Positions 1 through 64,000 of a DNA stretch of 64,000 bases are shown one piece after another. This DNA is from Desulforegulaceae bacterium (lineage in GTDB: Bacteria; Desulfobacterota; Desulfobacteria; Desulfobacterales; JACKCP01), in assembly GCA_034006035.1 (NCBI GenBank), contig JAVETN010000002.1:186001-250000 (forward strand), read 5' to 3'. Position numbers and translations under genes: made by a program. Position 1 is the first letter of the stretch; each line of letters begins with the position of its first letter. The notes under the pieces are model-generated. The model was not told where the DNA came from. It did not search any database and saw only the letters and a program-made list of their open reading frames with translations.

Positions 1-1
1 T

Positions 2-553
2 TATGAAGATCTCGGGGTAAGCCTTATTTCAGCCCAGCTTACAGCCCTTGAAAATGAAGGAAGATTAAATATTCTTTCAAGACCTTCAATTTCAACCCTA
101 AATAATTCAACTGCAATTATTGAAAGCGGAAGCGATGTTCCATACCAGACAGTTGAAGACGGGGAAGTAAGTACTGAATGGAAAAAAGCAGTGCTTAAAC
201 TTGAAGTGGTTCCCCATATAATTGACGATAAAACCTTAAAAGTTAAAATCAAAACAAATAAAGATGAATTAGACTGGTCAAAAGCCAATATTTCACAGGG
301 AAACCCTACAGTGATAACCAAAAGTGCTGAAACAGAAATGATTCTTTTTGATGGGGAAACTACAGTTATAGGCGGTCTTAACAAAGAGACTCAAAACAAA
401 AGCAGTTATGGAGTTCCTTTTTTAAAGGATATTCCCCTTCTTGGATATCTTTTTAAAGGTTCTGAAAAAAACAATGGTTATGAAGAAATTTTAATTTTCA
501 TAACTCCCCATATTCTGAAATCCCATAATCAGTATTCAGAAATTTCAAACTAG
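2..553 (+). CDS. Secretin C-terminal part (type IV pilus / MshL-PilQ-GspD family), 5' truncated by window edge
   Basis: The frame is open from base 2, so only the last ~183 residues are present. They carry the secretin core: a segment reading LNILSRPSISTLNNSTA followed by SGSDVPYQT (about residues 22-50 of the fragment), and the C-terminal VPFLKDIPLLGYLFK motif, both hallmarks of outer-membrane secretins. Secretins form the ring through which a pilus or secreted protein crosses the outer membrane. The following assembly ATPase, platform protein, pilin and nearby PilT-like ATPase favour a type IV pilus role, and the pilin type suggests the MSHA subgroup (MshL). The gene ends 13 bases before the ATPase start, consistent with one operon. 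An internal ATG at 191 is not the real start because the secretin homology continues upstream of it. Confidence 0.88.
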   Translation, partial: YEDLGVSLISAQLTALENEGRLNILSRPSISTLNNSTAIIESGSDVPYQTVEDGEVSTEWKKAVLKLEVVPHIIDDKTLKVKIKTNKDELDWSKANISQGNPTVITKSAETEMILFDGETTVIGGLNKETQNKSSYGVPFLKDIPLLGYLFKGSEKNNGYEEILIFITPHILKSHNQYSEISN

Positions 554-566
554 GCAAAGGCATAAA

Positions 567-2291
567 ATGGCTATGACTCAGAATAGAAGAAAAAGACTTG
601 GAGAAATGCTTGTAGACTCCGGGCATCTTACAGAAGAAGATTTACTAAAACATATAAATGTTCAAAAAAAATCAGGGCTTAAACTTGGAGAATTCCTTAT
701 AAAAGAAGGAGTTGTAAGTGAAGCCAGGATTGTTGACATGATATCAAAACAAGCAGGGATAAAAAAATACAACCCAGACAATTACCCTGTGAGTTCTTAT
801 CTTTCAAAATATATTGATAAAAATTCAGCAAGAAAATATCTATCAGCTCCCTTAAACAAAAAATTCAACCTTCTTCAGGTTGCAATGACAGATCCCCTTG
901 ATATTAGAATTGTGGATTCCATTGAAGTTGAAACCAATATGGAAGTTGAACCTGTAATCTGCACAGAACAGGAGTTCAACCATCTTTTCAGTATAATTTA
1001 CGGTTCCGATGTTGAAAATGAGCTGATTGAAGAAGGAAGAGCTGCAGCTGAAGAAATGGATTTTAAAGATGAGCCGGATCAAGGAAGTTATTCAGAAGAT
1101 ACAGAAATCTCATCACTTCAGAATATGGCCGAAGAAGCTCCTGTAATAAGGCTTGTAAATGCTCTTTTATCCCAGGCAATCAAACAAGGGGCAAGTGATG
1201 TTCATATAAGCCCGGAAAGAACCTATGTTCAGGTAAGATTTAGAATTGACGGCAAACTCCAGGAAGTGCCGGGCCCTCCAAAATCAATGTTTTTATCAAT
1301 TATTTCAAGACTTAAAATTCTTGCCCATTTAGATATTTCTATTTCAAGAATTCCCCAGGACGGAAGATTTTCAGTACAAATAAATAATAAAGAAATAAAT
1401 ATAAGGGTTTCCACAATTCCAACAATTTATGGGGAAAATCTTGTAATGAGGCTTCTTAATACCTCAACCGGGATTTTAACCCTGGATCAGATGGGACTTT
1501 ATAAAAAAGATAAAGAAAAACTTTTAAGAGCAGTAAAAAGACCTTACGGAATGATTCTTGCCACAGGCCCAACAGGCAGCGGTAAAAGCACGACCTTATT
1601 TGCACTTTTAAATGAAATAAACAAACCGGATATAAATATAATAACCCTTGAAGATCCTGTAGAATACAGAATGGAAAAAATAAGACAGGCCCAGCTAAAT
1701 AGAAAAGCCGGAATGACATTCGCCAACGGACTTAAATCCATTCTCCGCCAGGACCCTGACGTAATCATGGTGGGAGAAATAAGAGACAGTGAAACAGCAG
1801 GAGTTGCAACCCAGGCAGCCCTTACAGGCCATCTTGTTTTTTCAACTGTTCATACAAACGACTCAGCAGGAGCAATTACAAGATTTATAGACATGGGAAT
1901 TGAACCTTTTCTTGTTTCTTCAGTAATGGTTGTTTCCATTGCCCAAAGGCTTATTAGAAAAATCTGTCCCTATTGTGCAGAACCCTATTCTCCTCCACAA
2001 AAAGCTTTGGAATTTATGGACTTGCAACCATCTGATTTGAATGAATTTAAAAAAGGAAAAGGATGCAGTTATTGCTTTAATACAGGTTACAAAGGAAGAA
2101 TGGGAATTTATGAAATCCTTGAAATTGATGATGAAGTTCAGGAAATGATTTTAAGTGGAAAAACTTCAAGACAGATTTCACTGGATTCAATAGCCAAAGG
2201 GAAATTAAGAACCCTTAAAAAAGACGCAGCCCAAAAAGCCGCCCAGGGCCTTACAACAATTGAAGAAGCAGCTTCTGGAGTAATGAACTAA
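567..2291 (+). CDS. Type IV pilus / type II secretion assembly ATPase (PilB/GspE/MshE family)
   Basis: This 574-residue hexameric ATPase powers pilin polymerisation at the inner membrane. The N-terminal ~150 residues look like the MshEN/T2SSE_N domain (RKRLGEMLVDSGHLTEEDL). The ATPase core has a Walker A box GPTGSGKSTT near residues 334-343, an Asp box near residue 360 (LEDPVEYR), a Walker B box DPDVIMVGEIRD near 394-405 and a His box TVHTNDSAGA near 427. A tetracysteine zinc motif (CPYC near 466 and CSYC near 500) is typical of assembly rather than retraction ATPases. Length is normal for the family. ATG 567 and ATG 573 are both possible starts. It sits between the secretin and the platform gene, and its stop is one base before the next start, so translation is probably coupled. 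Confidence 0.93.
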   Translation: MAMTQNRRKRLGEMLVDSGHLTEEDLLKHINVQKKSGLKLGEFLIKEGVVSEARIVDMISKQAGIKKYNPDNYPVSSYLSKYIDKNSARKYLSAPLNKKFNLLQVAMTDPLDIRIVDSIEVETNMEVEPVICTEQEFNHLFSIIYGSDVENELIEEGRAAAEEMDFKDEPDQGSYSEDTEISSLQNMAEEAPVIRLVNALLSQAIKQGASDVHISPERTYVQVRFRIDGKLQEVPGPPKSMFLSIISRLKILAHLDISISRIPQDGRFSVQINNKEINIRVSTIPTIYGENLVMRLLNTSTGILTLDQMGLYKKDKEKLLRAVKRPYGMILATGPTGSGKSTTLFALLNEINKPDINIITLEDPVEYRMEKIRQAQLNRKAGMTFANGLKSILRQDPDVIMVGEIRDSETAGVATQAALTGHLVFSTVHTNDSAGAITRFIDMGIEPFLVSSVMVVSIAQRLIRKICPYCAEPYSPPQKALEFMDLQPSDLNEFKKGKGCSYCFNTGYKGRMGIYEILEIDDEVQEMILSGKTSRQISLDSIAKGKLRTLKKDAAQKAAQGLTTIEEAASGVMN

Positions 2292-2292
2292 A

Positions 2293-3513
2293 ATGGCCAA
2301 ATATTCCTACAAAGGACTTACTGAAAACGGAAACCTGATTTCAGGAGAAATTGAAGCAGATTCAATTGAAAAAGCAAAAGAAGCAATTGCAGCAAAAGGT
2401 TATATTCCTGTTGAAGTTAAAAAAGGAGGAATTGATCAAAAAGAAAACCCCTTTGAAAAAATAAATCTTTATTTTACCCCTGTAAAATCAAGGGATTTAA
2501 TTTTATTTACCAAACAGCTTAAAACCATGCTTTCAGCAGGAGTTCCAATTATCCAGATTTTTGACACCCTGGAAAATCAGACTGAAAATTTAAAACTAAA
2601 AAAAGCAATAATAACCATAGGGAGTGATTTAAAAGAAGGAATAAGCATTTATAAAGCTTTTAAAAATCATGACCATATTTTTTCAGAACTATATTGCAGC
2701 ATGCTAAAGGCAGGTGAATCTTCAGGGTCAATTATAAATATTCTTGAAAGACTGATTTATATAATAGAGCATGAAGAAAAAGTAAAATCCGATGTAAAAT
2801 CAGCCATGAATTATCCCATAATTGTGCTTTGTTTTCTTGGAGTTGCTTTTTTTGTTCTTCTTATGTTTGTTATTCCTAAATTTGTAACAATTTTTAAAAG
2901 TGCAGGAATAGATCTTCCCCTTCCCACAAAAATTTGTCTTACTCTTTATAGTTTTATTTCAGGGTATTGGGTTTATATTTTAATTTTTGGAGCAGTTTTT
3001 CTTTTTATTTTGAAAAAATTTTTAAAAACCCCAAAGGGACTTTTAATTAAAGACGGTTTTCTCCTTCAAATTCCCATAATTGGCGAACTTATAGTAAAAG
3101 CATCAATGTCAAGATTTGCCAGTATATTTTCAATTCTCCAGACAAGCGGGGTTCCTGTGCTTGAAGCCTTTGATATTTTGGGAAATACAATTGGAAATGC
3201 CGCAATTACAAAACAATTTAATAAAATAAGCGAAGAACTTAAAAAAGGCAGGGGAATTTCCACCCCCTTGAAATCTGCCAAATATTTTCCTCCCATGGTT
3301 ATTAATATGATTTCCATTGGTGAAGAATCAGGTGAGCTTGATAAAATGCTGGCTGAAATTTCCAGTCATTATGATTCTGAAGTTGAATATACAACAAAAC
3401 AGCTTTCAGATGCTTTGGGCCCTTTTTTAACCCTTGCCCTTGCAGGGGTGGTGGGATTTTTTGCTTTGGCAATTTTTCTTCCAATGTGGGATCTTACAAA
3501 AATGGTAAATTAA
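2293..3513 (+). CDS. Inner-membrane platform protein (PilC/GspF/MshG family)
   Basis: This 406-residue polytopic protein is the inner-membrane platform on which the assembly ATPase acts. It opens with the family signature MAKYSYKGLTENGNLISGEI and contains two T2SSF repeats, roughly residues 65-190 and 270-392, each with the LxxMLxAGxP-type motif (LKTMLSAGVPII; LQTSGVPVLEAF). Three hydrophobic segments are visible near residues 175-198, 220-243 and 375-398. The length matches the family (about 400). It starts one base after the ATPase stop and ends exactly where the sigma-54 activator begins, so the four genes very likely form one transcript. Confidence 0.92.
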   Translation: MAKYSYKGLTENGNLISGEIEADSIEKAKEAIAAKGYIPVEVKKGGIDQKENPFEKINLYFTPVKSRDLILFTKQLKTMLSAGVPIIQIFDTLENQTENLKLKKAIITIGSDLKEGISIYKAFKNHDHIFSELYCSMLKAGESSGSIINILERLIYIIEHEEKVKSDVKSAMNYPIIVLCFLGVAFFVLLMFVIPKFVTIFKSAGIDLPLPTKICLTLYSFISGYWVYILIFGAVFLFILKKFLKTPKGLLIKDGFLLQIPIIGELIVKASMSRFASIFSILQTSGVPVLEAFDILGNTIGNAAITKQFNKISEELKKGRGISTPLKSAKYFPPMVINMISIGEESGELDKMLAEISSHYDSEVEYTTKQLSDALGPFLTLALAGVVGFFALAIFLPMWDLTKMVN

Positions 3514-4824
3514 ATGAAGCCCTATATAAATTTGAAAATCAATTTAAATCTTTATTTTTTAATTCCCCTTATTTCAGGACTTTTGGGTTTTTTAAGTGTG
3601 ATCATTGGTTCGTTTTTTCCTAAAGACTGTGCTTATCTTTATTTAACAGGGATAATCTTTGGGTTTTTTTCAGGAGGATTTAGTTTTTATATTTTAAAAC
3701 TTTTACTTGAACCTGCTGAAAAACTGGCTCAAAAATTCCAGATAAATACAAATGATAAAAAAGATAAAATCAAAAAAAACTATGAAAAAGATCAGCTTAA
3801 AGAAATAAAAAAAACTTTTGTTTATCTTGAAAAGATTTTGGAATCAGATGAAAAGCTCAAATATTTTCCGGATATAATAACAAATTCCAATATTATGAAA
3901 TCCGAGCTTAAAAAAGCCCTTCAGGCGGCTCCAACCAATGCTTCAGTTTTAATAACAGGTGAAAGCGGAACAGGAAAAGAGCTTGTCTGCGATGCTATTG
4001 TTTCAAACAGCAAAAGAAAAAATAATCCCCTTATAAAAATAAACTGCTCTGCCATTCCTGAAAATCTTGTGGAATCAGAGCTTTTTGGATACTCTAAAGG
4101 TGCTTTTACAGGAGCAGATTCAAATAAAAAAGGAAAATTTTTTCTGGCAAACAATGGAACAATTTTCCTTGATGAAATAGGAGATATGCCCCTTGATGTT
4201 CAGGCAAAGCTTTTAAGAGTATTGGAAAATCAGGAAATCAATCCCCTTGGAACAGAAAAAACAATAAAAATCAATGTAAGGGTGATTGCAGCGGCAAATA
4301 TAAGCCCTGAAACCCTTATAAAAGAAAAAAAATTAAGAGAAGACCTGTTTTACAGGCTTTCAGTAATTATGATAAATCTTCCTCCTTTAAGACAGAGAAA
4401 AGAAGATATAAAAGATTTAACCAATTATTTTATTAAAAACCACACAGATTCTCCTTCAATTTCAAAATCTGCCCTTGAACTTTTAAAAAACTATGATTGG
4501 CCAGGAAACATAAGGGAGCTTAAAAATATTATTGAAAGGGCCGGAATTTATTCAGGTAAAAAAGAAATATCTCCAGAAAATCTTCCTTCTGAAATTGGAG
4601 GAATAAAATCCATTGAACTTGGAAAAAATTTTGATTCTAATACAAAAGAAAATCAAAACTTAGATCAAACCCTTTCTCAAATTGAAATTTCAATTATTGA
4701 AAAAGCTCTGGAAAACAATTTGGGTATTCAATCGAAAGCTGCAATTGAACTTGGAATAACACAAAGAAGCCTTTGGAACAGAATTAAGAAATTTTCCATT
4801 GATGTGGAAGAGTTTAAAACCTAA
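3514..4824 (+). CDS. Membrane-anchored sigma-54-dependent transcriptional activator
   Basis: This 436-residue bacterial enhancer-binding protein activates RNA polymerase carrying sigma-54. Two hydrophobic segments occupy residues ~13-34 and ~40-62, followed by a charged linker in place of a receiver or GAF domain. The AAA+ domain (residues ~125-350) shows Walker A GESGTGKE near 148, the sigma-54 contact loop GAFTGAD near 195 and Walker B GTIFLDEIGD near 213. A Fis-type helix-turn-helix follows at ~390-430 (KAAIELGITQRSLWNRI). With no receiver domain, regulation may come through the membrane segments. It lies directly after the pilus platform gene and directly upstream of a sigma-54-type promoter for the major pilin, so it is the obvious candidate pilin regulator. 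That functional link is inference. Confidence 0.9.
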   Translation: MKPYINLKINLNLYFLIPLISGLLGFLSVIIGSFFPKDCAYLYLTGIIFGFFSGGFSFYILKLLLEPAEKLAQKFQINTNDKKDKIKKNYEKDQLKEIKKTFVYLEKILESDEKLKYFPDIITNSNIMKSELKKALQAAPTNASVLITGESGTGKELVCDAIVSNSKRKNNPLIKINCSAIPENLVESELFGYSKGAFTGADSNKKGKFFLANNGTIFLDEIGDMPLDVQAKLLRVLENQEINPLGTEKTIKINVRVIAAANISPETLIKEKKLREDLFYRLSVIMINLPPLRQRKEDIKDLTNYFIKNHTDSPSISKSALELLKNYDWPGNIRELKNIIERAGIYSGKKEISPENLPSEIGGIKSIELGKNFDSNTKENQNLDQTLSQIEISIIEKALENNLGIQSKAAIELGITQRSLWNRIKKFSIDVEEFKT

Positions 4825-4836
4825 CAGATTTTGATG

Positions 4837-4867
4837 AAGGATCTACATTTTTTGTAGATCCTTTTTT
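4837..4867 (+). terminator. Rho-independent terminator after the activator gene
   Basis: An 11-bp perfect stem (AAGGATCTACA at 4837-4847 pairing with TGTAGATCCTT at 4853-4863) with a five-base T loop is followed by a T run. It separates the secretin-ATPase-platform-activator transcript from the pilin gene. Confidence 0.85.
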
Positions 4868-4930
4868 AAGATGGTTGATTTAAAAGGGTTTATAAGGGTT
4901 GAATTAAGAGATTAAACAAACCCAATTGAT

Positions 4931-4948
4931 TTGGCATAGAAAATGCTA
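4931..4948 (+). promoter_or_regulatory. Sigma-54 (-24/-12) promoter of the major pilin gene
   Basis: The sequence TTGGCATAGAAAATGCTA has GG at 4933-4934 and GC at 4945-4946 separated by exactly 10 bases, matching the core of the sigma-54 consensus (TGGCAC-N5-TTGC). It lies 72 bases before the pilin start codon, and the preceding gene encodes a sigma-54 activator. The transcript would start near 4957-4960. No enhancer site for the activator was identified. Confidence 0.72.
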
Positions 4949-5019
4949 GATTTAAGATACTAATAGTTAATTAGTAATTAAAAACATTTATTAATCATTA
5001 TTATATTTAAGGAGAATTA

Positions 5020-5481
5020 ATGGAAAACAAAAGAAATTTTATTAACAATCAGGGTGGATTTACCCTTATTGAAATTATTGCAACACTTGTGATTCTTGGT
5101 ATTCTGGCTGCTGTTGCTGTGCCTAAGTTTGTTGATTTGCAGACTGAAGCCAGAGAAAAAGCAGTAGAAGCAGCTCTTGCAGCTGGTGTTTCCAATGCTA
5201 CCATGACTTACGCTAAATTTATTCTTTCTAATGGCTTTGAACCTGCTGGTATCTATGATGCTGCTTGGAGAAAAGCAGCTGCTAACGCTACACCTGTAGA
5301 AATTCCTATTAAATTAGGAGACTTTGATGCAACCTACGAATATGCTCCAACTACTGGCAAAGTTACCGTTACAATTGTAAAGGAGGCAAGTTCTCCTAGT
5401 CTTACCCCTGCATGGTTTGAAGATGTAGATGCAGCTAAAAAAACGAAAACCTTTCCACTAGGACCAGAAACGACACCGTAA
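5020..5481 (+). CDS. Major type IV pilin (MSHA/GspG-like prepilin)
   Basis: This is a 153-residue prepilin. A short leader ends in GG (residues 12-13), followed by the class III signal FTLIEIIATLVILGILAAVA. Prepilin peptidase would cut after Gly13, leaving Phe as residue +1 and Glu at +5 (residue 18), which is needed for assembly. The sequence VPKFVDLQTEAREKA right after the hydrophobic helix resembles MshA-type pilins. The start is supported by AAGGAG at 5009-5014. The gene stands alone between a terminator plus sigma-54 promoter upstream and a dispersed repeat downstream, as expected for a strongly and separately expressed structural subunit. The Ala-rich and Thr-rich C-terminal part differs from the neighbours' Lys/Glu-rich style, which is normal for a pilin. 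Confidence 0.9.
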   Translation: MENKRNFINNQGGFTLIEIIATLVILGILAAVAVPKFVDLQTEAREKAVEAALAAGVSNATMTYAKFILSNGFEPAGIYDAAWRKAAANATPVEIPIKLGDFDATYEYAPTTGKVTVTIVKEASSPSLTPAWFEDVDAAKKTKTFPLGPETTP

Positions 5482-5496
5482 GAAGTAACTTTGACT

Positions 5497-5641
5497 GGTT
5501 CCCAAAGCTCTTGCTTGGGAACCCACGTCTCAGATAAAAGAGCTTGCCAATAATTAGCTCGCCTTATGAATCTATACAAATAAACTCTGTTATTTCAGAT
5601 ACTTACATTTTTAAACAGGAACTTGGGAACGAGTCGGAGGG
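5497..5641. repeat. Dispersed palindromic repeat, family A copy 1 (~145 bp)
   Basis: The element starts with the palindrome GGTTCCCAAAGC-TCTT-GCTTGGGAACC and ends with CTTGGGAACGAG. Between them it shares long near-identical stretches with 60780-60921, such as CCACGTCTCAGATAAAAGAG and ATAAACTCT. It contains no plausible gene. The first palindrome could also act as the pilin terminator. Confidence 0.8.
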
Positions 5642-5680
5642 AACCTAAATTCAAAATAAAAAAATTATGGACTGACATTA

Positions 5681-6949
5681 TCATTTTTCATCCTCAGACT
5701 TAAAAGAGGCAATAATATCTTCAAAAGAAGCATCTTCCTGAAGATGATAAGTTTTTAAATCTTCATCCCTTGCTTTTTTTAAGGGACGATGAACCTTATC
5801 TGAATTTTCAAACTTTATTTTTGGATATTTATTTTCCAAAGTTTCTTTAAAACCATGGCTTTCAAAACCCTCATTTGAATCAATAACAAAAGATCTGTAT
5901 TCCTTTTCTTTAGTTGATTCTTTTGAAGGCTTAAATATATTGCCCGGGGAATTAAAAACAGTTTTTTTATTCAAAAAATCACTAATATATCTTTCCTGGG
6001 TAAACATCCCGTCTTTGGCTGATGTTTGAAGCATTCCTTCAATTTGTGTAAAACGATTTTCTCTTATTACAGATTTTACAGCTCTTGTACCTTTTAAAAT
6101 GGAAAGAACAGGCAAATAAAAACCTGATTTTTCATTAAATTCAAGCTTTTGAACAACAAGAAAAGATAAAACAGATGATAGCTGAGTTCTTACAATGTCC
6201 TGGGCTTCAGATGGAAAGGAATTACAAATTCTGTAAAGAGCATCTTCAGAATTTGCTGCATGAAGGGATGCGATTACAAGGTGGCCTGATTCTGCTGCAT
6301 TTAATGTAAGTCTTATGGTTTCAGGTTCCCTAAGCTCACCAACCATTATCACATCAGGGGCTTCCCTTAAAACATCTAAAAGTCCCTGATCAAAAGAAGT
6401 TAGGTGGGCTCCAAGCTCCCTTTGCTCAAAAAAAGAATTTTTTGAAGAAAACCTGTATTCAACAGGATCTTCCAAAGTTATAACATGGGCTCTTCTGTTT
6501 TGATTTATATGATTGAGCATGGCAGCCATTGTTGTGGTTTTCCCGCTCCCTGTTGCACCGCAGATTAAAATAAGACCTGAAGTCTCCAGACAAATTTCCT
6601 TGAAACAGGGGTGAAGATTAAGGGCTTCAAAATCAGGTATTGCTCCGGGAAGAAGACGCATTGCAATACTTAACCCTCTTGTTGTTACAAAAATATTAAT
6701 TCTTACTCTTATATGAAAAAAACTTTTTGCAAGATCTACAGAATATCTTCTTTTTAAAATTTTAAGTTCACTTGGACTAAGGATTTGTTTTACAAGTATA
6801 TCTAATTCTTCACTGGTAAATCCTTGTTCATCGGTAAAATAAATTTCACCGTTTTTTCTAAAAACCACCCTATGGCCCCCTGTTATATGAATATCTGAAG
6901 AGCCGTTTTTGATTCCATTTGAAATAATTTTTATAAATTTTTCCTGCAT
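5681..6949 (-). CDS. PilT-like twitching/retraction ATPase with C-terminal extension
   Basis: This is a 422-residue member of the PilT/GspE ATPase superfamily. It lacks the long N-terminal MshEN domain and the tetracysteine motif of assembly ATPases. Walker A GATGSGKTTT lies near residues 131-140, LEDPVEYR near 158, Walker B APDVIMVGELREPET near 196-210, and the His-box-like ASLHAANSEDA near 225. The core resembles PilT (normally ~340-370 residues). An additional ~75-residue charged tail (about 345-422) contains no motif I recognise. It presumably drives pilus disassembly or modulates the pilus made by the flanking genes. It is on the opposite strand from the assembly operon and downstream of the minor pilin genes, separated from them by a family A repeat fragment. 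Confidence 0.85.
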   Translation of the reverse strand: MQEKFIKIISNGIKNGSSDIHITGGHRVVFRKNGEIYFTDEQGFTSEELDILVKQILSPSELKILKRRYSVDLAKSFFHIRVRINIFVTTRGLSIAMRLLPGAIPDFEALNLHPCFKEICLETSGLILICGATGSGKTTTMAAMLNHINQNRRAHVITLEDPVEYRFSSKNSFFEQRELGAHLTSFDQGLLDVLREAPDVIMVGELREPETIRLTLNAAESGHLVIASLHAANSEDALYRICNSFPSEAQDIVRTQLSSVLSFLVVQKLEFNEKSGFYLPVLSILKGTRAVKSVIRENRFTQIEGMLQTSAKDGMFTQERYISDFLNKKTVFNSPGNIFKPSKESTKEKEYRSFVIDSNEGFESHGFKETLENKYPKIKFENSDKVHRPLKKARDEDLKTYHLQEDASFEDIIASFKSEDEK

Positions 6950-6975
6950 AATTTTTCCTGAATTAGTTGATTCAT

Positions 6976-7098
6976 TTAAACTTATTTATATCAGATATTT
7001 TACTTGTTCCCAAGCTCCTGACCAGAAGTCTTTCACTCAAACAAAACCACAATTATATCAGTCAATTACATTCCCAAGCTGGAGCTTGGGAACGAGCC
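6976..7098. repeat. Dispersed palindromic repeat, family A copy 3 (partial/divergent)
   Basis: The region holds GTTCCCAAGCTCCTG near 7006-7020 and a near-perfect palindrome TTCCCAAGCT-GG-AGCTTGGGAA at 7071-7092 followed by CGAGCCC, the same right end as the copy at 60780-60921. The segment before it (ATATCAGATATTTTACTTG) resembles the right arm of copies 1 and 2. It fills most of the gap between the minor pilin gene and the PilT-like gene. Confidence 0.65.
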
Positions 7099-7174
7099 CT
7101 AAAAACAATATAATTTTAAGCAATTGGATTCACAAACTTGAATTTATAAACCAGTTTAAGATTAAATTTTACTC

Positions 7175-10100
7175 CTATTCTGTTACTATACTGGGAAGAT
7201 CAATTGAACTTCCACCTTCTTGAAGAAAGCGAAAGTAAAAATCTTTAAAATAAATTGTTTCTCTTTTATCTTCTGGTAACTTTTCTGAAGCATCAATTCC
7301 CAGGGTATGAAGACCGATTTCAGGGTTATCATCAAAATATTTTTCAGGTTTTTTGTCATTAATATCAGGAGTTAAAAAAGTTTGACTAAAAACAATTTTA
7401 TTATTTAAATCTTTATCTTTTGCAACAATATTACCCCAGATAGACTTATCTTTTTTAAATCTATATCCTCCCTTTGTTGGAAAATCAGGCTCATCTGAAT
7501 CTTTTTTAACACCTAATCCTTCCCATTGAGCATTTGTAAAATAATTTCCGCTGGAAGGCCATTTTACTGAATAATCTTCTGAGTTTTCTGAATTGTTAAG
7601 ATATTTTTTCCTCTTTGTTTTTCCGTCCTTTAAAAAACCATCTTCTGAACCTATAAAAGCAGTGACTTTATTTATTTTTTCATTCTTGCCATCACAATTA
7701 AAATCACCCTCTTGTTCCATTATTTTAAAACCCAGGGTTACCCAGGGTTTCATATAAAGCCTGTAATTATAGTTTTTCTTTTTTTCCTGGTCATTTAAAT
7801 CTGTTGGAACAATAATATAAGCAAAATTTTCCATAAGATCTTCTGACCCGTCGGGATTTTTAACTTTAATTTCTCCGGGAAGCCCTAAAATATTGTCTTG
7901 ACCATCAATTGTATGTGTTTTTAAAATATTAAATTTATCTGTCAGTTTCCATGCAAGGAATGAATTGTCATAGGTATAATCAGACAATTCTCCATCATAA
8001 TAGCCAGAACCACCGGTATAAGTAATTTTTGCTGAGGCAAAAAATTTTCCTAACAAACCAAACCCTGTAGTCTGGGTAAAGCTTACAGCTTCGCCTTTAA
8101 AATTTTGTTTAGTATAAAGAGTTACTTCAAAACCTTCAGGAACTTGAACTTCTTTCAAGTATACTCCTCCCGAAACTAGCCAAGTAACAGACCCAAAATC
8201 CGCATAATCTCCTGCCTCAAGTTCAAAATCAAGAAATACAGTTCTATCAAACATTACTTTTTCACTACTTTGACTATACTGATAAATAATACACAGTTCA
8301 GCACTAACAAGAGGCATATAAGAAAGCCAGTCAAACTTTTTTCCTTCTTTCTGCCAAAAAACAAGATAGGGAATACCATCAAGGGGAGGATCTTCATCCC
8401 AACTTACCATATTATAAATTGGATCAACACAACCAGCTGTTAGTTGGTGATTCTTTTTATCCTTTTTATCTAAATAAAAAAACTCATCTGGAATATCATC
8501 GTTATCCTCCCCTTTGGTCTTTCCAGTAACACCCCTCATAAAAGAAATTCCATAATAATCTGATTCTCCCCTAAGCCTGAAAGATATTCCCGGCATATAA
8601 TTCCCGGGATAATTAGCTTCACCAGTGAGATCATCTTCATCTTCAGTAAATTTAATTTTAACCTGACCTTCATAGGAAAGAGTATTACCTGATTTTTTCC
8701 ACATTTTTTCTAAAAAAGATTTTTCTTCTTCACTCCAATTATATTCAAAAAGGCTTTCTTTTCCCTTTGGAGGAGCTCCTTTGGTTTCAGTAACCTTTAA
8801 AATACCTGTATCTTTGTCAAGCTTATGACCTCCAATAACACTCTGACTTTTTTCATATTCTTTCAGTCCATCAAAAACCTCACTTAAAATTGCAAAATCG
8901 TCTTTTGAATAAAGGGGCTGATTGCGTGAAAGAACAACCCTTGCCTCTTTAAAACTGCCTTCTCCAGCAACCCCTGTGGAAACTATTTTTACATATCTGC
9001 GGAAAACAATATCAGTATCATCATTAATTTCGACCCCTGAACCAGGGAACTGACTACCTGATAAAGGCAAGGCCTTTAAACCCTTGAGAGTATCCCCCTC
9101 AAACCTTTCATACATGAGAGTATGTCCATTTATAGCCACAACTCCGTTAAAAGGGGGAATAAAGGCTTTAAGTTCTCCCTTGATTTTAATCTCACCGCCT
9201 TCACTAACAATTTTGTCTTCGTCTGCACTTATTACAATAAAAGCATTTTCATCTTTATCCATATTTTTTGGAAAATCATTAGCTGTGATTTTTCCTGAAT
9301 CATAATTAATATCTTTAACAGAATAAATTTCCCTTTTTGACTTATCTTTGACTTTAAGCTCAAACTTCCCTTGTGAAATGTTTATACCTGCTTTTATTGA
9401 ATCAGGAGGATTTCCAACAGATACAAGTACACCTGAAGAAGGCCTGAAATAATAGGATTGAAAATCAAGATAAAACCCTTCTGAATCACCGGTTTTAAAA
9501 AGCTTGCCTTTATTTATTATATTTTCTGCAAAAGCAGTGTCATTATCTTTTTCTTCCATAATAGCAGATAAAGCATATCTAAAACCTGACTCAGCATTAT
9601 AATATGCCCTTTGGCCAAAAAGCCTGGACACATTCTGGCTTTCTCCTGAAGTTAAAAAAGCAATGGCTCCGGCTCCAAGAATACCTGCAACAGCAATTGT
9701 AGCTATAATTGCAATTAAAATACTGCCCTTATTATTAGCAAAAGAAAATTTTCTTTTCTTATTTAAAAAACTGATTATAAATTTTCCCATAACCAAAAAA
9801 ATTCCAAAAATGAAAAAACAAATCAAAGAATATTTTTTTAAAATTAAAGTTGAAAAATTTTCATTGGATAAAAAATTTGTTTTTATATTCTTAATTAAGC
9901 TTAAAGCTTTTTCAAACTCTCCTGCTGATATAAAACAAGAAGGATTTCCCGGGGTGGGATCATCCCCTCCTCCAGGGGGTGGATCAGGTTCATCATCACC
10001 TGGAGTTGACGGAGTAAATTCGTCCAGCCCCGAACCATAAAAAGTGTTTCTTGGAAGAATTGTATCTTTAAATTTAAGATTTGTATTAAAAGGGTTTAAA

Positions 10101-10561
10101 TATTCAATTTCTGCAGTTACTGATTCAAGGTCTTTTTTATCATCTTTTGAAATATCCCAGTTGCCTTGGCCTTTTTTCCCGCTATTGTAACTGAACTTAA
10201 AATTTTCAAAACCTTGAGCTAAAGGCCCGAAGTTTTCACCATCAACCCAAAGATTTAAAGACTTATCTTCTTTTTTAAACTTTTCTGTTATCCTTATATT
10301 TTCATTATTTACCCTTACAATTTCAAGCTCATTATCAGAAGCAGATTCTATATCCACAAGATTTCTCACACTTTTTCTTATTCTTATAAGAGCAAAGTCT
10401 GCTTCGCTTGAAATTGAAGAAGATTCTTTTGCCATAAGATAACTTTTTGTAAGCTGAACTATTCCAAGCCCTGCCAAAGCAGTTAAAAAGGAAGCTATAA
10501 GAAGAACTGCAATAATCTCAACCAGGGTAAATCCGTTTTTATCAGCAATATTTTTTATCAT
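7175..10561 (-). CDS. Giant minor pilin: PilW/MshO-like prepilin fused to a PilX/MshP-like domain
   Basis: This single 1128-residue frame contains two prepilin-like N-termini. Residues 1-35 hold NGFTLVEIIAVLLIASFLTA, a normal class III signal with Glu at +5. A PilW/GspJ-like domain follows, then a Pro/Gly/Asp-rich linker (~185-206). Next come CFIS at ~208-211 and a hydrophobic segment ending in basic residues (NKKRK, ~265), resembling a CFI-box C-terminal sorting tail. Directly after it, KGSILIAIIATIAVAGIL (~278-296) and SRLFGQRAYYNAESGFRYAL look like the start of a PilX/MshP-type minor pilin, which usually lacks Glu +5. The remaining ~830 residues are beta-rich, with a beta/gamma-crystallin-like stretch near 810-850. 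The position after GspH- and GspI-type pilins matches MSHA order C-D-O-P. It probably acts at the pilus tip; fusion versus read-through of two former genes is unresolved. Confidence 0.75.
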   Translation of the reverse strand: MIKNIADKNGFTLVEIIAVLLIASFLTALAGLGIVQLTKSYLMAKESSSISSEADFALIRIRKSVRNLVDIESASDNELEIVRVNNENIRITEKFKKEDKSLNLWVDGENFGPLAQGFENFKFSYNSGKKGQGNWDISKDDKKDLESVTAEIEYLNPFNTNLKFKDTILPRNTFYGSGLDEFTPSTPGDDEPDPPPGGGDDPTPGNPSCFISAGEFEKALSLIKNIKTNFLSNENFSTLILKKYSLICFFIFGIFLVMGKFIISFLNKKRKFSFANNKGSILIAIIATIAVAGILGAGAIAFLTSGESQNVSRLFGQRAYYNAESGFRYALSAIMEEKDNDTAFAENIINKGKLFKTGDSEGFYLDFQSYYFRPSSGVLVSVGNPPDSIKAGINISQGKFELKVKDKSKREIYSVKDINYDSGKITANDFPKNMDKDENAFIVISADEDKIVSEGGEIKIKGELKAFIPPFNGVVAINGHTLMYERFEGDTLKGLKALPLSGSQFPGSGVEINDDTDIVFRRYVKIVSTGVAGEGSFKEARVVLSRNQPLYSKDDFAILSEVFDGLKEYEKSQSVIGGHKLDKDTGILKVTETKGAPPKGKESLFEYNWSEEEKSFLEKMWKKSGNTLSYEGQVKIKFTEDEDDLTGEANYPGNYMPGISFRLRGESDYYGISFMRGVTGKTKGEDNDDIPDEFFYLDKKDKKNHQLTAGCVDPIYNMVSWDEDPPLDGIPYLVFWQKEGKKFDWLSYMPLVSAELCIIYQYSQSSEKVMFDRTVFLDFELEAGDYADFGSVTWLVSGGVYLKEVQVPEGFEVTLYTKQNFKGEAVSFTQTTGFGLLGKFFASAKITYTGGSGYYDGELSDYTYDNSFLAWKLTDKFNILKTHTIDGQDNILGLPGEIKVKNPDGSEDLMENFAYIIVPTDLNDQEKKKNYNYRLYMKPWVTLGFKIMEQEGDFNCDGKNEKINKVTAFIGSEDGFLKDGKTKRKKYLNNSENSEDYSVKWPSSGNYFTNAQWEGLGVKKDSDEPDFPTKGGYRFKKDKSIWGNIVAKDKDLNNKIVFSQTFLTPDINDKKPEKYFDDNPEIGLHTLGIDASEKLPEDKRETIYFKDFYFRFLQEGGSSIDLPSIVTE

Positions 10562-10562
10562 T

Positions 10563-10970
10563 TTATTTCCTAAGCCAAAAAATTGAGGTTAAAGATATTG
10601 AAGGAGATAAATTATCAATAATCTCGATTTTTAAAAATAATGCTCCTGATTCCGAACCAACACCTTCATCGTTAAAAGGCGGGGAGTCATACCATGTTTT
10701 TATAAGCTTAAAGTTTTTATTGGAAGTCTCATCACTGAGTTTTTCAAGAAAAGCTGCTGAATTTGCACCAGTATCTGTATAAACAGCTGTAATTCTGTCC
10801 ATGGCCACTCCCACACGATGAGCAGCAGAGGTTTCCAGAAGAGATTGTCCTGTTTTGGAAAAAACCGACTGCATTAAAGTGATGAGAATACTGGCTAAAA
10901 TTGAAGCTACTATAAGAGAGACAATTATTTCAATAAGGGTAAACCCGTTTTTAGAAGAAAGTTTTATCAT
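10563..10970 (-). CDS. Minor pilin, GspI/PilV/MshD-like
   Basis: This 135-residue prepilin has a short basic leader ending at Gly (residue 9) and the cleavage/assembly signal FTLIEIIVSLIVASILASIL, with Glu at +5. The rest is a small globular domain ending in Trp-Leu-Arg-Lys. It overlaps the preceding GspH-like gene by four bases (ATGA type) and ends one base before the start of the giant minor pilin, so the three are co-translated. Assignment to the I/V class rests on operon position and size rather than on diagnostic residues. Confidence 0.8.
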   Translation of the reverse strand: MIKLSSKNGFTLIEIIVSLIVASILASILITLMQSVFSKTGQSLLETSAAHRVGVAMDRITAVYTDTGANSAAFLEKLSDETSNKNFKLIKTWYDSPPFNDEGVGSESGALFLKIEIIDNLSPSISLTSIFWLRK

Positions 10971-11434
10971 TTTATATAACCTGATTTATGAACTTTTAAA
11001 GACTTATTTCCCAAAGAAAAATTTATTGTAAATTCAGAACCTGTTATTGTAGATTCAGAATCTGAAGGCAATGAAGGATGGCCAAAGCTATTAAAAACAA
11101 TATCGTGTCCTGAAATACTTAAATTCCCAGATTCAGAAAGTTTAACAACAAGATTTTCTTCACCAGGGAGATATTGTTTTTTAGAAGCATTATTTTCTAT
11201 TTTAAACAAATAATAACCCAAATTACCTTCTAAACCTATTCCCCATTTTTTATCAGAATTAAGAGCGTTTGTACGTGCATAAACAAGATGGGTTTTAAAC
11301 TTTGCAACAGCAGAATTTTCATTTGCTGTTTCCTGAAAATTGAAACTTTTTGCAATTGCAACCGCAGAAATAATTCCAATAATAACAATTACTGTAATTA
11401 CCTCTATAAAAGTGAACCCTTTATTTTTATTCAT
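10967..11434 (-). CDS. Minor pilin, GspH/FimT/MshC-like
   Basis: The protein is 155 residues from the ATG at 11434. I choose this start because AAGGA lies at a good distance upstream and the resulting leader MNKNKG gives a normal prepilin signal before FTFIEVITVIVIIGIISAVA (Glu at +5). An upstream ATG at 11482 would add 16 hydrophobic and charged residues without a ribosome binding site. The stretch VAKFKTHLVYARTNAL is typical of GspH/FimT pseudopilins, which prime pilus assembly. It is the first gene of the minor pilin operon. Upstream (11435-11760) I see no further gene; a GG-N10-GT motif near the start is a poor sigma-54 match. Confidence 0.82.
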   Translation of the reverse strand: MNKNKGFTFIEVITVIVIIGIISAVAIAKSFNFQETANENSAVAKFKTHLVYARTNALNSDKKWGIGLEGNLGYYLFKIENNASKKQYLPGEENLVVKLSESGNLSISGHDIVFNSFGHPSLPSDSESTITGSEFTINFSLGNKSLKVHKSGYIK

Positions 11435-11767
11435 AAAAGCATCCTTAAACTTTATTTCAATAAAAAACAAAAGTTTATCCAAACTTATATTTACACTTTT
11501 TTATTGAACTTATCAATTTATAGCTATTATAGTTGATTTTTATAAAAAAATTAGATCCAGTAACTAGTTAAAATCAAATGATTTATCGGTTTTCAAGGAT
11601 AACAACAAACTCTTTAGAGGGGAAAAACAAACAATTACTTAAATAAAAATTTTATGATTAATTTACCTGCCCAAAGTAAACAACTTTTGCCAATCACTGG
11701 ATAATTTCAATTCACCTCTTTACAAACAAAAAATATTCTGATAACAAATTGTTTCGTAAAAATGAAA

Positions 11768-11843
11768 GCCAACGTAGCTCAGCTGGCAGAGCTGCTGATT
11801 TGTAATCAGCCGGTCGGGGGTTCGAGTCCCTTCGTTGGCTCCA
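11768..11843 (+). tRNA. tRNA-Thr (anticodon TGT)
   Basis: A full cloverleaf is visible: acceptor GCCAACG pairs with CGTTGGC, D-loop AGCTCAGCTGGCAGAGC, anticodon arm GCTGA-TTTGTAA-TCAGC with TGT at the anticodon positions, T-arm with GGTTCGAGTCC, and an encoded CCA end. It is followed after 14 bases by tRNA-Gly. Confidence 0.95.
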
Positions 11844-11857
11844 ATTTTTTTATTTTA

Positions 11858-11933
11858 GCGGGAGTAGCTCAGCTGGTAGAGCGTCAGCCTTCCAAGCTGA
11901 ATGTCGCGAGTTCGAAACTCGTCTCCCGCTCCA
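11858..11933 (+). tRNA. tRNA-Gly (anticodon TCC)
   Basis: Acceptor GCGGGAG pairs with CTCCCGC. The anticodon arm TCAGC-CTTCCAA-GCTGA places TCC at the anticodon. The T-loop is TTCGAAA and CCA is encoded. It is co-transcribed with the tRNA-Thr just upstream. Confidence 0.94.
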
Positions 11934-12097
11934 TTCCATCCCCATCTTTTTATATTTTTCATTGAATTTTCAAATAAGCTTCTTAGTTTATAATTTATAT
12001 ATGAACTTAATCTTTGCCATAGTTGTTGTTCAAAACTTGTAAGCCAAGATCTGTTCAGCCTGTTAAATCCAGGTTAAATTTATAAAAGGAGGCACAA

Positions 12098-12787
12098 TTG
12101 AATTATAAAAAACTAAAAAAACTTATAAAAACCAAAATTGAGTCTGCCCCTCCTTCTGAGGCAGTTAAAGAATTAAATTCTTTTAAGTTCAAACAGCTTG
12201 CAGGACCTTTAAAAGGACTTTTATTTGACCCGGATCCTCTTATAAAATTCAGAGCTTCAGAGCTTTTAGGTCTTTTGGCAAAAGATGCTGCTGAAGAAAA
12301 TATAGAGCAGGTAAGAGACTTAATGAGACAGCTGATGTGGAATCTCAATGAAGAATCAGGGGGAATAGGCTGGGGTTCTGTTGAAGCAATGGCTGAAATA
12401 GCCTCAAATAATAAAAAAATACTCAATGAATTTTTTAAAATAATAATTTCTTATTCAGATCCTCTAAGCTCATCTTTTCTTGATCATGAAGCTCTTCATC
12501 CCGGAGCTGCCTGGGCAGTGGGAAAAATTTTAAAAGAAACTCAGGAAATAGACCATTATACAAAATATGTAACTAAAGTTTTACTTGATCATAAAAACCC
12601 CCAGGTAAAAGGATGTGCTTTATGGGGAGTTTCTCATCTTTCTGATATTTCAGGAATTGATCAATCTATAAAAGATCTTGAAAAAAGCAATGAAAGCTTT
12701 GACCTTTATAAAAACAGCAGGATTGAAACTCTTTCATTGACTGAAATGGCAGAGCAAATTCTAAAACTAAAGGACTATAGAAAATAA
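12098..12787 (+). CDS. DVU0298-like HEAT-repeat protein
   Basis: This 229-residue soluble protein is made of helical pairs typical of HEAT repeats. The central stretch LMWNLNEESGGIGWGSVEAM (about residues 69-88) and the later HPGAAWAVG motif are characteristic of the DVU0298 family, conserved in sulfate-reducing Desulfobacterota and of unknown biochemical role. Such repeats usually mediate protein-protein contacts. The start is TTG at 12098, chosen because AAAAGGAGG ends six bases before it and no ATG is available at the right distance. It follows two tRNA genes and precedes cfa in the same direction, with its own upstream space, so operon membership is uncertain. Confidence 0.78.
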   Translation: MNYKKLKKLIKTKIESAPPSEAVKELNSFKFKQLAGPLKGLLFDPDPLIKFRASELLGLLAKDAAEENIEQVRDLMRQLMWNLNEESGGIGWGSVEAMAEIASNNKKILNEFFKIIISYSDPLSSSFLDHEALHPGAAWAVGKILKETQEIDHYTKYVTKVLLDHKNPQVKGCALWGVSHLSDISGIDQSIKDLEKSNESFDLYKNSRIETLSLTEMAEQILKLKDYRK

Positions 12788-12964
12788 AAACTTTTTACTT
12801 TGTAATACTTTAAATAAAAAAACAAATATTTCCTTGACTAAAAGCGAAACTGGGTGTTTCATATTTTTTAAAGTAAACACTAAAATTCAGCCAACAATTG
12901 GTTGAAAATCTAAAATTTATTTCGTCCCTCAACTGATCAGTCTTGCATATTAAGGAGGAGAATA

Positions 12965-14092
12965 ATGAGTTACAAATCTCTTGTCCTCGATCTTGGAAAA
13001 CTGGCCGAAGTTACTATAGGCGATAACCCATGGGATATCAAAGTTCACAATGAAAAATTCTATAAAAAGTTTCTATCCAAAGGTTCTCTAGGGCTTGGAG
13101 AAGCATATATGGAAGGCTGGTGGGATTGTCAACAGCTTGATGAGTTTTTCTACAGGGTTATAAAAGCAAAGGTCAGAAACAAAATCCAAAGAAACATAAA
13201 ATTAATAGCCAGTCTTTTAATTGCCAAAATTTTTAACCAGCAAACCTTTAAAAAATCAAAAAGAGTGGCAAAACAGCATTATGATCTTGATCTTGAGTTA
13301 TTCAAAAAAATGCTTGGCAGCACAATGAGCTATACCTGCGGCTATTGGAATAAAGCAAAAACCCTTGAAGAGGCACAAATTGCCAAATTTGACTTAATCT
13401 GCAAAAAACTTGATTTAAAAGAAAACGAAAAAGTTCTTGATATGGGAAGCGGATTTGGAGGACTTTCAAAATACATGGCAGAAAAATACAAATGCAGGGT
13501 CACAGGTGTAAATATATCTGAGTCACATCATAATTATGCAAAAAACCTTTGCGGAAACAAAGTAAATTTTTGTTTGTGCGATTATAGATACCCGGAAAAA
13601 TACCTTCAGCCAGGAGAAAAATTTGACAAAATTGTATCTGTTGGAATGTTTGAAGCAATAGGCCCAAAAAATTTTAAAATTTTTTTTAAAATCATGCAAA
13701 CTATACTAAAAGATGAGGGTTTGTTCCTTCTTCATACAATTGGAGCCCCAAAGGATCAAAGAAGAGGCGATCCATGGATTCTCAAATATATTTTCCCAGG
13801 AGGAGTTATTCCAAAAGCAGGTGAAATTACAAAGAACACAGATGAACTTTTTGTTCTTGAAGATTGGCATAATTTTGGATTTGACTATTACAAAACTTTA
13901 AAAGCCTGGTTTAACAACTTTGATAAGTACTGGACTGAAGTAAAACAAAAAAACAAAGATAATGAATTATACAGAATGTGGAAATACTATCTTCTCATGT
14001 GTGCCGGGATATTCAAAGCAAGGAAGACTTCTCTTTGGCAGATTGTTTTTTCAAAAGGAGGAATTCCTGGTGGTTATGCTTCGATACGCTGA
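12965..14092 (+). CDS. cfa: Cyclopropane-fatty-acyl-phospholipid synthase
   Basis: This 375-residue SAM-dependent enzyme adds a methylene bridge to unsaturated acyl chains of membrane phospholipids. The N-terminal lipid-interacting region includes GSLGLGEAYMEGWWDC (~37-52). The catalytic region has KQHYDLDLELFKKML and MSYTCGYW with its conserved Cys near residue 125. The SAM-binding motif LDMGSGFGGLSKYMAEKY lies near 158-175. Length and motif order match Cfa. A strong AAGGAGG precedes the ATG, and a hairpin terminator follows at 14143, so it is probably monocistronic. Cyclopropane lipids are commonly linked to stress or stationary phase; nothing in the sequence shows the regulator. Confidence 0.93.
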   Translation: MSYKSLVLDLGKLAEVTIGDNPWDIKVHNEKFYKKFLSKGSLGLGEAYMEGWWDCQQLDEFFYRVIKAKVRNKIQRNIKLIASLLIAKIFNQQTFKKSKRVAKQHYDLDLELFKKMLGSTMSYTCGYWNKAKTLEEAQIAKFDLICKKLDLKENEKVLDMGSGFGGLSKYMAEKYKCRVTGVNISESHHNYAKNLCGNKVNFCLCDYRYPEKYLQPGEKFDKIVSVGMFEAIGPKNFKIFFKIMQTILKDEGLFLLHTIGAPKDQRRGDPWILKYIFPGGVIPKAGEITKNTDELFVLEDWHNFGFDYYKTLKAWFNNFDKYWTEVKQKNKDNELYRMWKYYLLMCAGIFKARKTSLWQIVFSKGGIPGGYASIR

Positions 14093-14142
14093 CTTAAAAA
14101 AGGATTTATATAGGTAAAAATACAGAAAAAACTATATAAACA

Positions 14143-14178
14143 AAAAACCGGTTGCCTGAAAAAGCTCCCGGTTTTTTT
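14143..14178 (+). terminator. cfa: Rho-independent terminator after cfa
   Basis: AAAAACCGG at 14143-14151 pairs with CCGGTTTTT at 14168-14176, followed by further T residues. It separates cfa from the convergent DUF3141 gene. Confidence 0.8.
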
Positions 14179-14214
14179 ATTTAGAATCTAATCAATAAAA
14201 TTTGTAAATTTATT

Positions 14215-16443
14215 TTATATAATATCAAAAATTTCCATCACTTCAATTATCAATTTATCTTCTTCAGAAGAAGTGTCAAAATCAGAAGCAGCTACTTTTT
14301 TCATCATTTCAACAGCTTCAAGCCTTTCCTCTTGGTTTTTGATAAGATATTCAAGGCTTTCAATTCCCCCTTTAAAATCCTGATTTAAAACTGAAGACTG
14401 CTGATGAATAATAGTTTTTATTTTTTTATCGTCAATAATTTTAAGTTTAGGATGGGTGTTGGCAGCAGCAATTATGGCATTGATTTCATATTCACTAAAC
14501 GACTTATCAACCAGTGCAACTGCAACCATCATTCTTATAACAGCCTCTTCAAAACCTCCCCTGTACTTTTTAAATCTATCAGCAGACTGAAAAGAGGAAG
14601 TTTCTTTTTTAATTTTTTCATCTGAAGTTGAAGGAAACATTGCTCTTACAAAGGGATTTCCATAAATTTGCCTAAAAAGTTGTTCCTGATACTTGTCTCT
14701 TAAGTCTCTTTGGAAATCAAGGCAGTCACCAATAAAATCGGCAAGTTTTTCCTCACAGATTACAAAAGGATTTTCCCTTGTAGCTTGAACCCTGTTTCTG
14801 TGTGAGAGTTTTCCAGTTACTTTAAACAAATACATCAAAGGATTGATATCAGAAAAAACATATCTTACAATTCTTTGTGGGTGATTCATTTTTATAAAAG
14901 GAGCGTTCCATTTGTTTACCATAGCTCTGACCAAAGGTCTTAAAGTTCTGATATAAAGCCTGTCATTCCACCAGGATACTGAAACAACAGGATAAAAACT
15001 CAACTCATCATCATCGCCTGAATCACCAAGATCTTTTATATCTTCAAAAGTTCTTTCCTCAAACCTTATATCATATTCTTTTTCACTGTATCTTGGGTCG
15101 CTTTTTTCAATAATCATTTCATAAAGACCCGGGGAAAGATAACCAAGTTTATCAACACTTTCTATTATTCCCTTGTGCTCCTTTATTGCAATTCTATCAG
15201 ATACAAAAATTCCCATATGCCTTATATTATCGTGAAGAAGATAAACAATTACCTGATTTTCTTTTTTAATTTCATCAACAGATCCCCAGACTTTTACTAT
15301 CCAGTTCAATGCCTGCTGGGGAGGAGTTATATTGTCTGCATCTGAGGAAAAAAGCACAAGAGGATCTCTTAAATCCTTTAAGTCAATTTTTTTACCGTCT
15401 TTAAATCCCAGCTCGCCCTTTTCAAGACTGTTTTCAATAAAAAGTTTGTTGATTATGAAGTTCACTTCCTCCTCAGTCATCATATAATAACTATTCCACC
15501 ATCTTTCAAAATTCAAATAATTACCGTGTCCCTTGTCAGCATTGGAAAAAAGCCTGTAAGGATGCCTAAAAAACGTATTTGCAGGATCTACGGCCTCATA
15601 ACCTGAAATAAGATGTGCTCCGTCAAAATATCCATTTCCCAAATCGCTTAAAAAAGACACATACCAGCATCCACCCATAATTCCGGTTCTGTATCTCATT
15701 ACATGCTTTCCCTCAACTCCGGCCCAATAAGAAATTGGAGAGCCATTTAAAATAAGAGGACCCATGAGATCTGGTTCTTCGGCTCCAAGCATTGCAAGTG
15801 CCCATCCCGCCTGGGAGTTTCCTATTACAGAGGGTCTTGGGGCATTAGGATGAAGCCGGATAACTTCTTCAATAAATTTAATTTCTGCATTTTTTACATC
15901 TTCAAGGGTTTGACCCTTTTCGGGCTCAGGAAAAAATATAATATAATAAACAGGATGCCCCGCCTGAAGAGCCATCCCAATTTCTGAATTCTTTTTTGAA
16001 CCTGCTATTCCAGGCCCTCCCCCAGACCTTGGATCAATAATTATAATGGGCCTGATCTTGGTTTCATCAGATGCTGCAAGGGGAGTAATTTCAACATTTC
16101 TTCTATCAGCAAGAGTTCTTAAATCCCTTTCTTTTTTCTCTTTTTCTTCTTTTCTTCTTTTTTCATCGCTCCTTCTTTCAATAATTTTTGTAAGAGCATA
16201 ATTAACAGGCTTGTCAAATTTACGGGCATCCATAATTATCTCGTAATTAAATGAAATAACAGGGGGCTGCCCTTTTTCAATATCCTTAAAAAACAAAGAA
16301 CTTTGTCTTCTCAAAAGATTGCCTATAATAGAAACCCTTTGCAACCTATCTATGGTGTATTCATAAAAAGGATGAAAAGAACTCAAGGTTTCAAGCTGGT
16401 CTTTTAATGAAAACATATCAAATGAAATTTGGTTGGTCATATT
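14215..16443 (-). CDS. DUF3141 alpha/beta-hydrolase-like protein with TerB-like tail
   Basis: The protein is about 742 residues from the ATG at 16443. This start is preferred because GGAGAG lies just upstream; the codon at 16458 would add five residues. The central domain resembles DUF3141/PHA-synthase-like alpha/beta hydrolases. IIIIDPRSGGGPGIAG is an oxyanion-type loop, GNSQAGWALAM (about residue 218) contains the presumptive nucleophile Ser, SSDADNITPPQQALNW the acid region, and LLHDNIRHMGIFVS the His region. The C-terminal ~110 residues (EEAVIRMMVAVALVDKSFSE) resemble a TerB-like helical domain. Substrate is unknown; family members occur near polyhydroxyalkanoate genes, but none are seen here. 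It overlaps the 3' end of nadK by seven bases, so the two are translationally coupled. Confidence 0.8.
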   Translation of the reverse strand, partial: NMTNQISFDMFSLKDQLETLSSFHPFYEYTIDRLQRVSIIGNLLRRQSSLFFKDIEKGQPPVISFNYEIIMDARKFDKPVNYALTKIIERRSDEKRRKEEKEKKERDLRTLADRRNVEITPLAASDETKIRPIIIIDPRSGGGPGIAGSKKNSEIGMALQAGHPVYYIIFFPEPEKGQTLEDVKNAEIKFIEEVIRLHPNAPRPSVIGNSQAGWALAMLGAEEPDLMGPLILNGSPISYWAGVEGKHVMRYRTGIMGGCWYVSFLSDLGNGYFDGAHLISGYEAVDPANTFFRHPYRLFSNADKGHGNYLNFERWWNSYYMMTEEEVNFIINKLFIENSLEKGELGFKDGKKIDLKDLRDPLVLFSSDADNITPPQQALNWIVKVWGSVDEIKKENQVIVYLLHDNIRHMGIFVSDRIAIKEHKGIIESVDKLGYLSPGLYEMIIEKSDPRYSEKEYDIRFEERTFEDIKDLGDSGDDDELSFYPVVSVSWWNDRLYIRTLRPLVRAMVNKWNAPFIKMNHPQRIVRYVFSDINPLMYLFKVTGKLSHRNRVQATRENPFVICEEKLADFIGDCLDFQRDLRDKYQEQLFRQIYGNPFVRAMFPSTSDEKIKKETSSFQSADRFKKYRGGFEEAVIRMMVAVALVDKSFSEYEINAIIAAANTHPKLKIIDDKKIKTIIHQQSSVLNQDFKGGIESLEYLIKNQEERLEAVEMMKKVAASDFDTSSEEDKLIIEVMEIFDII

Positions 16444-17282
16444 CTCTCTCCACTCCATTTCAACCGGGTCTTAAGTATATCAAAATAAGACTGGTCTGGC
16501 AGGGTTACAAGGTGAACGGGACTGGACTTTTTTATTATCACCCAGTCTCCGTGAAACAGCTCGGCCTCCTTTTGTCCATCAACACTGAGCTTAAGAGGAG
16601 AAGCAGACTTTGGCGAAAGTCTTGCACAAATTGTACTTTTGTCAGATATTATAAGCGGTCTGTTGGTCAAAGTAAACGGGCAAATGGGAACAAGAAGCAT
16701 TGCTTCAATAACAGGATGGACCACAGGCCCTCCTGAAGCAAGGGAATATGCCGTAGATCCTGTAGGAGTGGATATTATAAGTCCGTCTCCCGAATATCTG
16801 GTTACATGGTGGCTGTCAATTTCAATATCAATTCTTGAAAGCCCTGCCGGCCCTGACTTGCCTATTACTGCTTCATTCAATGCAAGCTGGGAAAAAACAA
16901 CCTGGTTTTCTCTTATTAATTCAACCTGGAATCTCATTCTTTTTTCAACAGAGAAGTTTTTGTTTATAACTTTTTCAACGGCTTCATAAAGCATTGAGCC
17001 TTCTGTTTCTGCAAGAAACCCTACTTCTCCAAATTTTATACCCATTAAAGGAATTTCACTTTTTCCAACCCATCTTGCTGCTGAAAGAAAGGTTCCGTCT
17101 CCCCCTAAAACAAAAATAATATCCAAATTTTTGGGTGCAGTAAAAGGATTTGGAGGGCTTAAATGATCTTTTTTTTCTCTAAAAATAACCTCCACACCTT
17201 TTGTTTCAAGCCAGGCTCCGAAATCTTTAGAAGTTTTTTTAACTTTTAAATCACTTTCTTTAACAACAATTCCAGCTCGCAT
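16437..17282 (-). CDS. nadK: NAD kinase
   Basis: This 281-residue kinase phosphorylates NAD to NADP. It has the diagnostic GGDGTFL motif (~residues 58-64) and the conserved STPTGSTAYSLASGGPVVHP stretch (~165-184) that binds the nicotinamide nucleotide. LALNEAVIGK (~132-141) contains the conserved NE pair. Length is typical of bacterial NadK. It is the first gene of a two-gene unit with the overlapping DUF3141 gene; the ~120 bases between it and hsdR hold no visible gene. Confidence 0.95.
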   Translation of the reverse strand: MRAGIVVKESDLKVKKTSKDFGAWLETKGVEVIFREKKDHLSPPNPFTAPKNLDIIFVLGGDGTFLSAARWVGKSEIPLMGIKFGEVGFLAETEGSMLYEAVEKVINKNFSVEKRMRFQVELIRENQVVFSQLALNEAVIGKSGPAGLSRIDIEIDSHHVTRYSGDGLIISTPTGSTAYSLASGGPVVHPVIEAMLLVPICPFTLTNRPLIISDKSTICARLSPKSASPLKLSVDGQKEAELFHGDWVIIKKSSPVHLVTLPDQSYFDILKTRLKWSGERI

Positions 17283-17405
17283 TTTACCACCCGGTTTTAG
17301 ATTTTTATTTCTCTTAAAAAAATTTCGCTACTTAAAAAAAAAGACCAATAACCTATACCCAGATTGTCATATCTTTAAATATGAAATAGCATAAAAGTTT
17401 TTTTC

Positions 17406-20400
17406 TTATACCAGTCCAAAGTATTTTTCAAAAAAAGCCAATAGCTTGTCGATTATTGTTTGTTTCTTAATACTCCTACTATTAGAAGCAAACCTAGATA
17501 TTGGAGGGATTATCCTATCTATATCTGTTCCTGTAGTTTTTATGAAACCATCTTCAAAGGCATTATCAATAAATTTTCTAGTTTCTTCTTCCCTCAAGTT
17601 TTCCTCTTTGATTAGTTTTTCTATATCCTTTTCTTTATTATCGTTTAAAAAGATTTTCCAATCTTCATCTACCTCAGTAGAGGCATTAACTTGGGCAATA
17701 AAACTTTCAATAAGATCCTTTTTGCTCCTAAGCTCTATGGATGAATTTATAGCCTTATCAATGGTCGTCAAAATATCCTTATCTTTACAATTAGAGTCTT
17801 TATATTTGGCTACCAGCATTAAAATATAATCTATATTCACTTCTATTTGCTTGATAAGCTCAATCTCAAAAACTATATCATCATTGATGTTTTCTTTATC
17901 ACCAGTTTTTCCACCCTTAAAGTCCTGGTAAAGATCTATATAAACACTTTGATAATCTTGAAGCTCTCTTTCACCTAAAAGCCTGTCATTTTCAAATTCA
18001 TCAAATGAAATTAATATATTTCTAAGTCTTAGGATTTTGCCAAAAAGCTTTATAAATTCTTTTTGATCAAATTCACCTATAATAGGTTGTCCTAATTTAT
18101 ATTTTGCCCTTAAATCTTTCACAAGATCTCTATAACCCGGTTGATAGACTCCGTCTTTAGAATAACCTTCATAATATTCTTCATAGGTTTTAAGAAGGAC
18201 TATTCCTCCTGCATCTTTATCACCAAAAAGAGCTATTGCCTTATCAGTTTCCTCCTTCAAGTCCCTAAAACAAACTATATTGCCAAAGGACTTTACACTG
18301 TTCAAAATCCTATTTGTTCTTGAGAAGGCCTGTATTAATCCATGTTGTCTTAAATTTTTATCCACCCAAAGAGTGTTTAGAGTGGTAGCATCAAATCCAG
18401 TTAAGAACATATTTACTACTATCAAAATATCAACTTCTCTATTTTTAACCCTTAGAGACAGGTCCTTATAGTAGTTTTGAAACTTGTCTGAGGAAGTATC
18501 AAAGTTAGTAGAAAAAAGTTTATTATAATCTTTTATGGCTGATTCTAAAAAGTCCCTAGATGACTGATCTAAATTATCTGCATCTAAGTTTTCATCAGCA
18601 AGTATGCCGTCTATCTCTTCCTCATTAGGAGCAAAGGAAAAGATTGTGGCTACTCTTAAGTCTTTATTGTTTTCCTCTATTTGTTTCTTAAATTCACTAT
18701 AATATTTAATAGCCATAGGAATAGAGGCAACTGCAAAAATAGAGTTAAAGCCTGCCACCCTTCTAGATTCTCTTTTTTCTATAATTTCTTTACTATCTTT
18801 TTCTCTTTCCTCCCATTTAGCTGTAAAGGAATAAAAGGACTGTCTTTTTGTCTTTTGGTCAAAATGGTCTAGTATATAAGTTACCACTTCAGATATTCTC
18901 TCTGGTGCAGCTAGGGCTTTTTCCCTGTCTATGGCATAAACCTTTTCATCTTCTATATGAGCTGGTGTTCTTATGGTATTAATAAAGTCAATTCTAAAGG
19001 GCAGGACATTTCCGTCATTTATAGCATCTACTATGGTATAGGTATGGAGTTTCTCGCCAAAAACCTGCTCAGTAGTAGAGAAAGCTGGATTGCCTCCAGA
19101 TGGTGCATTGGCTGCAAATATGGGTGTTCCTGTAAAGCCAAATATGTGGTAATTCCTAAAGTTTCCAATAATAGCCCTATGCATATCACCAAATTGAGAC
19201 CTATGGCACTCGTCAAAGATTAGAACAACGTGTTTATTATAAATATCATGTTTCTTATTCTTTTTTATAAAGACATCTAGTTTTTGAATGGTAGTTACTA
19301 TTATTTTATAATCCTCATAACCACCATGCTGGTTTTTGTTTTCTAATTGTCTTTGAAGTACTCTAGTAGAGGAATTACCATTAGCAGCTCCTTTTTCAAA
19401 GCGATCATATTCTTTCATGGTTTGATAGTCTAAATCTTTTCTATCTACTACAAAAATAACCTTATCGATTGTGGGTATTTCTGTGGCAAGTATTGCAGCC
19501 TTAAAGGAAGTTAGGGTCTTACCAGAACCTGTGGTATGCCAAATATAGCCACCTGCATCTTTTGTTCCGGTTTTCTTATAATTAGTAGATATTAATATAC
19601 GATTTAAAATTTTTTCTGATGCAGCTATTTGATATGGTCTCATTACCAAAAGCAAATCTTCACTGGTGAAAACACAATATTTAGTTAAAATGTTTAAAAT
19701 AGTATGTTTAGCAAAAAAAGTCTTGGTAAAATCAACTAAATCTGAAATAATTCTATTGTTGTTATCTGCCCAAAAGCTAGTAAACTCAAAGCTATTGGAT
19801 GTTTTATTAGTTTTCTTTTGTCTGCCTTTTAGCTGTTCTTTAATATGGGTATCTCTTATTGTATTAGAATAATATTTAGTATGAGTTCCATTGGATATAA
19901 TAAAGAGCTGAACATACTCAAAAAGCCCATGGGAAGCCCAAAAAGAATCCCTTTGATAGCGGTTAATTTGATTAAAAGCTTCCCTTATGGCTACTCCTCT
20001 TCTTTTTAATTCTATATGAATAAGAGGAAGGCCATTTACTAAAATAGTAACATCATAACGGCTCTTGTAAGTTCCACCGTCTTCTTCGTACTGATTAAGA
20101 ACTTGTAATCTATTGTTGTGAATGTCTTTTTTGTCTATCAGATAAATATTTTTTGAAGTTCCATTGTCAAGCCTAAGTACCTGGATATGGTCTTCTTGGA
20201 TTTTTTTGGTCTTTTCTATTATTCCTTCATTGGCAGAAGCAATGGACTCTTTGAAAAATCTTTCCCATTCCTTATCAGAAAAAGTAATATTGTTTAACTT
20301 TTCTAATTGTTTTCTTAAGTTATCAATAAAGTTTTGTTCAGATAATATGCTTAAATATTCATAGCCCTGCTCTTTAAGCAGGCTGATAAATTCTTTTTCC

Positions 20401-20507
20401 AATTCAGCTTCTGATTGATGCTTTTTTCCTTCACCCCCAAATTCTGAAATATATTCAGCAACTACAGTTTGCTCTTCAGTAGAAGCTACTATATTATAAA
20501 AAGTCAT
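17406..20507 (-). CDS. hsdR: Type I restriction enzyme, endonuclease/translocase subunit
   Basis: This is the 1033-residue motor and nuclease subunit of a type I restriction-modification complex. The N-terminal nuclease domain (about residues 1-230) contains YDVTILVNGLPLIHIELKRR, giving the D...ExK catalytic pattern. The superfamily 2 helicase core has Walker A TTGSGKT near residue 325, DECHRSQFGD near 430, FTGTP near 456, and the second RecA lobe with NMFLTGFDATTLNTLWVDK and QAFSRTNR near 690-730. The complex cuts unmethylated DNA after ATP-driven translocation. It is the last gene of hsdM-hsdS-hsdR and starts three bases after the hsdS stop. No frameshift or internal stop is present, so the enzyme looks intact. 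Confidence 0.95.
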   Translation of the reverse strand: MTFYNIVASTEEQTVVAEYISEFGGEGKKHQSEAELEKEFISLLKEQGYEYLSILSEQNFIDNLRKQLEKLNNITFSDKEWERFFKESIASANEGIIEKTKKIQEDHIQVLRLDNGTSKNIYLIDKKDIHNNRLQVLNQYEEDGGTYKSRYDVTILVNGLPLIHIELKRRGVAIREAFNQINRYQRDSFWASHGLFEYVQLFIISNGTHTKYYSNTIRDTHIKEQLKGRQKKTNKTSNSFEFTSFWADNNNRIISDLVDFTKTFFAKHTILNILTKYCVFTSEDLLLVMRPYQIAASEKILNRILISTNYKKTGTKDAGGYIWHTTGSGKTLTSFKAAILATEIPTIDKVIFVVDRKDLDYQTMKEYDRFEKGAANGNSSTRVLQRQLENKNQHGGYEDYKIIVTTIQKLDVFIKKNKKHDIYNKHVVLIFDECHRSQFGDMHRAIIGNFRNYHIFGFTGTPIFAANAPSGGNPAFSTTEQVFGEKLHTYTIVDAINDGNVLPFRIDFINTIRTPAHIEDEKVYAIDREKALAAPERISEVVTYILDHFDQKTKRQSFYSFTAKWEEREKDSKEIIEKRESRRVAGFNSIFAVASIPMAIKYYSEFKKQIEENNKDLRVATIFSFAPNEEEIDGILADENLDADNLDQSSRDFLESAIKDYNKLFSTNFDTSSDKFQNYYKDLSLRVKNREVDILIVVNMFLTGFDATTLNTLWVDKNLRQHGLIQAFSRTNRILNSVKSFGNIVCFRDLKEETDKAIALFGDKDAGGIVLLKTYEEYYEGYSKDGVYQPGYRDLVKDLRAKYKLGQPIIGEFDQKEFIKLFGKILRLRNILISFDEFENDRLLGERELQDYQSVYIDLYQDFKGGKTGDKENINDDIVFEIELIKQIEVNIDYILMLVAKYKDSNCKDKDILTTIDKAINSSIELRSKKDLIESFIAQVNASTEVDEDWKIFLNDNKEKDIEKLIKEENLREEETRKFIDNAFEDGFIKTTGTDIDRIIPPISRFASNSRSIKKQTIIDKLLAFFEKYFGLV

Positions 20508-20509
20508 TT

Positions 20510-21739
20510 CTAAGCCTCATTTGAATTTAATTCTTTGACGGTAAGCAGTTTTTCCCTATAGTATTCATATTGATTTTGCCTTGCTTCTATTTCTGCTGGT
20601 AGACCTATGGAGATGTCATTAACTAGGGCATCGAACTTGTCTAGGATAGATACTATACGTTCTTGTTCGGCTAGGGGAGGTATAGGGATTTTATATTCAA
20701 GTAATCTATCTCTACTTAATCTTGTAACTTTTGCACCATGTGCATACCTTTCTTTATATCTACTAAAATCAGTAGTTTTTAATAAGTAAGTTATATATTT
20801 AGTATTTTGATTATGTCTAAATGCAAACATATCTCCACTTATACAAACATCATCTCCAAACCATCCCAACGGGGTACAAATATCTTCTATGTTTTCACTC
20901 ACTCCAGAAATAAGCACATCTCCTTTTTGTGCTTTTCTAAGTTTTTTAGAATGTTCTTTTGTTACAAAAGAGATAGTTTCATCTGCAAAAGTACCATAAT
21001 AAGTATATATTTGACCATAATGAATACAGGGCACCCCTTCAGCCCTAAAGTGTTTCTTCTGTAACCCACTACCTCTTATTAATTCTCCTACCTCCCCTAA
21101 AGTCTTCCATTCCACCTCATCTCCAAAGGTCAATAACTCATCCCTATAATATTCATATTGTTTTTTCCTTGCTGTAAGCTCTGCTGTAAGCTCTGCTGTA
21201 AGCTCTGTGAAATTGTCCAGAATACGGACAATTTCTTCTTGGACAGGGAGTGGGGGTAGGGGGATAGAAAAGTTTCCTAACCATGTAGTACTAAGATTTT
21301 TTTGGCCTCCACCTGTTGAATTCCTCATAGCTATATTTTCAAAGGAATCCTGGTCAAAAAAGTGAAACAAAAATCTATTTAAAACTTTTTCTTCATTCAC
21401 TTTTATACATACTACTCTTTGATTCAAAGCTGCCGGAAGATGTTTGTTTAATATCATTGCAATTCTTCCAACATTTCCAGTTAAGGACATAACTAAGTCA
21501 TTTTCTTTCAACAAATATCTTTGGATATCTTCAATACTATCTTCAGAGTAAAATTTTAAATCTTTATTAGAAATACTTCCCTTTTGTACATCAGATATTC
21601 TTATTACTCTAATACCTTCTTTACTGTATCTATTACTTTTAAATGCATATCCATTTAATAATTGAGATATGTTTTTAAGTTCCACATACTCCACCCCATG
21701 TGGACAAAGTTCTTCTATTAATTTATCTAGCCTAGCCAT
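20510..21739 (-). CDS. hsdS: Type I restriction-modification specificity subunit
   Basis: The 409-residue subunit chooses the DNA target. It has the expected two half-subunits: TRD1 at about residues 1-150, a central conserved region (VRILDNFTELTAELTA), TRD2 at about 205-350, and a distal conserved region (ERIVSILDKFDALVNDI, then RQNQYEYYREKLLT). Both conserved regions end in the QYEYYR-LLT motif. The central region contains three copies of ELTA (about 178-189), encoded by a perfect 12-bp tandem repeat. In the EcoR124 family the number of such TAEL repeats sets the spacer length of the bipartite target. It begins immediately after hsdM stops. Confidence 0.94.
   Translation of the reverse strand: MARLDKLIEELCPHGVEYVELKNISQLLNGYAFKSNRYSKEGIRVIRISDVQKGSISNKDLKFYSEDSIEDIQRYLLKENDLVMSLTGNVGRIAMILNKHLPAALNQRVVCIKVNEEKVLNRFLFHFFDQDSFENIAMRNSTGGGQKNLSTTWLGNFSIPLPPLPVQEEIVRILDNFTELTAELTAELTARKKQYEYYRDELLTFGDEVEWKTLGEVGELIRGSGLQKKHFRAEGVPCIHYGQIYTYYGTFADETISFVTKEHSKKLRKAQKGDVLISGVSENIEDICTPLGWFGDDVCISGDMFAFRHNQNTKYITYLLKTTDFSRYKERYAHGAKVTRLSRDRLLEYKIPIPPLAEQERIVSILDKFDALVNDISIGLPAEIEARQNQYEYYREKLLTVKELNSNEA
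21171..21206. repeat. hsdS: Three perfect 12-bp tandem repeats inside hsdS
   Basis: The unit GCTGTAAGCTCT occurs three times without mismatch (21171-21182, 21183-21194, 21195-21206). On the coding strand it reads Glu-Leu-Thr-Ala. Gain or loss of a unit keeps the frame and adds or removes four residues of the spacer helix between the two target recognition domains. Confidence 0.95.
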
Positions 21740-23302
21740 CTATTCCACCTCAATTTCTGCTACTATCTCATCTATGGCCTTCCTTAGTTCGTCTTGTCTA
21801 GTAACGATTTCTTTTATTTCCTTATTGAGAACCCTTATATCTATCTTTTCCCTTGTATCCTCTATCTCCACATATGTAGAAACTGATAAGTTGTAATCTT
21901 CTTTCGCTATTTCATCATTAGGAACTAACTTAGACACATATTGAATTTCTTCCTTGCCCTTGTATATATCCAAGATTGTTTCTATGTTTTCATCAGTTAA
22001 CTTATTGTTATTAGTAACTTTTATAGCCTCTTTAGATGCATCAATAAAAAGAGTTGAGTTTTCTGATTTAGACTTCCTAAGTACCATAATACAAGTAGCT
22101 ATAGAAGTTCCAAAAAATAGATTATCTGAAAGTTGAATAATCGCATCTACATAGTTATTATCTATTAAATATTTTCTTATTTTCTGCTCTGCTCCGCTTC
22201 TATATAAGACCCCTGGGAAACATACAATAGAAGCAGTTCCATTTGTTGACAACCAAGCTAATGAATGCATTATAAAGGCTAAATCTGCCCTTGATTTTGG
22301 TGCTAAAACCCCTGCCGGTGAAAATCTAGGGTCATTTATCAAAATAGGATTTGCATCTCCATCCCATTTAGTGGAATAGGGAGGATTAGATACAATTACT
22401 TCAAATGGTTCATCATCCCAGTGCTGAGGATCTTTTAAAGTATCTGCATTGGCAATATCAAATTTATCAAAGCCTACATCATGCAAAAACATATTTATCC
22501 TGCATAAATTGTAAGTTGTCATATTAATTTCTTGCCCAAAAAAACCTTGCCTTATATTGTTTTTTCCTAAAATTTTAGCAGATTGTAAAAGCAGGGAACC
22601 AGATCCGCAGGCAGGGTCATAAACTTTATTTACTTCTGTTTTTCCAACCAGGGCTATTTTGGTTAAAAGCTCTGATACTTCTTGAGGGGTAAAATATTCT
22701 CCACCAGATCTTCCAGCATTAGAAGCATACATAGACATTAAGTATTCATAAGCATCACCAAAGGCATCTATTGTATTATCCTGGTAAGATCCCAGTTTCA
22801 TTTCTGCTACTGAATTTATAAGTTTAACTAGTTTTTCATTTCTTCTTACTACTGAACTACCTAATTTATTAGAGTTTACATCTAAATCATCAAAAAGACC
22901 TTTAAAATTAACTTCACTTTCTGTTCCCTTTGTGGAAGCTTCTATGTTTTTAAAGATAGCTTCAAGAGTTTCGTTAAGGTTGTCATCACCCTCTGCCCTA
23001 TCTTTTAAATTTTCAAAAAGCTCGCTTGGCAGTATAAAGAAGCCCTTAGTTTTTACCAGATCTTCTCTAGCAGATTCAGCATCTTCATCAGATAATCTTG
23101 CATAATCAAAGTCTTTAAATCCTGCTTCATGCTCTCCTTTATTTATGTATGAAGTAATATTTTCTGAGATATATCTATAAAAGAGCATACCTAAAACATA
23201 TTGTTTAAAATCCCAACCATCTACACTACCCCTTAAATCATTGGCCATACTCCAGATGGTGCGGTGTAATTCTGCTCTTTCTTGTTCTTTTCTGTTTCCC
23301 AT
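21740..23302 (-). CDS. hsdM: Type I restriction-modification DNA methyltransferase subunit
   Basis: This 520-residue N6-adenine methyltransferase pairs with HsdS. The N-terminal helical HsdM_N domain starts RAELHRTIWSMANDLRGSVDG. SAM motif I is VYDPACGSGSLLL near residue 226 and catalytic motif IV is SNPPYSTKW near 305. The C-terminal coiled region (EIVTRQDELRKAIDEIVAEIE) is the usual subunit-contact helix. It is the first gene of the operon. The hsd genes read more like Clostridia or Fusobacteria style (frequent ATA, AGA and TTA codons) than flanking genes, which hints at acquisition. That is an impression, not a measurement. Confidence 0.95.
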   Translation of the reverse strand: MGNRKEQERAELHRTIWSMANDLRGSVDGWDFKQYVLGMLFYRYISENITSYINKGEHEAGFKDFDYARLSDEDAESAREDLVKTKGFFILPSELFENLKDRAEGDDNLNETLEAIFKNIEASTKGTESEVNFKGLFDDLDVNSNKLGSSVVRRNEKLVKLINSVAEMKLGSYQDNTIDAFGDAYEYLMSMYASNAGRSGGEYFTPQEVSELLTKIALVGKTEVNKVYDPACGSGSLLLQSAKILGKNNIRQGFFGQEINMTTYNLCRINMFLHDVGFDKFDIANADTLKDPQHWDDEPFEVIVSNPPYSTKWDGDANPILINDPRFSPAGVLAPKSRADLAFIMHSLAWLSTNGTASIVCFPGVLYRSGAEQKIRKYLIDNNYVDAIIQLSDNLFFGTSIATCIMVLRKSKSENSTLFIDASKEAIKVTNNNKLTDENIETILDIYKGKEEIQYVSKLVPNDEIAKEDYNLSVSTYVEIEDTREKIDIRVLNKEIKEIVTRQDELRKAIDEIVAEIEVE

Positions 23303-23392
23303 GGATCTTTCTCCTCTTTTTCAACCAATCTTTAGAAAATCAGGATACACTATAACTGAATTGGACCAATATCCCTAGCAAAGAAAGCAAAA

Positions 23393-23428
23393 CGGCATAG
23401 CCGCTACAACGACTATGCCGAATTTTTT
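23393..23428. terminator. Hairpin terminator between the metS-like gene and hsdM
   Basis: CGGCATAG (23393-23400) pairs with CTATGCCG (23413-23420) around a 12-base loop. T runs follow on the plus strand (AATTTTTT) and, shorter, on the minus strand (TTTTGCTTT). Local genes are all on the minus strand, so it most likely ends the transporter transcript. Confidence 0.65.
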
Positions 23429-23516
23429 AAGAAATTATAAATCCCTATGGTAAAGGGCAGGTTAACCACCCTTTTTAAAGTTTTTTAAATTTCAGAATTT
23501 TACAAAATATGATTAA

Positions 23517-23612
23517 TTACTTTTTTTTCATTGCTATTCTTATACAAATAGCAGCTCCGCCCCAAGTAACCCCAAGACCGAAAATCATCATCAATACTGC
23601 TGAAAACTCCAT
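23517..23612 (-). CDS. MetS-like small subunit of the NSS transporter (31 aa)
   Basis: A 31-residue frame starts at ATG 23612 with AAGGAG at a good distance and begins 17 bases after the transporter stop. The product MEFSAVLMMIFGLGVTWGGA... is one hydrophobic helix with a conserved-looking Trp-Gly-Gly and a basic tail (AMKKK). This is the pattern of MetS-type single-span partners encoded directly after MetP-type NSS transporters. In Corynebacterium glutamicum MetS is required for MetP transport. The position, size, ribosome binding site and WGG motif make this a real gene, although it falls below usual length cut-offs. Confidence 0.75.
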   Translation of the reverse strand: MEFSAVLMMIFGLGVTWGGAAICIRIAMKKK

Positions 23613-23628
23613 TATATTCTCCTTAAAA

Positions 23629-25095
23629 TTAATTGTTTTTAGTAACGGAATGAAGAAGTACTCCAACCACAAAAACACCTATAACAACAGCCCATCCGTA
23701 CATAAGAAGAGCTTCAAAAGGATAACCTTCATAGGGTTTTGTAAGATCGTTTACAAGGTTCATTACTCCCATATACCCAAGAACTATTGGAGTTACAGCC
23801 ATCAGGCAGAAATTCCACCATTTGCCAACTGTAAAATCTGAAATGGCGTTTACATGCTCTCTTACAGACTCAAGCCTAAAAAGCCATCCAATAAAAAGGA
23901 TTTCAATTATACCGGCAAAAACGATTCCAAAGTTATTGATAAAATGGTCTGTGATATCAAGTACATAAAGACCACCTTGGGTCATAAGAATTATACTTGA
24001 AAGAAATCCTATAAAAACATAGCCTGTAACTGCTGTTTTTCTTGTAACATAAAACTTGTCCATTATAGCCGAACAACAGGCCTCAGAAATTGAAATCATT
24101 GAAGAAAGACCTGCAAAGACTATACAGGTAAAGAAAAGCGGCCCAAAAAGCCATGGAGCCGGAAGAAGGTTGATTGCTTTTGGAATTGTAACAAAAGCAA
24201 GACCAACACCTGCACCAGCAACATCTTCAATTCCAACCCCTTCTTTTGCAGCCATATAACCTAAAATACCAAAAACCATAATACCTGCAAGCATACTGAA
24301 TCCACAGTTTATAAAAGCTGTCATCATTCCATTGTTATTTATATCAGAATCTTCTGGAAGATAGCTTGAATAAGTAACCATGATTGCAAAACAAATACTC
24401 AGGGTAAAGAAAATCTGACCATAGGCAGCAACCCAAACTTTAGGTTCAAAAATTTTGCTAAAATCTGGCTTAAAAAGATAATTAAGTCCGGTTAAGGCTC
24501 CGTCAAGAGTTACAGCACGAAACATTAAAAGAAGGATAAGAACAAAAAGAATAGGCATGAAAATTTTATTTGCAGCTTCAATACCTCTTTTAACTCCGCT
24601 GAAAAGAACAAACCAGCAAACAAGCCACATAGCCGTAGTTGCAATAAAAACAGGCCATACTATCCCACCGATATTCATGGCTGAATCAGACAGGTTTAAA
24701 AAATCTCCAAAGAAAAAGCCTTTTGTATCTTCTCCCCAGGACTGGGTAAAAGAAAATCTTAAATAATTGACCCCCCAGCCTATTATGACCACATAATAAA
24801 CTGAAATAACAAAAGAGATCAAAACCTGCCACCATCCCAACCATTCCCATTTGGGATTAATTAATGAGAAAGTTTTTGGAGCAGCACCATGATACTTATG
24901 ACCAAGGCCAAATTCCATTATTATAATAGGAATACCTGCTGTTATAAGTGCAAAAAAATAAGGTATAAGAAATGCACCACCGCCATTGTCATAAACCATG
25001 TAAGGAAATCTCCAGATATTGCCGAGTCCTATGGCTGACCCGACGGCTGCCAGAATAAAACCTGTTCTGGTGCCCCAATTTTCTCTTTTAGCCAT
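23629..25095 (-). CDS. Sodium-dependent NSS-family amino-acid transporter (MetP-like)
   Basis: This 488-residue polytopic protein belongs to the neurotransmitter:sodium symporter family. The N-terminus WGTRTGFILAAVGSAIGLGN followed by WRFPYM is the NSS signature forming the Na+ and substrate sites in TM1. GGGAFLIPYF marks TM2. About 12 hydrophobic segments are visible. It imports an amino acid with Na+; substrate cannot be read from sequence, but the MetS-like partner suggests a MetPS-type neutral amino acid importer. A Na+ gradient could be supplied by the NQR encoded at 39-44.7 kb. Confidence 0.9.
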   Translation of the reverse strand: MAKRENWGTRTGFILAAVGSAIGLGNIWRFPYMVYDNGGGAFLIPYFFALITAGIPIIIMEFGLGHKYHGAAPKTFSLINPKWEWLGWWQVLISFVISVYYVVIIGWGVNYLRFSFTQSWGEDTKGFFFGDFLNLSDSAMNIGGIVWPVFIATTAMWLVCWFVLFSGVKRGIEAANKIFMPILFVLILLLMFRAVTLDGALTGLNYLFKPDFSKIFEPKVWVAAYGQIFFTLSICFAIMVTYSSYLPEDSDINNNGMMTAFINCGFSMLAGIMVFGILGYMAAKEGVGIEDVAGAGVGLAFVTIPKAINLLPAPWLFGPLFFTCIVFAGLSSMISISEACCSAIMDKFYVTRKTAVTGYVFIGFLSSIILMTQGGLYVLDITDHFINNFGIVFAGIIEILFIGWLFRLESVREHVNAISDFTVGKWWNFCLMAVTPIVLGYMGVMNLVNDLTKPYEGYPFEALLMYGWAVVIGVFVVGVLLHSVTKNN

Positions 25096-25268
25096 AACTA
25101 CCTCTCCTCCCCGGTGCTTAAAAGTTTAGTTATAAAAAATTCATTAATATATCGCCATATCGTTAGCAAAAGACTTAAAAGACTTCAACATTATATTTTA
25201 CCAGCCGCCCGGATAGAACTTCAGTTAATCCCAATTTTTCAGCCAATCACCAACCAAATAATTTTTCT

Positions 25269-27806
25269 TTATTTCCACCCCTCTGAACCTTTGTTTTCCA
25301 AATCAAACCTAATAAATCTATAAATTGAGTCTTTGAATGGAATAATTTCAGTTTTCATTGTTTTTTCATATTCTTCAGGGCTTGGTATTTCTCCAAGAAT
25401 TGAAATAACAGCCCCAAGTTCTGCAGAACCCAGGAAAACTTTAGTGTTATCCCCCATTCTATTGGGAAAGTTTCTTGTTGAAGTTGAAAAAACAACAGAG
25501 CCTGGATCAACCCTTGCCTGGTTTCCCATGCAAAGCGAACATCCTGGAATTTCAATTCTTGCCCCTGCTTTTCCCAAAATACTATAAACCCCTTCATTTC
25601 TTAAAATATCTTTATCCATTTCAGTGGGAGGACAAACCCAGAGTTTTGATTTTGCTGTCTTTCCTTCAACTATTTTTGCAAGAGCTCTGAAATGACCTAT
25701 ATGAGTCATACAGGAACCAATAAATACTTCGTCTATTTTTGTGCCTGAAAGCTCTGACAAAAGTTTTACATCGTCTGGATCATTTGGACAGGCAAGAACA
25801 GGTTCATTAAGCTCATCAAGATTTATCTCAAGCTTTTCTATAAAATCAGCATCTTTATCGCGCCTTAAAAGACTTTTATTTTCAACCCAGGCTTCCATTT
25901 CCTTGGATCTTTGAATAAGAGCTGACTTGTCCATATATCCCCTGTCTGCAAGCTCTCTTAAAAAACAAATATTTGATTCAAGAAACTCTGTAACCATTTC
26001 TTCTGAAAGTTTTATTGTTGCAGCAGCAGCTGATCTTTCAGCAGAAGCATCAGTAAGTTCGTAAGCCTCATCTACACTAAGTTCTTCTGTTCCTTCCATT
26101 TCTAAAATTCTTCCGGAAAATATATTTTTCTTTCCTTCTTTTTCAATGGTGAGCAGCCCTTTTTTAATTGCAAAATAAGGAATTGAATTGACCAGATCCC
26201 TAATTGTTAAATACTCTTTTCTTTTTCCCTTAAAACTTACAAGAACAGATTCTGGAACATCAAGGGGCATTTTTCCCATGGCAGCTGCAAAAGCTACAAG
26301 TCCTGACCCTGCAGGAAAACTTATTCCAAAGGGAAATCTTGTGTGTGAATCTCCTCCTGTACCAACAGTGTCTGGCAAAATCATTCTATTAAGCCATGAA
26401 TGGATAATTCCGTCTCCGGGTTTTAAGGCAATCCCCTTTCTTTCAATCATAAAATCTGCCAGGGAAGAATGCATTTCAATATCAGAAAGCCTTGGATAAG
26501 CAGCTGTATGACAAAACGACTGCATTACTAGTCCTGCTGAAAACTTCATACATGAAAGCTCCATAAGCTCATCTTTTGTCATTGGTCCTGTGGTATCCTG
26601 GGAACCAACGGTTGCAGTGGAAGGTTCACAATATTCACCAGGTCTTACCCCTTTTTTTCCACAGGCATTTCCAATTATTTTCTGTGCAAGGGTAAAACCT
26701 TTGCCAGTATCTTCAGGCATTGGAGGGTTTCTGAAAAAATCAGCAAAACCTTCTCCAAGAAATTTTCTTGATTTGTCTGTAAGTGTTTTACCTACTATGA
26801 GAGGAATTCTTCCCCCTGCCCTGTATGAATCAAAAAGAACTTTATTTTTAATTTCAAATTCAGAAACAACTTCCAAAGTTTTGCCGTTTAAAATTTTGCC
26901 TTCAAAAGGCTTTAAAATAAGATGGTCTCCATTTTTTATTTTTTTAACATCAGCTTCAACAGGAAAAGCCCCTGAATCTTCCATTGTATTATAAAAAATA
27001 GGGGCAATTTTTTCTCCTATTACAAATCCGCCTTTTCTTTTATTGGGAACAAAGGGAATGTCTTCTCCAATATGCCAGATAAGAGAATTACCTGCTGATT
27101 TTCTTGAAGATCCTGTTCCAACAATATCACCTACAAAGGCAAGAGGACGGCCTTTTTCTTTTAATTCTTCAATAATTTTTAAAGGTGAATCTATTCTTGA
27201 CTGGAGCATTGAAAGGGCATGGAGGGGAATATCTGGCCTGCTCCAGGCTTCAGATGCAGGGGACAAATCATCTGTATTGATTTCTCCGTCAACCTTGAAT
27301 GCTGTTAAATGAATTTCTTCAGGTATCTCTGATAAAAAATTAAACCAATGGGCATCAGCCCATGATCTTATAACTTTTTTTGCATTCTCATTGGTTTTTG
27401 AAAGCTTTGCTATGAGTTCAAATTTATCATAAACAAGAAGAGTTTTTCCCAAAGCTTTGGCAGAATTGTCACCAAGAGATCCATCTTCTAAAAGCTTGAT
27501 CAAATAATCTAAAGCATAACCTCCCCTCATATTACCCAAAAGAAAGACAGCTCTTTTTGGGGTAATCAAGGGTGAAACAATGTTTTTGGTTGCAAGTTCA
27601 TAAAGGATAGCTGCTTTTTCCAATGCTGCAGGATCAACTCCTGGAGACACTCTTTCTTCTATAAGACTTGTTACAAAGGCCTCTTGCCCCCGGGGCGGGT
27701 TTTTTATCAGGTCCAAAATCTTTTTCACCTGACTTCTATCAAGGGGTTTTGGTTCAATCCCCTGTTTTTTTCTGTCTTCCAAATGTTTTCTATACTCTTC
27801 AAGCAT
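25269..27806 (-). CDS. acnB: Aconitate hydratase B (possible 2-methylisocitrate dehydratase)
   Basis: The enzyme is about 845 residues from ATG 27806. This start gives the usual AcnB N-terminus MLEEYRKHLEDRKKQG and has AAGGAAG at the right distance; the in-frame TTG at 27821 is too close to that site. The N-terminal HEAT-like and swivel domains precede the catalytic domains, the AcnB order. The 4Fe-4S ligands are in GSCMTHIGHFR (~700) and GCSLCMGNQAR (~750). It interconverts citrate and isocitrate in the TCA cycle. It is transcribed divergently from sat, sharing a ~200-base regulatory region. A role in propionate metabolism is possible but nothing nearby supports it. Confidence 0.93.
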   Translation of the reverse strand: MLEEYRKHLEDRKKQGIEPKPLDRSQVKKILDLIKNPPRGQEAFVTSLIEERVSPGVDPAALEKAAILYELATKNIVSPLITPKRAVFLLGNMRGGYALDYLIKLLEDGSLGDNSAKALGKTLLVYDKFELIAKLSKTNENAKKVIRSWADAHWFNFLSEIPEEIHLTAFKVDGEINTDDLSPASEAWSRPDIPLHALSMLQSRIDSPLKIIEELKEKGRPLAFVGDIVGTGSSRKSAGNSLIWHIGEDIPFVPNKRKGGFVIGEKIAPIFYNTMEDSGAFPVEADVKKIKNGDHLILKPFEGKILNGKTLEVVSEFEIKNKVLFDSYRAGGRIPLIVGKTLTDKSRKFLGEGFADFFRNPPMPEDTGKGFTLAQKIIGNACGKKGVRPGEYCEPSTATVGSQDTTGPMTKDELMELSCMKFSAGLVMQSFCHTAAYPRLSDIEMHSSLADFMIERKGIALKPGDGIIHSWLNRMILPDTVGTGGDSHTRFPFGISFPAGSGLVAFAAAMGKMPLDVPESVLVSFKGKRKEYLTIRDLVNSIPYFAIKKGLLTIEKEGKKNIFSGRILEMEGTEELSVDEAYELTDASAERSAAAATIKLSEEMVTEFLESNICFLRELADRGYMDKSALIQRSKEMEAWVENKSLLRRDKDADFIEKLEINLDELNEPVLACPNDPDDVKLLSELSGTKIDEVFIGSCMTHIGHFRALAKIVEGKTAKSKLWVCPPTEMDKDILRNEGVYSILGKAGARIEIPGCSLCMGNQARVDPGSVVFSTSTRNFPNRMGDNTKVFLGSAELGAVISILGEIPSPEEYEKTMKTEIIPFKDSIYRFIRFDLENKGSEGWK

Positions 27807-27893
27807 GGGACTTCCTTTCAAATTTTAAATTTTTTCAAGAACTTATATCTCTTTTTAACCAACAACATTATTTAAGTTCAAGGGTAAAATAAC

Positions 27894-27920
27894 TTGACAA
27901 AAATCAATATCCTTTATAAG
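27894..27920 (+). promoter_or_regulatory. sat: Candidate sigma-70 promoter of sat
   Basis: TTGACA at 27894-27899 is a perfect -35 box. TATAAG at 27915-27920 is a plausible -10 box, though the 15-base spacing is short. It lies 93 bases upstream of the sat start and just before a strong inverted repeat. Confidence 0.4.
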
Positions 27921-27954
27921 CAATTTCTATGTTTCTTCAACTAAATTGAACTAA

Positions 27955-27979
27955 TGAAGTTGTCAAGAGGACAACTTCA
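27955..27979. promoter_or_regulatory. sat: Perfect 10-bp inverted repeat between promoter and sat
   Basis: TGAAGTTGTC (27955-27964), spacer AAGAG, GACAACTTCA (27970-27979). It sits downstream of the candidate promoter and 33 bases before the start codon, with no T run after it, so it is more likely an operator or 5' UTR hairpin than a terminator. I do not recognise the half-site as a known Rex or HcpR motif. Confidence 0.6.
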
Positions 27980-28012
27980 AAGATATAAAATATTAAAGAC
28001 AAGGAGCTTATT

Positions 28013-29290
28013 ATGTCAAAACTGGTAGCACCACATGGTGGAAAAGGTCTTATTAACAAACTGCTTGAAGGTGCAGAAAAAGAAGCAGAGCTTAAAAAAG
28101 CAGAAGGTCTTAAAAAAATTGAAATGTCTTCAAGAGAAGAAGGCGACCTTATAATGATTGGTACAGGCGGTTTCAGTCCTCTTGAAGGTTTCATGACAAA
28201 AGCAGACTGGAAAGGCGTTTGTGAAAACTTCCTTCTTGCTGATGGTACATTCTGGCCTGTTCCTGTTACTCTTTCAGTTGATAAAGCTGACGCTGACGCA
28301 ATCAAAGAAGGCGATGAAGTAGCTCTTGTTTCCCAGTCCGGTGAAGTTATGGGTACAATGAATGTTACTGAAAAGTTTGAAATGACAGAAGCTAACAAAA
28401 AGTGGGAATGTGAAAAAGTTTTCATGGGTACAGGTACAGCCAATGCTGACGAATTCTGGAAAATAGCTGAAGAAGATCACCCAGGTGTTCAGCAGGTAAT
28501 GGCACAAAAAGATTTTAACATTGCAGGACCAATCAAGCTGGTTTCTGAAGGTGAATTCCCAACAAAGTACAAAGGTATTTACATGAGACCTGCCGAGTCA
28601 AGAGCTATTTTTGACGAAAAAGGCTGGGCAACAGTTGCAGCTCTTCAGCTTAGAAACCCAATGCATCGTTCACATGAATACCTTGCAAAAATTGGTATTG
28701 AAGTATGCGACGGTACTTTTATTCATTCTCTGGTAGGTAACCTTAAGCCTGGTGATATTCCTGCAGAAGTACGTGTTAAGTGTATTGACACCCTTGTTAA
28801 GCATCACTTTGTTGAAGAAAACGTTGTACAGGGCGGATATCCTCTGGACATGAGATATGCTGGACCTCGTGAAGCTCTTCTTCATGCTACTTTCCGTCAG
28901 AACTACGGTGTAAACAAAATGATTATCGGTCGTGACCATGCAGGCGTTGGCGACTTTTACGGTCTTTTTGAAGCTCAGGAAATTTTTGAAACAATACCTT
29001 ATCCTGAAGAAGAAGGAAAAGCTCTTAAGTGCGAGCCTCTAAAAATTGACTGGACATTCTATTGTGAAAAATGTGATGGAATGGCTTCACTTAGAACATG
29101 CCCACATGATAAGCAGTACAGAGTTATTCTTTCAGGTACAATGCTTAGAAAAGGTCTTTCAGAAGGAACTCCAATTCCAGATCATTTTGGTCGTGATGAA
29201 GTTCTTGCTCTTCTTCGTGAGTACTATGAAGGTCTTACAGAAAAAGTTGAAATCAAGACCCATGGTGCTGCAAGCGGATCTAAGATGTAA
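28013..29290 (+). CDS. sat: Sulfate adenylyltransferase (ATP sulfurylase)
   Basis: This 425-residue enzyme makes adenosine 5'-phosphosulfate from sulfate and ATP, the activation step of dissimilatory sulfate reduction. The active-site motif [13 protein letters not shown] lies near residues 212-224, and [12 protein letters not shown] near 305-316. A cysteine cluster [13 protein letters not shown] (~345-357) matches the zinc-binding element of one-domain bacterial and archaeal Sat. There is no APS-kinase domain, as expected for sulfate reducers. Codon use is richer in GGT, CGT and CTG than neighbouring genes, suggesting high expression. AAGGAG precedes the ATG and a strong terminator follows, so it is monocistronic; aprAB and dsr genes are not in this window. 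Confidence 0.96.
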
Positions 29291-29318
29291 CAATTTTTTC
29301 TTTTTTTAAAAAGAGCCT

Positions 29319-29347
29319 AAAGGGGGAATTTTATTTCCCCCTTTTTT
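29319..29347 (+). terminator. sat: Rho-independent terminator after sat
   Basis: AAAGGGGGAA (29319-29328) pairs with TTCCCCCTTT (29335-29344), followed by more T residues. It also lies just before the convergent trmL stop. Confidence 0.88.
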
Positions 29348-29357
29348 ATTTCTCCTT

Positions 29358-29831
29358 TTACTTCCACTGATGAAAATCTTCAAAGCCTCTCAAACTTTCA
29401 TACAAAGCAACACCAACAGATGTTGAAAGATTTAAAGATCTTATAGAATTTTTTACTGGAATATAATAAGTACTTTCCTGGTATTTTTCTATTATTGAAT
29501 CCGGCAGCCCTTTTGTTTCAGACCCAAATACAAGAAAAAGTCTGTTAAGCTTTGGAATTTCAATATAATTTTTTTTACCCAGCTTTGAAAAAAACACAAG
29601 TTCTCCTTTTTCAGGTTTTGAGTTCTTTAAAAAATCTTGAAAATCATCCCAGACAAAAAGTTTTACATTTTTCCAATAATCAAGCCCTGCCCTTTTCAAA
29701 TGCTTATCATCAAGCAAAAACCCAAGGGGTTTTACAAGATGAAGGCTGGTATCGGTTCCAAGGCAGGTTCTTCCTATATTTCCAGTATTCCAATGGACAT
29801 CAGGACTTATAAGCACAATATTTCTTTCCAT
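29358..29831 (-). CDS. trmL: tRNA (cytidine(34)-2'-O)-methyltransferase
   Basis: This 157-residue SPOUT-class methyltransferase modifies the wobble base of tRNA-Leu isoacceptors. Motif 1 is NTGNIGRTC (~16-24), motif 2 LVFGSETKGLP (~100-110), and motif 3 IPVKNSIRSLNLSTSVGVAL (~124-143), which forms the SAM-binding knot. Its small size without an extra RNA-binding domain is typical of TrmL rather than TrmH. It converges on sat and is divergent from the amidohydrolase. Confidence 0.92.
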   Translation of the reverse strand: MERNIVLISPDVHWNTGNIGRTCLGTDTSLHLVKPLGFLLDDKHLKRAGLDYWKNVKLFVWDDFQDFLKNSKPEKGELVFFSKLGKKNYIEIPKLNRLFLVFGSETKGLPDSIIEKYQESTYYIPVKNSIRSLNLSTSVGVALYESLRGFEDFHQWK

Positions 29832-29887
29832 AATAAAAAACCTCTGATACTTTTTAAGTAAATTTAAAAAAAACGGAATCTATATAA

Positions 29888-30724
29888 ATGATAATTGACT
29901 GTCACGCACATATTTTTCCTGAAAAAATAAAAAACAAAAGGGAAATTTTTTTTGAAAATGAAAAAGAATTTTCCTGGCTTTATAAAAATCCCAAATCAAA
30001 ACTATCCACAGCTGAAGAACTTATAGAATCAATGGATAAAAACAAAATAGATAAAACCATTGTTTTTGGATTTCCATGGAACAATGAAGATAAATCAAAA
30101 TTTCACAATGATTATGTTCTTGAAAAGTCAATTAAGTTTAAAAAAAGGCTTATTCCTTTTGCCTGCTTTAATCCTTCTAAAGACTATGCCTTAAAAGAAG
30201 CAAAAAGAGCTTTGAAAAACAAATTTAAAGGTTTTGGTGAACTTGGATTTTACACCAGGGATTTTGATTTTGAAATTATAAACAAACTCAAGCCCATAAT
30301 GAAACTTGCACAAAAAAAATCCATACCAGTAATCTTTCATACAAATGAAGAGGCTGGTCATCAATATCCTGGCAAATCACCAATGACAATTTCAGGAATT
30401 TTAAACTTTATTGAAGAATTTAAAAAAAACAAAATAATTTTAGCCCATCTTGGAGGAGGAGTTTTGTTTTTCAATTTTTTAAAAACCCCTCCTTCAATGG
30501 AAAACATTCTTTTTGATACTGCAGCAATTCCATTTATCTACAAAAAAAATATCTATGAAATTTTAAGCTCTGATGAACTAAAAGATAAAATTGTTTTCGG
30601 TACAGACTGGCCTCTTATCTCACCTGAAAGATATTTTAAAGAAATAGAGGAAAATAACCTTGATAACTCATTTAAAACCAAACTTTATTGTGAAAATATA
30701 AGCCGTTTTTTAAACCTTGAATAA
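29888..30724 (+). CDS. Amidohydrolase-family TIM-barrel hydrolase
   Basis: This 278-residue protein belongs to the Amidohydro_2 group of metal-dependent hydrolases and decarboxylases. Metal-binding residues are visible in MIIDCHAHIF (HxH near residue 6), VIFHTNEEAGH (~155-165), LAHLGGG (~186-192) and the terminal GTDWPLISPER (~239-249) with the catalytic Asp. Substrate is unknown. It is flanked by trmL on the opposite strand and the convergent lemA gene, so it appears to stand alone. The Lys/Phe-rich composition reflects the AT-rich genome. Confidence 0.82.
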   Translation: MIIDCHAHIFPEKIKNKREIFFENEKEFSWLYKNPKSKLSTAEELIESMDKNKIDKTIVFGFPWNNEDKSKFHNDYVLEKSIKFKKRLIPFACFNPSKDYALKEAKRALKNKFKGFGELGFYTRDFDFEIINKLKPIMKLAQKKSIPVIFHTNEEAGHQYPGKSPMTISGILNFIEEFKKNKIILAHLGGGVLFFNFLKTPPSMENILFDTAAIPFIYKKNIYEILSSDELKDKIVFGTDWPLISPERYFKEIEENNLDNSFKTKLYCENISRFLNLE

Positions 30725-30732
30725 ATTTATTT

Positions 30733-31299
30733 TTAAAAACTGATTTTTACATCTTCCCTGTGTAAAGGATCAATTTCCCACAAAACACTTTGGTCAAACT
30801 TAAAAGCAGAGCCCACCATAGTATCAGGAAATTTCTGAAGTTTTATATTATAAATAGTCACCACTTCATTATACATTTCTCTTCTGTCTGCAATTGAATC
30901 TTCAATTTCTGTTATTCTTGACTGAAGCCTTGCAAACATGCTGTCAGCCTTAAGTTCAGGGTATTGTTCAGCCACTGCAAAAAGTGATTTCAAAGCAGTT
31001 GTAAGTTCCCCCTGGTTTTCAAGAAACTTTTTTGAGTCTTTTGGGCTCCCAACCATATTTCTTGCCCTGATAACCCTTTCAAGAGTTTCTCTTTCATGGG
31101 TCATATAGCCTTTGCAGACTTCAACAAGCTTTGGAATTTCATCGTATCTTTGCTTGAGAAGAATATCTATATTGCTCCAGGTTTTATCAATATTGTTTTT
31201 CAGATGAATAAACCCATTGTAAGTAATAATTACAAAAAGAACCAAAATTGCCAAAAGAACAAAAATTCCCGCAATAACACCGACTCCGATTATAGACAT
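30733..31299 (-). CDS. lemA: LemA family membrane protein
   Basis: This 188-residue protein has one N-terminal hydrophobic helix (GVGVIAGIFVLLAILVLFVI, ~5-24) followed by helical LemA sequence: IDKTWSNIDILLKQRYDEIP (~38-57), VCKGYMTHERETLERVI and YNIKLQKFPDTMVGSAFKF (~148-166). The function of LemA proteins is not established. It starts 20 bases after the upstream GIDE/EF-hand gene ends, so the two form an operon, a pairing seen in other bacteria. Confidence 0.92.
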   Translation of the reverse strand: MSIIGVGVIAGIFVLLAILVLFVIITYNGFIHLKNNIDKTWSNIDILLKQRYDEIPKLVEVCKGYMTHERETLERVIRARNMVGSPKDSKKFLENQGELTTALKSLFAVAEQYPELKADSMFARLQSRITEIEDSIADRREMYNEVVTIYNIKLQKFPDTMVGSAFKFDQSVLWEIDPLHREDVKISF

Positions 31300-31318
31300 A
31301 ACTGATTTTCCCCTGTTT

Positions 31319-32362
31319 TCAATTTGTAAAAAACATTATACTTCCTCCAACAAATGCAAAAACAGCACCTGCCAGATTAACCCAGATATATAAATTAAAT
31401 TTTTTCAAAATTTTATCTTCAAGTCTTGTTGGTGCAATAATCATGGGAAATCCTTTATATGGAGGATCCAAAACAATAAAAGATTCTTTTTTATTGCCAG
31501 ACCCTGAAAGGAATTGCTTATAAGCTTTTTTATCAGCATCTGATATAGCTTTTTCCCATTCATGGGCATCAATTTTTCCATTTTTGTCAGTATCATAAAA
31601 AGAAAGAAGCTTTTCATTTTTTTTTATTTTTCTTAAAATTTCAAGACGGATTTTTTTTATTTCTGATTTATCCGAATTCAGTGGATATTCTGCCCAGCCA
31701 AGAATATAAAGAGGACTATTGTCAAGAATAACCTCTTCTTCCCATTTCTGCCCCATTGGAACCATAAACGAAATCCCCTGGGAATAAACTCCACCGGTAT
31801 TTATATATGTCTCTTTTTTTAAAGGAAGCACCTGGGCTCCCTCGGGATAGACACAAACCCTTCCATAATCGTCTTCAAGGTAAAAAGGAGTGCTTCCTGA
31901 CACAATGGTTTCATACCAGGTCCAGCCCGACTGATTGGCCTTGTTTGCTCTTTTGTATTTATTCACCTTATAATAAATGCAGGGAAGATTGGCACATGGT
32001 GATAAAAGATTGTATTTCCTTTTAGCTGTTCCCTTAAGTTCAACCATTCCCATTGAAGCAGAACGTATTTTACTTGTGGGTAAATCAGAAATAATATTTT
32101 TAAACTTAAGGTATTTAATAAACCCCAAAAGAAAGAGCGGGAAAATTACAAAAAGAAAAATCCCTTTAAAAATAAAAAATTCTGCAATTTTTTTAATCCC
32201 CGGAGAATTTAAAACCGATTCTAAGCCCTTTGTTTGAAAAAATATAAAAATAAAAATTCCGGTTATAATAAATACCATCAGTTTTTTTTTTAAACTTAAG
32301 CTTTTCCTTGATGGTATTTCAGGGGGAGAAGGAAGATTATTGTTTATATATGCTTTATTCAA
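31319..32362 (-). CDS. GIDE-like membrane protein with EF-hand
   Basis: The protein has 347 residues. Hydrophobic segments lie at about 30-48, 66-86 and near the C-terminus (LAGAVFAFVGGSIMFF, ~328-343). The middle region, from SMGMVELKGTAKRKYNLLSP through PCIYYKVNKYKR to STPFYLEDDYGRVCVYPEGA (~105-180), resembles the GIDE domain of bacterial LemA partners and mitochondrial MAPL/MUL1. An EF-hand calcium loop DTDKNGKIDAHEW is present near residues 259-271. No RING domain is seen, so ubiquitin-ligase activity is not implied. It is the first gene of the operon with lemA. Role unknown; possibly an envelope stress or membrane-organisation module. Confidence 0.72.
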   Translation of the reverse strand: MNKAYINNNLPSPPEIPSRKSLSLKKKLMVFIITGIFIFIFFQTKGLESVLNSPGIKKIAEFFIFKGIFLFVIFPLFLLGFIKYLKFKNIISDLPTSKIRSASMGMVELKGTAKRKYNLLSPCANLPCIYYKVNKYKRANKANQSGWTWYETIVSGSTPFYLEDDYGRVCVYPEGAQVLPLKKETYINTGGVYSQGISFMVPMGQKWEEEVILDNSPLYILGWAEYPLNSDKSEIKKIRLEILRKIKKNEKLLSFYDTDKNGKIDAHEWEKAISDADKKAYKQFLSGSGNKKESFIVLDPPYKGFPMIIAPTRLEDKILKKFNLYIWVNLAGAVFAFVGGSIMFFTN

Positions 32363-32480
32363 GCTTGGCTCCTTGAGTTTTAACTTTTTGAATAATCCTA
32401 AAAATGATATTAAGTCATTGACCTTAATTTAAATTTCTGCTCAATTCAGTTTAAAATTAAAAATTTCAGGGGAATTATAA

Positions 32481-33404
32481 ATGGAAATCAAAATAGGAAC
32501 AAGAAAAAGTAAGCTTGCTATGTGGCAGGCAAAATATATCCAGGAACTTTTAGCCAAAAACAATATTAAATCAAAACTTTTCCCAATTGAAACAAAAGGG
32601 GATAAAATCCTTGATAGATCAATTGCAAAGATAGGAAGTAAGGGAGTTTTCACTGAAGAGCTTGAAGAAAAACTTTTGAATCTTGAAATTGATATAGCAG
32701 TTCACAGTGCAAAAGATCTCCAGTCAAATCTTCCCAAAGACTTTGAAATCATAGCTTTTACTGAAAGGGAAGAAGCAAATGATGTAATCGTTTCAAGAAA
32801 ACCTCTTAATCCCGAAGATAAAAATTCATCCTTTGTGCTTGGAACCTCGTCTGTAAGGCGAACTTCCCTTATTAAACACTTTTTTCCCCATTTAAAACTT
32901 ACAGATATGAGGGGAAATCTTCAGACAAGAATTAAAAAAATGGACAATAAAGATTGCGACGGTCTTGTTCTTGCCAAGGCAGGGGTTTTAAGAATGGGCT
33001 ATGATGACCTGATTGTTTATGAATTTGATCCTGAAGTTTTCATTCCTCCTGTGGGACAGGGATGCCTTGCCATTGAAGCTTCAAAAAACCTTCCTTTGGA
33101 AATAAAAAACAAATTAAGAAAGGCTTTGAACTCAGAAACAACTGAAAAAATACTTTTAGGTGAAAGACAATTTTTAAATATTCTTGAAGGAGGATGCAGC
33201 ATCCCAGCCTTTTGCCACGGAATTCTAAAAAACAATAAAGTATGTCTTAAAGGAGGAATAGTTTCCACTGATGGACAAACAATTGTTTTAAATGATTTTG
33301 AATCAGAAAATCCCCAGGAAGCCGGAACAAAACTTGCCTCCTATGTTCTTGAAAATGGGGGAAGAGAAATTTTAAAAAGTTTAAAAAGTTTAAAAAACAA
33401 TTAA
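32481..33404 (+). CDS. hemC: Hydroxymethylbilane synthase (porphobilinogen deaminase)
   Basis: This 307-residue enzyme joins four porphobilinogen units to hydroxymethylbilane in tetrapyrrole (haem, sirohaem, B12) synthesis. It opens with IGTRKSKLAMWQA. The catalytic Asp is in VHSAKDLQS (~76-84), substrate-binding Args in GTSSVRRTS (~128-136), GQGCLAIE is at ~191-198, and the dipyrromethane cofactor Cys is in EGGCSIPAF (~236-244). Length is normal. It appears to be a single-gene unit. The 3' end contains a short slippage-like repeat of TTTAAAAAG encoding KSLKSLK. Confidence 0.95.
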   Translation: MEIKIGTRKSKLAMWQAKYIQELLAKNNIKSKLFPIETKGDKILDRSIAKIGSKGVFTEELEEKLLNLEIDIAVHSAKDLQSNLPKDFEIIAFTEREEANDVIVSRKPLNPEDKNSSFVLGTSSVRRTSLIKHFFPHLKLTDMRGNLQTRIKKMDNKDCDGLVLAKAGVLRMGYDDLIVYEFDPEVFIPPVGQGCLAIEASKNLPLEIKNKLRKALNSETTEKILLGERQFLNILEGGCSIPAFCHGILKNNKVCLKGGIVSTDGQTIVLNDFESENPQEAGTKLASYVLENGGREILKSLKSLKNN

Positions 33405-33409
33405 TAATC

Positions 33410-33436
33410 TTATGGGTTAATCAATTTAACCCATAA
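33410..33436. terminator. hemC: Perfect 11-bp hairpin downstream of hemC
   Basis: TTATGGGTTAA (33410-33420) pairs with TTAACCCATAA (33426-33436) around five bases. The following sequence has only a weak T run, so termination is likely but not certain. The rest of the 315-base gap to ectA holds a candidate promoter and no gene. Confidence 0.55.
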
Positions 33437-33574
33437 ATAACAATTTTATCACCAGCTTCTTCAAATTGAAAAATCAGATTTAAGTTAAAATCTATTTAAA
33501 ACCTAGATTCACTCTAAATTTTATATTTAAAAACATAAAACCCTCAATTCAGATAAAATTAATTTTGTCCTAAC

Positions 33575-33604
33575 TTGACAAATCAGCTTCCCTATGAATA
33601 AATT
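33575..33604 (+). promoter_or_regulatory. ectA: Candidate sigma-70 promoter of ectABC
   Basis: TTGACA at 33575-33580 and TAAATT at 33599-33604 are separated by 18 bases, about 115 bases before the ectA start. The -35 box is perfect and the -10 box moderate. No osmoregulatory site was recognised. Confidence 0.45.
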
Positions 33605-33719
33605 AGCAAAATCAAATCCGGCAGCTTAAATTAAGACTTTCTTCAATAATAAAATTATTCAAGTTTATTGTTTAATTTAAAAACAAGGAGGAAAAACATA
33701 CTAAAAGCCGGTCAACAGT

Positions 33720-34226
33720 ATGGTTGTGATGGATAAAGAAAATAAATTTAAATTAAAAAAACCTGTTCCTTCCGATGGTAAATTAATCTGGGAACTTGTA
33801 AAAAACTCCAAATCCTTAGACCTCAATTCTATTTACCACTATGTTCTTATGGCAGACCATTTCAATGAATCATCAATAGCAGCTTTTAAAGATAACGAGC
33901 TGGCAGGCTTTGTTACAGCTTATTTTCCACCAATTAAACACCAAACTCTTTTTGTATGGCAGGTTGGCGTTTCCAAAAAATTTCAGGGTCGCAATCTTGG
34001 AAAAACAATGATTACAACCCTTGCAAAATCTCAATTATCTCAAAAAGTTAAATATCTACATGCTACGATAACGACTTCAAACAAGGCTTCCATAGCCCTT
34101 TTTAAATCAACAGCAAAATCTCTTGATTCAAATTATAAATTTGATGAGATTATTTATCCCAAAGACTTTTTTGGTGAAACCGGCCATGAGCCTGAAAAAC
34201 TATTTCAAATAGGCCCAATAAACTGA
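33720..34226 (+). CDS. ectA: L-2,4-diaminobutyrate N-gamma-acetyltransferase
   Basis: This 168-residue GNAT acetyltransferase catalyses the second committed step of ectoine synthesis. Family motifs include DGKLIWELVKNSKSLDLNS (~19-37), PPIKHQTLFVWQVGVSKKFQ (~76-95) and the acetyl-CoA loop RNLGKTM. Possible starts are ATG 33720, GTG 33726 and ATG 33729. The strong AAGGAGG at 33685-33691 lies 28 bases before the first of these, which is unusually far. An in-frame stop at 33702-33704 rules out an upstream start in this frame. ectB follows after ~120 bases. Confidence 0.92.
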   Translation: MVVMDKENKFKLKKPVPSDGKLIWELVKNSKSLDLNSIYHYVLMADHFNESSIAAFKDNELAGFVTAYFPPIKHQTLFVWQVGVSKKFQGRNLGKTMITTLAKSQLSQKVKYLHATITTSNKASIALFKSTAKSLDSNYKFDEIIYPKDFFGETGHEPEKLFQIGPIN

Positions 34227-34345
34227 CGTTTAATAAAAAACTTATTCAGATTGATTATAAGAATGCTTAGATTTTCTAATTTAAACCTAAGCTTCTGAAA
34301 AATCAGTCTTTTTAAATTTAAATATAAATTAAAACAGGAGATATT

Positions 34346-35626
34346 ATGAGAATTTTTGAAACCTTAGAATCAAGGGTAAGAGGCTATATAAGATCTTTTC
34401 CCGTGGTGTTTGAATCATCTAAAGGTGCAATTTTAAAAGATGAAATGGGAAAGGAATATATTGATTTCTTTGCAGGTGCAGGAACCCTTAACTATGGACA
34501 CAATAACGATCATGTAATTAAAGCCATGATCGAATACCTGGAAAAAGACGGGGTTCTTCACGGCCTTGATATGGCTACAACAGCAAAGAAAAAATTCCTT
34601 GAAAAGTTTAAATCAACAATTCTTGAACCAAGAAATATGGACTATAAAATTCAGTTTACAGGTCCAACAGGCACAAACGCAGTTGAAAGTGCACTTAAAC
34701 TTGCAAGAACAATCAAAGGCAGATCAAATATTGTGGCATTTACCAATGCCTTTCATGGACTTAGCATGGGTTCTCTTGCTGTAACAGGAAATGAATTTTA
34801 CCGTGATGAAGCCCATATAAGCCGTTCAAATGTTTCATTCATGCCTTTTGACAGCTATCTTGGTACCGATTTCAATACCTTGGATTATTTTAGAAAAGCA
34901 CTTACAGATAAAAGTAGCGGACTGGATCTTCCAGCTGCTGTTATCCTTGAAACCATCCAGGCAGAAGGTGGTATTAATATTGCCAGCCCAGAATGGCTAA
35001 GTGAACTTTCAGATATTTGCCGGGAGTTTGAAATCCTTCTTATTGTTGATGATATCCAGGTTGGAAACGGCAGAAGCGGTGATTTTTTCAGCTTTGAAGA
35101 ATCAGGAATCAAACCTGATATAATAACACTTTCCAAGGCAATAGGAGGAGGACTTCCCCTTGCAATGGTTCTTATGCGTCCAGATCTTGACCAATGGAAG
35201 CCTGGAGAGCACACAGGAACATTTAGAGGGAACAACCTTGCCTTTATAGCTTCAGCCCAATGCCTTGACTATTGGGACACCAATGACTTAAGCGAATCTG
35301 TAAAGTACAAATCAAAAATAATGAAAGAAGAACTTGAAAGAGTTGCAGAAAAATTCCCTGAGCTTGAAGCAAAAGTCAGGGGAAGGGGAATGATCTACGG
35401 ACTGGAAATACCTGAGCTTAATCTTGGAACTGAAATTTCAAAAAAATGCTTTGAAAACGGTCTTATAATTGAGCTTGCAGGAGGTGAAGATCAGGTTTTA
35501 AAACTTCTTCCCCCTCTTATTATTGATGAAGCTCTTTTAAAAGAGGGAATTTCAATAATTGAAAGCTCAATTGAAAAAATTTTAAATGAAAAACTTGAAA
35601 AAGCATCTGGAGAATTCACCCTATGA
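34346..35626 (+). CDS. ectB: Diaminobutyrate--2-oxoglutarate aminotransferase
   Basis: This 426-residue class III PLP-dependent aminotransferase converts aspartate semialdehyde to 2,4-diaminobutyrate, the first step of ectoine synthesis. Signatures are FFAGAGTLNYGHNN (~42-55), FTGPTGTNAVESALKLARTI (~109-128), LLIVDDIQVGNGRSGDFFSF (~230-249) and the PLP lysine in TLSKAIGGGLPLAM (~260-273). Length matches EctB. It has its own GGAG site and overlaps the start of ectC by four bases. Confidence 0.95.
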   Translation: MRIFETLESRVRGYIRSFPVVFESSKGAILKDEMGKEYIDFFAGAGTLNYGHNNDHVIKAMIEYLEKDGVLHGLDMATTAKKKFLEKFKSTILEPRNMDYKIQFTGPTGTNAVESALKLARTIKGRSNIVAFTNAFHGLSMGSLAVTGNEFYRDEAHISRSNVSFMPFDSYLGTDFNTLDYFRKALTDKSSGLDLPAAVILETIQAEGGINIASPEWLSELSDICREFEILLIVDDIQVGNGRSGDFFSFEESGIKPDIITLSKAIGGGLPLAMVLMRPDLDQWKPGEHTGTFRGNNLAFIASAQCLDYWDTNDLSESVKYKSKIMKEELERVAEKFPELEAKVRGRGMIYGLEIPELNLGTEISKKCFENGLIIELAGGEDQVLKLLPPLIIDEALLKEGISIIESSIEKILNEKLEKASGEFTL

Positions 35627-36018
35627 TAGTAAGAACTCTTAAGGAAATTGTTGGAACAAAAAGAGATAAAAAAGCCAAAAACGGAAATTGGGTAAGCAGG
35701 AGATTTCTTTTAAAGGACGATGGAATGGGTTTTTCATTCCATGAAACAATAATTTTTGCCGGAACAGAAACTCTTATCTGGTATAAACATCACCTTGAAG
35801 CTGTTTACTGCGTTGGAGGAAAAGGTGAACTTGAACGCCTTGACACCAATGAAATTATAAAAATTGAAGACGGAACAATGTATGCTCTCAATGGCCATGA
35901 AAAACATCTTTTAAGAGCTTCGGAAGATTTAAGACTGATCTGCGTTTTTAATCCGCCTTTAACAGGCAGTGAAGATCACAATAGTGAAGGGGTTTATCCT
36001 CCTCCAAATCCTGACTAG
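35623..36018 (+). CDS. ectC: L-ectoine synthase
   Basis: This 131-residue cupin enzyme closes N-gamma-acetyl-diaminobutyrate to ectoine. The N-terminus MIVRTLKEIVGTKRD is family-typical. FHETIIFAGTETLIWYKHHL and EAVYCVGGKGELE (~44-76) hold the metal and substrate residues, and LNGHEKHLLRA is a further cupin motif. The start overlaps the ectB stop (ATGA). No ectD hydroxylase or ask_ect follows; a terminator closes the operon, so the product is ectoine rather than hydroxyectoine as far as this locus shows. Confidence 0.95.
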   Translation: MIVRTLKEIVGTKRDKKAKNGNWVSRRFLLKDDGMGFSFHETIIFAGTETLIWYKHHLEAVYCVGGKGELERLDTNEIIKIEDGTMYALNGHEKHLLRASEDLRLICVFNPPLTGSEDHNSEGVYPPPNPD

Positions 36019-36026
36019 TCCAAATT

Positions 36027-36061
36027 AAAAAGCCGGAAAAAACTTAATTTCCGGCTTTTTA
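36027..36061 (+). terminator. ectC: Rho-independent terminator after ectC
   Basis: AAAAAGCCGGAAA (36027-36039) pairs with TTTCCGGCTTTTT (36048-36060). It is strong, and T-rich on both strands. Confidence 0.9.
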
Positions 36062-36180
36062 TACTCTTTTGCCTTTTCAATTATACCAGCCTTTTTTCTT
36101 CACCCACAAATTCTGGAGTTCCAAATTTTGATCAGGATAAACTTCAGCTCCCCTTATCTAAGGGAAAGTTACAAGTCTGG

Positions 36181-36648
36181 TCAGGCTGGATTTGAATATT
36201 TATTGTTGATTTTTTCAATCCACCTCAAAACCTGTTTTTCGTTTTTCAAAGACATGGGTTTAAAACCGGAGAAGCTGCGGTATTTATCTTTTTTTGTTAT
36301 AAGGATATCTCCTGGAAGATACTTTTTCCCTGAGATCTCAAATCCTGGCAGGGGATCAACAACAAACCCGTCATATTCTAGCCATGAATGAAAAATTGAT
36401 TCTTTTTCTGAAATTTTTTTAATTCCCCTTGCCCATAGCCAGCCTTTTGACATTTCATGTTTTCTCAGCTCAAGAAAAAGAAAAAGACAAACAGTCTGGG
36501 AATCACCCTCTTTGATTTGCTCTTCCCCTGAAGAAAACCCATTGATCTTTGAAAAAGTAAGTTCAAAGCCGTCTTTTAAAGCAAGCTCTTCAATAACTTT
36601 TTTTGCCAAAGGTTCCGATTTTGTATAAATTGTTTTTATATTTACCAT
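36181..36648 (-). CDS. Hypothetical protein with FHSWLEYDGFVVDP motif
   Basis: This 155-residue soluble protein has no signal peptide or membrane segment. The stretch HEMSKGWLWARGIKKISE and then IFHSWLEYDGFVVDP (~86-100) resembles the His-containing, Asp-containing core of transglutaminase-like or papain-like folds, where a His lies before a V-V/I-D-P turn. Single Cys at ~54 (TVCLFLFLEL) could be the partner nucleophile. I do not recognise the family. It starts at ATG 36648 and stands alone between ectC (convergent) and the radical-SAM gene. The ~190 bases upstream contain nothing I can name. Confidence 0.55.
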   Translation of the reverse strand: MVNIKTIYTKSEPLAKKVIEELALKDGFELTFSKINGFSSGEEQIKEGDSQTVCLFLFLELRKHEMSKGWLWARGIKKISEKESIFHSWLEYDGFVVDPLPGFEISGKKYLPGDILITKKDKYRSFSGFKPMSLKNEKQVLRWIEKINNKYSNPA

Positions 36649-36840
36649 TTTAACAAGCCCTTGTTTAAACTTTTCCTGGATTGAATATTTTATATTTTAC
36701 TCAAAAACCAGATTTGTTATTTTAACGCTTTATCATTAATATCATTTCCTATAAATTTTCTTAAGGAACAGATTCTATTAAATTATATGGATAAGCTGAA
36801 TTTTAAAGACCTTTAGTTTAACTATAAAAAACACCTGGAT

Positions 36841-38718
36841 TTAAAAAACTGAGTCATAAAAAAACATATTGTAAGTATCAGCCATGGCAAGTTTTATCCA
36901 CCGTTTCTGATGTTTTAAATCAGAAAAAGTAATATGCAGCAAATCATCTGCCTTATCTGCAATTTCATCCTGCCATTTTTCTATTTCCAACTCACTGAAA
37001 TTTGAATCAAGAAGAATTCCGTCATAATCATCCATTGACTCAAGGTATTCAATTTCTGGCAAAACATTTCTTTTCCATATAAAAACCTCCCTTTCCATTT
37101 CCCCCCGGAAATCAAAGTAGTTTTCAGATGTTGCAATGGTAAATAAAACCGCCCTGTTTCCTTGATCCGGGTAAAGAAATCTTAAATCACCATCAAGGAA
37201 ATGAGGCCTTTCAAGCCTGGTCCTTGATAAAATTTCTTTTTTACAGGGTTTAAATTCCGGCTCAATAAAAACAACTTCAAATGGGATAAAAGGATTTTTT
37301 AAAGAAAGGATTTCAATTGTTTTTAAAATATAATCTTTATCTTTTATTTTTTTGCCAAAAATTATCTGATAAGGAGAAGCCATCTTTTCTGAAATCTTTC
37401 CAATTTCACTTAAATCCCTTTTTTCAAAAATAATAAGTTTGGAAATATAATCAAAAGATCCAAGTTTTACTTTTATATCTTTTCCAGATTCAGATTTATG
37501 GGAAAGCTCAATTTCAGGCATGGGAAAAAATGAAATCCCAAGCATTTGTTCAGCATATTCAAAAGATTTTAAAATATCTTCTTCGCTAAACCCGGGAGAT
37601 GAAATTATATTGTAAGGCGGCTCAGGATTAAATTTAAGCCCAAGCTTTTGATGATTAAGCCTGAAATCTGTTCCAGGAATTACACTCAAAGGAAAAAACT
37701 GAACATCTTCTTCCAGGTTGTTTTCTAAAATAAAGTCTATGGATTTTTTTATCCCCAAGGGGTCATCTCCTGGAAGACCAGTGATAAGATCAACACAAGG
37801 GCTTATCCCCCGCTTTTTTAAAATATTTACCCCTTTAATAAACTTTGAAAGATCTGTGGGTCTTTTCATAATAGAAAGGGCTGATGAATTTACAGATTGA
37901 AGGCCTATTTCAAAGCTTTTAAAATTAGATTCAAAAAACAAGTCCCCAAGTTTAGGTGTAATGGATTCAGCTCTTATCTCGCTGTGAAATCCTGTTTTTT
38001 TATCCTTATTTATTAAAGAGAGATCTTTTAAAAAACCTTCGAGATCAGGCCTTGTGTTTAAAGAAGGGTCAAGAAAATAAACTTCTGAAATTTTTTCTGA
38101 AATAGCATATTCAACTGCTTCATAAACTCTTGGTGCAGGTCTTACACAAACTTTGCTTCTTGATTTATTGTAATAACAATATCCGCAGGAATAAGGACAG
38201 CCTCTTTGGGTTTCAACAAGGATTGAATCCTGGATATGGGGCTCAAGCATTCCTTGTACATAAGGGCTTGAAAGATTTTTAAAAATAAAGCAATTGTCTT
38301 TGTCTTCTTTAGTAAAAACCTGGGGACAAATAATTTTTTTAAAAAAAGACTCTCCTTCGCCAAAAACCACAAAATCAGCACAACTATCCAAAACAAGCCT
38401 GTTGTCAGGGCAGGCTTCGGGTCCCCCAAAACCAATTCTTATATTGTGTTTCTTAAGTTTCTCTGCTATATAAATACTTCTTTTTACATTCCAACAAAAC
38501 AATGTAAAGCATACTATATCAGGTCTTTTGTACAAAATGAGTTCTATAAGAGCAAAATCTCCTAAGTAAGATCCAATACTTTCAGGAACAATTTCTACCT
38601 GTTCATCATAGGGTTTGGGAATTGCAAGCTTCAGACAAGCACCACCAAGAGGAACATTGCCTGTTTTAAGTCCTGAATTTAATCTTGGGATGGGAAGCTG
38701 AATAAGGAGCGTTTTCAT
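36841..38718 (-). CDS. B12-binding radical SAM protein
   Basis: The protein is about 625 residues from ATG 38718; an in-frame TTG at 38730 would add four residues and neither has a clear ribosome binding site. The N-terminal ~130 residues look like a cobalamin-binding Rossmann domain (MKTLLIQLPIP, IGFGGPEACPDNRLVL, FVVFGEGESFF). The radical SAM cluster motif CPYSCGYCYY (~178-187) is CxxxCxxC, followed by EVYFLDPSLNTR and EIGLQSVNSSALSIMKR. The C-terminal ~230 residues include sequences typical of B12-radical-SAM subfamilies (ERPHFLDGD, YFDFRGEMER). The reaction is unknown; such enzymes often methylate or rearrange unactivated carbons. Confidence 0.85.
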   Translation of the reverse strand: MKTLLIQLPIPRLNSGLKTGNVPLGGACLKLAIPKPYDEQVEIVPESIGSYLGDFALIELILYKRPDIVCFTLFCWNVKRSIYIAEKLKKHNIRIGFGGPEACPDNRLVLDSCADFVVFGEGESFFKKIICPQVFTKEDKDNCFIFKNLSSPYVQGMLEPHIQDSILVETQRGCPYSCGYCYYNKSRSKVCVRPAPRVYEAVEYAISEKISEVYFLDPSLNTRPDLEGFLKDLSLINKDKKTGFHSEIRAESITPKLGDLFFESNFKSFEIGLQSVNSSALSIMKRPTDLSKFIKGVNILKKRGISPCVDLITGLPGDDPLGIKKSIDFILENNLEEDVQFFPLSVIPGTDFRLNHQKLGLKFNPEPPYNIISSPGFSEEDILKSFEYAEQMLGISFFPMPEIELSHKSESGKDIKVKLGSFDYISKLIIFEKRDLSEIGKISEKMASPYQIIFGKKIKDKDYILKTIEILSLKNPFIPFEVVFIEPEFKPCKKEILSRTRLERPHFLDGDLRFLYPDQGNRAVLFTIATSENYFDFRGEMEREVFIWKRNVLPEIEYLESMDDYDGILLDSNFSELEIEKWQDEIADKADDLLHITFSDLKHQKRWIKLAMADTYNMFFYDSVF

Positions 38719-38764
38719 TATAAACTGCAAAAAGGAAAATCCTTTTGCCCTTTGGAAGTGTTGG

Positions 38765-38840
38765 TGGTAGGCACGTCCGGGATTGAACCGGAGACTTCTA
38801 CCGTGTCGGGGTAGTGCTCTGCCAGCTGAGCTACGTGCCT
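38765..38840 (-). tRNA. tRNA-Val (anticodon GAC)
   Basis: On the minus strand, acceptor AGGCACG pairs with CGTGCCT, the D-arm is AGCTCAGCTGGCAGAGC, and the anticodon arm is CTACC-CCGACAC-GGTAG with GAC. The T-arm is CCGGTTCAATCCCGG and CCA is encoded. It lies between the radical-SAM gene and the nqr operon. Confidence 0.94.
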
Positions 38841-38983
38841 TTAGGTTGTAAAAATTTCTTATATGACTTTGAACTCTTTTATGTCAAGGAAAAACTGATA
38901 AATCAACTTGTAATATAAATTTTAATATGATAATTTTTCCTTTATTTTTTAACTAACCCAAACTTTATGAGCTTGGTAAACAA

Positions 38984-40330
38984 ATGAAAAAAATTCGGAT
39001 AAACAAAGGATTTAACCATCCTCTCTCGGAAATTAAAATTACTGCAAATTTTGAATCAGACTTGCCTTTACCTGAAAAAATAGCAGTGCTTCCTTTTGTT
39101 TTTAAAGGAATAAGGTCAAGGCTTTTAGTCGATAAAAATGATTATGTAAAAACAGGTACCCCTCTATTTACAGCCAAAAGAGACCCTGAACTTGTTTTTC
39201 TTTCTCCAGGCTGCGGTAAAATAACTGAAATTGAAATCGGGGCAAAAAGAATAATCCAAAAAATTGAAATCTCTCTTGATGAAACTGAAGACTATGAAGA
39301 ACTCCAGACTGTTACTGAAAGCAATTTAAGAAGCCTTTCAGCCAATGAACTGACTGAGATTCTACTAAAAGACGGACTTTGGCCTTATCTTAGATCTTTG
39401 CCTTTCAATACAATTCCTATGCCCGATGAAAAGCCCGATATTATACTTGTAAAACTATCGGACAACGTACCTTTTTATCCGCTTCCTGAGACCTGGCTGA
39501 AGCACAGGTTAAAAGCTTTTAATCATGGAATTTCTGTTTTAAAGAAATTGGCTGATAAAGTAATTGTTTATGCAGATAAAAACAATCACAGTATAGGTGA
39601 ATGCGCCTCATCAATAAACTATCTTGTTGAAGGCAAATATCCTGCTTTTGATCCCGGGGTGATTTTCTACCACTTAAAAAACAAACCTGAACTTAATGCC
39701 TGGTATATTGACGGACAGGCACTTATAAATATTGGAGAAACCCTCTCCCAGGGAAGATATTTTACAGACAAGACATTTATTGTATATCCAGGCGACTCCA
39801 AAAAACCCTATCATGTCAAATCAAGAATAGGAGCACCTATATCTTCTCTTGTAAAAAACATTGAAGAAATAAGTGGAAACCAAAGGTTTATTTCAGGGGA
39901 TATCTTCAGGGGAACCAAGTCTTCTAAAAACGGATATTCAGGATTTTATGAGCCTTCAATTACAATAATTCCTGAAGGAGATGAAAAAGAATTCCTTGGT
40001 TTTTTAAAACCAGGCAGAAACAAGGAAAGTTATTCAAAAACATTTTTATCTTCTATTCTGCCCTCAGGTTTATCAACAAACTGCAATCTCCATGGTGAAA
40101 AAAGAGCTTGCATAAACTGCTCATACTGCGAACAAGTGTGTCCTTTAGATATTCTTCCACAGTTTACCATGAAAGCTCTTTACGGTGATGACCTGGATTC
40201 CGCATTGGCACATGGACTCCTTGACTGCACAGAATGTTCACTTTGTTCATATGTGTGTCCTTCAAAGATTCCTCTTTCCCAGGTTTTCAAAGAGGCAAAG
40301 GATAATTATCTAAAAGAGAAAAAGGCATAA
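38984..40330 (+). CDS. nqrA: Na+-NQR subunit A carrying two RnfC-like 4Fe-4S motifs
   Basis: This 448-residue protein is the first gene of the Na+-translocating NADH:quinone reductase operon. NqrA features include the N-terminal KGFNHPLSE, the biotinyl-like VFLSPGCGKITEIEIGAKR (~69-87), LLKDGLWPYLRSLPF (~127-141) and SRIGAPISSLV (~283-293). Unusually, the C-terminus has two complete cluster motifs, C376-x2-C379-x2-C382-x3-C386-P and C415-x2-C418-x2-C421-x3-C425-P, as in RnfC. Classical Vibrio NqrA lacks working clusters. The quinone-binding role is known for NqrA; cluster binding here is predicted from sequence. nqrB starts seven bases downstream. The ribosome binding site is weak. Confidence 0.88.
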   Translation: MKKIRINKGFNHPLSEIKITANFESDLPLPEKIAVLPFVFKGIRSRLLVDKNDYVKTGTPLFTAKRDPELVFLSPGCGKITEIEIGAKRIIQKIEISLDETEDYEELQTVTESNLRSLSANELTEILLKDGLWPYLRSLPFNTIPMPDEKPDIILVKLSDNVPFYPLPETWLKHRLKAFNHGISVLKKLADKVIVYADKNNHSIGECASSINYLVEGKYPAFDPGVIFYHLKNKPELNAWYIDGQALINIGETLSQGRYFTDKTFIVYPGDSKKPYHVKSRIGAPISSLVKNIEEISGNQRFISGDIFRGTKSSKNGYSGFYEPSITIIPEGDEKEFLGFLKPGRNKESYSKTFLSSILPSGLSTNCNLHGEKRACINCSYCEQVCPLDILPQFTMKALYGDDLDSALAHGLLDCTECSLCSYVCPSKIPLSQVFKEAKDNYLKEKKA

Positions 40331-40337
40331 AAGATTT

Positions 40338-41510
40338 ATGAAAAAGCTGATTAGAAATTTTTTTGACACCAATAGAAAACATTTTCAGGATGGAGGCAGA
40401 TTCAACAGATTTGAACCTGTTTTCGATGCTTTTGAAACAATTTTATTTGTTCCTGAAGAAACTACCTCGGGCAGCCCCCACGTAAAAGATTTTCTGGATC
40501 TCAAAAGATTTATGTCCATTGTTATCGTGGCTCTTATCCCGTGTACGGTTTTTGGAATATACAACAGCGGAAGTTATTCACTTCAAGCAAAAGGGGTTTC
40601 ACCAGAAATTTTTTCTTCTTTTATTGAAGGGCTTATACTTTTCCTGCCCCTTCTTGTTATTTCATACGGAGTGGGACTTTTCTGGGAAGGATTGTTTTCA
40701 GTTATAAGAAGGCACAAAGTAAGCGAAGGATTCCTTGTAACCGGACTTTTATATCCCCTTATTCTTCCTCCAACCATACCCTTATGGCAGGCAGCTGTGG
40801 GTATTTCCTTTGGAGTAATTATAGGAAAAGAAGTTTTTGGAGGAACAGGCCGAAATATCTTAAACCCTGCTCTTACAGCAAGGGCTTTTTTGTTCTTTGC
40901 TTATCCTGCAAGTTTATCCGGAGATACAGTCTGGATCAAAAACTTTTCACCTGATGCAGTTACAGGAGCAACACCTCTTGCTCTTTCAGCCTCAGCTGAA
41001 AGAGGAGCTGATTTGACAAACGTCCTTAATCAGAACGGATTTGATTTTTATAATCTTTTCATGGGATTCACTCCTGGTTCCATAGGAGAAACATCTGCTC
41101 TTCTTTGTCTTATCGGAGGAATTTTTCTTGTAATAACCGGAGTTGCAAGCTTCCAGACAATAATTGGAGGAATTGCCGGTGCAGTTTTAACAGCTTTGTT
41201 TTTAAATCTTTTTTCAGGTGTTTCAGACAATGCATATTTATCACTAAACCCACTTTATCATCTTGTAATGGGTGGATTTGCATTTGGAATTTTCTTTATG
41301 GCAACAGACCCTGTAACTTCTCCGGGAATCAAAGGAGCCAGGTGGGTTTACGGGTTTTTAATAGGAATGCTTACAATCCTGATAAGAGTATTCAACCCTG
41401 CATACCCTGAAGGAACAATGCTTGCAATTCTTTTCATGAACCTTTTTGCTCCGCTTCTGGATTATTATGCAATTAAATTCAGATTAAAAAAGAGGATACC
41501 CAATGTCTGA
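40338..41510 (+). CDS. nqrB: Na+-NQR subunit B
   Basis: This 390-residue membrane subunit carries riboflavin and a covalently bound FMN and forms much of the Na+ path. The N-terminal soluble part (FNRFEPVFDAFETILFVPEE) and SGSPHVKDFLDLKRFMSIVI are NqrB-specific. The FMN attachment motif is in DAVTGATPLALS (~205-216). About ten hydrophobic segments are visible. It overlaps nqrC by eight bases. Confidence 0.94.
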   Translation: MKKLIRNFFDTNRKHFQDGGRFNRFEPVFDAFETILFVPEETTSGSPHVKDFLDLKRFMSIVIVALIPCTVFGIYNSGSYSLQAKGVSPEIFSSFIEGLILFLPLLVISYGVGLFWEGLFSVIRRHKVSEGFLVTGLLYPLILPPTIPLWQAAVGISFGVIIGKEVFGGTGRNILNPALTARAFLFFAYPASLSGDTVWIKNFSPDAVTGATPLALSASAERGADLTNVLNQNGFDFYNLFMGFTPGSIGETSALLCLIGGIFLVITGVASFQTIIGGIAGAVLTALFLNLFSGVSDNAYLSLNPLYHLVMGGFAFGIFFMATDPVTSPGIKGARWVYGFLIGMLTILIRVFNPAYPEGTMLAILFMNLFAPLLDYYAIKFRLKKRIPNV

Positions 41511-42213
41511 TAATTTTAAATCTATTTTATTTACTATTGTTCTATGCACTGTAGCCAGCCTTTTGCTTACATTGGCAGCCTCAAGACTAAAGCCTCTTCA
41601 GGAAAAAAACGCCCTTGTAAACAAAGAAGCCAATATATTGATGGCCGCAGGATATATAGGCTCAGTTCAGCCTCCAGCAGAAAAAATAAGGGAAATTTTT
41701 AAAGAAAAAATTATCCCTGCCAACTCAAAAGAAAACCCAGATCTTGAACTTTATCTTACCTATGCCGATTCAGGTGAAATTTCAGGTTATATAGTACCTT
41801 TTGAATCAAGTGGACTCTGGGGAAGAATTTACGGCTATATTGCTTTAGAAAACGATGGAATAACCATTTCTGGTGTAAGTATTTATCAACACCAGGAAAC
41901 TCCCGGACTTGGAGCTGAAATTGATAAAAGACCGTTTTTAGACAATTATACAAACAAAAAAATAATAGATAAAAACAACAATTTCAAAGGAGTGATGGTT
42001 GCCAAAGGCAGAGTTGCAGACTCCATTTCAATTTCAGAAAGAGATCATTATGTTGACGGAATCAGCGGGGCAACTCTCACAGGTAGATTTCTAGGTGAGG
42101 GGATGATAGAAACCCTTGAAAAATACGAACCTATTTCAAAAAAATTTCGCAACAACAATATTGATTTCAACACCGACAATACAACAAAAAAACAATTAAA
42201 AGGTGAGCCATGA
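41503..42213 (+). CDS. nqrC: Na+-NQR subunit C
   Basis: This 236-residue protein has one N-terminal membrane helix ([20 protein letters not shown]) and a periplasmic FMN-binding domain. [12 protein letters not shown] (~125-136) is the conserved flavin-domain motif, and the FMN is linked to Thr in SGATLTGR (~187-194). [11 protein letters not shown] is also typical. The start overlaps the end of nqrB and the stop overlaps the start of nqrD. Confidence 0.94.
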
Positions 42214-42830
42214 AACTTTTAAATAACCAATATATAAAAACCATGCTTGAGCCTATTATAGGCAACAACCCCATAAATGTTCAGATGCTTGGTATCTGTT
42301 CAGCTCTTGCAGTTACAGTTCAGCTCAAAACTGCCATTGTAATGGGTCTGGCACTTACCTTTGTTATTACCTTTTCCAACCTGGTTGTTTCTATTTTTAG
42401 AAAGCTGGTGCCTGATAGCATAAGAATTATATTTGAACTCTGTGTTATAGCTACACTTGTTATTCTTGCAGATGAATTTTTAAAAGCTTATCTTTTTGGA
42501 ATAAGCAAACAGCTTTCTGTTTTTGTAGGTCTTATCATAACCAATTGTCTTGTGATGGGAAGAGCCGAAACTTTTGCCCTTGGCAGCACTCCGGGTCTTT
42601 CTTTAATGGACGGATTTGGAAACGGACTTGGCTATTCCTTTGTTTTAATTTTTGTTGCTTTTGTAAGAGAACTTTTTGGCTCGGGCAGTCTTTTTGGATA
42701 TAAAGTTATTCCTGAATTTTTATACAACGCAGGATATACTGACATGGGATTTATGCTTCTTGCGCCGGCGGCTTTTATTATAATCGGGCTTCTTGTTTGG
42801 CTTCAAAACTCTCTTTTCAAATCCCAATAG
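42210..42830 (+). CDS. nqrD: Na+-NQR subunit D
   Basis: This 206-residue integral membrane subunit has six helices. It contains [17 protein letters not shown] and [17 protein letters not shown], each with the conserved Cys that in NqrDE coordinates an intramembrane iron-sulfur centre. The start overlaps nqrC by four bases; nqrE follows after 16 bases with a GGTGGAGG site. Confidence 0.95.
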
Positions 42831-42846
42831 TTGGTGGAGGACATAA

Positions 42847-43455
42847 ATGGAAAACCTATTAAGTCTTTTTGTAAACTCAGTTTTTGTAGGAAACATTCTT
42901 TTATCATATTTTTTGGGAATGTGTGCTTTTGTTGCGGTTTCCAATAATTATAAAACTGCAGTAGGCATTGGATTTGCCGTTATTTTTGTAAACTCTGTTA
43001 CAGCACCTGTAAACTGGCTTGTATTTCATTATCTTCTTGCCCCTGGAGCTTTGTCATGGGCAGGTTTGCCAAACATGGACCTGAGTTTTTTAAAATACAT
43101 TACTTTTATTGCCTCAATAGCTGCCATGGTACAAATTGTTGAAATGATAATAGACAGGTTCTCTCAACCTCTTTATACTGCACTTGGCGTATTTCTTCCG
43201 CTTATTGCAGTTAATTGTGCAATCCTTGGTGCCTCCCTTTTCATGGTTGAAAGGGAATACTCTCTTACTGAAACAATAGTTTTTGGATTTGGCTCTGGAT
43301 TTGGATGGTTTCTTGCCATGATAACTCTTGCTGCTATAAGAATTAAGCTTTTGTATGCTGATCCCCCTGAAGGACTCAAAGGTTACGGGTTGACCATGAT
43401 AGTAGCAGGTCTTATGTCAATGGGATTTATGATTTTTTCAGGGATTTCTCTTTAA
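42847..43455 (+). CDS. nqrE: Na+-NQR subunit E
   Basis: This 202-residue, six-helix protein is homologous to NqrD in inverted topology. [19 protein letters not shown] (~14-32) and [18 protein letters not shown] (~116-133) contain the two conserved Cys residues. It is distinguished from RnfA by the NqrE-type long loop ([18 protein letters not shown]) and by its operon. Confidence 0.95.
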
Positions 43456-43480
43456 ACAAAACTTATTAGGAGATTTTGAA

Positions 43481-44698
43481 GTGATATATTTTGTAAGCCT
43501 TTCAGTTTTTACAGGCGTAACCCTTTCCTTGGTGGTTCTTCTTTTAATTGTAAAAAACAAGCTTTCTCCGGCAGGCAAAAATAAAATAATAATAAACGAA
43601 GATAAATCAAAAAGCATCGAAGTATCCAGCGGAACAAACCTATTAAACGCCCTTGTAAACGAAGGGATTCTACTTCCATCTGCCTGCGGAGGAGGAGGAA
43701 CCTGTGGATTGTGTAAACTTCAGGTCCTTGAAGGTGGAGGAGAAATTCTTCCCACTGAACTTGGCCATATAACAAGAAGCGAAAAAAAAGATCAAGTAAG
43801 ACTTGCATGTATGATGAGGGTCAGAGATGACCTTAAAATAAAAATTCCCGATGAAATATTTAATATTTCAGCTTATGATGCTGAAGTTGTTTCAAACGAC
43901 AACATTTCTACCTATATAAAAGAACTTATCCTCAAAGTTGATGATTCCCAAACCTTTGAATTCAAAGAAGGTACTTATATCCAAATAGAAGTGCCCCCCT
44001 ATGAAAACATAAAATTCAGTGATTTTGATATAGATGATCAATACATTGAAGAATGGGAAAGCGAAGGACTTCTTAATCTCACAGCTTCTTCCAGTGAAGA
44101 AGTCATCCGTGCCTATTCAATTGCAAATGCCCCCTATGAAAAAGACGTGATTCTTACAATAAGAATAGCAAATCCGCCTGAAGACAAACCTGATGTAATG
44201 CCAGGCCTTGGTACCTCATATCTCTTTACACTTAAACCCGGAGACAAGGTCAGATTCACAGGTCCTTACGGGGATTTCTTTGTAAAAGACACAGACAATG
44301 AAATCTGCTTTGTGGGAGGAGGTGCTGGAATGGCTCCAATGAGATGTCATATACTTCACCTTTTAAACACCCTTGATTCAAAAAGAAAAATCACCTTCTG
44401 GTACGGAGCAAGATCTGTAAGGGAAATTTTTTATGAGGACCTTTTCAGGGATCTTGAAAAAAAGCATGATAATTTCAAATTTTATATAGCCTTATCTGAA
44501 CCAATTGAATCGGAAAAATGGGATGGAATGACAGGATATATCCACCAGGCCCTTTATGATAATTATATTAAACAGCATAATTCACCGGAAGATATTGAAT
44601 ATTATCTTTGCGGCCCCCCAATAATGGTTGAGTCAGTAATTAAAATGCTTATAAACGAGGGAGTGGAAGAAGATTCAATTCTGTTTGATGCTTTTTAA
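43481..44698 (+). CDS. nqrF: Na+-NQR subunit F (NADH dehydrogenase / electron input)
   Basis: This 405-residue subunit takes electrons from NADH. An N-terminal helix (FVSLSVFTGVTLSLVVLLLI) anchors a 2Fe-2S ferredoxin domain with C69, C75 and C78 in SACGGGGTCGLC and a fourth Cys in RLACMM. The FAD domain shows RAYSIANAP, and the NAD domain GGGAGMAPMR, FWYGARSVREIF and YYLCGPPIM. Presence of this gene rather than rnfB distinguishes the operon as NQR. A GC-rich hairpin follows. Confidence 0.96.
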   Translation: MIYFVSLSVFTGVTLSLVVLLLIVKNKLSPAGKNKIIINEDKSKSIEVSSGTNLLNALVNEGILLPSACGGGGTCGLCKLQVLEGGGEILPTELGHITRSEKKDQVRLACMMRVRDDLKIKIPDEIFNISAYDAEVVSNDNISTYIKELILKVDDSQTFEFKEGTYIQIEVPPYENIKFSDFDIDDQYIEEWESEGLLNLTASSSEEVIRAYSIANAPYEKDVILTIRIANPPEDKPDVMPGLGTSYLFTLKPGDKVRFTGPYGDFFVKDTDNEICFVGGGAGMAPMRCHILHLLNTLDSKRKITFWYGARSVREIFYEDLFRDLEKKHDNFKFYIALSEPIESEKWDGMTGYIHQALYDNYIKQHNSPEDIEYYLCGPPIMVESVIKMLINEGVEEDSILFDAF

Positions 44699-44707
44699 TC
44701 CATAACA

Positions 44708-44737
44708 AACCGGGGGTTTTCCCCGGCTTTCAGCTTT
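44708..44737 (+). terminator. nqrF: Hairpin terminator after nqrF
   Basis: CCGGGG (44710-44715) pairs with CCCCGG (44721-44726) around GTTTT, flanked by AAA and CTTT, followed by a broken T run. Confidence 0.65.
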
Positions 44738-44783
44738 TAATAAAAAAACAAAAATACCCACAAATACAGCTAATCGCTACCAA

Positions 44784-45782
44784 CTAAAGATAAGAAATTT
44801 CTTCCTTTAACATACAGCAGGCAATTTTATAAAAAGGCTTTCCATTTTTGTCATAACTCAAATTACCCGGCTGAATTATTTTATTCAAAACACAACCTTC
44901 AGGTATATCAAGATCAAAAAGGGATTCTTCTGTTATGCCGCTGTTTTTTAATAAACGATTTTTATCAAACTCATAGGAATGAACAGGATAATCTTCGCAA
45001 AGAGGGCATTTGTATACCCTGTCATTTGGAAAAAGAAAGTAGTTGTCAGCAACAACACCCGCACATTCAAATTTTTCATCTAAGCCTAAAAAAACCTTTG
45101 GATAAGTGACTATAATTTTATGATCCCTTGCAATTTTATCGGCTATTTCAGGAACTACACTTTCCCAAGTACCTTTTGTAAGCTGTAATGAGCTTCCTTT
45201 TTCATCTGCAGAGCCTCTTATTCCTATCACCTGAATAAAAAATCGTGAAATTCCAAGATCTTTGACAAGATCATACATATTTTCAAGTTCATGGATGTTT
45301 TTAGAACTTACTGTATATATCAAGCTTGTGGTAAATCCTTTATCAGCAGCTTCTTTTATACCCCTGGTGCAAGTATCAAAAACACCTTTCCCTCTAATGG
45401 GATCGTTTGTTTCAGGGGAAGCTCCGTCAAGGCTGAAGCTAATAAAATCAAGATCTGAAGGCTTGATTTTATTTAAAATATCATTGAAAAGATATCCATT
45501 GGTATCAATTGTAATTGATGAATAACCAAGTTCTCCTGCTTTTTTTACTCCATAGGCAAGATTGGGATTTAAAGTCGGTTCTCCCCCAAGAAAAATCACA
45601 TTGGCCTCTTTGTTTTTATTTGAAAAAAACTTCAGCCACTCATAAATTTCCTGCTCAGAAAGTGTTTTGGTTCCGTGCTGAGAAGGATTTATATAGCAAT
45701 GTTTGCATTTAAGATTGCATTGGGTGAGAATATGAAAAAAAATATTTGTTGCATGTTTTTTAAAATCTACTGTCCGTTTCAT
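44784..45782 (-). CDS. Radical SAM/SPASM-like protein
   Basis: The protein has 332 residues. The 4Fe-4S/SAM motif CNLKCKHCY lies at ~22-30, followed by VIFLGGEPTLNPNL (~63-76), SFSLDGASPETNDPIRG and IQVIGIRGS. The C-terminal part has scattered cysteines (FECAG, YKCPLCEDYP, EGCVLNK, ACCML) that probably bind auxiliary clusters, as in SPASM or twitch domains. Enzymes of this type often modify peptides or mature other enzymes, but no precursor peptide gene is visible beside it. It converges on nqrF and shares orientation with the cNMP-binding gene. Confidence 0.82.
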   Translation of the reverse strand: MKRTVDFKKHATNIFFHILTQCNLKCKHCYINPSQHGTKTLSEQEIYEWLKFFSNKNKEANVIFLGGEPTLNPNLAYGVKKAGELGYSSITIDTNGYLFNDILNKIKPSDLDFISFSLDGASPETNDPIRGKGVFDTCTRGIKEAADKGFTTSLIYTVSSKNIHELENMYDLVKDLGISRFFIQVIGIRGSADEKGSSLQLTKGTWESVVPEIADKIARDHKIIVTYPKVFLGLDEKFECAGVVADNYFLFPNDRVYKCPLCEDYPVHSYEFDKNRLLKNSGITEESLFDLDIPEGCVLNKIIQPGNLSYDKNGKPFYKIACCMLKEEISYL

Positions 45783-45863
45783 TTTATAATAAAACCTTGA
45801 ATTTCCTTATTATATTTAAATTAATCTCAAATAAACCATGAAAGTGATAGTTGAAAATTTAAC

Positions 45864-46376
45864 TTATTCCTGTTTGGATTTGTAAAACTCAATCTCATCT
45901 TTAGCCTTTATAAGCTCATCATTGGCAAGTCTTAATCTTGCAGAAAGATACTCTGCAAATATCCTGTATAAAAGCAAAAGAAAGTCAAGTCTTTCTTCTC
46001 TATTGTCTTCTGACATTATCCTGTCCCCTGCTCCGGTATTTACTGCAAGACACATGGATTCATTAACTGAAAGAACAGAAGCTGATCTACCCTGCTTGTC
46101 AATCAGTCTCATTTCACCAAAAATTTCTCCCATTTTTTTTATTCTGGAAATTTCATGGGAGTTTTTTACAATCCTTACTTCTCCGTCAAGAAGAAAATAA
46201 AGCCAAGGGTCTGAATCACCCTCCCTGATAATTGTTTCACCATCTTTATATTTTCTGATTTTGCTAAGCCTTAAAAGATTGGAAAGACTATCAAGTTCAA
46301 AATTTCTAAGAGCAGGTATTCTCATGAGTTTTTGAATGTTTTCAATATTGTCTTTTAAATATTTTGTTTCCTTCAC
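45864..46376 (-). CDS. Cyclic nucleotide-binding domain protein
   Basis: This 170-residue protein is built around one Crp-type cNMP-binding domain: LRLSKIRKYKDGETIIREGD (~30-49), FLLDGEVRIVKN and the phosphate-binding cassette GEIFGEMRLIDKQGRSASV (~83-101). No helix-turn-helix follows; instead there is a C-terminal helical stretch (LSARLRLANDELIKAKDEIE) that may be a coiled coil. It is therefore more likely a signalling adaptor than a DNA-binding regulator. The ~180 bases upstream contain no gene. Confidence 0.82.
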   Translation of the reverse strand: MKETKYLKDNIENIQKLMRIPALRNFELDSLSNLLRLSKIRKYKDGETIIREGDSDPWLYFLLDGEVRIVKNSHEISRIKKMGEIFGEMRLIDKQGRSASVLSVNESMCLAVNTGAGDRIMSEDNREERLDFLLLLYRIFAEYLSARLRLANDELIKAKDEIEFYKSKQE

Positions 46377-46556
46377 GGCAAATCCCTTTACACAAATTTT
46401 ACTAAGCCATCTTTTACCTGAATTTACATCTATTTTAATAATATAAACTTTTTAAAATTTTCAACAACTCATGATTACATATTTTGTTATTTAAGTGAAC
46501 CTATATCCTTTTAGATAATTCAGGTAAATTCATCTAGATGAAAACTTTTTAAACAT

Positions 46557-47945
46557 TCATTTAGAAAATGAAACAGGATATTCTCCGTCAAAACAAGCCT
46601 TGCAAAACCCTTGATCTGGAAGTGAAATTCCTGTTGATTCAAGAAGTCCTTCAAGGCTTAAATAATGAAGAGTGTCAAGATCAAGATAAGTTCTTAGTTC
46701 ATCCACAGTTTTTTTGGCTGCAACAAGTTCTCCCCTGCTTGAAAAATCTATTCCATAAACACAAGGGAATCTATGGGGAGGGCAGCTTATCCTCATGTGT
46801 ATTTTTTTAACTCCAAGATCCCTTAGAGCCTTCACCCTTGTTTTTGCAGTTGTGCCTCTTATTATTGAATCTTCAACTATTATTATTTCTTTATTTTTTA
46901 AAACCTCTTTAACAGGGTTAAGTTTGATTCTCACCCCAAATTCCCTCATTTCCTGGGTAGGCTGAATAAAGGTTCTTCCAACATAGTGGTTTCTTATCAT
47001 ACCCATTTCAAAAGGAATTTTTGATTCTTTAGAATAACCTATGGCAGCATAAACCCCTGAATCTGGAAAAGGCATTACAATATCAGCATCAACAGGAGCT
47101 TCCTTTGCAAGCTGAATTCCATGTGATTTTCTCATCTCATAAACATTTTTCCCGAAAAAAGTTGAATCAGGTCTTGCAAAATAAATATACTCAAAAATGC
47201 AAAATGCTCTTTTAGCAGGCTTAGGGCTGTTTATGCTTCTGATTCCGTCTTTGTTAATAATTACAATTTCACCTGGTTCCAGTTCTCGTAAAAACTCTGC
47301 CTGAACAAGATCAAGGGCACAGGTTTCAGAAGAAAGAACATATTTTCCATTTAATTTACCAATACAAAGAGGCCTGAAACTATGGGGGTCTTTTATTCCT
47401 ATAAGTTCTCCATTACTTGTCATGGCAATAAAGGAAAATGCTCCTTCAAGTTTTTCAGCTGTTTTTACAAGAGCTGTTTCAAGATTATTTCCTTTAAGAT
47501 TTTTTACAAACACATGGATGGCAATTTCACTGTCCATTGTTGTCTGAAAAATTGAGCCGTCATCCTCAAGCTCTTTTTTCAGGATATGGGAATTGGTAAG
47601 ATTTCCATTGTGTACAAGGGCAAAAGACATATTTTTATGTTGAACAAGAAAAGGCTGGGTATTTTCAACCATTGAGTTACCAGCAGTGGAATATCTTACA
47701 TGGCCTATGGCAAGATTTCCTTTTAAACTTTCAAGATCTTCCTTTGAAAAAACATCTGGAACAAGACCCATCCCTTTTTTGCATTGAATTTTTTTGTCAT
47801 CAGAAAGCACACTGATTCCAGCACTTTCCTGACCTCTGTGCTGAAGGGCATAAAGTCCAAAATATGTGAGCTGTGCCGCATCTTTGTGATCTAAAATCCC
47901 AAAAATTCCGCAGGCTTCCCTTGGTCTGTTTTCTGAACAAAACAT
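46557..47945 (-). CDS. purF: Amidophosphoribosyltransferase
   Basis: This 462-residue enzyme makes phosphoribosylamine from PRPP and glutamine, the first step of purine synthesis. An 11-residue propeptide precedes CGIFGI, so Cys12 would become the N-terminal nucleophile after self-cleavage. The PRPP-binding motif is IIIVEDSIIRGTTAK (~355-369). Cysteines in FPCVYGID and FCKACFDGEYP match the 4Fe-4S ligands of the Bacillus-type enzyme. It is the third gene after carA and carB, five bases beyond the carB stop, suggesting co-regulated purine and pyrimidine entry enzymes. Confidence 0.95.
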   Translation of the reverse strand: MFCSENRPREACGIFGILDHKDAAQLTYFGLYALQHRGQESAGISVLSDDKKIQCKKGMGLVPDVFSKEDLESLKGNLAIGHVRYSTAGNSMVENTQPFLVQHKNMSFALVHNGNLTNSHILKKELEDDGSIFQTTMDSEIAIHVFVKNLKGNNLETALVKTAEKLEGAFSFIAMTSNGELIGIKDPHSFRPLCIGKLNGKYVLSSETCALDLVQAEFLRELEPGEIVIINKDGIRSINSPKPAKRAFCIFEYIYFARPDSTFFGKNVYEMRKSHGIQLAKEAPVDADIVMPFPDSGVYAAIGYSKESKIPFEMGMIRNHYVGRTFIQPTQEMREFGVRIKLNPVKEVLKNKEIIIVEDSIIRGTTAKTRVKALRDLGVKKIHMRISCPPHRFPCVYGIDFSSRGELVAAKKTVDELRTYLDLDTLHYLSLEGLLESTGISLPDQGFCKACFDGEYPVSFSK

Positions 47946-47950
47946 TAGAT

Positions 47951-50900
47951 TTAATAATACTCCTGAATTGGTTTTACTTTGATTTCATTTTGTTTAAGAG
48001 CCTTTACGGCAAGACAATAGGTTGCTGCGCCCTCTGTTGTAGTGGTGTATGGAATTCCAAAACTTAAGGCAGCTCTTCTTATCTTATATCCGTCTTTTTC
48101 AGTTCTTGAACTTCCGCTGGGTGTATTAAAAACAAGGGAAATTGAATTGTTTTTTATTTCATCAACAACATGGGGTCTTCCAACAGAAACTTTTCTTACC
48201 ATTGTATTTTTTATCCCCTGCTCTTCAAAAAAAGCAGATGTTCCCCTTGTTGCCATAATTTCAAATCCAAGGTCAATAAAATCCTTTGCAATTACAGCAG
48301 CTTTTTCCTTGTCTTCATTTCTTACACTTATAAAAACCCTGCCCGATTCAGGAAGTTTCTGCCCTGCCCCGTAAATTGATTTTGCTATGGCATTTCCAAG
48401 CTCTTTGTCTATTCCCATTACTTCACCTGTAGACTTCATTTCAGGACCTAAAACAAGATCAACTTCAGGAAATTTATTAAAAGGAAGAACAACTTCTTTT
48501 ACAGCATAATGGGGAAGATCATGATAATCCTTAAGTCCTAGTTCGTCTATGGTTTTACCCAGCATAACTTTTGTGGCCATTTTTGCCAGGGGAACTCCGG
48601 TTGCCTTGCTTACAAAAGGAATTGTTCTTGAAGCTCTTGGATTTACTTCAATAATATAAAGTTCATTGTTTTTTACTGCATACTGAACATTCATAAGACC
48701 AATAACCTCAAGCTCCTTTGCCATGGAACCTGTTGCAGTTCTTATTTCTTCAATTATTTCATCAGAAAGGCTGTATGGAGGAATAACACAGGCACTGTCA
48801 CCTGAATGAATCCCTGCTTCTTCAATATGCTGCATAATTCCGCCAATTATTGTTTTTTTCCCGTCTGAAAGGGCATCAACATCAATTTCAATGGCTCCTT
48901 GCAAAAATTTATCTATTAAAACAGGATGACCTTCTGAAACTGCAAATCCATATTTTGAAAACTCTTTAAGATCTTGTCTATTATAAACAATTTTCATGGC
49001 TCTTCCGCCAAGAACATAGGAAGGCCTTACAAGCACAGGGTACCCAAGCTCTTCTGCTACTGTGATTGCTTCAGTTTCTGAAAAGGCAATTCCGCTTTCA
49101 GGCTGTCTTAATCCAAGCTTGTTAAGCATTGACTGGAACTCTTCCCTGTCTTCTGCCTTATTTATGTTTGAAGGACTTGTTCCAATTATTTTCACTCCTG
49201 CCTTTTCAAGCTGAAGTGCTAGATTAAGAGGAGTCTGCCCCCCGAACTGAACAATTACTCCGTCGGGATTTTCAGCTTTTACTATATGAAGAACATCCTC
49301 TTTTGTAAGAGGTTCAAAATAAAGTTTATCTGAAATATCATAGTCTGTGCTTACTGTTTCAGGGTTTGAATTCACCATTATTGATTCAACCCCTTCTTCT
49401 TTTAAAGCAAAAGAAGCGTGAACACAGCAGTAATCAAACTCTATACCCTGGCCTATTCGATTTGGACCGCCCCCAAGAATCATTACCTTTTTACAATCAT
49501 TTATTCTTGATTCATCAATTTGCTCATAGGTTGAATAAAAATATGGAGTTAAGGCTGGAAATTCTCCAGAGCAGGTATCAACAAGCTTATAAACAGGAAA
49601 TATTTTATTTTTATCTCTAAACTCTTCAATTTCTTCAATTTTTTTATCTAAAAGATTTGAAAGCTGAATATCTGAAAATCCCATTTTTTTAGCTTGATAA
49701 AAAAGCTCTTTGTCTATGTTTGAGCCTGCTTTTTTTATAACTTCTTCAAAATCAACAATTTGTTTTATCTGATTAAGAAACCAGGGATCAATTGAAGTTG
49801 CCTTGGATATCTCTTCAATGGTCATTCCTTTTTTAAGGGCATATCTTAAATAAAAAAGCCTTTGGGAATTTGGAGTCACAAGCTTGTACATGAGTTCTTC
49901 TGTTTCAGGAAGCTCAATATCTTTTCCATCACAACCAAGTCCGGCTCTTCCTGTTTCAAGGGATCTCAAGGCTTTTTGAAGAGACTCTTTAAAAGTTCTT
50001 CCAATTGACATTGTTTCACCAACCGATTTCATTGTGGTTGTTAAAACGTCTTTTGTTTCAGGAAACTTTTCAAATGTCCATCTTGGGATTTTTAAAACAA
50101 CATAATCTATTGAAGGCTCAAAAGATGCCATTGTCTGGCCTGTTATATCGTTTTTAAGCTCATCCAGTGAATACCCTATTGCAAGTTTTGCTGCAATTTT
50201 TGCTATGGGATAACCAGTTGCTTTTGAAGCAAGGGCAGAACTTCTGGAAACCCTTGGATTCATTTCAACAACTATCATATCTCCGTTTTTGGGGTTTATA
50301 GCAAACTGAACATTTGAGCCTCCGGTTTCAACACCGATTTCCCTTATAATGGCAATGGAGGCATCTCTTAATGCTTTATATTCCTTATCAGTCAATGTCT
50401 GGGCAGGAGCAACAGTTATACTGTCTCCTGTATGAACTCCCATTGCATCAATATTTTCAATTGAGCAAATAATTACAACATTGTCTTTTCTGTCCCTTAC
50501 AACCTCAATTTCGTATTCTTTCCATCCAAGCACAGACTCTTCAATCATTATCTGATCAATCATACTGGCATCAAGGCCTGACTTTGCAACAGCTTCAAGC
50601 TCTTCCCGGTTGTAGGCAACTCCTCCGCCTGTACCTCCAAGGGTGTAACTTGGTCTTATTATAAGAGGAAAACCAATTGAGTCGGCAATTTGCCTTGCTT
50701 CATCCATTGATTGGGCAAACCCGCTTTTGGGAACCCTTAACCCGATTTTATCCATGGCTTCCCTGAATTGCTCCCTGTCTTCAGCTTTTTCTATTGCCTC
50801 AACAGACACACCTATCATTTCAACATTGTATTTTTTCAAAATACCTTTTTTGGCAGCTTCAACAGCCACATTAAGACCTGTTTGTCCACCTATGGTGGGA

Positions 50901-51160
50901 AGGATTGCATCAGGTCTTTCTTTTTCAATAATTTTTTCTAAAATATCTGAATTAACTGGTTCAATATAGGTTTTATCGGCCATCTCAGGATCAGTCATTA
51001 TTGTTGCAGGATTACTGTTTACAAGAATAACTTCATATCCTTCTTCTCTTAATGCTTTGCATGCCTGGGTGCCGGAATAGTCAAATTCACAAGCCTGTCC
51101 TATGACAATGGGACCTGCTCCTATTATCAAAATTTTTTTAATATCTGTTCTTTTGGGCAT
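47951..51160 (-). CDS. carB: Carbamoyl-phosphate synthase large subunit
   Basis: This 1069-residue enzyme makes carbamoyl phosphate for pyrimidines and arginine. Two ATP-grasp halves are evident: [20 protein letters not shown] at the start of half one and [20 protein letters not shown] (~560) at the start of half two. Each is followed by [10 protein letters not shown] or [10 protein letters not shown] and an ATP-binding loop ([21 protein letters not shown]). The C-terminal allosteric domain (~935-1069) has [20 protein letters not shown]. It lies between carA and purF in one transcription unit. Confidence 0.96.
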
Positions 51161-51178
51161 AACCCTTAAATCTTCCTT

Positions 51179-52324
51179 TTATTGTTCTTTAGTTTTAAAA
51201 TCATTTATCATTTTTTTTAAATCTGAAAAAAAACCCGACGAGTTCTCAAGGCCTGGAGAAGCTTCAGGAAGGTGTTGAACGCAGATTAGAGAAAATTCTT
51301 TGTGTTTGAAACCTTCAATTGTATCATCATTTAGATTCAGGTGAGTAATCTTAACTTTACCTTGATCAATACTTTCAGTTTCAATTGCAAATCCGTGATT
51401 TTGTGCTCTTGATTCTATACTTCCGTCTTCTTTTTTTACTGGATTATTTGGCCCTCTATGCCCATGTTTCAGCTTAAAAGTGTTTCCACCCACAGCAAGC
51501 CCGGCAAGTCCGGTTCCAAGACAAATTCCAAAAATCGGCTTAAACCCTAAAATATTTTTAATTGTTTCAACTGCATAATCTAAAGGCTTTGGATCTCCTG
51601 GCCCGTTTGAAAGAAAAACTCCGTCAGGATCAAGGTTTTTGACTTCATAAGAACTTGTAAATGCCGGAACAACAAGAACTTCAAAATCATTTAAATCCAA
51701 AAGGTTTAAAACACTGAAACTTACTCCAAAATCAAAAACACAGATTTTATTTTTTCCTTTTGACTTCCAAACTTTGTCGCCTGAATCCAGGTTATCAAGA
51801 AATGTTTTACCCTTATTATCCCAAAAATAAGGTTTTGTTGTTGTAAGATTTTTTACAAGATCCCTGCCTTCTATTAAAGGGAAACTTTTAGCTTTTTCAA
51901 CAAGATTTTGCGGGCAATCTGTTTCATAAGTGGAAATAAAACCACGCATGGTTCCGCTTTCCCTTAAATGAACAACAAGTCCTCTTGTGTCTAAATCATG
52001 GATCCCTAAAATATTTTCTGACTGAAGATAAGCCGAAAGGCTTTTGGTTGATCTGTAATTGCTGGGGTAATTTTGATATTCTTTAACAATAAAAGATGAA
52101 ACCTGAATTTTATCTGATTCCACATCCTCATCATTAACCCCGTAACTGCCGATAAGAGGATAGGTCATTACCACCATTTGACCGCTATAGGAAGGATTTG
52201 TCAAAACCTCCTGATAACCGGTCATACCTGTATTAAAAACAAGCTCCCCGCCCGATTCTCCGGGCCCGGTAAAACTCTTGCACGGAAATATAGTCCCGTC
52301 TTCCAGGGCAAGAACTGCTTTCAT
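51179..52324 (-). CDS. carA: Carbamoyl-phosphate synthase small subunit, altered glutaminase site
   Basis: This 381-residue protein normally hydrolyses glutamine and passes ammonia to CarB. The N-terminal domain is ordinary (FTGPGESGGELVFNTGMTGY). The class I glutaminase domain keeps the nucleophile Cys268 in GICLG and the NHGFA motif, but the usual GHQ after CLG reads GTG (270-272). The VQYHPEA motif reads VQHLPEA (H351-L352-P353-E354), so the residue at the catalytic His position is Leu. The DNA is unambiguous at both places. Glutamine use may be reduced, with free ammonia as nitrogen source; this is inference. It is the first gene of carA-carB-purF. Confidence 0.92.
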   Translation of the reverse strand: MKAVLALEDGTIFPCKSFTGPGESGGELVFNTGMTGYQEVLTNPSYSGQMVVMTYPLIGSYGVNDEDVESDKIQVSSFIVKEYQNYPSNYRSTKSLSAYLQSENILGIHDLDTRGLVVHLRESGTMRGFISTYETDCPQNLVEKAKSFPLIEGRDLVKNLTTTKPYFWDNKGKTFLDNLDSGDKVWKSKGKNKICVFDFGVSFSVLNLLDLNDFEVLVVPAFTSSYEVKNLDPDGVFLSNGPGDPKPLDYAVETIKNILGFKPIFGICLGTGLAGLAVGGNTFKLKHGHRGPNNPVKKEDGSIESRAQNHGFAIETESIDQGKVKITHLNLNDDTIEGFKHKEFSLICVQHLPEASPGLENSSGFFSDLKKMINDFKTKEQ

Positions 52325-52523
52325 AAAAAGCCCCCTTTGAGGTTATTTAAAAAAAATCAGCTAAATATAGCATAATAATATCTGATTACAACTTTTAAAT
52401 TATACATTCAGTCGCCGTTAACTACCATAGAAAAGTTTATAAAATTAAACAAACAAGCTTAATTTTTGTGTTATATTTAAGAAAATAATTTTTAATTTTA
52501 CAAAAAGGCAGGTAACCCAGCCA

Positions 52524-53639
52524 ATGAAAATTTATAAAGTAGGCGGAAAAATAAGAGATCAGCTTCTTGGAATAAAAAGTTATGATTCTGATTATGTTAT
52601 ATTTGAAGCTGATGAAAAACAACTTTTGGAAAAACTTCCAGATATTAAAAAAATAGGAAAAAAAAAGCCTGTTTATATTTCTAAGGGCAATGAATATACA
52701 ATTTCTGAATTTGAAAGCATTGAAAAAGACCTTGAATCAAGAGATCTTACAATTAATGCAATTGCAAAATCTGAAGAAGATAAAATCATTTCTCACCCAA
52801 AAGCTTTAAAAGATATTGAAGAAAAAATTTTACGCCCTGTTTCAATAAAAAACTTTTTTGATGATCCTTTAAGAGTTTTTAGAGCCGCAAGGTTTTCTGC
52901 TGTATTTCCTGATTTTAAAGTGTCTGAAGAGCTTATTAATGCAATGAAACTCACCAAAGAAAAAGGACTTACAAAAAATATTTCGGCCGAAAGAGTGGGA
53001 AATGAATTAAGAAAAGCATTTGAAGCTAAAAGACCGGAAAATTTCATTAGTCTTTTAAATGATACAGGCAATTTAAGCCCCTGGTTTAAAGAATTTGAAA
53101 ATGCAGATAAAATCCCTGCAGGGCCTGAAAAATTTCACGGAAAAAATACAGTATTTGACCATACTCTGGACTGTATGCAAAAAGTTTATGGATCAAGCCT
53201 TCTTGTGTGGATGGCATTTTGTCATGATCTTGGTAAAATAAAAACCCCAAAAGAGATTCTTCCCTCCCATTATGGCCATGAAAAAACAGGAGCCAGGCTT
53301 GCAAATAACATTGGAAAAAGATTAAAACTTCCTTCAAAATTTATAAAAGCAGGAATAACTTCAGCAAAATACCATATGAAAACTGGTGTTTACAATGAGT
53401 TAAAACCTTCAACAAGAGTAAAGCTTTTAATGGAGCTCTACAATAAAGGATTTTTAAGAGAAGTTTTTATTATAACAAATGCAGATAAAGGAATAGATTA
53501 TTTTGATCAGGCTGAAAAAGATCTTGAAAAAATTTTAAAAATCAAGCTTCCTGAAGAAAAAAAAGAGCTTGGTAAAAAATCAGGAGAAATACTTTTTCAA
53601 ATGAGATGTGAAGCTTTGCAAGATAAGTTTTCATATTAA
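52524..53639 (+). CDS. cca: CCA-adding tRNA nucleotidyltransferase with HD domain
   Basis: This 371-residue multifunctional-type enzyme adds or repairs the 3' CCA of tRNAs. The nucleotidyltransferase head has GGKIRDQLLG and the DSD metal pair (~20-24). RDLTINAIA (~75-83) and DPLRVFRAARF (~113-123) are the NTP-selecting motifs. An HD phosphohydrolase domain follows with FDHTLDCM and FCHDLGK (~234-240). The length is somewhat shorter than E. coli Cca (412). It stands alone; the ~200 bases upstream to carA hold no visible gene. Confidence 0.92.
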   Translation: MKIYKVGGKIRDQLLGIKSYDSDYVIFEADEKQLLEKLPDIKKIGKKKPVYISKGNEYTISEFESIEKDLESRDLTINAIAKSEEDKIISHPKALKDIEEKILRPVSIKNFFDDPLRVFRAARFSAVFPDFKVSEELINAMKLTKEKGLTKNISAERVGNELRKAFEAKRPENFISLLNDTGNLSPWFKEFENADKIPAGPEKFHGKNTVFDHTLDCMQKVYGSSLLVWMAFCHDLGKIKTPKEILPSHYGHEKTGARLANNIGKRLKLPSKFIKAGITSAKYHMKTGVYNELKPSTRVKLLMELYNKGFLREVFIITNADKGIDYFDQAEKDLEKILKIKLPEEKKELGKKSGEILFQMRCEALQDKFSY

Positions 53640-53708
53640 ACAAATAAAGGTGATAAATCAGAGTTTTTCCTCTATACTAATATTAATTCCCTTGAAAAGG
53701 AGATAAGC

Positions 53709-54407
53709 ATGATAAAAATTATTAAAGCTGATAATCGTCATTTTTCAAATTTTGGGTGGCTCAAAACTTATTGGTTGTTTTCTTTTTCTAACTACTATGA
53801 TCCAAATAATGTTCGGTTTGGAGCTTTGCGGGTGTTTAATGATGATATTGTTGAGCCTGGAAAAGGCTTTCCAACCCATCCGCATGAAGAAATGGAAATT
53901 ATCACCATTGTTTTAGATGGTGAAATGACCCACGAAGACAGCATGGGTAATAAAACCGTTATAAAATCAGGAGATGTCCAGCGAATGTCGGCAGGAACAG
54001 GAATTACCCACTCTGAATTCAATCTAGCCAAAAAGCCGGTGCACTTTTATCAAATATGGATACTGCCTGACAAATCTGAACTTAAGCCAACCTATGATCA
54101 AAAAAACTTTGAATCATCCAAATGGAAAAACAAACTTTTGCCTTTGGCTTCAGGACAAAACATAGAAGAAACAGTTTCTTTTCATACTGATTCAACAATT
54201 TACCGCTGCTCTTTAGACCTAGACAAAGAAGTAAAACATGAAAATACAGCTGGACGAAAAATTTTTGTTTATCTTACCAAGGGGCAAATCTCAATAAATG
54301 ATGAAATCTTGAATGCTAAAGATCAGGCAAGGATTGAACTGGAAGAATCCTTGACTATCAAAGCCTGGCAACCTTCTGATTTTATCCTGATCAACCTCTC
54401 TTCATAA
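53709..54407 (+). CDS. Pirin family bicupin protein
   Basis: This 232-residue protein is a YhhW/pirin-type bicupin. The metal-binding His residues lie in FPTHPHEEMEIITIVLDGEM (~57-76), and QRMSAGTGITHSEFN (~97-111) is the family signature. Some pirins oxidise quercetin; the physiological role is unknown. AAAAGGAG precedes the ATG. It is separated from cca by ~70 bases and from the next gene by 240 bases in which I see nothing notable. Confidence 0.92.
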   Translation: MIKIIKADNRHFSNFGWLKTYWLFSFSNYYDPNNVRFGALRVFNDDIVEPGKGFPTHPHEEMEIITIVLDGEMTHEDSMGNKTVIKSGDVQRMSAGTGITHSEFNLAKKPVHFYQIWILPDKSELKPTYDQKNFESSKWKNKLLPLASGQNIEETVSFHTDSTIYRCSLDLDKEVKHENTAGRKIFVYLTKGQISINDEILNAKDQARIELEESLTIKAWQPSDFILINLSS

Positions 54408-54647
54408 ACCAAAAATGGTTCCAAAGGAGCAAAAAACAATAAATTTCAAATAAAATTCAGCAAATTAAGAAAAAAACAAAGGTAGTCTGGTTGAAAATGT
54501 AAACATCAATCAGGTTACTGAAATAGTTTTTTTAAGGTCTTTTTGGTGCTTGTGTAATGTTTTTAGCTGATAAATCCAAAAAAATCTTGATTATACAATT
54601 GCATCTTTAAAAGGCCTTTTATCCCAAATTCAAAAGAAGGAGGAAAA

Positions 54648-55652
54648 ATGACAGAAGCAAAATTTAAAGCTCTGGTTGTAAACGAGATTGAAAAAGGAGT
54701 TTTTCACCGTGAAATCAAAGAGCGTAAAACTGAAGAACTACCTTCTGGGAATGTCCTTATAAGGGTTTATTATTCATCCCTTAATTATAAGGATGCCCTG
54801 TCCGCCATGGGAAACAAAGGGGTTACAAGAAAATACCCCCACACTCCGGGAATTGATGCAGCTGGAATTGTTGAAAAAAGCCAAAGTGATTTATTTAAAC
54901 CAGGGGATAAAGTTATAGTTACAAGCTATGACTTGGGAATGAATACTTCAGGAGGATTTTCTGAATTTATAAGAGTTCCTGACTCCTGGGTTGTTCCTCT
55001 TCCGGAAAAACTAAGCTTAAAGCAAAGCATGATGTTTGGAACTGCTGGTTTTACAGCAGGATTGTCAATATATAAGCTTATAAACTCCGGAATTACTCCT
55101 GATTCAGGAGAAATCCTTGTCACCGGGGCAACAGGAGGGGTGGGAAGCATAGCAGTTTCAATTTTAAGTCAGGAAGGTTATTCTGTTTGTGCTGTAAACG
55201 GGTTAAACGATGAATCCGATTATCTTTTAAGTCTGGGAGCAAAATCTGTAATAAGTATTGAAGAAGCTTCAGCCGGAAATGTCCCTCTTTTAAAAGAACG
55301 CTGGGCTGGATGCATTGATACTGTGGGCGGAAATATTCTTGCCAATGCAATAAAGTCCACAAAACAACACGGAGCGGTAACCTGCTGCGGAAATGCAGCC
55401 TCCCATGATCTGCCGCTTAATGTATACCCTTTTATTCTAAGGGGAGTTTCCCTTCTAGGAATTGATTCCCAGCAATGCCCAATGGATTTGAGAAAAAAAA
55501 TCTGGGATAAAATTGCTGAAAAATGGAACAATCCTGAAATTAATAAATTTGTATCTGAAATTTCCCTTGAGCTTCTAAGTGAAAAAATAGATTTGATGCT
55601 TAAAGGTAAAAACAAAGGAAGAACAATTGTAAAAATTAAAGAAGAAATTTGA
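54648..55652 (+). CDS. YhdH/YhfP-family NADPH:quinone oxidoreductase (acrylyl-CoA reductase-like)
   Basis: This 334-residue zinc-free MDR-family oxidoreductase matches YhdH/AcuI. Signatures are YYSSLNYKDALSAMGNKGVT (~36-55), PGIDAAGIVE, ILVTGATGGVGSIAVSIL (~155-172) with the NADPH-binding GATGGVG, AVNGLNDESDYLLSLGAK, and LPLNVYPFILRGVSLLGIDS (~258-277). AcuI reduces acryloyl-CoA to propionyl-CoA in DMSP breakdown, but no other DMSP genes are here. A family C palindrome (55670-55695) just downstream can serve as its terminator. Confidence 0.9.
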   Translation: MTEAKFKALVVNEIEKGVFHREIKERKTEELPSGNVLIRVYYSSLNYKDALSAMGNKGVTRKYPHTPGIDAAGIVEKSQSDLFKPGDKVIVTSYDLGMNTSGGFSEFIRVPDSWVVPLPEKLSLKQSMMFGTAGFTAGLSIYKLINSGITPDSGEILVTGATGGVGSIAVSILSQEGYSVCAVNGLNDESDYLLSLGAKSVISIEEASAGNVPLLKERWAGCIDTVGGNILANAIKSTKQHGAVTCCGNAASHDLPLNVYPFILRGVSLLGIDSQQCPMDLRKKIWDKIAEKWNNPEINKFVSEISLELLSEKIDLMLKGKNKGRTIVKIKEEI

Positions 55653-55664
55653 TTGAACTGACTC

Positions 55665-55725
55665 TTACCCGTTCCCAATGTTTTCATTGGGAACGTTTTA
55701 TTAGCTTCTAACATTCATACCTGGA
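55665..55725. repeat. Dispersed palindromic repeat, family C copy 1
   Basis: The palindrome CGTTCCCAATG-TTTT-CATTGGGAACG is followed by TTTTATTAGCTTCTAACATTCATACCTGGAT. The same tail occurs at 59625-59690 (AACTTCTAACATTAATACCTGGAT). Confidence 0.75.
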
Positions 55726-55742
55726 TTGAGTGTTTCATATTT

Positions 55743-55960
55743 TTAACCAGTCAAGTTCCTTTTTGCAATTGGCACTGCAAGGCCCTCTCTAATAGATTCA
55801 CCCATACCTGGGATATTTAAAAGAAACATGGTCTCTTGAATTGATTTCAAGTCCTTCAAAAAGAAGAACTGCGTTTCCTCTTTTGCCTATAATAATTATA
55901 AGCTCATGAGATGACGATATTTGATCAATAAGCCTGTAAAGATTTGAACGAGCAGATTTC
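55743..55960 (-). pseudogene. Phd/YefM-type antitoxin relic, N-terminally truncated and frameshifted
   Basis: Reading leftwards from ~55960, the minus strand encodes SARSNLYRLIDQISSSHEL and then GKRGNAVLLFEGLE, the YefM/Phd antitoxin core. The frame then shifts and continues SIQETMFLLNIPGMGESIRE through GLAVPIAKRNLTG to a stop at 55743, matching the C-terminal half of the same family. There is no start codon, and a stop lies immediately before the Lys preceding SARSN. It lies between a family C repeat and the next gene. Confidence 0.7.
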
Positions 55961-55966
55961 TATTTA

Positions 55967-56311
55967 TTATTCGATAAACCTGTCTAAAATATACTTAAAC
56001 CCGTCAGCCACAGTTCCGGAAAACTCTTCTGAAACTTTATAATTATCTTTAAAAAAACCAACTTTAAAATTTACCTGCTCATTATAAAAACTATGTTTTT
56101 TAAAGATTTCAGGCCTGTCCAGATATTTTTTATCAAGTGATAATGCATAAATCAGCTTGTTTTTATCAATCATCAAATCACCAAAAAAACCAAGAAGATC
56201 ATCAGGACAATCCCCTGCCGGCTTATCAGCACTTACCCCTACATATTTTTCTTCAATAATTTCCCATTTATATTTTTGATCAATCCCGATAAAAAGCGTT
56301 CTTTTTCCCAT
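55967..56311 (-). CDS. Uncharacterised 114-residue protein (paralogous to the relic at 59251-59601)
   Basis: The start at ATG 56311 gives MGKRTLFIGIDQKYKWEI and is chosen because the related relic at 59251-59601 starts at the same place with the same upstream GGT-ATAAA context. Earlier in-frame codons run antisense to a toxin relic. The protein is small, acidic/basic mixed and soluble: EEKYVGVSADKP, CPDDLLGFFGDL, FKVGFFKDNYK and SGTVADGFKYIL. I do not recognise the family. The two local copies share the pattern CPDxLxGxF and GTVADGFxxI, suggesting a mobile or amplified accessory gene. Confidence 0.6.
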   Translation of the reverse strand: MGKRTLFIGIDQKYKWEIIEEKYVGVSADKPAGDCPDDLLGFFGDLMIDKNKLIYALSLDKKYLDRPEIFKKHSFYNEQVNFKVGFFKDNYKVSEEFSGTVADGFKYILDRFIE

Positions 56312-56358
56312 TTTATGACCTTTGTTGAATGTGTAAGACATCTGTTTTTGATAGTTTC

Positions 56359-56442
56359 CAACAAAGCGACTTTCTTGAAAAAGCCTGGCCATTCATTGAA
56401 AAGCTTAGACTCCAATCTCAAAAGTTAAAAACAGCATTATTC
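56359..56442 (+). pseudogene. ParE/RelE-type toxin fragment
   Basis: The plus-strand frame reads FQQSDFLEKAWPFIEKLRLQ and then SQKLKTA. This aligns without gaps to SKQSGFPERAWAFIQKLKLQ and CQKLETA in the toxin gene at 60437-60760. Only the middle ~28 residues remain; the N-terminus and the catalytic C-terminal half are missing. The right end runs into the 3' end of the DUF1566 gene. Confidence 0.72.
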
Positions 56443-57366
56443 TCCTCTGACCGGCCAGACATAAAATTCAGGATGCAACTTGTATCCGACGCCGATGTTG
56501 CCGTCTTGTGTATATAATGTCCAAGCATAGGCAGGTTGATAAGAACTAGTTGTTGAAGACCAGTAAAAAGGGCGGACTGATTTAAAGTAATGCTTTCCGA
56601 AAATAGCCGGAGAATGGGTGTTTATATCGACAAGACTTTCCAGTTCTCGGATATTGGGCAGCCGCCAGTCTTGATAACCTGCTTTTTTTGCTTGATTGAT
56701 TTCTTCAATTCCGATCAACGCCTCTGACCAGGTAACTTCCTTTTCCAGAATATTGGCATTCTGCAGCCAAGATAAGCCTGTGGCCTGGTCCACGACCATA
56801 CCTTCTGACAGGACAAATCGATTTTGGGGTAAAATTCTGCTTTTACCAGATTTATTGTTTTTAAAACTGCTGTCATGGACGGGCCAGACCATATAAAATC
56901 CATGAATCATGCCCTTTACAACTCTCCCTCCGCCCATATGGACATACCAGGCTTGTTCAGGATATCTTGCACAGGGTGTTGCAGTCCAATAGTATCCATT
57001 AAATAAATTGAAAAACAGATCAGACTGGACAATGGCCGGATTAATCCGGTCATTACTTACCAGACTGAACAATTCAGATCGGCTGGGAAGTCTCCATTGG
57101 TTCAATCCATATTGACCAGCTGCATTCATCTGCTTTACAAAATCAAACGCCTCAGACCAGGAAAGTGGAAAATCACTCAATCCTGCATTCCTTGCCCAGA
57201 TAAGGTTGGTCAACCGGTCTGTGACAATTTCTTCGTCTTCAATAAAACGGGGTTTTGGCCACACTTTCCCTTTCCGGGTATCTCCATCCTGGCCGGTTCC
57301 AGTGCAGGGAATGATTTGCCCTTTGGCGTCATAACATTGAGTTTGGTCAGTTTGAAATAGACTCAA
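56437..57366 (-). CDS. DUF1566 domain protein (two repeats)
   Basis: The protein has 309 residues. Two DUF1566 units are visible: residues ~45-165 (VTDRLTNLIWARNAG, QWRLPSRSELFSLV, YYWTATPC, YMVWPVHD) and ~185-309 (VVDQATGLSWLQNA, DWRLPNIRELESLVD, FYWSSTTSS, FYVWPVRGE). The fold is lectin-like and proteins of this type are often surface or secreted; no signal peptide is seen here. The start is TTG at 57366 with AGGAGG seven bases before it. The G+C content is visibly higher than its neighbours, and it lies among repeats and relics, so horizontal acquisition is likely. Confidence 0.82.
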   Translation of the reverse strand: MSLFQTDQTQCYDAKGQIIPCTGTGQDGDTRKGKVWPKPRFIEDEEIVTDRLTNLIWARNAGLSDFPLSWSEAFDFVKQMNAAGQYGLNQWRLPSRSELFSLVSNDRINPAIVQSDLFFNLFNGYYWTATPCARYPEQAWYVHMGGGRVVKGMIHGFYMVWPVHDSSFKNNKSGKSRILPQNRFVLSEGMVVDQATGLSWLQNANILEKEVTWSEALIGIEEINQAKKAGYQDWRLPNIRELESLVDINTHSPAIFGKHYFKSVRPFYWSSTTSSYQPAYAWTLYTQDGNIGVGYKLHPEFYVWPVRGE

Positions 57367-57430
57367 GGGGTTCCTCCTTTTTTATCCATCAAATTTCCTC
57401 ATTCTCAGCAGTTATTCTCATATTTATTAC

Positions 57431-57521
57431 TCACTTCCAAAGTCTTTTTGGCAGTATTCTTTAATCATTATCAATATTTTATAAAAAACAACATTTCAAA
57501 GCAGGAGCTTTGGAAGGAGCA
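57431..57521. repeat. Dispersed repeat, family B copy 1
   Basis: The core ATCATTATCAATATTTTATA, then AAAAAACAACATTTCAAAGCAGGAGCTTTGGAAGGAGCAG (palindrome CAAAGC-AGGA-GCTTTG), is shared almost base for base with 59114-59200 and in diverged form with 62036-62132. Confidence 0.75.
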
Positions 57522-57522
57522 G

Positions 57523-57569
57523 AAAAAAACTCACCCCAGCTTAGCACTTATAAGTTTAACCGGGGTGAG
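57523..57569 (-). terminator. Rho-independent terminator of the chemoreceptor gene
   Basis: On the minus strand CTCACCCC and GGGGTGAG form a stem around a ~24-base loop, followed by TTTTTTT. It lies 60 bases after the chemoreceptor stop. Confidence 0.75.
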
Positions 57570-57629
57570 GAATTCTTCATGCACTCAAAAACAAACAATC
57601 TATGGCTTTACAACTGCAAGCTAACAACC

Positions 57630-59045
57630 CTAAGAACTTAATACCATTGAAGATAGTCTTTTTGCAAGAGATGAAAGCTCTTCTGCATTATTCTTAAGTT
57701 CAAGGCTGTTTTGAGAAATCTCGAACGCTGACTGGTTTACTACAGACATATCCTGAGCTATTTGAGAAGATACTTCTGAGCTCTGTGTTATCCCGTCATC
57801 CACTTCGGAAACCCTTGATGAAACAGTCAAAACATTCCTTGCCATCTCCTGGCTTGTTACAGCCTGTTCTTCAACAGCAGATGCAATTGAAGAAACAATT
57901 TCATTTATTTCGTTTATAATCACTGAAATATTTGCAATCTCTAAAACAGTCCCCTTTGTAGAGGATTGAATGCCTTCAACCCTTTGCCGTATTTCTTCCG
58001 TTGCATCAGATGTTTGTTTTGCAAGCTCTTTAATCTCTACAGCAACTACGGCAAACCCCTTGCCTGCCTCTCCTGCTCTTGCAGCCTCTATTGTCGCGTT
58101 AAGTGCTAAAAGGTTTGTCTGCTCTGAAATTTCAGCGATAACCTCTGTTACCATTTCAATCTTCTGGGCTGACTCTCCAAGTTCACTTACCTGTCTTGAA
58201 GCATTTTCACTCTGATGCACGGCACGGCTTGTCATTTCTCTTGCATTCTCAGAATTTTTTGCAATTTCATTAATGGTTGCATTCATTTCTTCAACTGCAC
58301 TTGCAACCTGACTGGAATTTTCGGTTGTATCTTTCATTGCATTGGACATTGAATCCATATTTAAACTCATCTCTTCTGATGCAGCTGCAACAGATTTAGA
58401 TTTATCTGATGTATCTTCAGAACTTCCTGCAAGCTGAGATGAAAGCTCAAGTAATTTTTCAGACGAAGGTCTTAAAATTTTAGCTGTTTCTGATAGTTGC
58501 TTCTGGAATTCAATATCAGTAACAAGCTCAACATGGCCTATTTTTTTCCCCCAGTCATCTATTATATAATGAGTATCAACCTGCATATATGTACTTGGAC
58601 CATTATCATATTCCTGATTATAAAAAGTTCTCAGCTTACCGCTTCTAAGGCACTTAACACCGCAGTTTTCAGTTTCACATATATCCGACTTCCAATTTGA
58701 ACAATGTTTTCCTATAGCACTTTTTTTATCCAGATTCTGCTGAGCCAAAAGAGATTCAGTAACTTTATTTACAAAGACCCATTTCATTTTAAGATCAGTT
58801 GTTGTAACAGGGAACTCAAGTGCATCAAGAGAACCTTCAAGATAAAAAATAAGCCTCTGTTTACTATAATTCAACTTTAAAAAAATAAGATTCAGCACAA
58901 AGAAAAAAATACCCAGAAAAAACAATTTATCAACTTTATCAGTAGCAGGAATATCTGAACTAAAAACCTGGTATGAAACAAAAACAGCAATTACAAGAAT
59001 AATAATACAAAAAAGAAATTTTACTTTATAAGGGATTTTAACCAT
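57630..59045 (-). CDS. Methyl-accepting chemotaxis protein with Cys-rich PAS-like sensor
   Basis: The protein is about 471 residues from ATG 59045; AAGGA is nine bases upstream, better spaced than for the in-frame GTG at 59051. Two hydrophobic helices near the N-terminus ([34 protein letters not shown]) flank a very short loop. A cytoplasmic PAS-like domain (~75-185) follows, containing a cysteine cluster: [19 protein letters not shown]. The signalling domain has the highly conserved hairpin tip [20 protein letters not shown] and [17 protein letters not shown]. It probably senses an intracellular or membrane redox signal; the ligand is not known. No che genes are nearby. Confidence 0.92.
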
Positions 59046-59113
59046 GAGCACTAATCCTTGTATTTTGAATTTTTAGAAAAAAACTAACTCTGAATAAAAG
59101 CTATATCTCTGTG

Positions 59114-59200
59114 TTGCCCGCTCCCAAGGCTACCTTAGAAGCGTTTTTTTATCATTATCAATATTTTATAAAAAACAACATTCCAAAGCAAGAGCTTTTC
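59114..59200. repeat. Dispersed repeat, family B copy 2
   Basis: TTGCCCGCTCCCAAGGCTACC leads to TTTTTTTATCATTATCAATA and TTTTATAAAAAACAACATTC, then CAAAGCAAGAGCTTTT. The last ~65 bases are nearly identical to copy 1. Confidence 0.75.
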
Positions 59201-59250
59201 CATTTCCTAATTCTATTCTTACAATTCCAGATTATCCCGGAAACCCTGTT

Positions 59251-59601
59251 TTATTCAAAACCCTCAAGTTTTTTCATTATAAATCTGAAACCATCAGCCA
59301 CAGTCCCTGTAAATTCTTCCAAAGGTTTGTATTCATCCTCAAAATAACCAACTTTAAAATCAACCTCTTCTTCGAAAAAATCATATTTATCAAAGAAAGG
59401 TTCCATGTCTTCAAGATCTTTCCTATAAATACCAAATGCCTATACAACTTTATTTTATTGAATAGATAAAGACACAAAAAGCCCCATCAGCTCATCAGGG
59501 CAACCAGGTAAATCCTCACGTTCTACATCCCTGTATTTCTCGTCGAAAACCTGCCAATTATATCCTTTATCAATTCCGATAAACAGCTTTCTTTTTCCCA
59601 T
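59251..59601 (-). pseudogene. Relic of the 114-residue gene with two in-frame stops
   Basis: Read from ATG 59601, the frame gives MGKRKLFIGIDKGYNWQVF, CPDELMGLF, FKVGYFEDEYK and TGTVADGFRFIMKK, clearly paralogous to 55967-56311. Two nonsense codons interrupt it mid-way: TAA where the intact copy has a Lys codon, and TAG where it has a Tyr codon. Total length is 116 codons before the final stop, essentially the same as the intact copy. Confidence 0.8.
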
Positions 59602-59624
59602 TTTATCACCTTTTTTGCATTCTT

Positions 59625-59690
59625 TTACCCCTTCCCAATATCCTTATTGGAAACGATTTGTTAACTTCTAACATTAATACCTGGATAAGA
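59625..59690. repeat. Dispersed palindromic repeat, family C copy 2
   Basis: CTTCCCAATA-TCCT-TATTGGAAACG is followed by ATTTGTTAACTTCTAACATTAATACCTGGAT, the same tail as at 55696-55725. The repeat ends exactly where the truncated zinc-finger gene begins. Confidence 0.72.
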
Positions 59691-59952
59691 AATTGTTTTT
59701 ACAAAAGACGAATTGAAATCTGTAATTGCGGCAATTGAACAAGGAAGACTTTCTCCTTCTTTTAAAACACATCGTGAGCATGTTAAACATGTTAAAAGTA
59801 TAATCGCAGAAAAACAAAACAACAAAACGCACATTTGTCCAAAATGTGGAAGTCCTATGATTTTAAGAGAAGCTAAAAAAGGACAAAATACCGGAACAAA
59901 ATTTTGGGGCTGCCCTGACTTCCCAAAATGTAAAAGCATTATACGCTTATGA
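59689..59952 (+). pseudogene. 3' fragment of a NERD/topoisomerase-type zinc-finger protein
   Basis: The open frame begins directly after a stop at 59686-59688 and has no ATG. It encodes EIVFTKDELKSVIAAIEQGR, THREHVKHVKSIIAEK, then a C4 zinc finger HICPKCGSPMILREAKKGQN and FWGCPDFPKCKSIIRL. The finger is of the type found at the C-terminus of topoisomerase I and of NERD-domain nucleases; the preceding helices resemble the NERD-protein tail. The 5' part is missing at a family C repeat boundary. A TTG at 59713 could start a 79-residue protein, but no ribosome binding site is evident. Confidence 0.6.
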
Positions 59953-59987
59953 TGCGTACTTCATTGATTGCTCAATCAGGAAAAAAA

Positions 59988-60043
59988 GATTCCAAAGCAA
60001 AAAGCTTTGGAACGATAAAAAACAGACCTTCCAACATTAATTT
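59988..60043. repeat. Family C-like palindrome variant
   Basis: ATTCCAAAGC-AAAAA-GCTTTGGAACG is followed by ACCTTCCAACATTAATTT, similar to the family C tail (CTTCTAACATTAAT). Confidence 0.55.
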
Positions 60044-60098
60044 TTACCCTCTTGTCACCAATAAAGCCAAGCAAAGACCTGACCCGTTTTTTTGCATA

Positions 60099-60127
60099 TT
60101 GACCCTCTCTTTTTAAAAAAATATAAT
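60099..60127 (+). promoter_or_regulatory. Sigma-70 promoter of the parD/parE-like pair
   Basis: TTGACC (60099-60104) and TATAAT (60122-60127) are separated by exactly 17 bases. They lie 29 bases before the antitoxin start, leaving a short leader with AAGGAG. TA operons usually autoregulate at such a site; no clear operator repeat was identified. Confidence 0.75.
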
Positions 60128-60155
60128 TAAATCATAGCTTTAAGGAGAATCATAA

Positions 60156-60437
60156 ATGCAACAAGAAAAAGCTGAAAAAATCAGAATCACCTTACCACAA
60201 GATATGTTAGCCTCTATCAAAAAAGAGGTTCGCTCAGGTTCCTATGGGTCAACAAGTGAACTAATAAGGGACGCCATGAAATTGTGGCAAAAAAGAGAAG
60301 AAGAACACGAAGCAAGAATTTCTTCAATCCGTGAACGCTTAACACATTCAGAACATAGCGGAGAAACGGTTCCCCTTAATACAGCTTTTAAAACAATCGA
60401 AGAACTCCACCAACAAAACACAAAAACAAAATTCTAA
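60156..60437 (+). CDS. ParD/CopG-type ribbon-helix-helix antitoxin
   Basis: The protein has 93 residues. The N-terminal EKIRITLPQDMLASIKKEVR is the ribbon and first helix of an RHH domain, and SGSYGSTSELIRDAMKLW (~28-45) the second helix, typical of type II ParD antitoxins. The charged C-terminal half would bind and block the toxin. AAGGAG precedes the ATG, and the stop overlaps the toxin start by one base, the usual coupled TA layout. Confidence 0.88.
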   Translation: MQQEKAEKIRITLPQDMLASIKKEVRSGSYGSTSELIRDAMKLWQKREEEHEARISSIRERLTHSEHSGETVPLNTAFKTIEELHQQNTKTKF

Positions 60438-60760
60438 TGATAATATATAAAGTTTATTTGATGCCGGATGCAATCAAAGATCTGGAACATATCTATAAAT
60501 ATATTTCAAAACAAAGCGGCTTTCCTGAAAGAGCCTGGGCATTCATTCAAAAGCTTAAACTCCAATGTCAAAAGTTAGAAACGGCACCGCTAAGAGGGCA
60601 AGAAAGCAACGATTTAATGGAAAAGTTAAGAATCCATCCTCTCAATAAAAAAACCATTGCGGCTTTTATCGTTGATGAAGACTAGCAAGTGGTTAGGATA
60701 TTAAATATATTCTATGGGGGTAGAAACTATGAAGCTATTATGTCAACCTCAAAAGTATAG
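60437..60760 (+). pseudogene. ParE/RelE-type toxin interrupted by an amber codon
   Basis: The frame from ATG 60437 runs 82 residues (YKVYLMPDAIKDLEHIYKYI, SGFPERAWAFIQKLKLQ, LRIHPLNKKTIAAFIVDED) to TAG at 60683-60685. Reading on in the same frame gives QVVRILNIFYGGRNYEAIM before TAG at 60758, exactly the conserved C-terminal strand of ParE toxins. The full frame would be about 106 residues, the normal size. The single nonsense codon probably inactivates the toxin, while the antitoxin remains intact. Read-through or a very recent mutation are alternatives. Confidence 0.8.
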
Positions 60761-60779
60761 GGCCGGGAATTTACTGTTT

Positions 60780-60921
60780 GCATTCCAAAGCTCTTGCTTG
60801 GGAATCCACGTCTCAGATAAAAGAGCTTGCTAGCTAATTAGCTTACCTTATGACTCTGCTCAAATAAACTCTATTATTTCAAATGCTTACGCTCCCAAGA
60901 TGGAGCTTGGGAACGAGCCTC
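60780..60921. repeat. Dispersed palindromic repeat, family A copy 2
   Basis: It begins ATTCCAAAGCTCTTGCTTGGGAAT and continues CCACGTCTCAGATAAAAGAG with CTTG. It ends with the palindrome CTCCCAAGATGGAGCTTGGGAACGAGCC. It is co-linear with 5497-5641 over the whole length. A partial family B palindrome (GCAAAGCAGGAGCTTTG) follows near 60978-60994. Confidence 0.8.
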
Positions 60922-61035
60922 GAATAAGTACGAGCCCCGAATAAGTACAAGCCTCGAATAAAAGATGTGGATAATGGGCAAAGCAGGAGCTTTGAAAGGA
61001 GCAGAAAAAGCAAGAGCTTTAAAACAAGCTAAAAA

Positions 61036-61737
61036 CTACAATTTCCTGCAGGTTATCCCTTTATCCGATGCTATGGTTTCATCAGCAGCTAAAGGTGCAA
61101 GGTAGGCTTTAACACCGCCTTTGCTCCACCATTCCCAGCCGTCACCAGTGTAGCGTGCTCCACTTGCCGACTCTGCAATCGTCATATTGATGGTCTGACC
61201 ATTATAAACAATTCGTGCTGTGTTCTGGGTTGGATACTCAACCTGAACTCTGACACCGTTGTCACACAAATAGGTGTCTGTTGCAGATTGTGTTAACTCG
61301 AACCCGCACAGACTGCGACCATCAGCTGTCCCAACTATCAAAGCACCATCTTTATCCTGTTCAATCCAAGTAACCTGGGACAAAACATCCAGAATGGCCT
61401 GTTCTTGGTTCATGAGTGCAGGAGCACACATTTTTTTGGTAGCTCCAAGAGCACCAAACTCAAGTTTTGAGCCAGAACGCTTATAGGATCCAAACACTAT
61501 ATTGCAACCCATACTGCCGCTGAACTGTCCATTCTGACCAAAAATCAATGTAATATTCGAACTGTCAATCACCCCGCGGCCTGCCACGTCCTGGATCTGA
61601 AAAGTCCTGTCAAGAAGATCAGCGTCTGTGAATACCGAGTTGCCCTTTGCACCAGTATTCATAGAACTTGTGCAGGCTGTAAGTGCAAATGCAACAGCCA
61701 AAAAAATGGGATAAAAATATCTAAAATATAGGGACAT
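61036..61737 (-). CDS. META/HslJ and MliC two-domain lipoprotein
   Basis: The protein has 233 residues. A lipoprotein signal with lipobox LTAC (Cys ~22) is followed by a META/HslJ-like domain (~45-145: ITLIFGQNGQFSGSMGCNIV, KMCAPALMNQEQAILDVL). A C-terminal MliC domain (~150-233) shows YLCDNGVRVQVEYP, the TARIVYNGQTINM strand pair, GARYTGDGWEWWSKGGVKAY and a final Cys. MliC proteins inhibit C-type lysozyme at the outer membrane. The coding sequence is distinctly richer in G+C than its surroundings and its style is gammaproteobacterial, so it was probably acquired. Confidence 0.85.
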   Translation of the reverse strand: MSLYFRYFYPIFLAVAFALTACTSSMNTGAKGNSVFTDADLLDRTFQIQDVAGRGVIDSSNITLIFGQNGQFSGSMGCNIVFGSYKRSGSKLEFGALGATKKMCAPALMNQEQAILDVLSQVTWIEQDKDGALIVGTADGRSLCGFELTQSATDTYLCDNGVRVQVEYPTQNTARIVYNGQTINMTIAESASGARYTGDGWEWWSKGGVKAYLAPLAADETIASDKGITCRKL

Positions 61738-61900
61738 GAAATATTTCCTTTCTAAATAGTGGTAATACAGGATTGAGGCCTTATTTTACGCTAAGATTAA
61801 AAAAGCAACCAAAAAAGATCTCCCTCACTGTCGAAGCAAGTTTATATCTTCTTTTGTCACACAAAGTCCTGACAACTGGCAAAATATCTTTCAGCAACTC

Positions 61901-62033
61901 GTGTGCCCGCTATGGATGTAATCTTATGGGGTTGAAGTCCCATTGCCTGATCTTATGTTAAACTATTTGTTTAACATAAAACACTAACCAATGGCAACAA
62001 CGGTAGTACAAGTTAACCTCCGAAGGGCAGGGT
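61901..62033 (+). mobile_element. Group II intron 5' remnant (domain I)
   Basis: The segment begins with the group II 5' splice consensus in GTGTGCCCGCTATGGATGTA, continues TATGGGGTTGAAGTCCC, and ends CCTCCGAAGGGCAGGGTC. This parallels the known intron start GTGCGCCCGGCATGGGTG with AGGGTGAAAGTCCC. No reverse transcriptase or domains V/VI follow; the sequence passes into a family B repeat. The 5' flank in one frame reads IKKATKKDLPHCRSKFISSF, which could be the N-terminal end of an interrupted GNAT-type gene, a weak guess. Confidence 0.65.
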
Positions 62034-62035
62034 CT

Positions 62036-62132
62036 TTTTGCCCGCTTCCAGGGTTTTCCTAAAAACATTTTTTATCCATTATCAATATAGTTATAAAAAA
62101 ACAAATCTCCAAAGCCAAAACTTTGGAGCAGG
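62036..62132. repeat. Dispersed repeat, family B copy 3
   Basis: It reads TTTTGCCCGCTTCCAGGG, then TTTTTTATCCATTATCAATA, then ATAAAAAAACAAATCTCCAAAGC and the palindrome arm CTTTGGAGCAGGA. It is diverged but co-linear with 59114-59200. The remaining ~175 bases up to the helicase gene contain no gene. Confidence 0.7.
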
Positions 62133-62308
62133 AACAAAAGAGCTAATTTTGAGACATTTTACTCATAATTATGTTAATTAAGAAAGGGTCAAACAAAAAA
62201 AGCAGGATAGCCCTTTCAAACATTGGACTTGGAAATCAAGGGGTTGACCTGATCTCAATCAATAGATAGGCAGATTTTTATTTAATCACATAATATGGAA
62301 GATAATTC

Positions 62309-63559
62309 ATGAAATTCGAAAATTATTTAATTGACGACAATTTAAAAAACAACCTGGCTGATCAGGGTTTGAAACGCCCTACAGATATTCAATATAAGGC
62401 AATTCCCTCCATTTTAAAAGATGAAGATGTACTGGCCATTGCCCAGACAGGAACAGGAAAAACTGTGGCCTTTGCCCTGCCTGTGATCCATAGGATAATC
62501 AAGGCCAAAAATGCACGCAAGTCCAAGGGAATCCACGCCATTGTCATGGTACCGACCCGGGAACTGGCAGCTCAAATCCACGGAGTTTTTTCATCTCTAT
62601 GCCGTAAAACCAAGGTGGTTCCCCTTGCAGTTTACGGAGGAGTGGAACAGGAAAGTCAAATCAACAAATTAAAAACTGGTGTAGATATTCTCATTGCCAC
62701 TCCGGGCAGAATGTTTGATCTGATCAGCCAAAAAGCTATTGATGTCAATCATGTGCGGATTCTTGTTTTGGATGAGGCTGATCAAATGCTGGACCAAGGT
62801 TTTATTGAAGATATTCAATCAATTAAACGACATTTAAAGCAACGTCATCAAACATTATTTTTCTCAGCCACCATAAATAAAGAAATAAAAAAACTGGCCT
62901 TTTCCCAGGTGAAGTCAAATGCTATAAGAATACAAATTTCACCAAATGATCCAGTATCCAAAAACGTTTCCCATTATGTGCTGGATGTGGAAATGGATGA
63001 TAAACGTTTTTTTCTTCGCAGTTTTATCCGTGACCATGAAAATGCTAAAATCATGGTCTTTGTAAGAACCATGGTCAGAGCCGAACGAGTAGCCAAGGCA
63101 TTGGAACGGGCGGGTATTTTCCCTTTGACTATTCATGGAAAAAAAGAGCAGTCCGAACGACTGGCTGTGATGGAAGCATTTAAAAGCGGTTCCAAAAATA
63201 TCCTTATTGCAACAGATGTCTCGGCCAGGGGAATTGATATTCCAAATGTGGATTATGTTATTAACTATGACCTGCCTGATAAAAAAGAGGTTTATGTTCA
63301 CAGGGTAGGAAGAACTGGTCGTGGTCGCTCAAAAGGTTCAGCCCTGTCTTTTTGCAGTACGGAAGAAAAAGAAATGCTTGCAGAAATTGAAGGGTTCCTT
63401 ACCAAGCCCATAGAAAAAATAGAGGTCAGCAAAAACGATTATTCTTTTACTGTGGAAGTTTCCGAAAGTCACGATGATGTTCAAGATATAATAAGAGCCA
63501 ATGAAGAATGGGAAAAAAACCGGAAGAAAAAAAGGTCAAACCGCAGAAACAAACGCTAA
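62309..63559 (+). CDS. DEAD-box ATP-dependent RNA helicase (RhlE-like)
   Basis: The protein has 416 residues. All helicase motifs are present in order: Q motif KRPTDIQYKAIP (~22-33), motif I AQTGTGKT (~45-52), PTRELAAQ (~84-91), TPGR, DEAD in VLDEADQML (~149-157), SAT (~180), and ARGID and HRVGRTGRG (~306-337). The short basic C-terminal tail (NRKKKRSNRRNKR) is typical of RhlE-type enzymes that remodel RNA, ribosomes or cold-stress transcripts. It is slightly richer in G+C than most neighbours. It converges on the crotonase gene. Confidence 0.93.
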   Translation: MKFENYLIDDNLKNNLADQGLKRPTDIQYKAIPSILKDEDVLAIAQTGTGKTVAFALPVIHRIIKAKNARKSKGIHAIVMVPTRELAAQIHGVFSSLCRKTKVVPLAVYGGVEQESQINKLKTGVDILIATPGRMFDLISQKAIDVNHVRILVLDEADQMLDQGFIEDIQSIKRHLKQRHQTLFFSATINKEIKKLAFSQVKSNAIRIQISPNDPVSKNVSHYVLDVEMDDKRFFLRSFIRDHENAKIMVFVRTMVRAERVAKALERAGIFPLTIHGKKEQSERLAVMEAFKSGSKNILIATDVSARGIDIPNVDYVINYDLPDKKEVYVHRVGRTGRGRSKGSALSFCSTEEKEMLAEIEGFLTKPIEKIEVSKNDYSFTVEVSESHDDVQDIIRANEEWEKNRKKKRSNRRNKR

Positions 63560-63651
63560 ACATAAAATCCAATGGCTTTTCTTGCCCCCTGGATTCCAAA
63601 GCTGGCCTTTGCAACAAACAACCATCTTGGTAAATTTTTTGTCAGTAAAAT

Positions 63652-63694
63652 TTAAATACAATCCCCCGAATTAACAACGGAGGATTGTATTTAA
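63652..63694. terminator. Bidirectional hairpin between the helicase and crotonase genes
   Basis: TTAAATACAATCC (63652-63664) pairs with GGATTGTATTTAA (63682-63694), and the inner bases CCG/CGG extend the stem. It is flanked by T-rich and A-rich sequence and lies between two convergent genes. Confidence 0.65.
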
Positions 63695-63746
63695 TTTAGG
63701 AGAGTATAAAGATGAAACCTGAGCAATTAATAAAAACAATAAAAAA

Positions 63747-64000
63747 CTATTCAAATTTTGGTGGACGCTTTTCTAAAAAAGCTGTTGTCCCTTCTTTAGC
63801 ATCCTTGGTTGCAAAGCAAAGGGAGAAAACATTTTTTTCTATTAAACATCCGGACTTAAGATCAACATCCATTCCCTTATCCACGGCTTCCTTAACAGCA
63901 CTTAATGTCCATTTTCCAAGGGAAGCTATTTTATCAGCTGTTTTTTCCACAGAAGAGTCAAGCTCTTCAAGGCTGCAGACCTTATTTACAAGCCCAAGCT
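63747..64000 (-). CDS. Enoyl-CoA hydratase/isomerase (crotonase) family, C-terminal part
   Basis: The frame continues beyond the right edge. The visible ~84 residues read LGLVNKVCSLEELDSSVEKT, then ADKIASLGKWTLSAVKEAVDKG, CFATKDAKEGTTAFLEKR and PKFE. GLVNKV and the terminal F-x-T-x-D-x-x-E-G-x-x-A-F-x-E-K-R-x-P-x-F pattern are the classic C-terminus of crotonases such as crotonyl-CoA hydratase. The active-site half is outside the window. It is likely part of a fatty-acid or butanoate pathway. Confidence 0.88.
   Translation of the reverse strand, partial: LGLVNKVCSLEELDSSVEKTADKIASLGKWTLSAVKEAVDKGMDVDLKSGCLIEKNVFSLCFATKDAKEGTTAFLEKRPPKFE

Follow-up and report, generated by a model that had tools for sequence, protein, structure and literature searches.

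The closest described relatives of the complex reported here are the Na+-NQR of V. cholerae (PDB 8a1u, 7xk3) and the RNF complex (PDB 7zc6, 8ahx, 9eri), and two accounts describe NqrA as cofactor-free (PMC4014512, PMC12174285). In the scenario of Reyes-Prieto et al., RnfB was lost, followed by the FMN, NAD and cluster sites of RnfC, and NqrF was recruited next (PMC4014512). The same paper places Desulfobacteraceae among the earliest NQR branches, with a transfer from Chlorobi inferred; it states that NqrA has lost its cysteines, and the passages covered do not mention their retention in Desulfobacteraceae NqrA. In the literature searched, which largely excluded subscription journals, no description was found of a cluster-bearing NqrA or of an NQR subtype containing one, here called FeS-NQR, which is apparently an undescribed variant of NQR conserved across the order of the host.

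In the window (the whole stretch of 64,000 nucleotides analysed), positions 38984-44698 of the plus strand hold a complete six-gene operon, nqrABCDEF, with nqrA first. The nqrA gene (38984-40330, plus strand, ATG start) encodes 448 amino acids, and is followed on the same strand by nqrB (40338-41510; NF003756, 502 bits, cut-off 414), nqrC (41503-42213; FMN motif SGAT; TIGR01938, 162 bits, cut-off 144), nqrD (42210-42830; C30 and C113 for the intramembrane 2Fe-2S center; TIGR01939, 282 bits), nqrE (42847-43455; C26 and C124 for the same type of center; TIGR01940, 290 bits) and nqrF (43481-44698; GTG start; TM helix, 2Fe-2S ferredoxin, FAD and NAD domains; TIGR01941, 549 bits, cut-off 295). The five other subunits, NqrB to NqrF, pass their NCBIfam equivalog cut-offs, and together with the NqrF domains and the FMN motifs of NqrB and NqrC this bears out the assignment of the operon to nqr made in an earlier note on this DNA. 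NqrA stays below every NCBIfam NqrA cut-off despite a full-length match (TIGR01936, 284.5 vs 321 bits; NF003761, 391 vs 450 bits), as do four of five other FeS-NqrA, the fifth lying above; such a score counts against a standard NqrA, not against the complex being NQR.

The protein is nevertheless an NqrA. Pfam models NQRA_N, NQRA_2nd and, weakly, NQRA_SLBB were matched, with Fer4 dicluster models at residues 373-430, while neither RnfC_N nor Complex1_51K found a Pfam match in it. In phmmer comparisons, V. cholerae NqrA aligned along its full length (E 1e-52) and RnfC only at 372-444. The AlphaFold model (mean pLDDT 86, pTM 0.87) has V. cholerae NqrA as its best fold match (Z 43.3, rmsd 2.4 Å over 394 residues), against Z 26-28 and about 4.3 Å over 405 residues for RnfC. 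Its C-terminal cluster domain was modelled at pLDDT of about 76-89, and a 41-residue loop ahead of the clusters (334-374), which corresponds to residues that interlace with NqrB in the V. cholerae enzyme, has low confidence. Moreover, in an NqrA/RnfC tree built on the N-terminal part, without the cluster domain, RNF stands apart from NQR (support 100) and the FeS-type NqrA form a single clade (99) that groups with NqrA and not inside RnfC. Domains, fold and trees thus rule out an RnfC misnamed as NqrA, and the subunit call of the earlier note stands.

The C-terminus of this NqrA carries the two complete RnfC-type motifs that the earlier note had reported: CINCSYCEQVCP at residues 376-387 (40109-40144, plus strand; C376-x2-C379-x2-C382-x3-C386-P) and CTECSLCSYVCP at residues 415-426 (40226-40261, plus strand; C415-x2-C418-x2-C421-x3-C425-P). 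The eight cysteines align one-to-one with both [4Fe-4S] motifs of RnfC. Among 22 full-length homologues from the order, with a mean identity of 48%, invariance extends to 45 of 448 columns, all eight cysteines included (hypergeometric P 6e-9), and both motifs are kept without exception while overall identity among FeS-NqrA homologues ranges from 37 to 64%. A chance motif is ruled out by this invariance and by amino acid composition, from which about 1.6e-4 motifs per protein are expected. The G-x-G-G motif is absent from FeS-NqrA, and the FMN/NAD site of RnfC is undetectable there, that is, as far as the sequence tells, lost. NqrA of FeS-NQR most likely keeps both [4Fe-4S] sites of an RnfC-like ancestor without its FMN/NAD site.

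That standard NqrA has lost the clusters, also claimed earlier, holds for V. cholerae and for 13 further proteins from Bacteroidota, Alpha- and Gammaproteobacteria and other Desulfobacterota, the first three groups being represented by plasmid records and Chlorobi, Planctomycetes and Chlamydiae lying outside the sample. Cysteines 1-6 are replaced in 13/13 (by M/I, I/S/L, Y/F, M/L/F, L/V and L/F, respectively). Cysteines 7 and 8 are still present in 11/13, and are a vestige of the lost motif.

The NqrB of the operon has the N-terminal arm of the quinone site, with K56, E117, E130 and G131 corresponding to V. cholerae K54, E144, E157 and G158, as well as the covalent-FMN motif GATPL and the riboflavin-site Asn. 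Across FeS-type NqrB (V. cholerae numbering), K54 is kept in 22/23 and E144, E157 and G158 in 23/23; RnfD has no equivalents of K54, E157 and G158, whereas E144 is present in RNF. On the NqrA side, R374 (40103-40105, plus strand) corresponds to V. cholerae R372, which forms a salt bridge with NqrB E157 in the quinone site (PMC12779168), and is Arg in 24/24 FeS-type and 13/13 standard NqrA and in 0/10 RnfC. R374 precedes the first cluster cysteine by two residues, so the cluster domain is expected to adjoin the quinone pocket; in the RNF complex, 11.7 Å separate RnfD riboflavin from the closer of the two RnfC clusters (PMC9588780). Two further positions vary between the complexes: NqrF C276, immediately ahead of the FVGGGAG motif, is conserved in 58/59 FeS-NQR, where 13/13 standard NQR have V/I/M, and NqrE W57 is found in 59/59 FeS-NQR and 9/9 RNF, while every standard NQR has N or Y there.

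In its anatomy, as read from sequence, the complex is an RNF/NQR intermediate that unites RnfC-type cluster motifs with a bona fide NqrF and a bona fide quinone site in NqrB. It shares with the V. cholerae enzyme six subunits in the same order, the cofactor motifs of NqrB to NqrF, the quinone-site residues and the NqrA fold (Z 43), but the V. cholerae NqrA is cofactor-free and has cysteines 1-6 of the motifs replaced. With RnfC it shares the C-terminal ferredoxin-like domain and both C-x2-C-x2-C-x3-C motifs at equal alignment positions; in contrast to RNF, it has neither RnfB nor the RnfC_N and Complex1_51K (FMN/NAD) domains, and possesses NqrF and the quinone site. The Rnf2 of Desulfobacteraceae (Desulfobacula toluolica type, PMC5109826) is similar in having a clustered output subunit, reportedly without an NADH domain, whose partner is likewise unassigned; it differs in its large RnfB and in an RnfD without quinone site, and such RNF fall outside NQR in the tree.

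Within the order of the host, FeS-NQR is the usual kind of NQR and not an oddity of a single genome. When order relatives were searched with the NqrA protein, both motifs were present in 24/25 NqrA, the sole exception being a standard NqrA in one genome (G002). In the class survey, the FeS-NqrA profile matched 130/241 genomes, and among the loci read 85/87 had both motifs and 2/87 were standard; in the phylum sample, FeS-type and standard NqrA both occur. These protein- and profile-based surveys supply the frequency figures; a scan for named hosts (80/80) used cysteine-containing patterns, and shows who carries the motifs, not how often. The hosts so named are Desulfobacterales, including Desulfonema magnum, Desulfosarcina widdelii, D. 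alkanivorans, Desulfobotulus alkaliphilus, Desulfotignum and Desulfobacula, or belong to records titled merely Deltaproteobacteria, Proteobacteria or bacterium, and a search of viral contigs yielded nothing. The earlier note had held that the eight cysteines would be ordinary if most NqrA carried them: they are ordinary within the order and absent as a set from the 13 standard NqrA sampled elsewhere. Some members seem to have a divided operon: at three loci (L055, L081 and L059, the last on the complete chromosome of Desulfonema magnum), no nqrDEF follows nqrABC in the several kb of downstream sequence covered; another locus (L093) has nqrAB only, and at L158 (G034:C8:86000-99000) a 520-aa FeS-NqrA with a large internal insertion is separated from nqrB by a gap of 3 kb.

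The descent of FeS-NQR was approached with NqrBDE and NqrBCDE trees, AU tests and site patterns. In NqrB, C, D and E trees, which contain no NqrA, FeS-NQR forms one clade (98/100) inside NQR (100/100), and the nearest named NQR is that of Desulfobotulus alkaliphilus. The best NqrBCDE tree places FeS-NQR weakly beside the clusterless Bacteroidota NQR (81/65), a possible sister clade for which NF003761 is likewise the best NqrA model, but whose NqrA has no clusters (loci L136-L138). Such a position would need two losses or one regain, and RNF genes exist in the same genomes, so a clusterless Desulfobacterales NqrA could have recaptured a cluster domain from RnfC by recombination, in which case the clusters would not be ancestral. 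We regard this as very improbable. When the cysteine columns are masked, the C-terminal domain resembles standard NqrA (29%) more than RnfC (23%); it also has NqrA-type residues such as R374, G371 and K428, and a transplant of the cluster domain looks unlikely; the N-terminal NqrA tree has standard NqrA as one clade with FeS-NqrA as its sister (support 63, weak), and the AU test on the core subunits leaves a single clade of all standard NQR unrejected (p 0.22). Single-site patterns on the deep branching are mixed, 4 against 2. Ancestral retention of the clusters is the simpler reading compared with two losses or one regain. The term RNF/NQR intermediate, used in the earlier note, thus suits the anatomy and is only partly backed as a statement of descent, because the three deep NQR branches have no single well-supported branching order.

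The host genome (2.64 Mb, 97.7% complete) contains dsrA (605 bits), which supports the sulfate reducer supposed earlier, together with two UbiA-type prenyltransferases over cut-off, one ApbE and a pyruvate:ferredoxin-oxidoreductase-type protein in a frame of 1187 aa. RnfC_N and a NuoF-type protein (Complex1_51K) had no match in the genome, and its single PF03116 (RnfD/NqrB) match is the nqrB of the nqr operon, with no second, RNF-type core; FeS-NQR is, on these grounds, the only RNF/NQR-type pump detected. The host is unusual among FeS-NQR genomes in this single homologue, allowing for possible assembly gaps, whereas each of the 23 other FeS-NQR genomes sampled from the order has one or more additional RnfD/NqrB homologues, so that the clusters are not simply a replacement for RNF. 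No ferredoxin or reductase gene lies in the nqr operon, and no partner gene is common to all FeS-NQR loci, where recurrent neighbours vary. At six loci (L087, L097, L108, L112, L126 and L130) a CooS-like (CO dehydrogenase) gene lies downstream of nqrF on the same strand, with ferredoxin-thioredoxin reductase beta and/or glutaredoxin-like genes between the two on the other strand. In the window, minus-strand radical SAM genes, one with a B12-binding domain, lie on either side of the operon (36841-38730 and 44784-45782), and a tRNA-Val is found at 38765-38840. The ectABC genes for ectoine synthesis (33720-36018; TIGR02406, TIGR02407 and NF009806 over cut-off), 3 kb upstream of nqr, fit a salt-adapted host, and a 1128-aa minus-strand ORF at 7175-10561 has no NCBIfam match at 1e-10.

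We give a probability of about 0.5 to the reading that FeS-NQR is a distinct, order-wide NADH:menaquinone oxidoreductase that pumps Na+ and has an additional redox branch, linking riboflavin to a partner in the cytosol that is not NAD(H). By homology, electrons would pass from NADH to FAD and 2Fe-2S in NqrF, to the 2Fe-2S of NqrDE, to FMN in NqrC, then to FMN and riboflavin in NqrB and finally to menaquinone, with Na+ pumping. The NqrA clusters would be filled and redox-active and, as in RNF, positioned next to riboflavin and the quinone pocket. Through this side branch, riboflavin would exchange electrons with a protein of the cytosol; NAD+ is unlikely to be the partner, given that this NqrA lacks RnfC's FMN/NAD domain, and ferredoxin is a possible one. 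As an exit port, the branch would offer electrons from NADH, once they had driven the pump, two routes, one to menaquinone and one to a cytosolic carrier. We judge this exit more economical than ferredoxin entry, since electrons that enter at NqrA come in downstream of the Na+-pumping steps.

Were reduced ferredoxin nonetheless to dock on NqrA, its electrons would reach riboflavin and menaquinone via the clusters while NADH was also oxidised, an arrangement we consider rather unlikely. A host with a pyruvate:ferredoxin-oxidoreductase-type protein, no RNF and no NuoF would want an outlet for ferredoxin electrons, and genes for CooS and ferredoxin-thioredoxin reductase occur near nqr in several loci; but electrons entering in this way would not pump, the other FeS-NQR genomes have their additional RnfD/NqrB homologues, and opposite-strand genes separate the neighbouring cooS from nqrF. 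The main alternative to redox-active clusters is a structural or vestigial role, in which they would stabilise the C-terminal domain and its interface with NqrB and carry no electrons. This agrees with the view of NqrA as structural in characterised NQR, as given in PMC4014512 and PMC12174285, and with the retention of cysteines 7 and 8, with no known cofactor, in most standard NqrA. However, the clusters are not needed to hold the NqrA fold, since V. cholerae NqrA folds in the same way and has none; two full motifs of electron-transfer type, kept throughout such divergent homologues, point to a cluster-dependent role, and the site adjoins riboflavin and quinone by homology. We therefore think a purely structural role unlikely, and prefer the side branch to a cytosolic partner.

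FeS-NQR may also be a living RNF/NQR intermediate, in which NqrF and the quinone site predate the loss of the NqrA clusters, and the clusters join NADH, menaquinone and a low-potential cytosolic carrier, e.g., ferredoxin; we put this forward tentatively. The event order in PMC4014512 misfits at least the FeS-NQR lineage, because NqrF and the quinone site coexist there with both cluster motifs, and if the living-intermediate reading is true, events would have run in the opposite order to the published one. What NqrA does and how NQR arose from RNF can both be tested in sulfate reducers that grow in culture, among them Desulfosarcina, Desulfobotulus and Desulfonema. The finding bears on the energy metabolism of abundant bacteria of marine sediments, for which the step from NADH to quinone is usually drawn as an ordinary NQR.
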